DNA of 64,000 nt from Aldrovandia affinis (Eukaryota > Chordata > Actinopteri > Notacanthiformes > Halosauridae), in NCBI GenBank assembly GCA_029706075.1, contig JAINUG010000306.1, positions 317,501 through 381,500 on the forward strand. Reading direction: 5' to 3'. The notes under the pieces are model-generated. The model had not been told where the DNA came from and did no database searches. It saw only the letters and a program-made list of their open reading frames with translations. The position numbers were made by a program, and so were the translations under genes. Positions within the stretch are counted from its first letter, which is position 1. Each line of letters begins with the position of its first letter. Below, in pieces: positions 1-64,000 of this stretch.

Positions 1-189
1 GGTCCTGTTTTTTTGTTACCAGACCAGCCCTATGTCACTTATTTGATGATTAAAAACAGAACGTGGGTGGGCAAATAGCGGAGTTGCTGCTCTCTGAGAT
101 ACTGGGGAGGGTAAATTGAAATAAATAGAGGGTGTGGTTACCAAATTGGGAGAAAAACTGGAAAAATCTGAAATACTTATTTTGGCAGG

Positions 190-515
190 ATTGTATCACT
201 GATGCTTTAAAAGATACATGCATTAAAATCACAGACGATTACGTAAAACAGTCAACTAGTGGCGTGTCATGACACCAGAAATGGATGGGACTGAAATTAG
301 CTGTAAATCACTAACTTGTTTCAACCAACCAAAGGTTTTTGCTCCTTACAACGAAGCACAACAATTGCTTCAAAAACAGTGAGTCACAGATAGTATATAG
401 TCCCTCCACCCATCTTTGGTGTCATGATACCTCACTCACCCATCACTAGTTGACTATCTTGTGTAATCCTCAGTGATTTTAATGCATGTATCTTTTTAAA
501 CATCAGTGCTATGGT
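190..515. repeat. Palindromic foldback MITE
   Basis: Two arms of roughly 90-100 bp (about 190-282 and 415-513) are inverted copies of each other. For example, a 20-bp block at 213-232 (GATACATGCATTAAAATCAC) reappears inverted and intact at 473-492. An inner motif, GTGATGGGTGAGTGAGGTATC in inverted form, resembles the ends of the element at 2266-2455, so this may be one palindrome inside another. There is no coding capacity. This is a non-autonomous DNA element, superfamily uncertain. Confidence 0.75.
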
Positions 516-628
516 CCTGATTGATGTGTAATTGTATTTGTGTTTTTAATCGTCATATAAGTCAAATAAACAAACAAAAAAGGAGTCAATGGCCTATTTC
601 CATTGTGGTCCTCCTCTCCCCGCCTCAC

Positions 629-823
629 CTTTCTTCTCGTCCCCAATCATGGAGTACCGGGGGAAGCCGGGCAGGCTGCGCTGGGGCCCCAGGAGGAGCC
701 CATCTTTCACCCATTGTACCACGCCCGTGGGGCGGAGCACCTCGCACCGCAGCACCGTCGCCCCGCCAGCCTTCACCGTAACGTTCCTCGGCTGGGTCCT
801 GAAGGCCTGCTGGCACTCCACAC
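629..823 (-). CDS. nphs1: Nephrin-like exon, first Ig domain (partial gene)
   Basis: This 195-bp exon (65 codons' worth) encodes most of the first immunoglobulin domain of a nephrin/Neph-family cell-adhesion protein. In vertebrates nephrin forms the podocyte slit diaphragm. The translation contains the B-strand cysteine (VLRC) and the C-strand tryptophan in VQWVKDGLLLGP, followed by LPGFPRYSMIGDEKKGE. The LLLGP...PGFPRY pattern fits nephrin better than Kirrel1-3, which typically read LALG. The second Ig cysteine must lie in the next exon, beyond the left edge. The acceptor is a C10 tract plus AG (intron side from 824) and the donor is AAAG|GTGAGG at 629/628. Both introns are phase 1, as is usual for Ig exons. 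No signal-peptide exon was found upstream. A paralogous Neph protein is the main alternative. Confidence 0.75.
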
Positions 824-853
824 CTGGGGGGGGGGTTGTACACAGTGATGGTA

Positions 854-1364
854 CAGGTAACTTCAAAAATGAAGGAAACACTTGAGTCACTGAAGGGTTC
901 TGCTGGCTCTGTTATGGTGTGAGATGCATTTTCCTGGCATAGTGTAAGTCCACTCAACCCCTTAGAGGGCAAGGTAAACACCGATAAATACAAAGCCATT
1001 CTGAGTGATCACCTTCATCCTATGGCGAAGCATTTCTATCCTGATGGGAGTGGTCTCTTCCAGAATGACAATGCCACATCCTCAGGGCATGAGTTGTCAC
1101 TGAATGGTTTGATGAGCATGAAAATGATATAAACCATATGTCATGGCTGTCTCAGTTATAAGATCTCCAGCCAATTGAACACTTATGGGAGATTCTGGAC
1201 CAGCGCCTGAGACAGCGTCTACAAGAGATTTTTACAAGAGTTCCAGACACTTTTAGAATATATGCCAAGGCACATTGAAGCTGTTCTGGCAGCTTGTGGT
1301 TGCCCAATGCCCTATTAACACACTTTATGTTGGTGTTTCCTTTATTTTGGTAGCCAGTTACCTA
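854..1364 (+). mobile_element. Tc1-type element copy A (non-autonomous)
   Basis: It is bounded by TA (852-853 and 1365-1366) and by ends resembling CAGGTAACTGCCAAAATAAA. The interior holds only the C-terminal part of a Tc1 DD34E transposase, badly decayed: the segments before and after the second catalytic Asp (YPDGSGLFQND) are readable, then it is broken. Its 5' half is missing, as in copies B, C and D. The left end lies 30 bp from the acceptor of the nephrin-like exon. Confidence 0.85.
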
Positions 1365-1380
1365 TAAAATGAGGTTTTAT

Positions 1381-1940
1381 GAACCCCATAACGGATGGGG
1401 TTACAATGAACTGTCAATCATGGACGCGTTTGATCCAAGGGAGTAACCATATATTAAATACTGGAGGGGACATAAAGAAAGGGAATGTTTTATATCTACA
1501 AATTATTGGGGGAGATATGACTGAACCCCCCCACTTGTTATGCCTATGATTTGATCCAATCAAAGGATTATGGTCTAAGCAGAAAAACACAATGATTGAG
1601 TCAAATCGGTGTGTCACTGATAGCTTATGGTAGCTCTGGAGGAGAGGGAGGAAGGGGGGGTTGGGGTGGTGCACACAGGCAGTGATGGTAGAATGAAGTT
1701 TCATGAACCCCATAACGAGGGGCTACAATGAGCTGTCAACTGAGCTGGTTGAACCAATCAAAGGATTGTGGACGCTTTGGATAAAAGCGTCTTCTAAATG
1801 ACATATATTATATTATATTCTTTATATTCTTTACAGAAAGTCACAAGTATTGGTTAAAATCAATGTGTCACTGATAGCTTCTGTAGCTAATTTTTGTTTC
1901 ATGACACCTCATTCTTATTCTTCCATCGCTGCACACAGGG
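1381..1940. repeat. Degenerate MITE copies
   Basis: A block beginning GAACCCCATAACG near 1381 is repeated near 1705 (offset about 325 bp). Between and after these are segments (about 1545-1650 and 1845-1935) resembling the interior of the MITE at 2266-2455: a 'gattggttcaa' motif, 'gtcactgatagctt..gtagct' and 'gtttcatgacacctcat'. I read this as two or more decayed copies of the same palindromic family. No gene is visible. Confidence 0.45.
1770..1807 (+). repeat. SINE 3' tail fragment
   Basis: The segment GACGCTTTGGATAAAAGCG followed by TCTTCTAAATGACATAT matches the 3' tail of the tRNA-SINEs at 17250, 22234 and 54591. The tRNA-like head is missing, so only the tail remains. Confidence 0.55.
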
Positions 1941-2265
1941 AAACACGGCGCCCCCACTCATCGTCCAGTTGAGATGCGCCGGGAGTCTTCCCCGCATCAT
2001 TAATCACAAGTGTTTTTTTACTAATGGGAAAGTGGACCAATGCAGCCCCGGCAAAATGAGTCAATAAGGTAATTACTATGAATGAAAACCCACCTCTGTA
2101 GAGGAAGTGAGAGGAACAGCTTCAAATATGAAACAAACAGAAAAAAACAACAACAACAACAAAAACAGGGGCATATAGAAATTGCCATCGACGTCTTTGA
2201 AATTACACTGCAGCACATAAACCCTAGTGATGGTCCTTTGAACTTGAACATTATGTGGTTTTCTA

Positions 2266-2455
2266 CAGTAGTGATGGGTTAATGAGGTATCATGGCACCA
2301 AGAATGGGTGGAGCCACCATATGCTACCAGTGACTCACTGATTTGAACCAATCATTATGTTTTGTTGTGAATAGAAAAACTTTTGATTGGTTCAAACAAG
2401 TGATTGACAGCTAACTGTAGCTCCACTTTTTTGTGTCATTCTCCCATCACTACTG
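2266..2455. repeat. hAT-like MITE with CAGTAGTGATGGG ends
   Basis: The terminal inverted repeats are CAGTAGTGATGGG at the left and CCCATCACTACTG at the right. Inner inverted segments are present too (GATTTGAACCAATCA against TGATTGGTTCAAACA). A clear 8-bp target duplication was not found. There is no coding capacity. Confidence 0.65.
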
Positions 2456-2559
2456 CACAGTAGATAATGCTGGTATTACATGCTGGTATCGATCGCTTGC
2501 ACACTATAATTGGGCCTATTAACTAAACATCCCAAACCATGACGCCATCTACCAAAAGA

Positions 2560-3660
2560 CAGACCCATTTCCCAAAACTATAAACACTATTTCCCTGTTT
2601 TCACACATGATTCAGATGTGTTTAACTTTTTGTGAAAAACTCTACACACAAATCCCTTCATATATCACTGGCTGCATCATGTGCTCATTTAGAAAGCACT
2701 GGCATTCAATATGATGAACTCAAGTGATCACAACTTGAACCCAATTAACACACAATTCTCCAGGAGGAAACACTAAGAGTCAAAATTGTTCACACACGAA
2801 TCAGAACCTCAGGATGGATAGATAGATAAAAGGGCCATGGGTCAGTTCACTTGTTTTGGAACAATGGATCTACAAAGACCTGAAGGTAGAGGAAGAGGAT
2901 GGTGCAAGTATGGTGTTTCATTTTAGTACAGTTATGTATTACAGCACTATATACTGTAGTACAGGCTATATGATGGCCTACTTTTGCAGGCTTGTTTAGA
3001 TATTACAGTTGAGGCTTGCCAGGGGTGGATAAGGCATGCAAGGGTTTTTCTCCCCCACTGCCTGGCTAGGGCTAATATTGCCTGTGATGTTGATGAGAAT
3101 ATCTGGCCTGACCCAGACCAGAGACGGGATGCTGAGGCAGAATAAATGTGATTTATTTATTTATGTACAAACTATTTTTTTTTTCATTGGTTTATATTGG
3201 TAAATACATGGAAATGATTTTACTGTATTCTACGTTCTTTATGTATCAGTTGCATATTTTTACAGTGCATTTACTTTTTCACTCAATTTCAGTTTATTTT
3301 ACTACAGTACATTGAGGAATTAAAAATGTAGCAAATGTATACATGTGTTGTGTCTTTATATTGTGTTCATCATGTAAAGAGGTTGTTCTGGGGAAAACCA
3401 TAAGCGCCATTATTCATTGCAGTAACAGGTTTTTACGGTAATGTTTTTACGGTAGTGTGCATTCTCACCAGTGTGTAATGGCTATTTTGTAGTGTATGTG
3501 TAATTGATGGCTTTTGTGCGATGTCTGAAGGAAAAGTTTGGTTTAGATGTAAGATTACATGGTTTTGAGTGGAGAGTTTGGTTTTGACATGGAAGTTTGA
3601 AGTTTGTGAAGATGAGTGTGCAGTTAGGCATCTGTGTTTAGAGTTTTGGGAAATGGAGCA
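2560..3660 (+). mobile_element. IS630/Tc1-type element, internally deleted
   Basis: Inner terminal repeats CCATTTCCCAAAACTATAAAC (near 2567) and the inverted GTTTAGAGTTTTGGGAAATGG (near 3636) differ at only one position. The exact outer ends are unclear. The interior keeps the first residues and the last ~50 codons of a transposase, with the catalytic middle lost. This is the same transposase family as the nested element at 13900-15232. Confidence 0.6.
2864..3145 (+). pseudogene. IS630-type transposase remnant (N- and C-terminus)
   Basis: It starts MDLQRPEGRGRGWCK at 2864, an Arg/Gly-rich start seen in this transposase family, and hits a stop after about 20 codons. From about 2991 an open stretch encodes the C-terminus, including CQGWIRHARVFLPHCLARA and CDVDENIWPDPDQRRD, ending at TAA 3143-3145. 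The segment between begins AAGTATGG and ends TTTTGCAG, so it could be a small intron or a deletion scar. The D,D,E catalytic region is absent, so no active enzyme can be made. Confidence 0.6.
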
Positions 3661-6600
3661 TCATTTCAAGAAATGTGTCTTGGCAATCAAATTTTGATTT
3701 GATCAAATGATCTTTAGCAAAGGCTTGACTGCCCCCTATGTTTAAGGCGAGGTATTGCGGCATCAACTCCAGACTGGTGTGGAATGCAGTGGAGGAACCA
3801 AGTGACCTTCAGAAAATACCATTGGATTGTACGGTATGCACAATCGCATGCCAACAGCCTCAAGGTTAAATAAAACAATGTTCTAACTGCAGGATGAGAA
3901 ACATAATGCTTTCTACAAAAGCTTTAGGGAACATACAAGGCTGAATCACTTCATTATGGTTTCCCCCCTCCTTACCTTGGGCGAAATTTAAAATGGGCTT
4001 ATGTTCTTTGTCACCCAGAAGCTCTTTATCCCCAGGCAACTGGGATAATACTGGCCTAAGCAACCTTGATTCCTCCGCTCTGTCCCATCTCAATAGCCCA
4101 TTGACGACTCTCTGGAATGAGCCATGGGAAATCGGTTGAGCCGATACAACGGAATGCAGCAGTGGAACCAAAGTCAGCTGAAACAGAATACTGTATTGTG
4201 GCTCACGACGCATTGTGTGAATAATAGCATCATTATGTGGAATATTACCCAAAAGAAGAGGGACGAATAGAAACCAACGGCAAGAAGTATGCTGCGCAGA
4301 CAACAGGACCATCTCGCCGACTACCTCCAATGGGAAAGATCAACCAATCGCACGCCCAGGCACTGCTGAAACAACCAATAACAAAGCAGATGGACAAGGA
4401 AGAGTTCAGAGACAGGTGACATTGTTGGGCGCATAAACAGAAATTGACAAGTGGCAATCTGGGATGTTTCCAAGTCAATTACTGCAGTGGAACCAATAAT
4501 AGTAATTCACTTAATTGAAAACCAAACAGTTTCTCTGCTAAATAAATAAAATAAATTAAATGCAACAACTCTCTCAAGCGTCTTTCCTCAGTTGATTAGT
4601 TTCATTTCAACGGTCTTTGATAAGAAATTAACTCTCCTAGTCATTCCCTATACTCATTTGTTTTGTTTGTTTTCTAGGTTTTTTTTTCCAGGGCAAAGCA
4701 TACCCATTGCACAACCCAATAGCAATTTTTCTTATCCTCTCCGCTGAATTATAAACCTTGTCAGAAGATCAACCCATCATCCTTGCTCCCTCAGTTCTTT
4801 TTTTCTTTCTTTTTTTGCCAGCACCGCGAGAGTCTCACCCCCTCCCGTGTTCAACAATTCGTTTTCCACATATTTTTCCATGCATTACTTCCCGTCTCAG
4901 ATCCAGGGAGAGTGTGCATGTTTTTGCATAAAGCCCAGGCTTCGGTCCCCCTGAACTGTAGGGGATTGGCACGATATCTGCGAGAGATAGGTGAAAAATG
5001 GTGTAGAGAAGAGGCCTACCAGTGGGATGACTCAGCGATTATCCTCTCCTCTTAATGAGAGAAAGCGGCGTCCTTTTGCGGACCTCCTCCGCCTGTAGAG
5101 CGAAAGGCAAACACACTCCCTAATTGCGGGAAGAATATCGCGGCCTCGGAGTGGAACGTTAATTAGGGTTTTTTCTTTTTTACGTTTCATTCCTTTTTTT
5201 TTTTTTTTGCTGTTGGGCACTGGAGCTGTAACCTCTCACCATTAGATATGAACATACTGTACACACAATGGACAGATTGTTTACACAACAACAATACACA
5301 CAGATGGACCCAAATAAATAATAATAATAATAATAATCAATAAAACATTGAAATACATATCCACGTTTGCAGAAATAGTACAGTAAAGGAAAAAAATAGC
5401 ACCACTATTTTACCCACATATTTTCCCCTGTACCTGTAATGTGAGTTTAAACATTGTTTACTCTACTGAGCCTAAAATAAATCAATGAAGTCAGGAAAAA
5501 AATATTTATATAAAAATCCATGTTCTGGATTCTGCTTTTCCTCAGTAAAAAACCTTTGGAGAATGCATTTCACAGCATTTTACAACATTTTACAGCATTT
5601 GATTTCTTATTTGATTATCTCTCAGTGATCCCTAGCCCCTCCCCGCCCCCCCAAAAAAGAACATTAAAGCGGAAAAATCATTCAGTATTACCATGTTGGG
5701 TGAATTTTAATAGATTCTCTTGACATCGTCAGATAGGCTCCATGGACTCGACCTTCGCCTTGCTTTGCAATCAGTTAACTCATTTGGACTGGGATACTAC
5801 TGGACATGATTCTTTAAGTTCATGCAGAGCAGACGTGATCCTACATCTTAATATTTTTCACAGTCTTGGTAAATCTCTCTGATGGCCTATGGGCCCAAAG
5901 AGATTTTTTTTTCCCGCTAAGCACTCCAGAGATAAAGATCTGAAGTTTATATTCAGCTTCGGTCTAAAGTTGCAGATCAGGAGTCATCCTCAGAGTGTAA
6001 ATGAATCTAAATCCTCAGTCATGCAAGGCGGCGAGTTCCTCTTTGAACATCGTTGGCTGGGCATGGAAGAATCTGGGCATCTTAGTCCAGATATTTGAAC
6101 CCCCCCACCACAGGGAAGACCACACTAATTCAGGACGCTACCTGGTCAGTCTGTAAACCCGGCTGAACAAGAGTTCTCCCAACCCAATGTTTGACTGCAG
6201 AATTTCATTTATGACGACCACGCCATGCTTCCATATTAATAATGCAGTTCCAACAATTTGGGTCCATTCACTGGTGTGCAAAGCCTCCCTGAACAGATTC
6301 CTATCCTGGTAAGGTAGACATCGGCATATAGCAGAAAACAGAAATCACACCAAAGCAGGAAAGCTCTCACAGAGAAAGGCAAAAGTGACATGGTGACAAG
6401 TTTGGCAATTCAGAAGATGCCACTGACTACAATTCTGTGTGATTTATTATTTGATGTAAAGCCTTGCATAAATCGTCCAGTTTGTGTGGAGGGAATGTAA
6501 GAAAAAGTCTTTAGCACAATGAGCCAACCGTTCTCCTTGGCTCCAGGGCAGGCTCAGGCATTCTCATTCTCAATGGCATATCTCTCTATCTCGCGCCCAG

Positions 6601-6819
6601 GCCCGCGCCTGCACCCTCACACTCATACACTCGCTGTTCACTTTGCTGAGGTTAGTGCCGGCTCTCCGTTTCGAGTTAAATGTAACAGAGAGTGCTCTCC
6701 TTTCAAAATCCCTTTAAGTGCAGCGTCTCATCCTCGAACCGTGCGAAGGAATGTCTGGGATGCGAGTGTGTGTCTCCCAAAGAACACTTTGAATAGGTTG
6801 GAGGATTTGCATGAGAGAG

Positions 6820-6825
<6 letters not shown>
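3661..6825. other. Non-coding stretch, no gene recognised
   Basis: I find no recognisable exon here. A 154-codon open frame on the minus strand (3866-4330) has no domain or motif I know and no supporting splice signals. Short simple repeats occur: (AAT)n near 5318-5337 and T-runs near 5198-5209. Confidence 0.5.

Positions 6826-6860
<35 letters not shown>
6826..6860 (+). repeat. (GA)n microsatellite
   Basis: About 35 bp of near-pure AG dinucleotides. Confidence 0.95.
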
Positions 6861-6863
<3 letters not shown>

Positions 6864-7839
6864 CGTTGGGCTTACCTGTTGAGCAGCCAGAGTATTTCAG
6901 AGACAAGTTTTTTTTTTCCTCTGTTCTTCAGAAGCGGCTCAGAAGAGACCGTGGCGTGTGGATGTAGGAAAGCCAGTGAGACTACCTCTCACTCACTCCC
7001 TTTTTAGATGGCAAAAGATGCAAAAGAGAAAGGAGGGACTCATTTTTAGAAAGACAGATGACAGAAAACAGCTGACAATAAAAAAATGACACCCCCCACA
7101 TAAAAATATGCTGCTCAGAAGAAGTGCACTGGGAGAGGAATAGGATCACGTCTAAGCTTCAGTGTTCTTACATCTCACTTCCTTCTCTATTAGGTTATCC
7201 AAATGGAAAATAAAAGAATTGTGCCTTATTTTGACAGTTCTGTCCAATGCTATCGCTTGACAGAAGCTTGTGGTTTCCCATTGGTAAATCTCTTTGAAGG
7301 GGGGGGTAACATTTTTGGGGGATTGTCAAAGGTTGAAGTTCATTGACCTCAAAATATTGGAGCCACTTAGATGGTACCTCAGCTCGCAGTTTGTAATATT
7401 TATGTTCATGCATTATGAATTGGGCCAAGAGTATCCTCTGCTTTAATTTATATAGTGAATACTCCGGGGGGGGTTGTACTCCTGAGCAGTGCAGACTTTA
7501 TACAGAATTCATTTTCCCTGCAGAATGTTTGATTTTCACAGAATATCCGACATATTTCCAATTATACGTCTATAAGTGGATGGCGGGCTCAGGTGTTTGC
7601 ATGTGGGATGGGTGCTGCTTCCGCCTCCTGCCATAGTGGTGACGGGAGCGGGAGGCACGTTGATGGGGGCCTTTCGTTTTAAGCCCCATTACTCACTTCC
7701 ATATGATCACTCACCCTTCTAGTCCAACTGCGTATAATGTCCCCCGGTCCCACACATACAGTATACAGTACAAACTGACACGATATGCATCGACACACTA
7801 TGCTCAATCTAGCACACGTACCCCCACATGCGCGCACAC
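6861..7839. other. Non-coding, nothing recognised
   Basis: No gene, RNA or named repeat is visible. Short frames (for example 7195-7428 minus and 7415-7636 plus) carry no known motif. Confidence 0.5.
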
Positions 7840-7864
7840 GTGTGTGTGTGTGTGTGTGTGTGTG
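7840..7864 (+). repeat. (GT)n microsatellite
   Basis: About 12 perfect GT units. Confidence 0.95.
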
Positions 7865-8159
7865 GAGATGGCAGACACGTAAAGGATATCCCCTCTCTCC
7901 AGAGATTCTCGATTGTCAGGGCAGATGTAGTCTGTAATCGAGGCTGTTGTCGCGTGAGCGCTTTGAGAGAATAGTAAATGCGGAGGAGACAGATGCTAAC
8001 AGCTGGGTGGTGTTGTTCTAGCTGGACCCACAGACAGTCATTAAAGTACAGCAGCCCAAGGCTAAAAGGTTAATTCTCCTTGAACATGAGGGAGTGAATG
8101 CTGGGTCGTAGTAAGGCGGGGTGCGGGGGGGCTCACTCCACAAACATCAACGTCAGCAG

Positions 8160-8595
8160 ATTGAGCAGAAGAGATGGAGAATATGCGCATAAAGAAGAAG
8201 GGAGGGGTGGAAGGAGAAATAAAGAAATAGAGGGGATAGGGATGGATGGATGGACAGAGCAATAAAAATAGGGGGGAAACAGGAAGTTGGGGAGAGAATG
8301 GGGATGGATAGAGAAGGAGAGGCAGAAAGGCAGTGGACACGAAGGAAACAGGAAGGAGAGATAGAGGGGTAAGAAGGAGGGATAGGGCAGAATGGAGGAA
8401 AAGGGAAGGAAAGGGAAAGTTAAAATGGGAAAAAAGGAAAATATGAAAGGGGAAAAGGGAAAATGAAAAAGAGGACATGACCTGAAAAAAGGATCACAGT
8501 AGGAAGAAAGGATGGAAACAAACGAAAAAGGGAGGAGAATTGGCAGAAAAATGCAGTAAGGGATGCAATAAAATGGGGGGGCAGTGAACAGAGAG
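8160..8595 (+). repeat. Purine-rich (G+A) tract
   Basis: About 430 bp in which the plus strand is overwhelmingly A and G, with GGGA, GGAA and GAGA motifs. It leads directly into the 36-bp minisatellite. Long open frames on the opposite strand (Ser/Pro/Leu/Phe-rich) are a by-product of the composition. Confidence 0.8.
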
Positions 8596-9118
8596 GGTCA
8601 GAGAGAGAGGGAGCTGGCATGTGTCTGGCAGAGAGGGAGAGAAATTGAACTGGCATGTGTGTGGAAGAGAGGGAGAGAAGGAACTGGCATGTCTGTGAAA
8701 GAAAGGGAGAGAGAGGAAGCTGGCATATGTGTGGCAGAGAAGGAGAGAACGGGAACTGGCATGTGTGTGGAAAAGAGGGAGAGAGAGGGAGTTGGCATGT
8801 GTGTGGAAGAGAGGAAGAGAGAGGGAGCTGGTGTGTGTGTGGGAGAGAGGGAGAGAGAGGGAGCTGGTGTGTGTGTGGAAGAGAGGAAGAGAGAGGGAGC
8901 TGGCATGTGTGTGGAAGAGAGGAAGAGAGAGGGGGCTGGCATGTGTGTGTGGAAGAGAGGAAGAGAGAGGGAGCTGGTGTGTGTGTGGAAGAGGGGGAGA
9001 GAGAGGGAGCTGGTGTGTGTGTGGGAGAGAGGGAGAGAGAGGGAGCTGGCATGTGTGTGGAAGAGAAGGAAAGAGAGGGAGCTGGTGTGTGTGTGGAAGA
9101 GAGGGAGAGAGAGGTCTG
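8596..9118 (+). repeat. 36-bp minisatellite
   Basis: About 14 tandem copies of a unit containing GGGAGCTGGCATGTGTGTGG followed by AAGAGAGG and GA repeats. The spacing between successive GAGCTG words is 36 bp (8825, 8861, 8897), with a few shorter or longer units. As 36 is divisible by 3, several frames stay open on both strands and yield 12-residue repeats such as ELVCVWKRGRER. I see no start context, splice site or homology that would make it a gene. Confidence 0.9.
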
Positions 9119-9368
9119 GATCACTGTCTGAAACGTGACAACTCTGACTGCGCTAAAAAAGGGAGAGAGAAAAAAAAAAAGAGTTTAATTATGAAATGCA
9201 AACGGCAGCTTGGGGTTAGCGGCTTAAAAGAGTGCCGGCGCCACTGCAGAGAGAGATGTGTTCTCATCCCTCCATCCGATATGTGATCTACGCCAATAGA
9301 GGATTTAACTCTTTCACAACCGGGTCTTAGGGGACTGGGGTTTAATTAAAGAGGAACACCCTCTGACC

Positions 9369-10963
9369 CAGTGACGTGCCGTGAGGTTCATGGCTGGTGA
9401 GGCACTGACTTCATCACAATCAGATTTACAAACATATGAACCCTACAGAGTAGCTTATTCACCATTTGATTGGCGGCAGTTAACGGGTTATGTTTAAAAT
9501 TTCATATCAGCTTTCTTTACACTTACAAACTGTAGCACACAAAAAAGCACATTTAATTAAAAAAACGTTATTATGGTCTTACCGTTACTTATAAATGAAG
9601 TCCATGCGCCGCTCCTTCAAAACAAAAGCATCGATAACTTGTTTGTAGAAGTTTTCCTTGTCTTCCTTCAGTTTTAAAATTCTCTCTGTCTCAATGGAGA
9701 TCACTGCCAGGAAGAAAGTCGTCCCTTGATCAGTCCTGTTCCGACTGTATGTTTTTAGTCTTTTCAGTGCTGAGAATGACCGCTCCACCGATGCTGTAGT
9801 AGCTGGAATAGTGAGCACTAGCTGGAGCAACTTTGTCGCCTCAGGAACAATTTGAATGAGATCCTTCTGGGCCAAAAAGCTAAGAAGCTGTCCAGGAGAC
9901 TTACATTCATCCCTCACCGTTTGTGAGCTATACAGTCCAACGAGATTCGCCTTTAGTTCCACAAAGTCAAAGAATTTGGCATACTTTGACAGGCTCTGCA
10001 GTTTCGTGTCATCAAAATGTTGTGACATTTCACGGAATTTTGCGCAATCCACCAAACCAAGGAAAGCCAGCTCACCAAAATGATCAAACCTAGCCTTCAT
10101 TTGATGGCTTATGTTATCCAGAATGTTACAGAACAGTCGTTTTCGTTCATATCTAATCGACTGTCTGCCTCCACTCTCTGTCAGGCCAAGTGCGCTGCAT
10201 TTCTTCTCAAATCGGTCATAGAAACTGTAGTCTGAAGCAAATCCTTCCGTTAGTTATTTACCTCCTGCTTCGATTGAAAGTCCATTTTAGAAAATTGTTT
10301 GAGTTTATATATGTAATCCTCCATTGTGAAAGTAAGGCCAGACACGACGAAAAAATAAACTGATGGCGGCACTTTACTTGCTAACTGAAGATCGTAGCTT
10401 GCTGTCTTATTCTGCAGCCGAGGAGTCGCAAGAAGAATCACTGGGATCACGACGAGTCCCCCCTACCGTGAGGCAGGAGAACTGCGTGCCTCACTTAGTG
10501 CCTCTTCGCAGCCGTTTTATGATTGCTCAGCACAAGAAACACGTTACACACATACAGTTGTTGACAAAAAAAAAACACTGTACTTTATATACATCAGCTA
10601 AACTATGGAAATTTAATTCATATAGCAAAAGTGTTTGAACATTTTAATAGCGACATACAGAGAGACAGCAATACGGTCTCACTGCATAGTCATTGCGCAA
10701 TCCATGGTGAGGCTCATCTAGCGGCTGCCTCACAGCACGTCTCTTCTCAGTATTTGAACAGTAAATGTGAAAATTCGGCGATTTTGAATAAAATTTTTTT
10801 TTAAAAAATCTAAAACTGGTGACGTTAGATAAAAAATAACTTTATAGTGCAAATCACTGGATAAATATAGCCATTTAATTAATTTTTTCATTTTACATTT
10901 TTTTCTTTCCATGATGACAGGTGAGGCACGGCCTCCCCTGCCTCCCCTGACGGCACGTCACTG
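9369..10963 (-). mobile_element. hAT transposon with perfect 8-bp TSD
   Basis: The ends are CAGTGACGTGCCGTGAGG and, inverted, CAGTGACGTGCCGTCAGG (17 of 18 match). The flanking duplication CTCTGACC is perfect (9361-9368 and 10964-10971), the 8-bp size expected of hAT elements. At 1595 bp it is short for an autonomous element. The transposase keeps only its C-terminal part, so this is a deletion derivative or a decayed copy. Confidence 0.93.
9585..10242 (-). pseudogene. hAT transposase C-terminal fragment (ZMYM1-like)
   Basis: The frame is open from about 10242 down to the stop at 9585, about 218 codons. The first methionine (10100) is internal, because homologous-looking sequence continues upstream of it without a stop until about 10243. 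The C-terminal block contains LTIPATTASVERSFSALKRL, the signature of the hAT dimerisation region, followed by KTYSRNRTDQ and LAVISIE. This resembles the transposase-derived ZMYM1-like proteins of fish. The N-terminal BED/zinc-finger and the catalytic core are missing within the TSD-bounded element. I infer an inactive fragment that could at most encode a dimerisation domain. Confidence 0.85.
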
Positions 10964-10971
10964 CTCTGACC

Positions 10972-13387
10972 TCACGGGGCCAGGCGAGGCTGTGATTCAG
11001 TGCGCTCGCCGGAATTAGATCAATGACCTCCCCGCCCAACCCCCGCTCCACCAAATGATGACCCCAAACCTGCTGTTCTTATTATCACAGGGTAGCGCTG
11101 GCTCTACCACAGCTCGAACCACATCATTTTTCATTAGCGAGTTGGGGTTAAAGGTTGGGGGGGACATACACACACGTACTTGGAGATACCCCCGGATAAC
11201 AACAAAAAAAAATGCTATCCACATCTGGATATCTATAATCATCATCGTCAACTTGCCCTGCAGCGTAGCAACATCTGAACATCTGGCTCACACAAGCTGG
11301 CATGGGAGTCTTACTATCCTCAAACAGAGGCACCCCCGACACACACACACCAGTCACCAGTACATATCTTGGAGTGATAGTGCACTCCAGCAATGGCTCC
11401 TCCGTTGATGGCCTGGTACCTTGGGGAAGATACCCGAGCCCCACATTGGAGCAGGTGGGTGGCCCGCAGGTGGGTGGCCCGCTTATATGGGTTAAGGCAG
11501 CTTTCACCCCAGGCCAACTGTCCACCCTGTCCTGCTTGGCACAGCCCAGCATGTCAGGGCACGGGGGCACCAGCTGGAGCCAGCAGATTGGGTGGGTTTA
11601 ATCCCGGATCTCCATTTAACCCACCCTTTACCCAAGCTGCCACACAACAGAAGCGTAATGCCCTGGTATCTGGTCTTGGGAGGGCCGTTCTCAGTCTGCC
11701 CTTGGATCAGTCATAGGGAGGTCATTGAATGAGCCTCGCTAAATGGGTGGGAGGGGAGGGGGGGGGGGGATGGTATGATGCCGTTTTGCGGCAGCCTGCA
11801 ATACCGCGTGGGGACTACTACACGAGGTGAACATTTTGTTTCTCGAGACTCAAAAATGTTGCACCCGCTTAAATGGATTCGCAAATTGCATCATAGGCGC
11901 TGATAGTATTGAGGAGCCATGTCAGTGTTGCCGGGATGGAGAGGTATTTGGTTACCCCGGGAACGGGTATCATAATAACTTTCAATTCAGCCGAGTGAAA
12001 GGTAGAAAAATGCTGACAGCTCCGATTTTTCCCATCCGTTCCATTTTCAGGCCGCTTATTTTTACGCTGTGTTTTTCATGCACCGCGTGTACGGCCCACA
12101 AACTTTTACTCTCCTCTCCCGGCACCCCATCTATCAAGATAAAGCACTGAAGGCAGAACCTGGGGGAGAACCCAGGTCAGGCAGACAAGCCTCATGCCCA
12201 GACTTGTGTGTGTTCATGTCACATTTACACGTCTAACACCACCCGTCTGTCCCCAAACGCGCTGTCCAGTTTCAAGTTAAGGTGCCAGCCATTGCGAATT
12301 CAGCTAAGTGTTTTCCTCCTTCCCTGGTCATACCCGTGCCACCCTTCCCCTCACGTGTGTATCTCACATTTACATGCCTGTCACCATCCGTCTGTCCCCA
12401 AACATATAACACGCTCTGCAGTTTGGGCGCCAGCCGTTGTATTAAAACAACTAAGAAAAGGCACAAAAAAAAATGCTCAAGCTTACAATCAAACGTAAAC
12501 ATGAATCTGAGATAGTTAGAGGTAGGTCGGATGGAGAGAGAGAGAGAGAAAAAAAAGATTGTGCAGACTGCAACAGAAGGTGTCTGAGATGCTATGTATC
12601 AATGGTAGGCGCCGTGTGTTTTTGTGCCGTGTTTGAACATTAAGTAACGTCGTACACCTTTACGATAAAGCCATTTTAATATTTTTCTTGTACCCATTCT
12701 GCCTTCGTTGTTTTAGATGAAGCCTTGTTTGACATGACATTGATTTTTCTAGCTGGCGTTTTCCCCCTTATCTCTCTCTTCAATAAAACAGAGCCAAGAG
12801 AAAGGAGAGTGGACAGGGCATAAATACAACATACTGTACAGTCCAGACAAGCTTGGCTAAAACCCAATACGAGAAAGGACAAATTTTGTATAGGCTAATG
12901 ATGGAACAGGCAGATTAGAACATTCACCCAGCTAAATCCACAAAAAAGCTCTCTGTAAAAAAAAAAAGAGAGAAAACCCCCAAACTAGAGTAGAAATAAT
13001 ATCTACGGATACTCAATCAAAACCTAAAACAAAAGCGATTAAATAGCAAAATGGCGGTTTAATAACATAAGCCTTGCTATCTATTATCTCCCGTCTGCCA
13101 CCCACACATATATATACCTCGCATAGCAGATGGATTTTAGGGCCTGTCGAGTTGGGGCTATCAATCTGTCCTTATAAAATCAATTTTAATTAACATATCA
13201 GCAATAAAAAATCAGGCTAAACCTTTCCTCATCACCCCTGCCGTCTATTAGTTAAAAAGCAATGACATGGCACGGATCCCGTGTCAAACCAACAGAACCA
13301 ACTGATTAGCGCCGCAAGAGACATGTAGTCAAAAACATGTTGCACAAAAAAGATAAACCGTGATTTTTTTGTACGCTAATCACAGTA
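10972..13387. other. Non-coding stretch with a 145-bp duplication
   Basis: No exon is recognised. A segment near 12213-12300 (CACATTTACA...GTCTGTCCCCAAAC) recurs 145 bp downstream, near 12358-12445, with moderate divergence. This is a local tandem duplication of unknown meaning. Confidence 0.5.
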
Positions 13388-13638
13388 CAGGAAGCCGCTA
13401 AAATAAAGGAAACATTTAAATGAATTAAGAGTTCTGAAGGCTCTGTTATGATATGGGGTGCATGGGGTATGATTTTCCTGGTATGGTTTAGGTCTAGTCA
13501 ACCCCTTAGAGGGTAAACACTGCTCAATACAAAGCCATTCTGGGTGATCACCTTCATCCTATGGTGAAACATTTCTATCCTGATGGAAGTGGTCTCTTCC
13601 AGGATGACAATGCCCCCATCCACAGGACATGAATCCAC

Positions 13639-13860
13639 ATGAATGGTTGGCATGAAAATGATGTAATGCCGTGGCCATCTCAGTCACCAGATCTCAACCC
13701 AATTGAACACTTTCTGGAGATTCTGGATCCGCGCCTGAGACAGCATTTTCCAGCAACCATCAACAAAACACCATATGATGGAATTTCTCATGGGAGAATG
13801 GCATTGCATCACTACAATAAAGTTCCAGACACTTGTAGAATCTATGCCAAGGCTCATTGA
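13639..13860 (+). pseudogene. Tc1 transposase C-terminal fragment (copy B)
   Basis: An open frame of 73 codons contains [20 protein letters not shown], the block around the third catalytic residue (Glu of NPIEH) of Tc1 DD34E transposases, then RLRQHFPATINKTP. The second Asp region (about 13590-13620) is in another frame. The N-terminal helix-turn-helix and the first Asp are absent. It is inactive. Confidence 0.8.
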
Positions 13861-13899
13861 AGCTGTTCTGGTGGCTCGTGGTGCCCCAACATCCTATTA

Positions 13900-15232
13900 C
13901 AGTTTTTTTCAATTGCTAACAAGCATCGGTCAATACTGAAGACACTTTTTCAAAACTCTTCATACAGTCTGCATTGCCAACATGCATCTTGGCCAAACAG
14001 TTCATCTCACTTCCAAAACTCACTCAAACCACCAAAACACTTCATACATGTCTCAAAATAAGGCAACAATTCTCACTCAGAAAGCATACATTGTCACTCA
14101 TAACACACTGACCTAAAAAACACTAACAACAGGGAGCATTACATAAATTATGAACTTTTATCTTTGAAGTTTGAATGATTTTTCACATAAATCAGTATTT
14201 CATTATAGAATAAGAATAACACCTTTTCACTTTATTGACTGTACTAAAGTATATGTAACAACAATGAATCAGAAATGCAGAAATTTGCTTCAATATTGTT
14301 TATTTTTTCTATATCTCTGCATATAGTAATTTACTTGTGAAAAATAAAAAGTTGAAACAAAAAATAGCAATTTCCAGGGCTGCAATAATAATCACAAAAA
14401 AACAACATGTATAGTATAATCAGTCATACTGTACAGTACTGTGAGGGTTCTAGTTCTCCCTCTCTCCTGCATTTGGCCACAAGTTCTCATCAACATCACA
14501 TCTTATGTCTTCTCTGGCGATGCATCTTGGAAAGTATCTTTTGGAATGTCTAATCCAACCCTGGCAGTCTTTAGGATAAATGTCTCCACACCCCACATTC
14601 ATGGCATCCAGTAAGGACATCTGGTCATGTGGACGGTGGTCATACACCTTCCACCTCCACGCAGAGAAAAACTATTCTATGGGGTTTAGGAAGGGGAGTA
14701 TGGAGGCAGGAATAGTACTAACATCCTGGGATGTGCAGCAAACCAGTCTGTGACTGCAGCAGAGTGGTGGAATGCCACATTATCCCACACAACAATGAAG
14801 GTAGGGGAGTTTCCTGCCCTCTCTCCTCCGCTGGCACAAGTCATTTATGCAGGTCATCCAGAAAAGAAATGAGCCTCTCTGTATTGTAGGGGCCAATGAG
14901 TGGTTTGTGTAACAGCAAACCATCATTGGACAGTGCTGCACACATTGTGACGTAATTCTGTTTTGAATGCGTTTTTAACAGTTTTGAAAACAGTGTGTTA
15001 GCATTTGAAAAATGTGCTGCAAATATATAGTGTTTTGCGGGTGGTGGAGTATGAATGAGAAAAGAGTTCATGGATTTTGGAAAATGTGGTCATTGAATGC
15101 ATTTTGTGTGAAAGCAATGAAAAATGATTAATTGTTTGGTCCACATAGACTTCTGGTTCGCTGACTGTGTGAAGAGTTTTGAAAATGTGACTTCAGTTTT
15201 GACCAAAGCATGTTAGCAGTTGAAAAAAACTG
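13900..15232 (-). mobile_element. IS630/Tc1-type element nested in Tc1 copy B
   Basis: The terminal repeats are CAGTTTTTTTCAATTGCTAAC at the left and, inverted, CAGTTTTTTTCAACTGCTAAC at the right (20 of 21). A TA duplication lies on each side (13898-13899 and 15233-15234). It carries a broken minus-strand transposase of the same family as the element at 2560-3660. It must be younger than the Tc1 copy it interrupts. Confidence 0.92.
14450..15071 (-). pseudogene. IS630-type transposase remnant in nested element
   Basis: Reading leftward, 15071-14841 contains NYVTMCAALSNDGLLLHKPL and IGPYNTERLISFLDDLH, typical of the DDE core. The next segment (about 14800-14690) in another frame has FIVVWDNVAFHHSAAVTDWF, with the second catalytic Asp. 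A frameshift and an in-frame stop follow at the NPIE motif. A final open frame (14647-14450) gives YDHRPHDQMSLLDAMN and CQGWIRHSKRYFPRC up to CDVDENLWPN. The N-terminal DNA-binding part and first Asp are not visible. It is broken by at least two frame changes and a stop. Confidence 0.8.
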
Positions 15233-15275
15233 TAAGACACTATGTTGGTATTTCCTTTATTTTGGCAGTTATCTG

Positions 15276-15739
15276 TACATGCTGAGGGTCTGTTGGCCTG
15301 GAACACTTCATTACAGGTGACTGTGCAAATTTTAGCCCACACCTGCGTGATAGTCGAGCGCTGAAAGGGGAGCAGGGCAGGCAGACAGATGGGCGCTATT
15401 GTCAGGGGAGCGCACGGAGAAAGGGGCGGCGGTGAGGAGAGAATGCAGATTGTGTAAGGTCTGTTTGGCCAGCTCAGTGGAGGGGGTCTGCTTAATAGAG
15501 TCCCCTGGAATGTCTGCTCCTCGCTTTTAATGAACCCTACACCAAAGGATTAATGAACCGGACTCCTCTTGCCAAAACACCAAACCCCTGCCCCCACCCC
15601 CTTGACCCAAGTGAACCGCACTGCTCCCAGTCTTCTCGGGGGTATCCATAGCGACTGGGGTGGGACTCCATTGGTTTGTGCCAAAAGTGGCAGAAACAAA
15701 AAAAACCTGATATCTTACATAGAGATGCTGCAGCTTAAA
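15276..15739. other. Non-coding, nothing recognised
   Basis: Moderately GC-rich sequence without a recognisable exon or repeat. Confidence 0.5.
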
Positions 15740-15976
15740 TATACAATGATGCATGTGTGTATGTGTGTGTGAATGTGTGTGCATGGTGCATGTGTATATG
15801 TGTGTGTGTGTTTGTGTGTGTGTGCATGGTGCATGTGTGCGTGTGTATGTGTGTGTGTGTGAGTGTGTGCATGCATGCGTGGTGCATGTGCATGTTTATG
15901 TATGTGTGTGCATGCATAGTACATGTGTATGTGTGTGTGGTGCATGTATATGTGTGTGTGTGTGCGTGCATGGTGC

Positions 15977-16011
<35 letters not shown>

Positions 16012-16118
16012 CGTGATGCATGTGTATGTGTGTGTGTGCGTGCGTGGTGTATGTGTATGTGTGTGCGTTTGTGTGTGTGGTGCATGTGCTTTTGTGTGTG
16101 TGTGCCTGGTGCATGTGT
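15740..16118 (+). repeat. TG-rich compound microsatellite
   Basis: About 380 bp of (TG)n interspersed with GCATGGTGCATG words that recur at roughly 30-70 bp spacing. Long Cys/Val frames on one strand and His/Thr frames on the other are artefacts of the repeat. Confidence 0.95.
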
Positions 16119-17249
16119 TTGGGCGGGAGCGGTGGGGTCTTGTCTTTTTTTTGTATACTCCTTTTATTCTTTGTCATCCTAAACAAAAGGGGGCGGTTGG
16201 AGAAGGCTGGTGTCCTGACAAAAACCAGTCCATTTAACAAACCCCCCCCAGCACACACACAAACCTCCCTCTACACTCCAAGGCAGTTTAACTATCCTTT
16301 GTGCAAGCAAGGCTTCGTCATCACATAACACAAGCCTTCACACAGACAAAGAGACAGGAGTGTGCGAGTTGAAGACTAATAAACTGCCAGGCTTCTAATT
16401 AACCAGCCTTTGTTTACACTCTATGGCGCGGTATAAAACTCACAGGGACTCAATATGGTGTGGAATGCACTGGATGGTATACGTGCATTTACATAAGAAA
16501 AACAAAGGGTAGTGGGGGGTTCTTCACATCAAACAGGATTCCAGTGATAAGGAAGAGAGCAACATTATTCATTTTGCAAGTACATCTGTAGCCTGTGTAA
16601 ATGATCCAGCGCCTTTTGGTCACATAATGTAATAGACCAGATGCAGGTCTGAGGCCTATGTTGGATGTAAAGTCGCTGAAGATGGTCCCTCTAAAATGCT
16701 GGCAGGTAAATAACGGTTCGTCCAATCAGCTGGTCTATGAACTTGTCGCACAGAACCTCTGTCAGCCAACGCTGGAAAATTTAGATGTCCCTGTCCCTTG
16801 CAGTGATGTCCTCACACCTGAATGGAAATGTTTGATGACACAGGAGGAGACAAAAAACACACTGAAAAGTTTGTTTATCATTTGTAACATCTCCATATTT
16901 CAACAATTAAATATAATACATATTACATTAAATAACACATGTATTATATAAATATGTTAAGCAATATTTTCAACCATAATACCTTTGCAAACAATATTTG
17001 GGCTTCTCAGATGGTGGTCTAGGTACAAGCAAGAAAATATAATTCAGCTGGCAAATTGCAGCATATATTTTTTGAATTAACACTATAGAATATTTTTGTA
17101 CAGTTAACACCTTTTCTAATTGCAGAATAATCCTGAACACTACACTAACTCATATTATGTCTTCAGTTTAATAGTGAAATTATATTTACATGCTAAGAAT
17201 TTAAGACAAATATACTGCTTTCATCTCATTCAGGTTGTGAACATGACCT
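16119..17249. other. Non-coding, nothing recognised
   Basis: No exon, RNA gene or repeat family was identified. The right half is AT-rich. Confidence 0.5.
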
Positions 17250-17395
17250 GGTTCTGTGTGGCTCAGTAGGTAGAGCATGGCGTTGGCAAAGCTCAAGTTG
17301 TGGGTTCAATTCCCACCGGGACCACATATACTGAAAAATGTATGCATTCATTACTGTAAGTCGCTTTAGACAAAAGCGTCTGCTAAATGGCATAT
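17250..17395 (+). mobile_element. tRNA-derived SINE
   Basis: The tRNA-like head contains an A-box-like GGCTCAGTAGGTAGAGCATGG and a B-box-like GGGTTCAATTCCC. A short body follows (ACATATACTGAAAAATGTATG). The tail is GTAAGTCGCTTTAGACAAAA plus GCGTCTGCTAAATGGCATAT. The tail resembles the 3' end of L2/UnaL2-type LINEs. Related copies are at 22234 and 54591, with a tail fragment at 1770. Confidence 0.88.
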
Positions 17396-19748
17396 ACACC
17401 TGCATACACCGACTTGCCATTCCCATAGGAAAGAATTGGGAGATGCTTAGTTAACTTAGTTAATAAATGTTACTAAATGTTTGAACTACAAAGTGTCCTT
17501 TCTATGCACATTGCAATCAAAGTAATCAAAGCACTTCAATAGAATGCTTGTTATGCGTGTAATGCACTATGAAACCATCTTAAATCTGACAGAGGTTCAC
17601 CTTTTCAAGTTTCACGGGCAGATGGCATTCTGGGTTCACACTGGCAACAGTAGCAGGAGGCTTGGAAAAAGGTACATTCAATGGGCTTCACTAGGCCTGC
17701 TCACTTTAGAAACACCACCAATCCTCTAGTGATTCATACCCGGGTGATTGGCATCTTTAGATTAGACAGAAAGTCAGCAGAAATAATTAGAGATTCTACA
17801 TCTCAAAAAATGAAAAACCAGAAGACTGGGGGCCAGGGGGAGCTCAATTGGTAATCAGCATTGTTCCACAAGTGAGCAGTCCTGGACTCAACAGTCTAAT
17901 GGCAGCATTCATTACCGCCACTATTATAATAAACAGACAGGCCCACACAGAGAGCCGTCATTTGGCGAAATTAGAACCGCGGAAACAAACAGTCGCCCTG
18001 CCACCAGGATGCCTGCGTGCCCGAAAAGAAATAAAGCAATCAAGGTTATTCAAATGACTCGGCTAGCTGCATAAACACTGCGAACTGCGCAGAGTGGCGC
18101 AGAGGAGAGCGTGTCTGTGCATTGCTGATGGGGGTCAGTGCCGTGCTCACTGTGGCAGCTGTGGCCATTAGTGCTGCTGGATAGAGAGGGGGGGCCCTCT
18201 CACGCACACAGGAAACCAGTGCGAGGACAGGGTGAGCGATGGAGAGTGGGGAGGGGGGGTGGAACGGGGGCGTCAATGAGCGCTAACCGGTCGGCATTCC
18301 TCTGCAATCCCAGGGCTAATTGATTGGAGGGCCACAGCGTTGGTGAGAGCACGCGCGTGTGAAATGTGTGCCAGATGGTTGCAGGGTTGTGGCTTGACTT
18401 GTGTGAATGGGCCCCCTCTGTCTCAAAATCTCCCTCTGGCTGTCATGTGCTGTGCGGGGTCAGGGTTTTTTTGGGGTGGGGTGAGGAAGGGGGGGGGGAT
18501 GTTTGGGGTCTGGGAGGAATGGTGGGGTGGGGGCACTGATGCTACTCTGGCACATGTCACAGTGTTCTGCCAAGTGCACATAACAAAACCCACCAGTGTC
18601 TCTGCTGGGGACATTGTTGTGTTGCTAAGGTTGATTCTGTGGAGGTGCCTTTTGTGATATATTGAGAGGAAGAAGAGATTTTTTTCTTGTCTTTTTTAAA
18701 CTAAACCTACCACAGGAAAGAAAACTAATTATAAACATGCAGGGTCTGAGAGACTCTGTGTCACCCAAAAAGGACCCCTGAATATTGTAGAGTTTAGTAA
18801 CCATGGAGATACACTGATAATCCTGAAAGTCTATCTTCATTCATACCATTAATATTCAAATTAATGTAAATATTCCTTGATATCTCCTCTAAGTCTAAAT
18901 TGGATCACCAACTTTTATAAATATTCAAGGAATATGATTTTGGAGATTAATAATTATCAGCGATGGAATTACTAAAATTATTAACCTGTTTTTTATTCAT
19001 TACATATCACTATATTTTCAGTCAATAATACTAAATCTATTGTCAACTTTTTGTTTCACTCCTGGTTGCTTAACTGTATGCACAAAAACTGTAACCCCTT
19101 AAACAGAAGAATATATACTTTTAACATTTTACAATTTTCACTCAAAACCCATTCCCCTCTAAATAACTTTGGCCAAGCATGGTTCCTATATCACTTGAAA
19201 GAACACACTTGCGATATTGCAAAGAAACAGTCAAAACCAATCAAATTTGAGTCTACCCTAAGATAGTGTAAATTATACAGGGGGAAAAATCCCAATTTTT
19301 AAAATATTTTTCAGAGAGCTTCCTTTTTCAGAGCCTAACAGACAGTTGTTGATAACGAAACCTTTTTTTTTCCCGCAGCAAGTCATTAAGATATCGATAA
19401 GAACTGGTTAAAGTTTGAAACTGATTACGCTACAAGCTCCATTTTTATCTAGATTTCTTTACGAAGTACTGAGGGTACAGCAGTATTTCCAAATCGCTCC
19501 AGGCTTCTCCAAGCTACTCAAAGGTATTATATTCATATCTTTTTCAATATATAAACATAGTTTGTTTCTTACTGCTGGGGATAGCAGTAGAACATGTTTT
19601 GAATGTGGCCACCAGCAGCCAGCCACCTCTGAAGACATGATACATCTTTTTAAGTATTTCTGCAGGGCTGAGGAAAGTTTAAAATAAAAGGTCTACAAGA
19701 CACCTATTGTTCACCGTAAGGCTTGGTTGTGTTGAAACAGGGGAGGTA
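17396..19748. other. Non-coding stretch, no gene recognised
   Basis: No exon is recognised. 18080-18560 is GC-rich with G-runs near 18490. 18840-19330 is AT-rich. Confidence 0.5.
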
Positions 19749-19816
19749 TACAGGTAACTGCCAAAATAAAGGAAATGCTTGAGGCTGAGTAAATGTAGGG
19801 CTCTAGCAGCTCTGTT

Positions 19817-20020
19817 ATGGTATGCTGTGCATTTTCCTGGCATGGTTTAGGTTCACTCAATGCCTTAGAGGGCAAGGTACACGCCAATAAATACAAAGCC
19901 ATTCTGAGTGATCACCTTTGTCCTGTGGTGAAGCATTTCTATCCTGATGGGAGTGGTCTCTTCCAGGATGGCAATGCTGCATCCAAAGGGCATGAGTGGT
20001 CACTGAATTTTGGACACTGA
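19817..20020 (+). pseudogene. Tc1 transposase fragment (copy C)
   Basis: An open frame of 67 codons contains HGLGSLNALEGKVHANKYKA and HFYPDGSGLFQDGNA, the region leading into the second catalytic Asp of Tc1 transposases. The Asp-Asn pair is altered to D-G-N. The frame is then cut by an AT-rich block. The NPIEH region is lost from this copy. Confidence 0.8.
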
Positions 20021-20050
20021 ATGGTTTGATGAGCATGAAACCATATGCCA

Positions 20051-20270
20051 TTTTTATTTTGTCATTTACTCTTGTAAATTGATCTTTTTCTATTTTAATT
20101 TGTTTCTATTTTTATTTTAATATATATTGTTTTATATATTTTTTAACATGATATTATTGAGGTTCTCATATAAGCCCAGCTAGAGCTTCCAACCTCTCCT
20201 GCACATTTAATATTTAACATATTGTTATGCCATTTGTTTCGTGTGCAAATAAATACAAAAGTAAAAAATG
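20051..20270. repeat. AT-rich block inside Tc1 copy C
   Basis: About 220 bp very rich in T and A, containing AATAAATAC and ending in an A-rich run next to the Tc1 sequence. Compared with copies A, B and D it replaces the stretch from about CCATATGCC to CAGC.CCTGAGAC. It could be the 3' end of an unrelated retroelement inserted with a deletion; no coding is visible. Confidence 0.45.
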
Positions 20271-20680
20271 GCAGCACCTGAGACTGCGTTTTCTACCACC
20301 ATCATCAAAACACCAGATGATGGAATTGAAGAATGGTGTTGCATACCTTCAGAGTTCCAGACACTTCTAGAATTTATGCTATGGTGCATTGAAGCTGTTC
20401 TGGCGGCTCGTGGTGGCCCAACGCCCTATTAAGACACTCTGTGCTGCTTTATTTTGGCAGTTACCTGTACTGGATTGTAGTATACTGTGCGCTTTCAGCT
20501 TTACCAAGTGAGCTGTCCTTCTAATATGTATAAAATCATGTTCAGATGTATTTGTTGGTGTTTTTGGGGAAAACTAATGGGGCAGTTCTATGTTTTGTGA
20601 AAATGCTGGTGGTTTAGTTGTGTCGTGCCCTGAAAGAGCAACAATCAGCGACCTTTAGTATAGCAAACTCCACTTTCATA

Positions 20681-20970
20681 CAGCCAGGTCCAGAATTATT
20701 GGCACCCTTGATGAAAATGAGGCGGGGAGAAGGCTGTTTAAATTAACAATACAGGTTATGAACTATTTATTATATGCTTAAAATTAAAAATTAATATTAT
20801 TTTATACTAACACAATTGTTCAGAGAAAAATATTTGATTAAACAAGTAATATCGTTTTTTTCCCCAAAAAAAATATATATGTCACAATTATTGGCACCCC
20901 TAATAAAATGTTTTAACTAAAATCCAACCAAAAATAACCAAATTTTCTTATGGATGTCTTCATTGAGAGT
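20681..20970 (+). mobile_element. Tc1-type 5' end fragment (second family)
   Basis: It begins after TA with CAGCCAGGTCCAGAATTATT and GGCACCCTTGATGAAAATGA, a terminal repeat typical of fish Tc1 elements. A second ATTATTGGCACCCCTAAT lies near 20885. No transposase and no right end were found; the right border is approximate. Confidence 0.65.
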
Positions 20971-21386
20971 GGGGGTTCTTTGCTCTCTTTGCACATGTCC
21001 TTCCATTTATGTTACGACTTGAGCGAGTATAAGTGGAAAATGTTGACCCTTGCCCCATCTCCATCCTCCAACACAGCTCCAGGCCATGAGATAAATATCA
21101 ACTGAGAGGACCTTTGTTTTAATTGTTTCTGGGTATTAAAAATAGTCAGAAGTAAATCAGACCAGCTTGAAAGTCTCATTGTCATCGTATGGAGTGTGGG
21201 GGTGTGGTATGAAATGGGAAGGCGGGGGGAGGATAGTGGTCATTAATGATCTTTAATGATCCTGGAATTGGATTAATGACATTTCATAGAAAAGCATAAA
21301 TACTGTCTTCATGAAAAATAAGACAATCAACGTGTGGTTAAAAACAGGGGTGGGACTGGTGTTTCTCTAGGAGTGTTGCTCTTGCT
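20971..21386. other. Non-coding, nothing recognised
   Basis: No gene or repeat was identified. Confidence 0.45.
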
Positions 21387-21594
21387 CAGGGGTCTCCAAT
21401 CTTATCTGAAAAGGACCGGTGAGGGGGGAGGCTTTTGTTCTAGCCCAGCACTACAAAACCAGATTCGACTAACCAAGGTCTTTACTGAAGACCATTACCA
21501 TGAGTTGATCACTTGAATTAGGTGTGTTATAGCTGGACTATAACAACACCCTGCAACCACACTGGCCCTTCTTGAATAACATTGGACATCCCTG
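21387..21594. repeat. hAT-like MITE
   Basis: The left end CAGGGGTCTCCAATCTTATC and the right end, inverted, CAGGGATGTCCAATGTTATT are imperfect terminal repeats of hAT type. No convincing 8-bp duplication remains. It is about 208 bp and non-coding. Confidence 0.65.
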
Positions 21595-22233
21595 CTCAAA
21601 GAAAAACGAAAGCCCAATTTGGACGTACTGAGAATTAAACACACTTTACACACTTGTGTTCATTTCCCAAACAATCACTGGTTTAGTTTTCCAGAAAGCT
21701 TGGGTTAATCTCCAGTGCTGGATAATGTCCAAAGAACTTCTATTGGAAGATTGATTGCTTTCTTCTTCAAAAAAGAGCTTTATGGATGCAGTTAGCTGTA
21801 TAGCATGCGCATGAGAGGTGATCGCTGACTGCTCTATTACAAACTGTGAACAGATTATAGACAGTCCAGCATATTGGACTGTCATGTTTTGGATTTCTCG
21901 ACAGCATCGGAAAGGGAGAGTCCTGAAAATGTAATTACAGTAAGATGTGTTTTGATTCAACACAAAACATTACTGAAGCTCGGTCAATGGAATTTTCCAG
22001 GAAACGGTATGATTTTTCCCTTTGAACAGTCTGGGGCACACGCACATTGAATTAAAAAATGTAATAGAAAGAAATAGCATTAAAACTTCTGACCCAGATA
22101 ATGGCATAATGGCTGGATTGCCTTGACCCTCACTGCTAAACTTTCAAACATGATTTTTCTCTGACGTTCCCCTGTGTTTGCTTTTTAATAGAAGCATGTC
22201 GAAACATCGGCGGCATGACATGGGAAGAACTGT
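21595..22233. other. Non-coding, nothing recognised
   Basis: No gene or named repeat is visible. Confidence 0.45.
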
Positions 22234-22312
22234 GGTTCTGTGTGACACAGTAGGTAGAGCATGGGTCTGAGAACACTTAGGTTGTGGGTTCAATCCCCAT
22301 TGGGACCACATA

Positions 22313-23140
<828 letters not shown>

Positions 23141-23474
23141 TATACTGAAAAATATATGCATTCACTACTGTAAGTTGCTTTGGATAAAATCATCTGCTAA
23201 TATGTTATGTTATATGTTATGTTAACAGCTAGGAAGATAGCTTGTCTGTCAGCATTGACATAATGTTGAGAAATGACCACTAAATAAATAATACAAATAT
23301 ATTAATGAATAAACAACCAAAGTAAATTAGTAAGTCTAATTGAACAGACATACTGTAATTGGGAACCATCTACACTTAATTCTATGTGTATAATCTTGGT
23401 CGCCCATTGTCAAAGAGCTTGAGCGAATCAGAGAGTGGGAGGGTGTGATTTAAGGATCGTCCATTTTGCCCGAT

Positions 23475-23815
23475 TGTTACGACCCCAGTTGGTCTAGGGG
23501 TATGTGGGGAGGGGTGTAACAATGTTTTAATAATAATACGGGAAAATGGAATTTAATGAGACGTAGGGTGGAGAAATGGAACGGAGGCAGAGGATACGGT
23601 GCAATCAAATGTATTTACAGTGTTTATATTTACATATTAACAATACAGTATATACAACTACACTTAAACACATAACAGGACACAAGACCAGGGAAAAGAG
23701 TGTTGCCAAATCGAACATAAAAGAACAAAACCAAATAAGGTGGAAAAGACAGAGAGAGAGACAAAAACACGCAGCACGTAACACCGATGTAAAAATTGTA
23801 GCATAAAAGGTACTG
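23475..23815. repeat. Possible LTR remnant
   Basis: It begins TGTTACGACCCCAGTTGGTC and contains an inverted match GGGGTGTAACA at 23511-23521. The TGTTACG start and the T/A-rich downstream part resemble the LTR at 43210. No matching right end or internal retroelement sequence was found; the right border is arbitrary. Confidence 0.3.
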
Positions 23816-24275
23816 GTAATGCTTTGAGCAATGACTATTTCAGAAATGACAGGGAGACTCTCAGTGAGCCCCTCTAAAAAAGTCAAATACAAATACACTC
23901 AAATACAAACCATGTGCAGATGGTTAGGCTAGTGTTAGACTGTTAAAATTCACCTCTACTGAAGTTACATTTGAAAAGACCTCTGGCACATATACAGCTT
24001 CCTTGCTATAACAAATACATCTGTTGTTTCCTTAGTGTGAAGCGGGGACAAAGTGTGACCCTAAAATTGATTATTTACCCTGGATGTTGAAGATTAGGGC
24101 CAAACGCTGCTTTGGTCCTTTCTGGTGTGTTTATTTACTTGCACAGATCTGATTCAGAGAAGGACAGGGCTGAGCCTGGTGTGTCTCGACCTGGAATAGA
24201 ATGGCAATTAGTCCCTGAGATTCAACAGCCCTGGCTCATTGGGAGTGGCTGGACTGGTGTGGAGAGGGTCTAGAG
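23816..24275. other. Non-coding, nothing recognised
   Basis: No gene or repeat was identified. Confidence 0.45.
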
Positions 24276-24474
24276 CAGGGGTATTTAAATCCAGGCCTCG
24301 AGGTCCGCAGTGTCCAACCACACACTACACCATCTGATTTCACACCTGATACACCAGCTCGCTTCCTGGACCAAGGAGGTAAACTAATTATTCTAAATCA
24401 GGTGGTGTAGTGCATGGTTGGAACAAATACCTGCAGACACTGCGGACCTCAAGGCCTGAATTTTAATACCCCCG
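24276..24474. repeat. hAT-type MITE with perfect TSD
   Basis: This is a 199-bp palindromic element. The left end is CAGGGGTATTTAAATCCAGG and the right end, inverted, CGGGGGTATTAAAATTCAGG; the arms extend about 45 bp. An 8-bp duplication, GTCTAGAG, is perfect (24268-24275 and 24475-24482). Confidence 0.92.
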
Positions 24475-24482
24475 GTCTAGAG

Positions 24483-25074
24483 CAAACTAAATGTAGTCAG
24501 AGTTGTGTCAAAATAGTAAAAAAATTCCAATCTTCCCAATCAAACTGCATTTTCTTTCTACGTTCTACTGTATGTTATTTTTAGTGGTTCAATGAAAATG
24601 TAAATGTACTGGGCAGATTGATGACATGTCCATGTATGTATGTGTGTGTGTGTGCATTACCTTTCACCAATCTGACGAAGCTCCACTTAAATCAATGCAT
24701 TGCCACACAATTTAAAGTTTGTTTTTGGAGCATAAATAGCACACGAGCGCTGTTCTTTGTCATGGCAATACAAATGAGACCAAACAAAATCACCATTATA
24801 AGACAAACCTGCAAAATCTCTTGTGTACATAGGACTTTCCTAAGTAATTAGTATGTTGCCCACTCTGAAGCTTTGATGGCAAAACTTCAGAACGTACTGT
24901 ATGAAAACAGGGAGACATTTAAAATTGGTATTAAAATAAATGCCTAAAGGCTTTTTATTACATTGGTCACAATTTTAAGCATGTGTGATGAAGCTCTCTA
25001 ATGGAGAAAAGCAGGGTGATATTTCAAACTTGGATCTCAATAAAACTGTCAATAGATTTTTTGCCGCGTTGATA
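24483..25074. other. Non-coding, nothing recognised
   Basis: AT-rich sequence with no gene or repeat identified. Confidence 0.45.
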
Positions 25075-25082
25075 CGTTAGTG

Positions 25083-25583
25083 CAGCGGTCCCCAACCTTT
25101 TTTGCACCACGGACCAGTTTCATGCAAGACCATTTTTCCACGGACCGGGGGGAGAATCACGCGCATAACAAAACACAATAAAGTGCATATTATATCATTT
25201 AATTATTAATTTAATTATTACATTTATAATGTAAATGTGACTCAACTCAACTCAACTTCTTTTAAATGCAGCTTTCTTTTTTTTGGCAGTCTTGGAGTCT
25301 TCTGCTGTCTCATCATTGGGTCTTTCCCCCTTTTCAAAGAAGCTCTCCAACAATGTTTGTTTTTTACTCATTTTTGCTAGGGTTAGCTTGTGGGCTTAAT
25401 CTATTGGTGCATGGAAAAAAACTGCGACTGAGACAAGTGCGGAAAAGAGGCACAGACGGAAGTGGTCATTTTTCAAAATAAAACACCCTGCAAATTAAAA
25501 CGTTTTTATTCTTTCTGTGCGGCCCAGTACCAAATGATCCACGGACCGGTACTGGTTCGCGGCCCGGTAATTGGGGACCCCTG
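25083..25583 (-). mobile_element. Short hAT derivative with perfect TSD
   Basis: This is a 501-bp element with ends CAGCGGTCCCCAACC and, inverted, CAGGGGTCCCCAATT. A perfect 8-bp duplication CGTTAGTG lies at 25075-25082 and 25584-25591. Inner inverted GGACCGG words are present. It keeps the start of a hAT transposase on the minus strand, so it arose by internal deletion from a coding element. Confidence 0.93.
25252..25371 (-). pseudogene. hAT transposase N-terminal stub (39 codons)
   Basis: The frame begins MSKKQTLLESFFEKGE and ends AKKKKAAFKRS followed by TGA at 25254-25252. A short start with a LxSFF motif, an acidic/Ser/Thr linker and a Lys-rich stretch leading into an aromatic residue is typical of the N-terminus of ZBED5/Charlie-like hAT transposases, just before the zinc finger. 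Everything after this point is deleted. It lies inside the TSD-bounded element, which supports the assignment. I do not infer any function for the stub. Confidence 0.7.
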
Positions 25584-25591
25584 CGTTAGTG

Positions 25592-26029
25592 CATCCCTTG
25601 TAATTAGGCACAAATAATTTCTCTTTTGATTATTTCAAAATGTGTTTTTGGTTCTTGAATTCATAAGCAAGGGTAGAGATCTGAATTAAAGTGAATACTT
25701 ATGGCAGATGATAGTGATGATTCTGCAATTCCATATTTTGCTTGGAAGTTGAAAGATTTCTCACACCACAGAACTTGGCCCCGCTCAGAAGCCTTGAGGT
25801 TAGAATCCTAATTATGTCCATCTCGTCCTGAGAAATAATACCCATAACCTGCCTACTGGGCACTCAATGATGAATCAGGGTCATTTTTCTTCTTCGTCAT
25901 CATCACCATCATCATCATCATCTTAATTTATTTTCACTGACGTTCTTCTGCTGGGGTGACTTACTGTACATCCCAAACTTCTTTTCTTACACACTTTCTA
26001 TTTATACAGCTCAAGTGTTTGACATTTGA
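25592..26029. other. Non-coding with short (ATC)n
   Basis: A (CAT/ATC)n run lies near 25898-25922. Nothing else was recognised. Confidence 0.5.
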
Positions 26030-26175
26030 CATTTAGATTTTAAGCATTTAGCAAATGCTTTTGTTCCAAGCAACTTACACAGCTTTTAATTCAGCCGTTT
26101 CTGCATTACGGGTCCATTTTCAGCATTTTCCAGTTTCTTTGCTCAAACGAATCAACCACCCACTCCCCCTGCGCG

Positions 26176-26224
<49 letters not shown>

Positions 26225-26275
26225 AGACTTCGAAGCCCCAGTTCAGTAACCATTATATCACACTGCTGTCCCGCA
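26030..26275 (-). mobile_element. V-SINE-like element with internal (CA)n
   Basis: On the minus strand the head reads GGGACAGCAGTGTGATATAA then TGGTTACTGAACTGGGG, like the tRNA-derived head of HE1/V-SINE families. At the other end the tail reads GTAAGTTGCTTGGAACAAAA then GCATTTGCTAAATGC, the common LINE-derived tail. A (CA)n run at 26180-26222 sits between head and tail. Confidence 0.6.
26180..26222 (+). repeat. (CA)n microsatellite
   Basis: About 21 perfect CA units inside the V-SINE-like copy. Confidence 0.97.
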
Positions 26276-26997
26276 ACTGATTGACCAGCTCAGGAGGAGG
26301 TGTGAGTACCTCAAAGTGTTTATTCATGCTGACTCCTCGGGCCCCCCCAGTTTCGGACATGGCCCTCGCCATCTGATAGCATGATTCATTTCACAATTTA
26401 GGAAATTTGAGGACAACCAGGCTTTGGAATGTGTGGCAACAATCGTGGACAGATACCCTGAAAAGTCTGGGGAGAAAAAAATCCAATTACATTCAACCCT
26501 CTCCCCCACTGAAAGTATGCGATCACCTTACACCGTCTAATCTCAATCCGACAGAGCACACCGGGTTTTCGGCAAGTCCAAATCAAAGGTCCTCGGGTTG
26601 TGGCAACCAACGATAATCCAGATGATTACAAATGTTTTCAAATACTTGTAATGCCCCAGGAACCATGATTGCTATTCATCTTAAAATGTCAATCTGATTC
26701 ATAACCCTAAGGTTCGTGAGCTCTTTAGGTTTAAAAAGTGACTGTCTGGGAGCTCACCGAGTAGTATGAACCATTTCAATTATTATATTGCATTATTATT
26801 CAATAGTGTGCCAAATCAGAGATTTGTATGCGCAATGTAATGCATAATGCTTATCTTGTTGTAACTATGTTTAATAGAACACTAATATTAAGCGGGGGAA
26901 AAAGGATACGGCTAAAATTTCAAAAAGGCTTATGCAACCTGCATGCACTTTTGACAAGAAACCACTTCTGACAAGGAAAAAAACCATTTAGATATAC
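26276..26997. other. Non-coding, nothing recognised
   Basis: No gene or repeat family was identified. Confidence 0.45.
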
Positions 26998-27035
26998 GGG
27001 TTACTGCCCAAATTAAGGAAAACAATACTTGGCCC
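26998..27035 (+). repeat. Isolated Tc1 terminal repeat
   Basis: GGGTTACTGCCCAAATTAAG plus GAAAACAATACTTG matches the left end of the Tc1 family of copies A-D but is followed by unrelated sequence. It is a broken copy or the separated end of copy D. Confidence 0.6.
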
Positions 27036-27114
27036 AGGGCTATAGTTTTAAGGGGACCCCTGTGTGACACAAACTAAATGACACCACCAAAATGTATTTA
27101 TACATGCCCATATA

Positions 27115-27493
27115 CAAGTAACTACCAAAATAAAGGAAACACCAACATAAAGTGCATTGGGCAAAGCATTCTTCCACAAGAAATTCCATCATTTGGTGTT
27201 TTTTTGATGGTGGTAGAAAAGGCTGTCTTAGGCGCTGCTCCAGAATCTCCCATAAGTGTTCAATTGGGTTGAGGTCTGGTGACTGAGATGGCCATGGCAT
27301 ATGGTTTATATTGTTTTCATGCTCATCAAACCATTATGTGATCACTTGTGCCCTGTGGATAGGGGCATTGTCATCCTGGAAGAGACCACTCCCATCAGGA
27401 ATGCTTCACCATAGGATGAAGGTGAATGGCTTTGTATTTATTGCCATTTAACTTGAGTAACATGAGTGGACCTAAACCATGCTAGGAAAATGC
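27115..27493 (-). mobile_element. Tc1-type element copy D (truncated)
   Basis: The end at 27115 (after TATA) reads CAAGTAACTACCAAAATAAA. The body runs on the minus strand and stops matching near 27493, at the GCATTTTCCTGGC motif, so about 80-90 bp and one terminal repeat are missing. It is the only one of the four copies in minus orientation. Confidence 0.8.
27160..27300 (-). pseudogene. Tc1 transposase C-terminal fragment (copy D)
   Basis: The open frame contains [20 protein letters not shown] and [20 protein letters not shown], the block around the catalytic Glu. The segments before it (27301-27480), with FQDDNAP-like sequence, are readable only with frame changes. It is not functional. 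Confidence 0.8.
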
Positions 27494-30400
27494 ATGGGTG
27501 CAGTATTCCTGTCTCTGGGTTATGTAGGAGTGGGATATTGGTGCCATTAGGTCTCATGAGGGGTTGACCATCTGTGGCGGTAATCCACAGTGGAGAGCCC
27601 CGCGGGGTACCAAGGGGGGAAAAGGCGGAGAGTGTCCTCCACATGCTGCACTGTTTTACACAATAATGAACAGCCCTAAGGGACAACACAAGAGCCGGGC
27701 TAATATTTAACTAATGACTGCCCCCCTGTTCGTCACCATCTCCCCCTCCTGGTTCCTGTGTAAGGACTGGTCACCAGACTGTGAAGACGGAGGAGGAAAA
27801 AAGGTTAAGTGGAAGGGAACAGGTGAAATACAAAAAAAAAAATGAAGGGAGAGTGTAGGAGAGATAGGGAGGCCGGGAGGGATTGATCCAGAAGCCGAGC
27901 TAGCAGCAGATGCTAAAGTCTTGAGAGATGCTACGTGCTATTTTGGTGGGGGGTGGGGGAAGATGGGTAAGGTCGGTATTCGAGAACGTAATTATTAGCG
28001 AAGCGTCCCCATCACGGCACAAAATTGCCATTCTGCAAAACAAAGCAGCAGCGCGCGACACGCGTGTTCGCCTCTGCGCGCTACGCATTTGGATTTTTTT
28101 TCTCCTCCCTCCCTCCCTCCTTCCCTCACAGCCCTTCCAGACCCAGTAAACAAGGCGAATCTAACAGCCTTATTAAAAGCAGGAGCTGAATCTGGATACT
28201 TGTACCATAGCCATGGATTAAAGCCACCAGGGCTCGGAGGCGAGTGTAGTATTAGTCACTTTAATAATTAATCACCCTGTGAGCATGTTTTTTGAGCCTT
28301 GCAGTGACCCATTTTCTAATTTCACTCAACAGACGAAAATAAGTTATTTTTTTTTGGGGGGTGGTGGTTTTCAAGGGGGTGTTTTTGGGTCACACAATGC
28401 CATTTTTTTTATTGCCATTCCCGAATCAACAAATGGGAGTTCCTGAGCCCCCCAACCCTTTCCTTAGGACTCAAAAGCTTGGTGCCATGCAGAGAGCCAA
28501 ATAATAGAGGGGAAAACTGGCCTGGAAAAGCAGCATGGGATTTTCCTGATGAAATATGAGCCCCATATGTGGGGTGTCCTGGGTGAAAAGAGTGTCCCAA
28601 CAGGGCTCCTTCAAGCTTTGATACCCTCCACTACAAAAGCAGATGGTTTACCCCTGGTTTCATCCCTTTTTCCACCCCCTCCCTCCTTTATCAAATCCTA
28701 TCAAGGCCCATTAGCCCCCCGCCTGGCTGGACCCACCGCTCCACTCCCACCCCCAGGCTTCTGAGGTACAGCTAGGCCTCTGGGGGTTGCTAGGGCAATG
28801 GAACCTACTCAAGCATTCACCGTTAAAGGAAGTCACACTGGTCAGGTTTGAATACAAGTCAAGTGAGTGAAAAGACATGTTTTCAAAGAGAGAGAGGGGA
28901 AAAAACATATAAGGAACAGGATGGTTCCAAATGACTATTTTAACGTTCCTCAAAATTCACAGGTACAAAGCGATGGCAGCTGCAGGTGGTGAATTTTTTT
29001 TCTCTCTCTCTTTTTTTGGACTTTTGTTTACAGGAGCCATGAATGGGGGAACAAACCTGGATGCGTGGCCCTTGAAGATTTGATTTCAAAGAGGTGAAAG
29101 ATTCAGACATAGAACCCATTGATGTTGATAATTCCTTGAAATAAAAATAAAAAAACATAAAAGGAAGAGGGGAAAGAAACTCTGATTATGTACAGAAGTA
29201 TGGAGGATAAATCAATAAGTCATATACAAGCACATGCAAATAGCTTTGAAATCCAATCTTTGTCAAAACAACACAATCCAGCATTACACTCTCCACCTTT
29301 GTCTCCGTCTAATTTAACCAAAGAACAGGCCGAATGACCCATTCAGCTCCTGGGATCAACCCCATAATTGATTACATGGCAATGGTCAATTGAATGATCA
29401 ATTAAAGAACAAAAAAGCAAACAGAAAATGAGCAGAAAGAAGACATTAGAAACATTTCTGATCAGATTTATGCGGTGTCCAGCATTGTGAAGACCTGTGT
29501 CTCCCTGAACAAGTAGAGAAGGCCAGGGAAGAGTGGCAGCCAGTTTTGCTAGCCTGCATCCCGGTTTTCCAGCAAAACGCTCTGGCCCTTGGCAGAACTT
29601 TCTGGCGAGATGTGCTAGTGAGCCGGACGGCCGTGGCCACGAGCACAGTCCTCCCACGGCGGGATTTCTGAAGGCTTTTCGCCGTCACGGAGGATTAGCC
29701 CAGAAATCCGCTTCAGCAGACCCCGGATTTCAGACGTGGAGCATTGTTAAGTTCGGTCCGCTGAGGCCGCCGGCCCACACATCAGGCGCCCCCGATCCGC
29801 TCTGTTTACCCTTCGGCTGGCAAGCAGGGGGGGGGGCACTCCCCTCTCCGTCGTCATGGAGAGATGGAGGGGCCGGTGCGCACGGTAATGAGCTCTCCGT
29901 CCGTAATGGTGGCTTGGGGGGTGAATCATCACCGATTGCATGTGACGGGCGAGCACCCGACCTCACACACCGGGGTGCCCATGGGTACAACAGAACCACT
30001 GTGGTGTAACTTGGATGTCAAACCACCCCCTTCCCTCCATCAACTGTACCAATTCGCCACGGAAACCATCCATTGAGAAAGATCTCCCCCTCTGGATGGC
30101 TCCACGGTGAACGTTGCTGGACAAGCACCGCTGATAAACGATGACATGTCAAAGCCCAGGGCAGCCAAACAATACCTGGGTCTGGTGGGGGGTGGGGGGT
30201 ATGTGAATGGCTCAGGAGTCAGGCGAGTCAGAGGGGGGAGGAGAAAATGTGGCTCAGGAGTCGAGGCGGACAAGGGGGACAGGAGAATGTATGACTTGAT
30301 TCCGTAGAACGGGACACATATCGCAGTTTTTTTACAAAAATGATTAAAAAAATTAAAAAAATGTATTCATTGTTAGTGATAGTTACTAACTGCTAGCTAG

Positions 30401-32373
30401 CTAACTAGATATCACTCTAATGAGATTAGCAAGCTAATTGTTAGCTGGCAAGAAAACATTTTTAATTGCTTTTTTGCTAGGTCGAGCACCTAGTATGCTA
30501 CAAGCTGACTAAAGATGGCTAGCTAATGAAAATCCTTTCAAATAAATGTGAATATTACTGTTGAAGTTTGAATATGAAATGTTCCCTTTCCCAATGACAA
30601 TTCTAGCTAATGCTACTGTACATGCAAAACCTTTTTTCAACATCTCACAAGCTAGCCTGTTGTGTAACTATTCTTCAAGGGAGAGGTGGGACTTTTAGAC
30701 TTAATGGGTAGCAGATTGACTACTTTCAAATATTTTACGGTGAATGATTGCCATTATTATTATTATAGGGAATGGAATACTGTTAATGTTTGACAATGAC
30801 TGCACAATGGAAGTAAGTCAGATGTTCAAGACATTACAAATACCCTTTGTAAAACAAAAGGCTAAGCACACCTAGCTATATCTCACAAGCATAACAATTG
30901 AGCACAAACAGTGTTCTTCATATGAATATTAAGATTGCTTTTTAAAAAAAGGTCTATTTTTAACCTGGCAATTCAACATGGTATAGATCGAATATTATAC
31001 TACAGTGCCTTTTTGACAATTTGGTGTAATTTTTCCTTTTTTAATATATATGGTTGCTAAGGCGATTTGATGAACAAGTTTGAAAATAATTGCAGAAACT
31101 TTGGAGGCCAGAAACCTTGGAGTTTATCAAGTATAACTTCTTAAAAAATTGCCGATATCTGTGCATGATAAATATTTTTGATGTTCCAAATCTGTATATT
31201 AATTAAAAAAACTAAATAACAAAGATTTGCAACTTTAGCCCCATTTGCTGGAGTCTCACCATGTGAATGACTCAGGTGAGTTGGAAGGGGAAAGGAGAAT
31301 ATATCAATATATATATGGTGTAGGAGTCGTGGGGGTGGAGGACAAGGGTATGGGGGCTACACTAAAGTGTGCCGAGAGAGCACCTCCATCACTTTGACAG
31401 CGACCTCCTTGGCCCAGCCTGGCCCAACATGGCCCAGCATGGCTCAGCGTGCCCCCTCAGGAGCAGTCCAGATGGTTGGGTCCCACAGCCGGTTGGGGGC
31501 CTGTGGTGTCTTTATCTCCGGTGCCTCCGCTCCTCCAAAGCCCCCACAGGGTGAAATGCACAATGACACGACTGTGTGTGTGAGAGAGTGTGTGTGTGCG
31601 TGTGTGTCATGTGGCTGGTGAGTTATGACAGAGACAGTGTTTCCCAAGACACGTGGGGCCCCATTCTCCCTTCGGCCACAGAGCCAGAATACGACGGGCG
31701 GAGTTGTTGAATCCGACTCCGACTCGAATGGTTTCAGTGCAGCGGGGCAAAACACAACGGTTGAGAAAAAAGAGGAGCGCCCCTTTGAGAAATTAACCCC
31801 GTCCAAAAGCGCAGCAGTTTGGATGGCATTGTAATGCGACGCATGTGAGCCTTCATGCTGCGGCGCATTTGTATTCAAGCCCTGCCACTTCCTCAACAAG
31901 CTGAAGAGACTTGATTGTGTCAGTGGTGTGTTCAATGGGTTCAATACCAAAATGTGGCCTTTGGAAAATTATTATTGAAATGTATAAATAAATAAACAAA
32001 CGTGTATGAGAAAGAAAAGCTTGAAAAAGCAAATAAATATCTGAATAACAACCTTTGGTTTCGTTTTGTATCTATTCAGCCCATTGCATTTAGGTGCAAA
32101 GGCAAGCTGTGTGAGTCAGGATTGTGAATGCGTTTCGCTCTGTTCTGTCCATCTCTCCTCAGGTGGCGTTTTCCAGCTTCAGCCATCTGCTTCCCTCACA
32201 TCCTTACCTCCCTGCACAGAGTGCTCCAGGTGCCTTTGTAACTGCACTGTGCGAGCGTGTGGGTGTTCTACCGTTTGATACGCTTTTGGGGTAAATCGAT
32301 GGAGATGACATGAAAGACAGGGACCTCCCCAGAGACTGATGTCATTTGGAATATGAACACAAGTCCATATGCG
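27494..32373. other. Non-coding stretch, no gene recognised
   Basis: No exon or named repeat was identified across about 4.9 kb. 29500-30280 is GC-rich with an open frame of 158 codons (29533-30009 plus) that has no known motif. 30310-31250 is AT-rich. These could contain regulatory DNA, but composition alone does not show it. Confidence 0.5.
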
Positions 32374-32540
32374 CTCACACATGCACGTGTGCACAGGCAC
32401 GCGCAAAAACACATGCGTGCATACAGACACACAAGCACTCACCCGCCCATACAAGCACAGACACGCAAACACAAATACATGCACAGACACACACAGGAAC
32501 GCACACACACACACATGCATGCAAGCATAGACAGGCATGT

Positions 32541-32573
<33 letters not shown>

Positions 32574-32850
32574 TGCATGCACAGGCACACACATGCACAC
32601 CCACACACACATGCAAACAAGCAGCGACATGCTCACACTACACACTATTGCATGCACAGACACACTTACAAACGCACACAAGCAAACAAGCATGTGCGCA
32701 CACACACAAATGCATGCAAAAACACAGAAAAACATACACCGGCACATACACACAGCCAAGTACATGCATAGACACACACAAAAGCACACCCACACACACA
32801 AGCTTACAAGCACAGACATGTACACACACAAATTCATGCACACAGAAACA
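32374..32850 (+). repeat. CA-rich compound microsatellite
   Basis: About 475 bp of CA-rich sequence with recurring ATGCA(TGCA) words. A pure (CA)n run lies at 32542-32572. His/Thr and Cys/Val frames here are artefacts. Confidence 0.95.
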
Positions 32851-32924
32851 TCAGGCAGACTCAGTTGCAAAGCCCCACGGCCTCTACTACACCGTAAAGG
32901 AGCGATAGATTCTGGGGAGGAGAA

Positions 32925-33160
32925 CTAATGGAGATTGAGAGAGGAAACAAGGGAGAAGGGAAAACAGCAAAGAGAAATAGTGAGAGAACAGGAAAATAAA
33001 GGGGAATTAAAGGAGAAGAGCGATAGAGAGCAATAGAGAGGATGTGAGAGTGTGAGAGAGAGGGATTTAATAGGGGAAGGAAATAAGAGAAAGACAGAAC
33101 AAGAAAAAAGCAAAAGGTAGGGAGAGAGGGAGAGAGATAGAGTTGGGAGGAGAGGGGGAG
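32925..33160 (+). repeat. Purine-rich tract
   Basis: The plus strand is dominated by A and G (GGAGA, GAGAGA, GGAAA words) over about 235 bp. Confidence 0.8.
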
Positions 33161-33494
33161 GGTTGGTTCCTTTGTTGATTCACTGCTGGGCTAGTGCCAG
33201 CGTTAAATATGGTCCCTCACCTGCAGCCAGATGGTTATTCAGACCTGACCTGCTGCCATTGCTCTGCCTCTCTCTGGCGCAGTCTGCTCCCTGCTCCCTG
33301 CGGGAAACACTAAACGCTGCAGACATGCTGTTCCTGATGCACCCCTACACCGGCCTAATGGAACACCACCATCAGCACCTCCACCTCCGCCTGGCGCACT
33401 GTTCCGGAAAGGAGAGAGGAGGGAGGGGCTGCCGTTACCTGAAGAGTGAGAGCATCCTGAGGAGAGGGTCCGCTGTTACAGGAGATCTCCTCTT

Positions 33495-33760
33495 GATCTC
33501 ACTGTGATCTCATCCTGATTTCAGTATGATCCCATCTCCTCATGATCTCAAAGTGATTGTGCCTCCTCTTGATCTCACTGTGATCTCATCCTGATTTCAG
33601 TATGATCCTGTCTCCTCCTGATCTCATGGTGATCTTTTTTCCTCATGATCTCACTATGATTGCATCTCCTACTGGTCTCACTGTAATCCTGTCTCCTGAT
33701 CTCATTGTAATCCATTTTCCTCCTGATCTCAAGGTGATCCTGGTCTCATGCTGTCTCCTT
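33495..33760 (+). repeat. ~27-bp degenerate minisatellite
   Basis: The motif GATCTCA(C/A)(T/A)GTGATC followed by C(A/C)TCTCCTC(C/T)T repeats about nine times with spacings of 22 and 27 bp. A 76-bp higher-order block (33495-33570) is repeated nearly intact at 33571-33646. A 74-codon frame within it is an artefact. Confidence 0.8.
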
Positions 33761-36540
33761 TTGGTTTTGGAACAACTGCAGAATTTCTTTCTACACACCG
33801 TGAATATCCTGGCACTTCAGAAATAACAGAAATAAATGATAGCGCCTTTCAGGGTTACTGAGAGACGATTCAATTAAACGCTATAGCAGTTTGGTCTTCA
33901 TTTTCAACAACAAATTCAAGGTGTTACATTTTTCATTACCCAGTGCTAGCTTCTTTCATAAGTCAGTTCAAAAGAAATAGTGTTATGTATTTACTGAAAA
34001 CAGACGTTCTGCAATGAATTGAGGTTAAACCAAACAGCGATTAGATTGAATATCTAATTGGTGAATAAATTATATGAGAATGTGCAAAGAGGGGGTCTCA
34101 TTTCAGGGGGCAAAGGTAAGAGAGGTATAACAGGAAAGGGGGAAACCAACCAATGGCACTAAAATATAATAAATAAACTGTATAATAAATGTTATTATAA
34201 AAAATATCAGGATAACAATTGTCACAGCTTACATTTCTCTTTCTTTTACTTCCACATGAATAAAGGCAAGGAAGAATTAACAAAATATGACCGTTTCTCA
34301 GAACCTTAAGAGTTTGCAAGATACAAAGGGAAAACTACTCAGCTTATGAGAAATGGACATTAGAAGAGTATAAAATTATTAAACAGTAAATTATTTATGT
34401 CTATCAGTATCTCATCTATTATAACAATTTATATCTATTAGCAGTTTGTGACCATTTATAAAATGCATTTATGCTGCCCCAAACCGCCACCACCACCACC
34501 ATCACCACCCCCCAAACACAGACACTCACACATTCGGTCTCTCATTCTCTTTCCATCAATCTCTCAATCTCTCTCTCTCGTTCTCTCCCTCTCTACCATG
34601 GGAGTCCATCCACATGTTCCAGGGCTGGGCAGCAGTGCGCCAGAGAGGGATAGAATGAGGGGGCAGAGGCATAAAGAGCCCATTCTTTCCCTCCCCTCCC
34701 CATTTTATTCTCCTTTCAGTGAGAAAAAGAGGGGTTGCCAAGGCGATGAGTTTGGTCTGTCTCCCGCTGTGGGGGTCTGGGAAAGCAGCAGCTTGTTCTG
34801 ACATTTACAGAAGCAGAGGGAGAGGGGGAGCAGGAGAGAGGGAGCAGAGAAGAGAAGGAGAGAGGCAGGCAGGCCACTGCACCTGTAGCATCAGAAGGGC
34901 ACAATCCCACACTAGCAGACAGCTGGGCAGCGCGCCACATCACCCGTCTTTATCTCCGCCGGTGCCATTCTTCATCTGCCCTTCTGTTTTCACCCTTCCC
35001 TCTCTCATTCGGATCCTGGCAGACAGATAACCATCTGAAGTGGCCTTCCGCTTGCACGTCCATCTCGCAGCACTGGCTTGGCCTGGTCTAGCTGCCCTGG
35101 TCCTCATTAGAATGGAGCATTTGGGGTCGACAAAGAACTCTCAAAACGCTGAGCTTATGTGTATGTGTGTGCGTGTTACTTAGTGTTACGACATGTGTTT
35201 GTATGTGATAGGTTTAAATTACAGTGCGGATTAAATTATTATCATTATCATTCTTATTATTATTAGCTTAGCAGCCAGCCTTATCCACAGCTTATATTTT
35301 TAATATATTTTACATATTTTTTGTGGGGTTCGTTTTGGCGACGGGACCGGATTTGAGGAGATTTCTTTTGCAAACGCTGTCCCAGAAAATTTGAGATTGG
35401 GGATTGGGAATGAATGCCGAAACTTTCCGTTGGCAGATGGGTTTTCCTACCTAAATGCGACACACTGCGCGCGTCACCCACAAATTGTCACAGCATTGCA
35501 TTAAAGGGCTGACACATCTCCCAAACTAGTTTGCCATATCATGCTGTATTCAAATGCAATCTGTGTTTCCGGTTAAAAGGGGAGAATGCCACTTCCAGAC
35601 AGCCGTATCTGCGAGTGCAAGCCGAGCCTCGGAAGGAAGGAGGCAGGAGTGCTGTGCGGATTGAATACAAAAGCAAAACGCACTTGACTTTATAGACACA
35701 TTCAAAATGTGGCAATACTTTTAATGAAACGGTTAGCCTGCCACACAAAATGGAAGTTCAATGCGACGTGTCACAGCAGCGCTCGCTGTTGATATCAGAG
35801 ACGTGGCTCATTGTTCATTAAAAACGCTGGGTTTTGTATACCAGGCCATATGTAAAGCTGTATGAAGTTGAGAGGAAATATGCTAATGCGGCAAGTTTTT
35901 TGTGGGAAAGGGTGAGCAGGGGGGAACATTGAGTCCAAATGAGCCTTTCACTCCGCAGAACTGTACTTTCTGTCGTTCCAGTTGAGATACGGTCTCTCTT
36001 AACTTCCTGCTGCTTTCTGAAGCCTAAATGAAAATGGAGAAGGGTACACAGGAATACAAACGCTCCAGGCTGCTGTCATTGCGTCAGGCCTCCCTTCTCC
36101 CTCTGTTCTCCCTCCCCCGTTTCTCTATGCGGCATTTTCACACCGCCGAAAGGGACTCGTTCAGGAACTGAAGAAGCCGTACACACAGGATGCTGGGAAG
36201 AACACCCCCCCGCCTCAAACACTGAGGGGGTAGCCAGAGTCAGATGGTCCCAGTGCAGGACAATTTTGCGGGACGTTGCAGAACGACAAAAGGACATTAA
36301 AAATAATGAAGCAAGAGAGAGCAGAGTTGAAGCAACTTTTGTTTAGCGGGGGTATGGGGGTGGGGGTGGGAGGAGGGACTGCTGATGATATTGTTGAGGG
36401 GTGGGGTAATGATATCTGTAATGTTATGATTTTATCATATGTGGGACAACAAGTCAAAATGCAGGACTGTCCTGCATGATATGGGATATCTGAATATCTG
36501 GTCGCCCTAAAAACACTCCTTTCACTGTGAGTGTGCTGTG
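33761..36540. other. Non-coding stretch, no gene recognised
   Basis: No exon is recognised. 34490-34600 is pyrimidine-rich and 34800-34870 purine-rich. 33800-34460 is AT-rich. Confidence 0.5.
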
Positions 36541-37700
36541 AGTGTGTGGCACTTCTGCTGCTTGAGAGTCAAGGATCTCCCCAGCTAACCTTTTTTTTGG
36601 TTCCCAGAACATTTCTGGAAGGTCTTAAACGTTCCCAGCATGCAATTTGGTCCAGTTTCCTAGATGGTCCTTGAACATTCTTTTTAAGTCACAAGGAACA
36701 TTGCAGGGATGTTTTATAATGGAAGGTCAAAAACACTTGAAAAAACATATTAACATTCTTAAAATTGTCTTGACACGTGTCTTCCATTATTGGATTATTG
36801 GATTGGATCTCACATTTGATGTTCATATCAAGAACATTTCCAGAGTACCTATCTTTCACCTAAGGAATGTTACTAAAATGTTGCACATTCTGTCATTAGA
36901 GGATGCAGAAAAGTCGATTCATGCTTTTGTCGCATTTAAGCTAGACTACTGTAGTGGCTTACTATCTGGCTGCTGTAATACCTCTCTTCAACTTGAAGGG
37001 TCTTCAACTTCATTTTGTATTTTGATTCCTTATAACCCGACACGACTGATTCGTTCACAAGATGCTGGCCATCTAGTACAAACATTTTGAAAAGCACAGC
37101 TGTTCAGCCTTCTCTTACAGATCTCCTCTATTTTGGAACATATTACCAAAATATGTTACGGATCAGGACACAGTCTCAATGCTTAAGTCTACATGAAAAA
37201 CATACGTTTTCAGCCTGGTCTACTGTCAAACATAGTCTAGGTGTAAAGATGGAGAAGACTGCGGCATAGTGTCCTCTGGAGTGAGAAACTGTCCATACCA
37301 GCACCTCCTCAATGTGTCACCACCACCGTTAGGTTTGTGGATGGTTTGGAACTCCCCCATGGCTGCATGTGTTCTCTGTATTGTGCTCTCCCACCCACTA
37401 ATGACTACCAAGCCTGGAGGCACAAAGTAAGCCACCCCAGCCTCTCCTTAGCACTGACCCTGATATGTTCTTTTTTGAACACACCCTGTACCTGAAAAGT
37501 ATAGTCTCTGCCCTTTTAGTCTGGTTCCTTCCCAGGTTCCCCCCTCAGCTCTCAAACAAGGGAGTGTTTCCTTTCCACTGTTGCCTTGGACTTGCTTTTT
37601 GGCTTTGTTTGGGGGGGAGTAGGCCTGGGTTCTCCTTTGTTAAGCATTCTTTGACAATGTATTTGTAAAGAGTGCTATACAAATACATTTGACTTTATAT
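36541..37700 (+). mobile_element. L2-clade LINE, 3' end
   Basis: From about 36800 the sequence encodes the end of an L2-type reverse transcriptase, followed by a 3' untranslated region. That region contains CTGGTTCCTTCCCAGGTTCC, GGGAGTGTTTCCTTTCCACT and a terminal GTAAAGAGTGCTATACAAAT then ACATTTGACTT. This end is characteristic of L2 elements in fish. The left border is uncertain; 36580-36720 resembles another old repeat (GGTTCCCAGAACATTTCT). It is 5'-truncated, as LINE copies usually are. Confidence 0.75.
36803..37090 (+). pseudogene. L2 reverse transcriptase C-terminal fragment
   Basis: The frame contains LTFDVHIKNISRVPIFHLRN, then LSLEDAEKSIHAFVAFKLDY and CSGLLSGC. The DAEK.IHAF...LDYC..LLSGC pattern is the hallmark of the thumb/C-terminal part of L2-clade reverse transcriptases. 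It becomes non-homologous after about NTSLQLEG and stops at 37088-37090. The catalytic palm is absent. It is decayed. Confidence 0.8.
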
Positions 37701-38814
37701 GATTATGTTTCTTCATGCCTAAATGAGAACCATGGGGGGATGTTACTAGTAAGTTTACATACCGGGAGGGTTTTTACTGTGACTTTGACAGAACTTGTTT
37801 GCAATGTCATCTCACAACCAAATGGGAATCTATCCAGAATATTTGTCAGTGTGCAATGTCACTTGAAATATGAACACTGTTAGTTCCTGTGTCAAGCCAT
37901 CACCTGTGCTACTCTTTATGCCCCCGTGTGTCTCTATGTGTGTAAAAAATAAACGTTTTTGGCTCAGAGGTAGCTACGGGCCTTTTCGACAAACCCAAAG
38001 GGGGCCTAACCTCATCCTCCTGGAAATTAACTTCTCTACTTTTCTGTCTCAAGGGTCAGTTTTAAGGAAAAAAAGAAGGGAAAAAGCAACCTCAAGGAGC
38101 CAGATCAGAAAGAGCCGAGAGGGTTTCGCCGCCCTAGACACGATTAAGTCCCCGCGCTAAATTATGTTAATGAATTCATTTCCAAAAGCGCCATGATTAT
38201 TTTAGATTCCCCGCGACTGTTTTAGATTTCACTTGCTTGCCATTTTATGCAAAGCGCTCACCCGCGCGAGCCGAGTTGCTGGAGATAAGGAAATTCTGAA
38301 GATTGTTGAACACTTTGCCCTCTATGTTAATGTGTCTTTGATGTCTATATAAATGCAAATCAAAATATGTTTCCGCTGTTGCATTTTTTTTTTATATTGC
38401 AATTTTGCAAAATTATAGGAAGAAAAAAAGCAAACAGTATATGTGTGATTTCATTCATTTTCCTCGAGTTCTTCTGAATTGCCTTTTGTATTGAAAAAGC
38501 CCTCTTGCCATTTTCCATATCCATAAAAGACAGTATTCCTCAATTTGTCTGGGAAATAGAAAGTAAACGATGCTTCTGTGGCCGGGCTTGTGCACACAAT
38601 CTGACTAGGCTTGGCGCCGAGCTTGCTTCTGCCCTCCCGTGAAATATTGTTGGATGGGGGGGGGGGGGGGAGCTATCAGCGTAATACCAGGCTGAATATG
38701 CTAAAGCATATTCTCTCTAATCCGGAGCACAGTGTAATCGGAGGAGACTGGGGTTCGTACGGCTCTGACAGCCCTCGTGCACAGCCGCACCAGGGGAGCA
38801 GGGGACTCTGGGAC
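37701..38814. other. Non-coding; possible regulatory element
   Basis: No exon is seen. 38130-38420 is complex, non-repetitive sequence with an octamer ATGCAAAT (38353-38360) and several TAAT-type words, reminiscent of developmental enhancers. No conservation data are available to test this. A G-run lies at 38657-38671. Confidence 0.35.
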
Positions 38815-39092
38815 TAAAGAAAAAGGGAAAGGAATGAAAGGGAGAGGGGAGGACGCTGGAGACAAGGGAAGGGTTGGGAAAAGGAGAGGATGGAGAGAGA
38901 CGAGGGTGATGAAGAGGATGGAGAGGAAGGGAGGAATAGAGGAATGGGGAAGAGGAGAAGAGAGGCGAGGGTTACAGAAGAAAGCCTAGGGGAGAGGCAT
39001 TGTGAGAGACAAAAAAGAGGGAGAGAGATAGAGAAAGAGAGAGGGTTGAAATAAAACCAGGAAAAAGGAGAGAGGGAGATCAAGAGAGAGAT
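38815..39092 (+). repeat. Purine-rich tract
   Basis: About 280 bp of almost pure A/G on the plus strand (AAGGGA, GAGGA, GAGAGA words). Confidence 0.85.
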
Positions 39093-42000
39093 TTAAAATG
39101 ATTTTGAAAGCTGCAGGGATTTGCAAAGAATTTTAGGAAGATTTCTGGAAATTAAAAGGTGGCCCAGATGCGGCGAGACACCGACATCTGCAGCATTAAT
39201 TGCAATGCGCTCCCCCGCCAGTCCTCCAGGGCCACCTGTTCCATTTCCAGGGTGCGACGTGTGCAAGACCCCGGGCGCCCGGCTCTACCGCACGATCAAT
39301 ATAAAAACAACAGAGCGCCGAGTCTCTCCCCCCTCAGCCTTCTACACGCAACCCGACATCCATTCTACTCCATGGCACCACAGCGCAAATAAGAGCCAGG
39401 TTTTTAGAAACAGGCTGGTTGTCCCACAGCCGTGTTGAGCTCAATGGATCAAGGTTATCAACAGGTTACATGGTAAGCATGCTGTACGCCATGTTGTCAG
39501 ATGTCTGTGAATGTATTCCCCCAAATATTCTTAAAAATACCCCACTATCTTCAATTGACTCCCATACAAATTTACATTGAATCCTCGCCCCAGTAATTTT
39601 TCACAAACCTATATTTACATACGAATACATAATGACAGGCTGTTCAGGCCATCGTAACTCCTCAAGTAGGAGGTAAACCACCAGTCTGGCAACCCTGATT
39701 GTACGGGGCTTGTACGCCTGATGTAATAGGAATCTGTTCTCCATATCGATTTCGCAGTGAGGTCAGAATGAGCAGTGCCGGAGGGATCGGGTAGTTAAAT
39801 GACTCGGCTCATATTAAAGATGTGGATCAGGCAACCCTGGATCAGCAAGAGATGTTTCTGGTCTTTGTTCCACCCAAACCCTAACTACATAATTGGATTA
39901 ATTATTAGGCCTAATCAGCACAGGTATCTCCATGTGCCAGAAAAACTCAGCATTTCAGACTGAAAAGTCAAGCTCAGACTGCTAATGGTGGATCAAACTG
40001 CATGTGTAGTCCAGCTCAGACAGAACAAAAACTAGTTGAAATGGGAAAGATGGAGAGTTTCTCACAGAGTGCCTGGTCAATGGACGTTCGCTCGCCTGCA
40101 GTGGAAGGCTGCAGACAGAGAGAGGGAGACCCGCTCCAGACGATTAAGGTCAGGATGCTACACAGGGTTTGGTGAGAGAGAGAGAAACGAACGTGACGGG
40201 CATGGAGTTGATGATGCGTGGAAAGGTTAAGTAATCTATCCGGAGGTTAGAGGGCTGTGAAAGTGCGGCAGATTGCTCCGTGTCAGAAGGTCCCAGAAAT
40301 GGAGACATGTAAAGAGGATTTGGAGGGAAAAAGGTATGTGGTGGTGATGGTGGTGGGGGGGAGGGAGGTGGTGGAGAAGCACGAGATCGACTCTTATATA
40401 CAGGGAGGGCACGCCCCCTCAATTTTCTTTTCAAATAAAGTGTCCGAAAGCCGCCTGGGGGCTTAGCGGAAACCATCTGAGGGGTATTACGAGTCCCCGC
40501 GCGTATCAGGAAACTTTCACACAGGAACACATGCAAGTTAGCGGGCTGTGGTCAAACCAGACAGACGCTACAAGCACTCTGCCTCAACCACTTTCCCAGC
40601 TACATCAACGGATCAATTAAACTATTTAGTGGCAATTTAGTGATCAATTAAGTGCGCTGGGATTGACGGTATGGATCGGAAGGGGTCATGGTTGAAGCTG
40701 GAGTTGATGTTTGCTACCTCTGTGCCCTGAGAACCTGCATCGGGAAGAGTGGACCTTCTCCTGCATTTATTCATTGTAATTTAATTCAGCACTTCACGAT
40801 GCATGCAAAATAAATGAGAGAAACAGAAACAAAAAATGATTAAAAGAGGAAGAGACGTGAAAGCAAGTCACCACATGAAAAAACAAAAATAGTAAATAAA
40901 AACAATTTTGTAATTTTACCCTTACTCCCCCTACCCCCCCATCTTCCCATCCAAAGCCCACCCCCGAGATTTAGATGTTTTAATTCTCCCTACGATGTTG
41001 CTTCCAAATGGCTACAGTGAATAAATAAGATTACTGACTTGGACATGGCAGTAAATCTTATCATATTTCAGCAGAGAGGCAGCGGCAGAAATAAGGAAAG
41101 TGATGGGGTCAAGGGAGACCGAGACAGAGAGAGGCACGGCTGCCTGAAAAAAACCCTCCGCAGATCTTCCCCTCTGGAACTGCCGCGACATTTGCTTTTA
41201 TCTCACAGGATGTGATGTACCAGGCCTGCAGCTCGCTCCACCTTTTATCACACGGGTCTTAGTTGGTAGCTGCACCTGAAAATTAAGCGGTTAAGGGCAG
41301 GGGGGTGGTGGGGGGAGGCAGGTTCACTGATCAGCTGCACTTTTTTCAGAGTTTTTACTTCTGTGTAAACTGTACTGAATAAAGCTACTGAACATGCAAT
41401 GGGTTCTGGGGGTGGGGGAGTGGGAGGCTTGCACATGTCAATCAATCACCTGCATAAGTAACCCTCTACAGTGACATAATCAGCTGTAAGAGCCAGGATT
41501 TATCAAATTGATGAATTTGTTATAAATGAGTGAAACTCCGCTCGCTTAATCGTCAGGGGGCTGAGCACCGCCTGATTTCACTGTTTATGTTTAGTCCTTT
41601 CATTTGAGGTGGCTCGGTCTTCCTTATAAGAAGCCCTAGTAACGTCAGTAAGGACTGAAGGTTTACTATTCACTGGTATAAAGCAAAGGAACGTCTTCTC
41701 TTCGTATGGGGTCTGTCATCACTCAATGGTTGAATAACGAGGCGAGCAGATTTGAATATGACAGCAGGCCAGAAGACATTTGGGCATTTTTATTATTTTT
41801 TTTGCCTTTTATTGAATGTCTTTGTCATTTATAAATGCAAAAGGTACCCCTCCATTTTGTAACTGTGATTTGGGACATTGATTGTGTTATTTGGGAAATA
41901 TTTTTCATCCTCTGAAAATGTAGCTCGTCGGCTAGTACATTTTAAATGTGTACATTGTTAGGGTCTATTTGACTACTTATTCTTGCTTCCAAATGAAAAC

Positions 42001-43102
42001 TTCAGATGATGGCATGATAAAAAGCAACATGAATTTAATATCACTTCAGTTATGGAGAGGTCCATGATGAGGTTACTCAGGCAGTTCAAATCTTTGTGAT
42101 GAATCAAATCTTTTTGATCAAATCACCATTTTGAATGAATCACATGAATCTTTAACCGATTCGCCAAAAAATACCATATAGTCATCGGTTACAGCCATTG
42201 ACGCATCAAGGATTTCAGATACAGTGCTCAATTCAACGCCCTTAACCTAAACCCTTTGCTTGCACGGCGTTAGCAGTTGGTACCGTTCCCTGTCAAGTGA
42301 CTCTGCACTCCAGTTTCGCCTGGCCCCTGGTCACGTTATAGACTCTCCGGGTAGATGCTCTACGTGAGGTGGGTGGAACTCCTGCTGCTGTAGAGTTGGT
42401 CATGACAAATGGAGAAACCCACAAAAGCTGAGCGCAACGATCATTTTATTCATCATGAATAAACATGTCACATACTGTAAATCACACCTCCAGAGCATTG
42501 CTGGTTAATGTCCCTCACCCCCACCTCAGCACAATGTACATATGTATAAATAACATATTTTATTGCATTCACAATGTCCTCCTTTCATAACCAGTACAGC
42601 TAGCTCTGTGAGATTAATAAAAAAATATGTCTAAAAATAAGACAGTGACAAAACCCTTGTCACTGTACAGTATTGTAGCATTACATTGTACATTTTAATG
42701 TAGCTCTAGCCTAATTAATGCATTTCACACAATAAAAAAATAACGAAGCTAAATAAAAAAGTTGCCCCATTGTCTGCATGCTTATAACTGTAAGCATGGC
42801 GCATGAATATTCATTTATTAGGATAGCTAGCTGAATTAAAATTCTGTTAAAATTTAAATTCTGAGAATATTTTTCATATTGATAATATAAACTTAAATTC
42901 TGCATAAATTCACTTAAATAATAATATCAACAGTACTAGAGTACATTTATTAGATGAGGAAAAGTCACAAAACCCCAGAGGCCATGATGAGTGAAACATG
43001 AACGAGTCAAAGGAAAATGAACTAGCCAAAGGAATAAGATTATCTTAAAGTAAGATTGCCACTAAGGTTGCAACCTCAATCATGAAAAAATAAAACCATA
43101 CC
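39093..43102. other. Non-coding stretch, no gene recognised
   Basis: About 4 kb without a recognisable exon or named repeat. A short segment at 40600-40660 has clustered TCAATTAA-type words. 42060-42180 has repeated GAATCA/GATTC words that may be a decayed MITE. Confidence 0.5.
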
Positions 43103-43209
43103 GGTAACACTTCCTATGAATACCCTCGTCATAATGCTTTATACGTATATTTATAATGCCTTATGAGCTATGCATAATGTCTTATAATGCTTGACATTGA
43201 CGCTAATAA

Positions 43210-43804
43210 TGTTACGTATTGGATACGCAGGTGAATGCAGGTAGGACCCAAGCGCAGGACGATGACACAGGAAGATATAGGTGAGGGTATTTAATAAATA
43301 AATACACACAAGGACTGGAACAGGGGAACACAGGTAAGGGCAGACGAAGGCAAGCACGTAGGGAAGCTGGCTTGGAGGCAGGGCAGGGAGCTGGCTGGTC
43401 CGAGGGCACGCGGCAGGACAGGCAGGACAGGCAGGACAGGCAGGACAGGCAGGTCAGGCAGGACAGGCAGGACAGGCAGGACAGGCAGGACAAAAAACTA
43501 CTGGATACCAACGGGGAAGGAGCCAGGCAGGGAAAACACACACAACGAACTGACACCGAATGAAGGGGAAAACCGGGGTACATATACTCTGCAGGGCTGA
43601 TGAACTTGATGGGAGGCTGGTGTGCCGGAATAGGCAACAGGTGAACATGAGTGGTAACGAGGGAATGATAACGGGATAATTGAAAATAATAAAACAATAA
43701 GCACAACAATCACAAGGGAGAAAAAGAAAAACCGAGACAGGAACAAGGGAAAAAACTGTCAGGAAACACAAGGGAGGTGGACAGGACGGGACGGAGACGT
43801 AACA
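43210..43804 (-). repeat. 3' LTR of the gypsy-type element
   Basis: The LTR is 595 bp. It carries about 9 copies of a 9-bp unit (GGACAGGCA, 43412-43492), fewer than the other LTR. Apart from that array and two small indels, the two LTRs look nearly identical by eye. Confidence 0.92.
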
Positions 43805-43939
43805 GTACCCCCCAACGGGAGCCTTCCTGGCGACCCACCAGGCCTATCGGGATCCTCCCGATGAAAATCCCGGATGAGGAAGGATCCCAGATGACCCGGG
43901 CGGGTGGGGGGAATGGCTGAGGGCACCGAGGACAAAAGT

Positions 43940-45030
43940 GTCGCTTGAGGGACGGGCCCCAGTGGGCCCGGGGGAGCCGGCGGCAGCAGGGCGCGGTGGG
44001 CCTCGGAGGCCGGCGGCAGCAGGGCGCGGTGGGCCCTCGGGAGGCCGGCGGCAGCAGGGCGCGGTGGGCCCGGGGAGGCCCGCGGCAGCAGGGGGCGTTG
44101 GGCCCTCGGGAGGCCCGCGGCAGCAGGGGGCGTTGGGCCCTCGTGGAGGCCCGCGGCAGCAGGGGGCGTTGGGCCCTCGTGAGGCCCGCGGCAGCAGGGA
44201 CGTAGGGCCCTCGGGAGGCCCGCGGCAGCAGGGGGCGTTGGGCCCTCGAGGCCCGCGGCAGCAGGGGGCGTTGGGCCCTCGAGAGGCCCGCGGCAGCAGG
44301 GGGCGTTGGGCCTCGAGGAGGCCCGCGGCAGCAGGGGGCGTTGGGCCTCGAGGAGGCCCGCGACGCCAGGCAGGAGAGGCCCTCGGGAGGCCCGCGACGC
44401 CAGGCAAGGAGAGGTCCTCGGGAGGCCTGCGACGCCAGGCAAGGAGAGGTCTCGGGGAGGCCTGCGAAGACAGGGCGCGTTGGGCCCTCGGGAGGCCTGC
44501 GAAGACAGGGCGTTGGGCCCTCGGGAGGCCTGCGAAGACAGGGCGCGTTGGGCCCTCGGGAGGCCTGCGAAGACAGGGCGCGTTGCCCTCGGGGAGGCCT
44601 GCGAAGACAGGGCGCGTTGGGCCCTCGGGAGGCCTGCGAAGACAGGGCGCGTTGGGCCCTCGGGAGGCCTGCGAAGACAGGGCGCGTTGGGCCCTCGGGA
44701 GGCCTGCGAAGACAGGGCGCGTTGGGCCCTCGGGGAGGCCTGCGAAGACACGGCGCGTTGGGCCCTCGGGGAGGCTGACGGTGCCAGGCAAGGAGGGGCC
44801 CTTGGAGAGGCCGGTGACAGCAGGGCGCCATGGGCTCCCAAGGAGGGTGGCAGGAGTCAGCGGCGAGGGAGGCCTCAGGCGATGGGCCTCGGCGAGGCCG
44901 GCCACAGCAAGCAGCGATGGACCCTCAGAGGCCGGCATGAGCGAGTGGCGAGCGGTCCCCAGGAGGCCGGCAGGAGCCAGCGAGGAGGGACCCACAGGGA
45001 GGCCTGCGATGCCAAGCAAGGAGAGTTAGG
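43940..45030 (-). repeat. 35-bp tandem array inside the LTR element
   Basis: On the plus strand a unit such as GGCCCTCGGGAGGCCTGCGA + AGACAGGGCGCGTTG (35 bp) recurs about 25-30 times. Sequence variants form blocks. Units with GGCGGCAGCAGGGCGCGGTG lie at about 43970-44085, CGCGGCAGCAGGGGGCGTTG at 44085-44350, CGACGCCAGGCAAGGAGAGG at 44350-44455, and TGCGAAGACAGGGCGCGTTG at 44455-44765. More irregular copies follow to 45030. Because 35 is not a multiple of 3, all frames are visited in turn and long Pro/Arg/Ala/Gly-rich frames open on both strands. These have no sign of being a protein gene. Confidence 0.9.
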
Positions 45031-45150
45031 CAGGGTTTCCGGGGAAGATCGGTGTTTCTTAATAAGGTCCAGATGCTTCCCCAACTGGGATATGTTGGCA
45101 TCGATTTCAGCTAGGATCTTGCCGAAACTGTCATCGACTGCTGGGTCCAT
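45030..45150 (-). pseudogene. Gag-like N-terminal stub
   Basis: The frame starts at ATG 45150, 16 nt inside the LTR border, with MDPAVDDSFGKILAEIDANI then SQLGKHLDLIKKH. It runs into the 35-bp array after about 45 residues. A short MDPA.. start followed by a helical stretch is what fish Ty3/gypsy Gag proteins usually show. The capsid and zinc-knuckle parts and all of Pol are missing. The assignment rests on position and general resemblance, not on a conserved motif. Confidence 0.55.
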
Positions 45151-45166
45151 GATGGTCAGTTCGTTC

Positions 45167-45803
45167 TGTTACGTATTGGATACGCAGGTGAATGCAGGTA
45201 GGACCCAAGCGCAGGACGATGACACAGGAAGATATAGGTGAGGGTATTTAATAAATAAATACACACAAGGACTGGAACAGGGGAACACAGGTAAGGGCAG
45301 ACGAAGGCAAGCACGTAGGGAAGCTGGCTTGGAGGCAGGGCAGGGAGCTGGCTGGTCCGAGGGCACGCGGCAGGACAGGCAGGACAGGCAGGTCAGGCAG
45401 GACAGGCAGGACAGGCAGGACAGGCAGGACAGGCAGGACAGGCAGGACAGGCAGGACAGGCAGGACAGGCAGGACAGGCAGGACGAAAAACTACTGGATA
45501 CCAACGGGGAAGGAGCCAGGCAGGGAAAACACACACACACAACGAACTGACACCGAATGAAGGGGAAAACCGGGGTACATATACTCTGCAGGGCTGATGA
45601 ACTTGATGGGAGGCTGGTGTGCCGGAATAGGCAACAGGTGAACATGATGAGTGGTAACGAGGGAATGATAACGGGATAATTGAAAATAATAAAACAATAA
45701 ACACAACAATCACAAGGGAGAAAAGGAAAACCGAGACAGGAACAAGGGAAAAAACTGTCAGGAAACACAAGGGAGGTGGACAGGACGGGACGGAGACGTA
45801 ACA
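45167..45803 (-). repeat. 5' LTR of the gypsy-type element
   Basis: The LTR is 637 bp, 42 bp longer than its partner. Most of the difference is about 13 instead of 9 copies of the GGACAGGCA unit (45370-45484). On the minus strand it has a TATA-like GAGTATATGTACC and, further on, TTATTAAATACCC as a likely polyadenylation signal. Confidence 0.92.
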
Positions 45804-46211
45804 AATAATTGCTCATAAACATCTATAACTATAGTTATATAGCTTTACGAGAAAGTTGCATAATGTCTTATGACGCAAAGTTTTATAATGCCCTATAGGA
45901 AATACTCACCAGGAAATTGTGAGGAAATTTATGATAAATGCCCTTCAAATTTGAAAGAATATAACTTATAAATGCCTGATGAGCTTAGTACTCAATGTTA
46001 CCATATCATGAACCAAACATGACACTTTACTTCATGTGGTATTATGCACCTTTCTCATAATGCTACATAACTATAGTTATAGATGTTTATGAACAATTAT
46101 TAGCATCAATGTCAAGCATTATAAGACATTGTGACTAGCTCAGAAGGCATTATAAATATGCTCATAAAGCATTATGACAAGGGTATTCATAGGAAGTGCA
46201 ACCACAATACC

Positions 46212-47806
46212 TTCATAATAAGTTTAGCAGGCCTGTGAGTATCAGTGCATTAGAATTAAATACCAGCTATGGTTCTATTTCTGGCAATCCAGAATATTTT
46301 CGACAGAACCGCATAAATCGAGTAAGGATTCACAAAACCAAGCTTTCGAGGAGTATTTGACAGCAAGTGAAAAATGGTCGTTCATCAGCACAATGTGCCA
46401 GCAGCTGCTTCCAGTATATATCCACAGCAGGAAGAAGCAACTAAGGAGCCATGGAAGAGGAAATATACAATGGAAACAGGAAAAAGGCACCAAGGAGAAA
46501 AGGCGCCTTGGACAGAAGCAGAGGAAGAGGAGCTGACTAAGCTGTGGGGGGAGAATGAGTGTTGATTTGATTCACCCCACAGACTTAACATGACAAGCGA
46601 CACAAGCACAATATGGGAAAAGTAATTGACCAGAAGTTTGATACAAACGGTAAGTGATTTTCCATGTCCAGGAGATATTTCCTGAACTTAAAAACCTCTT
46701 GAGCTGGTCAACAAGAAAACAGCAAGCTTGGTCATACTCAAACCTATATCCTGAGATAGCCACATGGAGGCTACAGTTTCCTCATTTCAAAATGTATATT
46801 GCCCTAAACATGGTTCAGCTCTTAATATATAACTCCTCTGGAACAGCCAGCTGGGTTCTTGGTTACGTTTAAAAAATTCCTCTGTGGGAATTAGCAAAAT
46901 TATCTATTATTATTCCAATCAGGAATGACCAATCATAATTGTAGCCCCATGCCATAACCACAATACCCTCTCATAGTTCAGGAGGACACACGCTAGCTAG
47001 TCCATCCTCAGAAGCATGTGCAGCCAACTGCTGCTTCTTTCCACTCTGCTGTCATCCAGCTCAGCTGCACAGACATTGCACCAGAGGACTGCTTATCTTG
47101 CGCAGCTGGTGCAGGCAGATTGCAGATGTTTCTGCAAATCGCAGTCACAACTATAGGCCAAACCCTGCCTCATCCTGCAGTTGTGACTACAATTATTCTC
47201 TTTTCACCAGTTGTGACTACGATCCCTTCCCTTATTGGGTTACACTGTGGCCAATCATGCACCGTCCTGCAGGACTTCTGGGTCGGCCAGAGTCGATATG
47301 TTCTTAGTCAGGGTTCGACCCACGCCACAGAAGACATCACTGTGTAAAGAACGAGTGGCTCAGCTGGATACCCTACCAGGGATCCAGTAACCATGGCAGT
47401 CTGTATACATTTTTAATTCAAGGGGAGGGAAGTATAAAAAACGTTTCACTCTCAAGCTGCTGTGTAATGCATTATTGCAAAACCTTCTTCTGAAAATGTC
47501 AACACAAATAAAACATAACAAAACAATCAGGGGGCTCCCCTCCTTCCCTTTCCCAACTATGTGTGGCAACAACAACAACAACAAAAAAGGAAAAAGGAGG
47601 AAAGAAAGCGATTTCTGTTTCTCTGTCAGTGGACAGACGCTGATCTCCTCAAATCCCTGTGTATCTGATGTTAAATCCCAGTAATGTGGATTAGGACCTG
47701 TTGAAATGCTCAGGCTTTTCCCTGAGCATCTAACCAAATCCCAACCATTTCTCATTGTGTAAAGAGGTGCAGCTGCTGCTTCCACTGACACATACAGACA
47801 CATACA

Positions 47807-47809
<3 letters not shown>
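46212..47809. other. Non-coding, one weak ORF
   Basis: A frame at 46374-46565 (plus) encodes 63 residues ending EKAPWTEAEEEELTKLWGEN. This is weakly reminiscent of a Myb/SANT-type helix (PWT.aEEeeL..LW), as found in some transposon-encoded proteins, but it is too short to call. 46990-47400 has the texture of an old repeat; its family was not identified. Confidence 0.35.

Positions 47810-47844
<35 letters not shown>
47810..47844 (+). repeat. (CA)n microsatellite
   Basis: About 17 CA units. Confidence 0.95.
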
Positions 47845-47847
<3 letters not shown>

Positions 47848-48098
47848 GCATTCACACATACAGAACCGAAAGCATGTAAGCAACACAATAATAAAGTCAC
47901 TTGCTAAATTTCTATTTTGCTTTGTTGGCATGACTGACAAGTGTTTGTGCTGCCAAAGCACCTATGCTTCAAACAGAGAGAGAGAGAGAGCAATACGAAT
48001 ATAACAACACAATAATACAGTAACTAGAACTAATCATTTATAATGATAAGAATTCATTACATAGAATTCACTTTCACACAGTGAAAGTCAAAGACAAT

Positions 48099-48291
48099 GG
48101 CCTGGATTCAATCACCACTAGTGCATTTAAACTCCCAAATTAAATACCCTCATTTGTGTTTATCTTCACCAATAGTTTGTCGAGTTCAGCGATCGACAAG
48201 AAGAACTCGCCAAACTGTGCATTGAAAAAAGTAACACTGGCTTTCAACATTTGCATCAAAGTTAAGGATGAATGTAGATTGAATCCAGGCC
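48099..48291. repeat. MITE with GGCCTGGATTCAATC ends
   Basis: This is a 193-bp element with perfect 15-bp terminal inverted repeats, GGCCTGGATTCAATC and its complement at 48277-48291. The interior is partly self-complementary. The target duplication is unclear and there is no coding capacity. Confidence 0.8.
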
Positions 48292-49751
48292 AAAATTGTT
48301 CACCAGAGAATGGCCAGTAGCTTTCTTTTGTGGCATATTTTAATCTAAACAGATGCACAAAGTCACTTCAGATGCAAGTTCGCGTTTGTGCAGGTGTGCA
48401 CAAACAACACCTTTCAGGGGCTAGCCACATGAGTCTGATTAATTTTGTTTACAGTTTTATTTTCCCCATCCACTGAGAATGACTTTGATTCGCCAGAAAC
48501 ATGCTTCAAAAGTAAAGAAAGAGGGAAAAAACACAGAAATAAAAATAATAAAGAAAAAACACCCCACGTAATTTAAAAAATGAAAACTTTAAGACTGTCT
48601 AGAGGGAATTTACAGGAATTTAATTTGAAAAGCCAAATAGGGTGAGATACTAAATAGGTCTGCAAGGACCAAGCCATACGTATATGTAAATATTTTCAGC
48701 AACATAGGCCGAACACCTGCTCTCAATCCAGGGGAATTCTGAGCCGAAACCTGTGATGTTTTCATCAAAAATAAATTAAACCAGATAAAAAAATAATATT
48801 TTTAAGCTCCAGAAGAGCCTGATTTCGTCCCACCAAGGGGACGGCAGCTGTTGCCTGACGCCGAGCATAAGGGCAAATGCCGCTGAAATAATGAATCGTA
48901 GTGTTACGCCATTACTTAGGCCTTTAAACCCTATTTAGGGTAATATCTGTAAATACATTTCGACTGTCTTCAACTACTTGCCATAGTCCCCTGAGCCCAT
49001 CCCTTCTACGATACCTTTGATCCCAAAATGAATTACGGGACTAATACCCTTCGCAGGTTTCCAATTACAGAAGAGGGGACCGTAAGGGAGTGTCTGTGTG
49101 TGTATGGAGTTGGGGGGGGGGGTAATAGAAATTAAGCCACTGATTAAAATCGAGACAAAAAAAAGAATGCATTACAAAATGTACAAATACTATTGCATGG
49201 GATAACTCTAATTAGATCATGTTAAAGGCAGAATGAGCCGGGAATTCATCCCACTGGTTGTGTCCATACGGAAGTCTCTCCGGTCTTATATTTGCGCTGT
49301 TTAATTGCATTATTCATCTGCTGTATGTCTGGCAGGCGCTATGCTCCCGTCACACTGGACAAGGAGACAAGAGAAGAAAAGTCAGGAGGATTCAACGCGC
49401 TGGGCAGTTGGGAAGGTGTGCAACAATGTAAGAGCGTATATATACCGAGTGCTGTGTGCAGCAGGTAAATGCGTGCGCGGAATATTAAGCGGCCAGCTGT
49501 CAGTCATGCTGTTACTCGAGACCACGTATGGTCTCAGATAAGTGCATTTACGGAAAAGTAAGTGACGCTTTATCTCCTCATTCCAGGTTAGATGGCTGAT
49601 AAAGGGTCTCAGCTCAAATCTGCTGGGCTGATAAGTCACAGAGTCCTCGCTGTACCTGCTCACCTGAGCCGCTCATCCTCCGGCAATATCAAGCTCTGTG
49701 CCGTTCTGATTACCTTTCATGCTCATCAAATGCTGAGTGAAAAAAAGCTGT
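48292..49751. other. Non-coding, nothing recognised
   Basis: No gene or named repeat was identified. A short G-run is present at 49111-49120. Confidence 0.5.
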
Positions 49752-49783
49752 CTGTGTGTGTGTATGTGTGTGTGTGAGTGTGT

Positions 49784-49834
<51 letters not shown>
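49752..49834 (+). repeat. (TG)n microsatellite
   Basis: About 40 TG units with GAG interruptions. Confidence 0.97.
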
Positions 49835-49835
<1 letters not shown>

Positions 49836-50592
49836 TGGGGATTGGTGTCAAAATAGAATTATAGCAGAAATGAGAAAACATCAGGTTATTCTTCAGAACG
49901 GCTCACTGGAAAAACAGCCGTCAAAAACACAATGCGTCAAAAGGCGACACATTGCAGCGCTAGCAAAAAAAACACAGGAGCACCTGTATTTAGTTTTTTC
50001 TTGTTTTATTTTACAGTGGGGCATTTCGACCCCCCCCCGGAACACACACACATTCAACCCCCATCCTTCCAGTCCCCCCATCTTCTTTCTCCCATCCCAA
50101 CCCATTGCCCCTGCCCAGGTACGGAAGAGCGAGTGTTTCAGATTTAAAGCTGCGGAGAGTGGAATACCTTAAAAGCATTTAACCCTGTGCTGCTATCGCT
50201 CTCCCTCGCGCCGTTGTTTGTGGACCGATATGCAACAGTGGGCCTCCAGGTCTCGGTGCTGAAATGGGATTCAAAGCCCGCCCCCCAGCGCTCTCTCTTC
50301 CAGCAGCATGCCGAATCTCCCGCATCACGGCTGGCTTCCCTGCGTTAACGGCACACAGAGGGGGAACAGCGCGCAGAATCGCTATAGGTTGTCCTAGCCG
50401 TTCGGAGATAGGTTCTCCCGATCCCCCCACGTTAGACGGCTTTGCTGCTGGAAAAGCGCCAATGGCGAAACACGCACAGACACACATCCAGTCACGCTGG
50501 GACCCTTTCTTATTTCTTTTTTTGTCATTTTTTGTCATGTTTCATGTTTCTCGACTTCAAAATGTAATTTATGGCTGTGACACTGAAATGCC

Positions 50593-50595
<3 letters not shown>
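49835..50595. other. Non-coding, nothing recognised
   Basis: No gene or repeat family was identified. 50200-50470 is GC-rich. Confidence 0.45.

Positions 50596-50626
<31 letters not shown>
50596..50626 (+). repeat. (CA)n microsatellite
   Basis: About 15 CA units. Confidence 0.95.
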
Positions 50627-50628
<2 letters not shown>

Positions 50629-51339
50629 CTTTTTTTGCCAGACATTTATCTTAAATTCTCTCCAGCACGGATCTTAAACGATTAAACGCCGTTTAATTTC
50701 TATGTATTTTTGTGAAGCCCGCTCGTTTTACACGGGCTTCCATTTAAAAATCAAATGTATTGATTTTACAGTTGGAGTTTTCCCCCAATGACCCTGACAG
50801 TTAAATATGCATAATCCATTCAACATAAAAAACGCACCTTTTGTCATTTGACCTGCCGTAAAATACAATAGAGTCCATAATCTGCTCAGTCCAACTCTCT
50901 GCCTTGCATTAAAGTGAACTTAAAAAATAACATTAATATCCCATGTTTGTTGTTGATTAGAACTCCATGAAGAAACAGTCCAATCTCTGTATTTTGTAGA
51001 TATGGCCTGAACAAATCCCTTTATAGCATTATTTTTTTTAAATTGGAAAAGGGTTTTTTTTCTTCAGATTTTGGGTATTGGGTGCCATTATAACATTTAA
51101 ACAAGATCATCAAGAAGCGATTAAAGACATAAAAGTAAGAAAGCCATAAAACCCTTAATTAAAAGTTGCTACTGCTCGGACAACTGAGAAGACGGAATGA
51201 GCAGTGTTCCTTTTTAAATCCCAGTAGCGAGAGAGAAAGAGTGGGAGAGAAAGAGAAAGAGGGGAATAGGGAAAAATAGGGAAAGCCAGTGTGAAAGCTG
51301 TGTGAATATGTCCCATCTGAATCCAACACACTGCACTTT
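50627..51339. other. Non-coding, nothing recognised
   Basis: AT-rich, with no gene or repeat identified. Confidence 0.45.
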
Positions 51340-51476
51340 TGTGTGTGTGTGTGTGTATGTGTTTCTGTGTGTATGTGTGTGTTTGTGTGTGTGTATGCGT
51401 GTTTGTGTATTTGCGTGCGTGTGTTTTTGTTTGCATGTTTGTGTGTGTGTGTATGCATGTTTGTGTGTGTGTTTGT
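51340..51476 (+). repeat. TG-rich microsatellite
   Basis: Imperfect (TG)n with GTTTGTG and GTATG interruptions. Confidence 0.93.
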
Positions 51477-51844
51477 TGGGGGGGGCAGCTGGGAGCTTTT
51501 GCAAACCAGGAATGTATTTTCTGTGCAGCCGTGCTTTCACTGTTCTTTTTTATTTTATTTTATTTTTATTTTCCATTTCACAAATCAACTTTTCATGCAT
51601 CAAGCCTTTTTGAGAAGCAAGCGGGCTGGTGCAGTGTGTGTCTACGCATCCTGAAATATGCATTGGATCTGTGGCCCCCTACTGAAGTGGAGCGGGCTCA
51701 GAGCAGTCTGAGGGGGGGGGGGGCTGATGCAAAACAACAGGAAAACAACTAACTCTTTGAGGGTGGGTGGGGCCAGATGCAGACACCTGCCACTGACATC
51801 TGTACCAGTTTTGCCTGGCCTGGTTTAAACTTTTAACAATAGCT

Positions 51845-51887
51845 TGTGTGTGGGTGTGTGTGCATCCGTGTGTGCCTGTGTGTACAC

Positions 51888-51953
<66 letters not shown>

Positions 51954-52199
51954 ATGCATGCATTTGTGCATGTTTGTGTGTGCATGTTTGTGCATGTATG
52001 TGGGTGTGGGCATGCAAGCGCATGTGTACATGTCTGTGCATGTGTGTGCGTGGGAGTGTGTGTATGTCCATGCATGCGTTTGTGTGTGTATGTTTGTGTA
52101 TATGAGCATGCATGTGTTTGTGTGTGTGTTTATGTGCATGCATGCATTTGTATGTGTTTGTGTGTGTATGTGCATGCATGCATGCATTTGTGCATGTTT
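51845..52199 (+). repeat. TG-rich compound microsatellite
   Basis: It contains a pure (TG)n run at 51891-51947, then TGCATGCATTTGTG-type words. It ends abruptly at 52199, where unrelated sequence begins. Confidence 0.95.
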
Positions 52200-52567
52200 A
52201 GCCCCTTTACCACATGGAATCCGCAACATTTCCGGGTTCAAGTATCCGGGTAAGGTAGTGTTTTTCATCGTTCCCATATAGGTCTCCTATACGGAAATAT
52301 TTTGTGCAGAGTCTGTTCCCACATGACATGACTTTTCAGTTTGCTTATGATCTGGGCCTTGATCTGGACCCTCATGTTCAGTAACTAAAACAAAGACGCT
52401 GCTAACTACTATTAGGGGTGATGCTGAGGACACTGAACCCCCCTGGCCATATATTTAACACATTTTATGACCTTTCAAGAGTCAACTGACAACTGACAAA
52501 ACTACTGGCAATGTTAAATACTACCCAGCTTTCAATCAGCTAGCTAGCTAATGTTCTGTGATTAGTT

Positions 52568-53034
52568 AATACATTACATTACATTACATTACAGGCATTT
52601 GGCAGACACTCTTATTCAGAGCGACATACAACAAAGTGTTAACCGTAGTCAAGAACAGTTTAGCTGAAAGCCACCTTAGTGGGAAGTACAATTCCTGGGT
52701 GCTAGGAGCAACCACATAGTTAAACTAGGACCCTGTAGGTAAATCTGTAGACACAATTCAGAGGTAGCAATAAGCAATCAATGCAGAAAATAATGCCTAA
52801 GCCTAATACAATACATAAACAAGTAGACGTGTAAAACTAAGCAACTATGTCCCTAAGTTAACAAAAACCGGACTACGGGGAGAGGTGCACCCTGAAGAGG
52901 TGAGTCTTCAGTCGTCGCTTGAAGGTGGCCAGGGTCTCAGCTGTTCTGACTTCCACAGGAAGGTCATTCCACCATCTTGGAGCCAGAACCGACAGGAGAC
53001 GTGACCGGGAAGCGCAGGTGCGGAGGGGGGGGTG
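52568..53034 (-). mobile_element. L2/UnaL2-like LINE, C-terminus and tail
   Basis: Reading on the minus strand, the end of the ORF (see next entry) is followed by an untranslated region of about 250 bp. The 3' tail reads TTGTATGTCGCTCTGAATAA then GAGTGTCTGCCAAATGCCTG, finishing in TGTAA repeats at about 52568-52590. This tail with a (TGTAA)n end is like that of UnaL2, a LINE of eels. The copy is strongly 5'-truncated. Confidence 0.75.
52873..53034 (-). pseudogene. L2 LINE protein, last 53 codons
   Basis: The frame ends RLLSVLAPRWWNDLPVEVRT then AETLATFKRRLKTHLFRVHL and a stop at 52873-52875. The pattern APR.WN.LP...R....L..FK..LKTHLF is the conserved C-terminus of L2-clade ORF2 proteins. An in-frame stop at 53035-53037, next to a C8 run, separates it from matching sequence further upstream in another frame, so a length change in the C-run probably caused a frameshift. 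Confidence 0.82.
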
Positions 53035-53329
53035 CTAGGCATCCTGAGGTAGCAGAACGGAGTGGTGTGGCAGGTGTGTAGGGTTACAATGCTCCTAAGC
53101 CACATAGCTATACATTTGCAATGTAATCAGATTTGTATATCGCAGTTAATTGGTATCAGATAGATGGATATGAAATGTTAGGAAAATAGCCTCCATAAAC
53201 TAGTGTCAGTAGCTAGCTGGATGTGAAATGCTAGTTTGCGAACTCACGATTTAAATAGTTAAAATAATAGTTTAAATGTTTGGTGTGATCATTTAACTAG
53301 TGCAACTAGCTAGAGCATTAACATAACTT

Positions 53330-53387
53330 ATTATATTATATTGTTATATATATTATATTATATTATATTATATTATATTATATTATA
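53330..53387 (+). repeat. (TATTA)n microsatellite
   Basis: About ten tandem TATTA/TATAT pentamers. Confidence 0.92.
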
Positions 53388-53592
53388 GGAACGCACCATT
53401 ATCTGGTAACGTAAAACCGTCATACGTAAAAACATTGTAACCGTTTGCTCTATCCGGGAATGTTTTTGCTTTTGTTCCCACTAGAGCCGTGGCGGACGAT
53501 TTCCGTAAATCTTACTAGGTCCTGAGCCGGGAAATTGCAGAGCGTCTTACACGGAAAAGCGACTCCAGCTCTGCATACGTTTGTGCATGTTT

Positions 53593-53624
53593 TGTGTGTG
53601 TGTGTGTGTGTGTGCGTGTGTGTG
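53593..53624 (+). repeat. (TG)n microsatellite
   Basis: About 15 TG units, with one GC interruption. Confidence 0.93.
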
Positions 53625-54590
53625 GTCATGCACACATCCGTTTGTGCGTGTGTATGTGTGTATTGGAGTTACTCATATCTCCCCACTCCGATACCCTCGG
53701 CATGACCTGCTTGTAATATATCCATTGCAGGCTCAATTTCACTCACAAACAAGCCACCTACAGATTATCTCTGTAATGTGTTTTTTTTTTCTCCTACTGT
53801 CCACCCCCCCACACACACCACCCAGCACTCACCCCTCCTGCCCTCCCAATTCCTCCCCAGGAGTTCTCCCTGAACCCAGCTGCTCATCAGGCTAAGCCCC
53901 ATATGTTAACAATGGTGTTACTACTCCAACTTAGGGAACTTAAGAGATCAAATAATTGTGATGACATGCATCCTCTGTGTGTGTATGAATATGTGTGTGC
54001 GTTTGTGTGTGTGTGTGTTTTTGTATGTGCATGCATCTTTTCCTCATTGACACACTAAAAAGCTGGGAGCCTAATAAGGAGCTGTAAGGGGGGAAGGGGG
54101 TACAGAGGGACACAAACTCCAGTAATTAGGACTACCACCAAGGAAGTCCCAGCAATATTGAGTAATGTGTTGATCTGTCACCAATCAAGGGAACAGGGAA
54201 GCTGTGGAAGGTTATCTATGCAGGCTCCATGCTGAGACGGACTGCTCATTGGTTAGCAAAGTGCCTGGTCTCAGTAGGCCATGCTCATAATAAAAACACC
54301 AGGGAGGTAGCACATTACTGTTTGTTGTCTTAATAGCATGTTCCCCAGGCTCATCTGGTCCCGATCTCATCTCATTGTAAGCCTTACTACTTGGATTACA
54401 TGGAGCGCCTAAATCTTAACGCCGTGGAATGTGTAATTAAAACAAGGAGGAAAAACACAGCACCATGCGGACCCGTTGGCACCATGTGACAGCATGATAG
54501 GCAAAAAAGAGAACGTGCTAAAAACACAAGAGAAGTATGATATTAGAATACCCTCTGGTGATGTGCTCCCACGCGCAACACATCATTCAT
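53625..54590. other. Non-coding, nothing recognised
   Basis: A short TG run near 54000-54020. No gene was identified. Confidence 0.45.
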
Positions 54591-54741
54591 GGTTCTGTGT
54601 GGCTCAGTAGGTAGAGCACTATATTGGCCACGCTTAGGTTGTGGGTTCCCACTGGGACCACATATACTGGAAAATTTATGCATTCACTACTGTAAGTTGC
54701 TTTGGATAAAAGGGTCTACTAAATGGCATATGTTATATTAC
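54591..54741 (+). mobile_element. tRNA-derived SINE
   Basis: Same family as 17250: head GGTTCTGTGTGGCTCAGTAG, B-box region GTTGTGGGTTCCCACTGGGA (partly deleted), body ACATATACTGGAAAATTTAT, tail GTAAGTTGCTTTGGATAAAA. It ends in TGTTATATTA. Confidence 0.88.
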
Positions 54742-57700
54742 ATCAGATGAAACATAGGATTTAAATTCCATGAAGTGACAATACACCTTAAAAACCGCAA
54801 AAAAACCCATTAATCCTCCATTGGAAGAAATGAAAATGTGCGCCTTAGTCTAAGGAGAAATTATTCTCTAAATGTAGGACATCGGATCGTGGAATGATGG
54901 CCACCGTGCAAGTCTATGGCAGGAAAGGGCCTCTGACAACACCATGGTGAAACTGTGTGATCGTGACAAATTTGCCCCTGCTTTCGACGCCTCGACCAGG
55001 TTTCCCTCTTAACAAAGTAGGTCAGAGATGAGACAAGCCGGTCTTAAAAAATACTTGAACTAAGAATAAACAAGAAACCCAAGAAAACGAAAAACAACAA
55101 CAACAACAAAAACAAAATCTATGTTTTTGATGCCGGATTAGCCAAGATTAGATGCCGCCCATCTGATAAAAGTGGCTGAATCACCTCACATGGGCCGAGG
55201 AATGCTTTGTCTTAGAAAGCCAAGGAGTTTGAGAAGAAAGCAGCTAGCCTACACATGAGTTGCTGCCACTGCCCTCCAAAAGCATGAGCCGGTGTAATCC
55301 ACATAAGACATAAGCTGGGGATGTAATTGAGGCAGCTCGACAGGGGCAAAAACACGAGATTGGAAATTGAAGGGGAAGGCGGGCGCTGGCAGATGGTTCA
55401 TTTCCTGTGGTCTTACACAGCAAGGGACTCGAGTTGAGCCTCCCCAGGTCACTTGTTCTCTCGAAGACTCTGGCAATACATTTTTTTGCCCAGCGGTCTC
55501 TGGGCAAAAAAAATACCTCTATGTTGTCTCATTACTTTCAAAACCTGCCATTGCTCTTTCTCAAAGTCAGAGCAGTCCAATGGCTAGAAGCATCCTTTCT
55601 GGGGTTTTTGACTAGCCCAACACCTTGAACGTATGTCTCGGGAGAGATAGAGAGCAGAGAGGGAGAATGAAGGATGGAGGGGGGGAGTGAAGGACAGGGG
55701 AGGGGGGGAGTGGGGGCAGAGCATAAGGGGTTCTGGTGTTGCATTTACTCATGCCCCCACGCCGAAACCCAGCACAGAGGTTCTACTGTAGTCCTTGGCT
55801 TGACGGGGGTGACAGTCAGACACAGCTGACAGGACCCTGTTACCATGGTGTCCCCCTGGCCCCCGTGCACCAGTGCTTCAGTTCGCATTCCAGGATCAGA
55901 CCGCGCCGCTCTGCCAACTCCTCGCGCCGCGCTGCCAGCGCATTGGCACGGGTGGCGTCATGAAACTGGCACACTGTCGCGTGGCAGAAAAAACACAGGC
56001 GCTTACGCTTTACTCTAGGAGGAAACAGTGTGTGTGTGGGGGAGGTCTCTCCTAAATGGGAGAATCCATATCCATGTGCTGCCCAATTACAATGCAGCAA
56101 ATCCTTAACAGACAGTACAGCACAGAGTAAAAAAAAATAAAGTGGTACACAGCAAGGCAACACAGGGAACAAAAACAACATAGAGAGAACAGATTAGATG
56201 AACTAGCATTATATACAGTACGCGAGTCAGCCCACGTATAAAGCTTTCAAGATTTATAAAAAATAAAATTAGGTAAATTATTAACTTTATTATTATGGTT
56301 ATTGTTATTGTGTCTAGAACGATCATCATCGTCGTAATGGTATTATCATCTGCGCAGTCGTTAAGGGGCAAAGACTATTGATCATTCACCCTCTGCTGCC
56401 GGGCCCCCTCCACACACTCTGACGCAAGTCCAAGGAGAAGAGGAGCATTCTGTGCATCGCCCCCCCCCCCAAGTTCCCAGTTCTGTGCCCATGGGGGGAA
56501 GATTACTATCATGGTGAGGCCAGGGGTTTTAATTGATCTTGGTCACAGTTTAATGCGAGCGGGGATTAGCGCTTATCGTAGCGAGAGATGGGTTCAGAAG
56601 GGAGATCACCCTCCCAACTCTAAAAACCGCTGCACTCCATGAAACTGATTCTTCTGCGACCCACATAAAACTGCATAAGGGGGATGCAAGCTAGCCTTAA
56701 TCCCACTGTCTCCATGATGCACACAGGCGGGCGGCTATTTATGGGCTGTGTGGAACTCTGGCTCGACGTTTAATCACCAACTGTTATGTTTCTGCAATTT
56801 ATAGGACAGCCACTACATTCCAGTGAAGTGCTGGTGAAGATCATTAAGTGAATCACTCCAGGTCCGGATCTTCGCCGATATGGGAGTGCTCAACTCTCCA
56901 GCTTGTCCATGGTATCGGCATCCTTCCCTTAAACTCCCGCTCAATCAACCACAACCACCGCCCCCACCCCACCCCCTGCCGGAATGGATGGATTAGTTCA
57001 ATAAAACGGTTGATAAAGTATGGCTGGGTGAGACCACATTAATCAGTGAATTACACCATTTCAAAAGAGGGTTGCATAGATTGTACTCTGCGACCACACA
57101 GATAACACACTGTGTTTTTTGTCAAAGTTTTTTCATAGCGTCCTTCCATTGTGGTCGTACACCAGAATCACTTCAAAAAACTGTAGGGTGCCTGGCGCCA
57201 ACTGGTACAGCATCAAACAGATAGGATGGGGGGGGGAAAAAAAACCTCAACTATATGGTAATGGTAGATTCTTGCAATTCTGTACAAATTTAATGTAGGG
57301 AATTTATACTTCCAACAGGGGGCAGGAAAACAAAACAGACAAACCCCTCCGCCCCCCCAAAAAATGGGAAAACAGCGACGCATGGGGAGAGAGGAGCTTT
57401 GACGAGGCAAATCAATGCTTTTCAAATTGGCTTGAGGGGGGTTGGGTTATGGGGGAAAGTGAATCTCCTTAATGCTCAGCCCTGGCAGGAATCTGTGAGC
57501 TTTTTAGATTGAGTGGAATGCCGTTTGGGCTCAGCTGAATCTGGTTCATTGATAGCCGAGCCTGATTGTCTCGGGGGGGTTAGAGACACATGAAATGCGT
57601 CACACAAGCTTGTTCGCTGCCTCTTCCCTTCCTGTTCCCTCTCCTCCAGGGGCTTCCTGGTTCGAGACTCCTCTTGACAACAGGCTATAGTTTAGGAGAC

Positions 57701-58734
57701 ATTTTACTGTCTGCTCCCTTTCCTTTCCTCCCTTGAACTCCCAAGACATCTCCCTGCCCGGAGGAAAGAACCAGAACCAGAGAGAGAGGGAGAGAGAGAG
57801 GGAAGTGCCATATCTGCACCAGGGCCTCCCCTCTGCTTTGGGTTATAAATACGGGTTTGACATTAAATTAACTCGTAAACCGAAACCATAAACAGCCCAT
57901 AGACAATATTCCGTTTTTTATTATTATTCCTGTTCTGGACCGAAAAGCGCTATGTATTCGGGGCTTATTTGACTATGAATGACTTATTTCTGAAGTACGA
58001 AAAATGCAGCACTCTAAATTGTCATTGACAAGCTATTGATCTTCAAATGTATGAGCTAATTAAATTAAAACCATTTCATGACTCCCGATGTGAGGCATTA
58101 GAGTTTATGGTCCAACACACATGGGTTCATGAATACACGGGGAGGGGAAAAACCACCCCGCGCCCCCTGACTCGCGCTAGGCCATAAAAATATATTTATG
58201 AGAGCATCAAGCCATCCAGCCCCAGCAATGTTTGCCATTTTCCCCTCACTGTATGACTCTATCCATGCATCAAGATTGATTCTGAGAGCTCCCACTGTGT
58301 CCCCCTCCATAAGCAATATGTATAATTCAACAGCATGTTTTTTTTTTTCCATAAACGTACACTTGTGCTATTACTGGCCGTCAGAAACAGAATTATCTTA
58401 GGGAGACAAGGTCCGCTGTTTGGGAAGGGGGGGGGGTTCGTGATTGCAGATTTTTATTTTCCTCACCACATACCGTGAAGCCACTGCAGACCCCTGTTTT
58501 TGGCCTGGATGTTTTCTTGGGCTTGGGGGGTAGGGGGAAGCAAGTGGATAGTAGCACACTGCAGGGCATTGCCAACTGAACAATCACCAGTGCTGTTCCC
58601 GGCTGCCAATTATCACCACATAGTTACTAATGTCCGTATCTGCCCAGATGCTCAAAAATTATGCAGGGCAGTGAAACACACAGAGCACGCTGGTCTTTGT
58701 ACCGGCGCCCACTCGAGAATTCCTGGGGTTTTTG
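54742..58734. other. Non-coding stretch, no gene recognised
   Basis: About 4 kb without a recognisable exon. 55640-55720 is purine-rich. 57850-58100 is complex AT-rich sequence with TAATTAAAT-type words that could be regulatory. C-runs and G-runs of about 8-10 occur (56460-56470, 57228-57234). Confidence 0.45.
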
Positions 58735-58900
58735 TGCTTGTCTGTGTATGTGTCTTCGTATTTGTGAGTGCATACCTTTCTTACTGGGTATTACTGAATG
58801 TGTGCATGTGTGTTCCTGTCTCTTTGTGAGTGCGTGCTTCATGCATGCCCCTCGCTTACTGTGTGTGTGTGTGTGTATGTGCAAATCTGTACATGTGTCC
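58735..58900 (+). repeat. Imperfect TG-rich repeat
   Basis: Degenerate TG-rich words, with a short pure (TG)n at 58860-58876. Confidence 0.8.
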
Positions 58901-59019
58901 ATATGTGCATTGTGAAAATATTTGGGTCCCATACGTATGTTAGATTGTTCTTATTTTAAGTTTATTAAATTATTAGTTTAAAGTTTAAATCTCACTCTGT
59001 ATGCATGAGTATATGTTTG

Positions 59020-59412
59020 GATCTGTTTGTGTGGGTGTGTGTTTTTGTGTGTGCATGTATGTGTGTGTGTGTCTGTTTTTTTATTTATATGTGCACATGT
59101 GTGTAGTTGTGTGTGCCTGTTTTTTTTTGTGTGTGTGTATCTTTTTGTTTATGTTTTTGTGGGTGCGCCTGTGTGTGCGTGTGTGTCTGTTTGTTTGTTT
59201 GTTTGTATGTGCACATGTGTGTGGTTGTGTATAACTGTTTGTTTGTGTGTGTGGTTGTGTTGCATGTGTATATGCTTTTATGTGTTTGTGTCTATTTGTT
59301 TGTGTGTGTGTATCTCTTTGTGTATGTGCATCTGTGTGGTTGTGTACATCTGCATGTGTGTAGCTGTTTGTTTGTGTGCCTCTGTTTGTTTGTGTGTATG
59401 TGTGTGTGTGGT
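59020..59412 (+). repeat. TG/TTTG-rich compound microsatellite
   Basis: About 390 bp of TG interspersed with TTTG and TATGTG words, including (TTTG)n at 59187-59205. The long Cys/Val/Phe frame across it is an artefact. Confidence 0.93.
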
Positions 59413-60158
59413 CGAGGCAGCCGAGGCGTGGGCCGTACCGGCCCCTCTCAGCAGCAGTGGTCTCGTTGGTGAAATCGCGACCGGAGTCGTTACATCCACG
59501 CGTTCGCAGGAGCAGATGGCAAAGCAGATGATCTTCCCTCATCATGAGCATCCATATTTATTTTATGTGGCTGGCCCCAAGCTCTCCCAAGCCTATCGCT
59601 TCCCCACCAGTACCCGGCACAGTCACAACTGTTCTGGAGAGGAAAAAGGTGTGAAAACGTTCTAAGAGCAAAACACAATGGGTCATACAAACGGTTTCCC
59701 CCGTCAAGGTTCTTAAATAACTCTGCATTGATCAAAGAAAACAGCAAATCCATGTGTTGTTCTGAGCTACTGATCATGAGTAAGATCTGGGTCGATGGTG
59801 GTTGACGTGATTTATACTACTTTCGGGGATGCCAATAGCGGCAGGGTCTGATTTGCCAGGCTGGGCAGGGAAAGGATAGCTTTGCAGTTGTTCCCTTTGA
59901 TCTGTTGGAAGTTATGTAGCAAGTGATGAACCATTCTTATGACAAAACACACAGAGGGAAATGTATTATCCTGTTTTTTTTAATGAATTTCCCCAAGCTA
60001 CAAAACCCCCCCAATTTTTTTTGTCCTGTTCTGTTCAATGGAACCGCTGCGCACACACCAAAGGAAGCATTTCTCAACAATGATGATTAACAGGATTGAT
60101 GTGGCGTGACTTGCATATTTTAATCAAAACATTTCTCTCTGAAGTAAGAGGCCCTCTT
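59413..60158. other. Non-coding, nothing recognised
   Basis: 59415-59560 is GC-rich and non-repetitive, with frames open on both strands but no known motif and no clear splice sites. Confidence 0.4.
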
Positions 60159-60183
60159 TTTATAATAATAATAATAATAATAA
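60159..60183 (+). repeat. (ATA)n microsatellite
   Basis: About eight trinucleotide units. Confidence 0.9.
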
Positions 60184-62090
60184 TCATTATTATGAATTTG
60201 CCCAGATCTGAACAGCCCCCTCCACCCTGATTCTCTCTCCTGGTGCCCCAATCCTACCCCCGCCCTTTTCCTTTTCCATGACTGTATGTCTGAATGCATA
60301 CTTTTTTGTCTTACAAGATCTGGCAGCAGTCCTGAACTATATATGAAATTTAGGTTGATCATAAGATGTGACACAAAGGGTGTCCCCTGGGGCAGTGGCT
60401 GAGTGAGCAACTCAATTAAAACCAAACTGCCTGAGACAGGGGCATCCAGGCCAGATCCCTGTGAGCTGGAGGGCCTTAGCTCAGCCCCATACCTCCCCCT
60501 CCCCTCCCTGGCCCCACCGCGGACAAATTGCGTCGGCCACAGGGCAGGCCGACCGTTTGTTCCAGTTGCTTTGCCATCGCTGATTCACAATGTCCGACAG
60601 TAGTCCCCCCCCTTCCTCTTCCTCCCCCGACCCGATGCAGAGCATCCTCGACGTCGGCTTCATTCCATCAGTGGCCTTGTGGGGGTGGCGCTAGCATCTG
60701 CATCGTGTGGCTCCCGTGGGCCTGTTGATGCGCGTGCCTGACGACGGCCTCTGCTGTTAGAGGTATCGATTCGCTCTATTGATCGGCCATCCGTGTTCGA
60801 CAGTAATCACGGGTTTGATAACCGATGCGCTTGCTCTCCCAAAGACTCCCTGTGCCGGACGTCATCTCTGAAGCAGGCACTGATAACAGGGTACTGACAA
60901 GAAGAGAAATACTCCGATAATGGCGCCGAAAGTGACGCCCACTCTGATACACCAAAGGAACGCAAACGCAGCCATCAATCACCCGGCTCTGCTTTTTTGG
61001 GGGCCTGAATGGCTCAGTGATTCGCTTACAGATGAGGGAAGCGGCGTCAGTGGCTGGTGTTGCGGCCGGGTAGAGGCTAGCTCGTGTGAGAAAGGCCGAC
61101 GTGGACGCCACAGACCAATGCGGATAATGAGTGGAATCACTCCTGAACTTAACCACGAAGGGGACAGGCACGATTCAGCCCATTCTGGCATAACAAACTG
61201 CACTCCCAGTTCTTTGAGACCTTGTGTTCTGTTCCCTTAGCATAGAGGCATGGAGAAGGGGATTGGGGGTATCAGTGGGGAAAAAATTAGAAGCTGCTTT
61301 GTGACAGTCTGTCCAGAATAAAGCTGAGCAGACATTAAGAAATACAACCCCCACTGACATATTGAGGTCAGTGTCATTCGCACCATTCTCAACTTAGCGA
61401 ATGTGGCGATTACACATTCGCTATTGACTTCATTAACGAGGGGTAGAGGAACAGGGGATGATTCCACCGCCATGTAACTATGGTGGTGAGACTTGCGACG
61501 TGCAAAGAAATGAATAAACAGAAAGCACACAAACAAACTAACAAACAATGTACAATGTAGAAACAATTACAATGTAAGCCCTATCTGAGACACACTACAT
61601 CACACAAACACTCTTGCTTTTATCCCCTCGGTCATGCGATCGAGAGGAAGGTAGGGCAAGGCTGGGAGATTAGCCATCAAACCTTGTCATCTTCCAGAGC
61701 GAGCGTGGAAGAGAGGTGGCCAAGGGAGACAAAAGTAAAAGTATTCCATGACGGACGAAGGAAGAGAGATGTGGGAAGTGGGGAGATTTTGGGGGTGGCA
61801 GAGATAGGAAGAATGAGAGTCACACAGAGGGACTTAAGACTTGGGACTCAGGACTTGTCAAGTGTGTGCGCTGCCAAGCATGGACTCTTGTGACAGTGAT
61901 GTCAAATCCAGGGTAGGCCACGCTGTCCCATGTCAAGGCACAAATGACAATAATCACTGTCTATCCTGCACAGACCCCACACAGGATGCCTCTCCAGCAG
62001 TGAGCCAAGATGGAGGGGGGTCAGAAACTTGCACCCGACACCTCTTCTTCATGGGTCCACTCCTAGGCAGACCACATCGGCGGCACGCAG
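60184..62090. other. Non-coding, nothing recognised
   Basis: No recognisable exon. 60430-61180 is GC-rich and non-repetitive; the frames within it carry no known motif. Confidence 0.45.
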
Positions 62091-62375
62091 ATGCCATTTC
62101 CGCCACATTCCACTAACTTTCTGCCCATTATGGTCTTTGATGAGTACAGCCACAGGCTTTTAATTGTAAGCAAAAAGTTAATAAATTTATTTTTAAAAAC
62201 TAGACAGGTCGAATTGAACCCGGGCCCAGAGGGCCTGTGCTCGTCTCTGACCAACATTCGCTGGCGAACGACGAAAGCGGTGTTGACGGTAATTGTCAAG
62301 TGTGACAAAGCTCAATCAGCACAATCAGCTCCTGACAAGATTACAAAGATTACATTTATCAGCACTGATGCCTGA
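62091..62375 (+). other. ORF with a 2A-like motif
   Basis: This 94-codon frame contains RQVELNPGPEG (motif 62205-62228). It resembles the D-x-E-x-N-P-G-P ribosome-skipping motif that some LINEs encode near their N-terminus, but the first Asp is Gln. No other LINE sequence is visible around it. It may well be chance. Confidence 0.2.
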
Positions 62376-64000
62376 GCAAGGAGAGAGGGTCAAGAGAATA
62401 CAAAAATCCCCACTTTGGATTGGATCTGTGCATTTGAATTCTGAGGATACGCCACTGCTGCAGCATTGTTCCTTCATTAGTGACAGGAACAGGTGCAATC
62501 TCAGCCCAGGTGGCTTGAATATAGAGCCGTCGTCTGCTTCCAGAGACGGTCGTCAGCAGCGAGATCTGAGATCAGCTGTGATCCTCCGCCCAACAGAAAT
62601 CCTGGGGGCTGTTTCAAAGGGGCCTGATAATAACGGCCATCTCTGGGCCCGGATTACGTTGGAGCTTTGATGTGGCCCGCTGATCTGGGATGACAGACAA
62701 AGTCCTGATGGCGATGCTACCCACTTATAGAAAAAGGTTTCTGTGGTTCCACCCGAGAGGAAAACCCTGGCAGCAGGCCCCCGGGTTTGATTTAATCTGA
62801 CCAGCGAGGGGTGGGGGTGGGCAGAGGGGAGTTTAACTAAATCCACATTAGCCCCGGCCTAAGATTAATGGCATGCGGGATGTGAAAAAACTGAAGAAAA
62901 TTCATTAAGGTGGCCCCAGCACTGGAGCGAGACAAAATCGGTTGCGCTCTCGGGCCAGAAACACAGCAGTGGCAGTTCTGGCGGCGCCAATCCGCCGACA
63001 GATAGTACCAGGCTGTGTTTTGTTTACAGAACATAAACTAATGGTTAGGCCTGCTCCAAGTCTGTCACACTACATTACGCCCCCCCTCCCCCTTCCCTTC
63101 TCCTTCCCCTTCTCCTTCCATAGAGGTCTGATTCTTATGTCCTTTTCTCTGCAGCTTCAGCCCAGTCCATGAGCCATAATATTTACAGGTTGCAGTCAGA
63201 ACAGGTTTATTTCTTTGTCCTGGCCGGGGCAGTGCATGTCAAGTTAACAGGTTTCAGATGCAGTTCAGTCATGTCATCTTGGTGCTGCACTAATCAATCA
63301 TATTTCAGCTTAATCGGGCACCCCCCAGCCCCCTCCTGTTTCCATGCAGTCTAAGGGGGCAAACGCCGCCGCGCAAAGTAAACGAACCAAATGAGCTGTT
63401 GATACAGGAAGTCTGTGCATGAAGTGGAGGGTAAACGTTGATTAGCTCGTTTGAGTTGAGGTAAAACACACACTGGGCTTGCACACATACACCATCTCCA
63501 TAATGGACGGCTGCTGGGTGTACTTAACAATGTGCATGTGTTAAGGCTTAATCTCAGCCACTTCTCTAAACATTTACACATAACCAACCTGGAGACGTTG
63601 CCGCATACGATAGAAGGACAGAAAGAGACATTTCATAAAAATGAAAGCATAATCAGAATAATTAATACAGTAACCCAAATTTTGCCTTTTTCATAACATT
63701 TATTTCCTAATTGAAAATTCACATGAATTTCACACTTGAAATGTCCAAAAAAGCACATGTATATATGTGAATGCTATATATGACAATATATGGTGTAGAT
63801 GTAGAAATGTGTGGCATACATCTGAATCACATGAAATGTGTGGAGGAAATTCACAATGAGGATATTTCACAATTTTTTAAACCAGGAAGGTCAGTTGGGA
63901 ACCAGCACTCATTTACAATCACGTCCTGGCTTAGAGCTGATAGCCAAAGCACTATGCACTATACACATTACACTGTAGTGGACTCAATACATGCAAAACG
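62376..64000. other. Non-coding to the window end
   Basis: No exon or named repeat was identified. 63066-63120 is pyrimidine-rich and the last 400 bp are AT-rich. Confidence 0.45.

Follow-up and report, generated by a model that had tools for sequence, protein, structure and literature searches.

The window analysed here, a stretch of 64,000 nucleotides, contains at 43210-45803 a complete LTR insertion whose sense strand is the minus strand and whose interior measures 1,362 bp (Table 1). The earlier note had described an LTR element with intact LTRs and a 5-bp target-site duplication at this place, without giving its strand, and this description is borne out by the alignment of the two LTRs, with 4 mismatches in 594 aligned sites, and by the AATAA found on both sides. 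On the sense strand both LTRs start with TGTTACG and end with CGTAACA, and the combination of a direct LTR pair, TG..CA ends and a short target duplication identifies an LTR retrotransposon. The insertion has cut a palindromic host element, the flanks of which, when joined (43108-43209 plus 45809-46198), give a 78% alignment to their own reverse complement. The matching sequence in the opposite arm carries no insert and a single AATAA, that is, an empty site, and the two arms can be aligned over 175 columns with no gap across the insertion junction. This gapless alignment, with its single AATAA, fixes the ends of the insertion without the help of any other genome.

Table 1. Coordinates of the LTR insertion, its internal features and the host element that it interrupts.
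Feature	Position	Strand	Remarks
Palindromic host element cut by the LTR element	43108..46198	.	about 490 bp when the insert is removed
Target-site duplication AATAA, left copy	43205..43209	.	single copy in the other arm of the palindrome
3' LTR	43210..43804	-	595 bp; from alignment with the 5' LTR
9-bp minisatellite, 3' LTR	43412..43492	-	9.0 copies
Short polypurine-like tract GTTGGGGGG	43808..43816	-	separated from the 3' LTR by three bases
Core of the 35-bp array	43963..44775	-	blocks A3 B8 C3 D9 in plus order
Diverged edge units of the array, gag side	44771..45030	-	from unit segmentation and comparison
91-aa ORF at the gag position	44875..45150	-	overlaps the array from about codon 40 on
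Primer-binding site AACGAACTGAC	45155..45165	-	complement of the self-primer; one base separates it from the 5' LTR
5' LTR	45167..45803	-	637 bp; from alignment with the other LTR; TG..CA ends
ATTAAA, candidate polyadenylation signal	45247..45252	-	LTR position 552 of 637
9-bp minisatellite, 5' LTR	45369..45484	-	12.9 copies
Predicted RNA start and 11-nt self-primer GTCAGTTCGTT	45541..45551	-	LTR position 253
TATA-like motif in the 5' LTR	45579..45583	-	LTR position 221; TATAT
Target-site duplication AATAA, right copy	45804..45808	.	single copy in the other arm of the palindrome

The host element is AT-rich as well as palindromic, contains motifs such as TCATAATGCTTTAT, and is likely to be a non-autonomous DNA transposon. 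Elsewhere in the window, an open stretch on the minus strand at 9588-10253 matches the hAT C-terminal dimerisation domain (Pfam E 9.5e-10), and fragments of DDE_3 (Tc1/mariner-like) lie at 22394-22906 on the plus strand (Pfam) and, below the Pfam cut-off, at 27043-27333 on the minus strand. Another open stretch on the minus strand, at 597-911, has weak Ig-domain matches below the Pfam cut-offs and presumably resembles an Ig exon of the nephrin/Kirrel type.

Most of the interior of the LTR element is taken up by a tandem array of 35-bp units (43963-45030), which leaves about 290 of the 1,362 bases: room for a gag-like start, but too few for pol. Together with the empty site, this agrees with the earlier view of a non-autonomous LTR insertion with intact ends. 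The 91-aa ORF has its ATG at 45150 on the minus strand, 16 nt after the 5' LTR, and Pfam gave no match either for it or for one frame over the array (43844-45025). We call it gag-like because of its position and of its MDPA start, which is presumably similar to that of fish Gypsy Gag; likewise, the open frame that precedes the 3' LTR presumably corresponds to the final part of a fish Gypsy polyprotein. The earlier note's Gag-like start is thus retained as an ORF at the gag position, with no Pfam match to accompany it, and the purine tract, which had been called intact, is present as GTTGGGGGG but short. A search of 43000-46300 against Rfam produced 0 matches at gathering scores, and the splice-acceptor-like motif CTGTCTTCGCAGG occurs 8 times on the sense strand.

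The core of the array (43963-44775) has a period of 35, with 23.5 copies and 89% matches according to Tandem Repeats Finder. Segmentation of 43929-45030, scored against four unit types picked by eye, yields 31 units of 32-39 nt each, which follow one another in plus coordinates as one D-like edge unit, three A, eight B, three C and nine D units, and seven mixed, diverged units. Neighbouring units share a mean identity of 0.853, against 0.749 in shuffled order (sd 0.013), and identity declines with the distance between units. With about 30 units in all, and an order that none of 10,000 shuffles equalled in mean neighbour identity, the description of a block-ordered, GC-rich 35-bp array that fills most of the interior is confirmed. 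Homogeneity varies with the block: six of the nine D units are identical, and the commonest form among the B units accounts for two of eight. GC content reaches 77% over 43963-45025, compared with 44% for the window, and the observed/expected ratio of CpG is 0.81 in 43963-44775, 0.57 in the diverged part and 0.46 in the window minus the element. The RNA structure predicted for the D block (44457-44769) has a z of -2.47, with 2 of 100 shuffles as stable, which we attribute to the palindromic core of the unit and to which we give no functional weight. A function of the interior through G-quadruplexes was considered and rejected, the sense strand having 0 motifs (0.065 expected) and the antisense strand 1 (5.3 expected). 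A separate tandem array, with a 36-bp unit and 14.3 copies, lies at 8601-9114.

An array of this kind might encode a repetitive protein of the element, as would be suggested by three open frames of 360 to 391 aa on its sense strand (bacterial start codons allowed) and by a scarcity of stops, each frame having 0 or 1 where composition-matched shuffles average 2.8. However, four of the six frames, over both strands, are free of stops and the other two have one each, an openness of both strands that is to be expected if the short unit itself contains no stops. In addition, the variable length of the units (32-39 nt) shifts the frame from one unit to the next, and the one frame scanned has no Pfam match. 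On the grounds of the openness of both strands and of the variable unit lengths we reject a coding role for the array, which we regard as extremely improbable.

Besides the TATA-like motif, the LTR contains one ATTAAA, in place of AATAAA, which occurs 0 times on its sense strand. Both LTRs also carry a minisatellite of 9 bp, with the consensus GGCAGGACA, which explains most of the difference in length between them. Since a single insertion here has LTRs whose minisatellites are four units apart in length, the repeat must have changed at or after insertion. Outside the minisatellite, 2 of 511 sites distinguish the LTRs, about 0.4%. The two LTRs of an element are identical at insertion, and with substitutions accumulating at a few per site per billion years, this divergence would correspond to a time on the order of a million years, or shorter.

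The units of the array are far more diverse than the LTRs. In a comparison of 10 of the 31 units, namely one representative of each main type and six diverged edge units, with gaps set aside, 3 to 8 of about 34 sites separate the main types from one another (9 to 24%), and as many as 13 of 35 (37%) differ where a diverged edge unit is involved. With units up to 37% apart and LTRs at 2 of 511, the array most likely predates the insertion and, barring homogenisation of the LTRs by conversion, would most likely have been inside the element already when it jumped. Alternatively, the element could have landed without an array, or with a very short one, which then grew in place. Minisatellites do grow locally, and both the identity of six of the nine D units and the gap of four units already separating the two LTR minisatellites would be in keeping with such growth, yet point mutation since an insertion that has left the LTRs so similar cannot give the observed diversity of unit types, unless the LTRs were converted, and we judge growth in place to be unlikely. 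What the near-identical D block and the unequal LTR minisatellites show, at the level of sequence comparison, is a recent local expansion or contraction, and only the homogenised blocks of the array can be recent. The earlier proposal of local expansion after capture is therefore upheld as regards expansion, which the order of the blocks supports, and has to be divided as regards timing, the diversity of unit types being too large to have arisen since insertion. The array may have been captured or may have grown out of gag or pol sequence, and pol may have been deleted or replaced.

It is also conceivable that this single copy acquired the array once it was in place, through gene conversion or recombination involving another minisatellite, which would make the array a local accident rather than a mobile unit. 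Its foreign composition (77% GC in a window of 44%) and the fact that only one copy of the element is known here would fit such an entry, but no similar array is found elsewhere in the window, the array is flanked by the gag-like start on one side and the 3' purine tract on the other, and neither the LTRs nor the host DNA show a breakpoint. We consider this course of events very unlikely, and favour an array that was already part of the element when it inserted.

The way in which the element would prime its reverse transcription is suggested by the first bases of its interior, which on the minus strand opens with GAACGAACTGACCATCATGG. Eleven nucleotides of the interior (positions 2-12) form the complement of positions 253-263 of the LTR, a segment that begins 32 nt past the start of the TATA-like motif; the RNA is predicted to start at LTR position 253. 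Matches of at least 11 nt anywhere, using the first 25 nt of the interior, were obtained with 9 of 5,000 Markov-simulated LTRs of the same dinucleotide frequencies, and complementarity of 11 nt to the LTR is also present in 13 of 1,720 25-mers tiled over positions 1-43000 of the window. Because these 25-mers match too, the 11-nt match is modest evidence when taken alone, and it is its exact place at both ends, rather than the match itself, that makes the putative self-priming layout convincing. In tRNA-primed Gypsy elements the primer-binding site has a TGG near the LTR and is complementary to the 3' end of a tRNA. The 12 nt that follow the 5' LTR contain no TGG, so that the site does not conform to the tRNA type.

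Folding of the putative RNA from 4 nt before its start to the gag start (45555-45147, minus strand) points in the same direction. The minimum-energy structure has bases 2-15 of this stretch paired with the primer region (14 pairs, with one bulge) and bases 17-19 with the last bases of the LTR. In the register of self-primer and primer-binding site, 10 of the 11 pairs have a predicted probability of at least 0.97, and the remaining one of 0.53. Taken as a whole, the predicted structure of the 5' leader has no unusual stability (z -0.90, with 19 of 100 shuffles as stable). When the primer end was shuffled, 24 of 100 sequences still formed at least 10 pairs with the 5' end, with a maximum of 12 and 0 of 100 reaching 14, a control that is only partly discriminating for the modelled pairing of the leader.

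Self-priming is the mode of the Tf1/sushi elements, whose RNA adopts a 'pretzel' fold, and for Tf1 and sushi-ichi, as predicted here, a self-primer at the 5' end of the RNA faces a primer-binding site after the 5' LTR (PMC10085805). The leader fold predicted here resembles the central duplex of the pretzel and one of its neighbours (PMC10085805). The ends of the LTRs are also compatible: the motifs given for Sushi in PMC3601003 are TGTYANR and CNTNACA, which TGTTACG and CGTAACA fit, although they fit the rGmr1 motifs of the same paper equally well. The Sushi LTR model of that paper has a clear AATAAA (PMC3601003), whereas the LTR described here has ATTAAA only, a difference from a feature of the model and not from a definition of the group. 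Unlike Tf1/sushi elements, the present one has no recognised pol or chromodomain, only a gag-like start and an interior made mostly of tandem repeats; there is no reverse transcriptase in it, and its placement derives from the priming layout and the LTR ends, not from phylogeny. We conclude that it probably belongs to the Tf1/sushi group, so that the label 'Gypsy-type' of the earlier note is kept and narrowed, the self-priming layout pointing to this group.

Taken together, these results make it quite probable, in our judgement, that the locus holds a recent non-autonomous LTR insertion, derived from a self-primed element of the Tf1/sushi type (a chromovirus) in a vertebrate, probably a fish, with the array copied along. 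Such an element would have retained its signals in cis, namely the promoter, the self-primer, the primer-binding site, the short purine tract and the LTR ends, and an autonomous Tf1/sushi relative would supply Gag, reverse transcriptase and integrase in trans. In the folded RNA, the 5' end would pair with the primer-binding site of the same molecule and, once cut, would prime the synthesis of cDNA, and the array, copied inside the RNA, would be inserted along with the rest of the element, as it may have been in other copies. Its blocks of units would then expand or contract locally through slippage or unequal exchange. A more speculative extension, which we hold to be possible but doubtful, is that a sushi-type LTR family has turned into a VNTR composite, with a CpG-rich, ordered array selected for mobility and with jumps that seed minisatellite loci resembling CpG islands. 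If this were true, the family would be an LTR-based counterpart of SVA/LAVA.

No second copy is present within the window (blastn, E 1e-3). Among viral contigs, the gag-like ORF retrieved 11 pattern-matching stretches and the peptide before the 3' LTR 104, with 0 confirmed relatives in either case, and exact DNA patterns found no relative; nor did the exact unit pattern match any of the prokaryote genome contigs, although both collections are ill suited to a vertebrate element and their negatives say little. A literature search directed at fish and minisatellites returned no title naming a vertebrate element of this kind, which is no proof of its absence from print.

The general theme of tandem repeats inside mobile elements is a known one, from plant LTR elements and from hominoid VNTR composites, and the element described here is a variant of it. 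In plants, the LTR elements Ogre and others of the Tat lineage (PMC7004042) and Retand (PMC11963269) have internal tandem repeats, and their arrays are likewise borne by the element and variable in the sequence and length of the unit; they lie near the 3' LTR and in addition to gag-pol, whereas here the array fills most of the interior. These elements also belong to another lineage and to plants, the present one being presumably animal. The central arrays of the hominoid SVA/LAVA composites offer a different parallel, since these elements are also non-autonomous and have a central GC-rich array of 30-50 bp units with ordered unit types (PMC4432496), but they are non-LTR elements mobilised by LINE-1, with no LTR pair and no self-priming of this sort; the LTR pair of the present element excludes it from that group. 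For SVA/LAVA, PMC4432496 describes remodelling at the DNA level with microhomologies, and for Ogre, PMC7004042 proposes illegitimate recombination or abnormal strand transfer during replication as the source of the arrays. Either could apply to the 35-bp array. In the case of LAVA, the array is reported to determine the efficiency of mobilisation (PMC4432496). What is new here is a putative self-priming layout instead of a tRNA-like primer site, and an array that is apparently older than the insertion that carries it.

The element is a clean, naturally occurring case of one parasite living off another, with little left of it beyond cis signals and a repeat array. Taken by itself, this one copy is informative, though a rather ordinary case of a degenerate retrotransposon. 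Should the same array occur in further copies, the element would represent an LTR route for the spread of minisatellites in a vertebrate genome, and an independent parallel to the arrays of SVA/LAVA.
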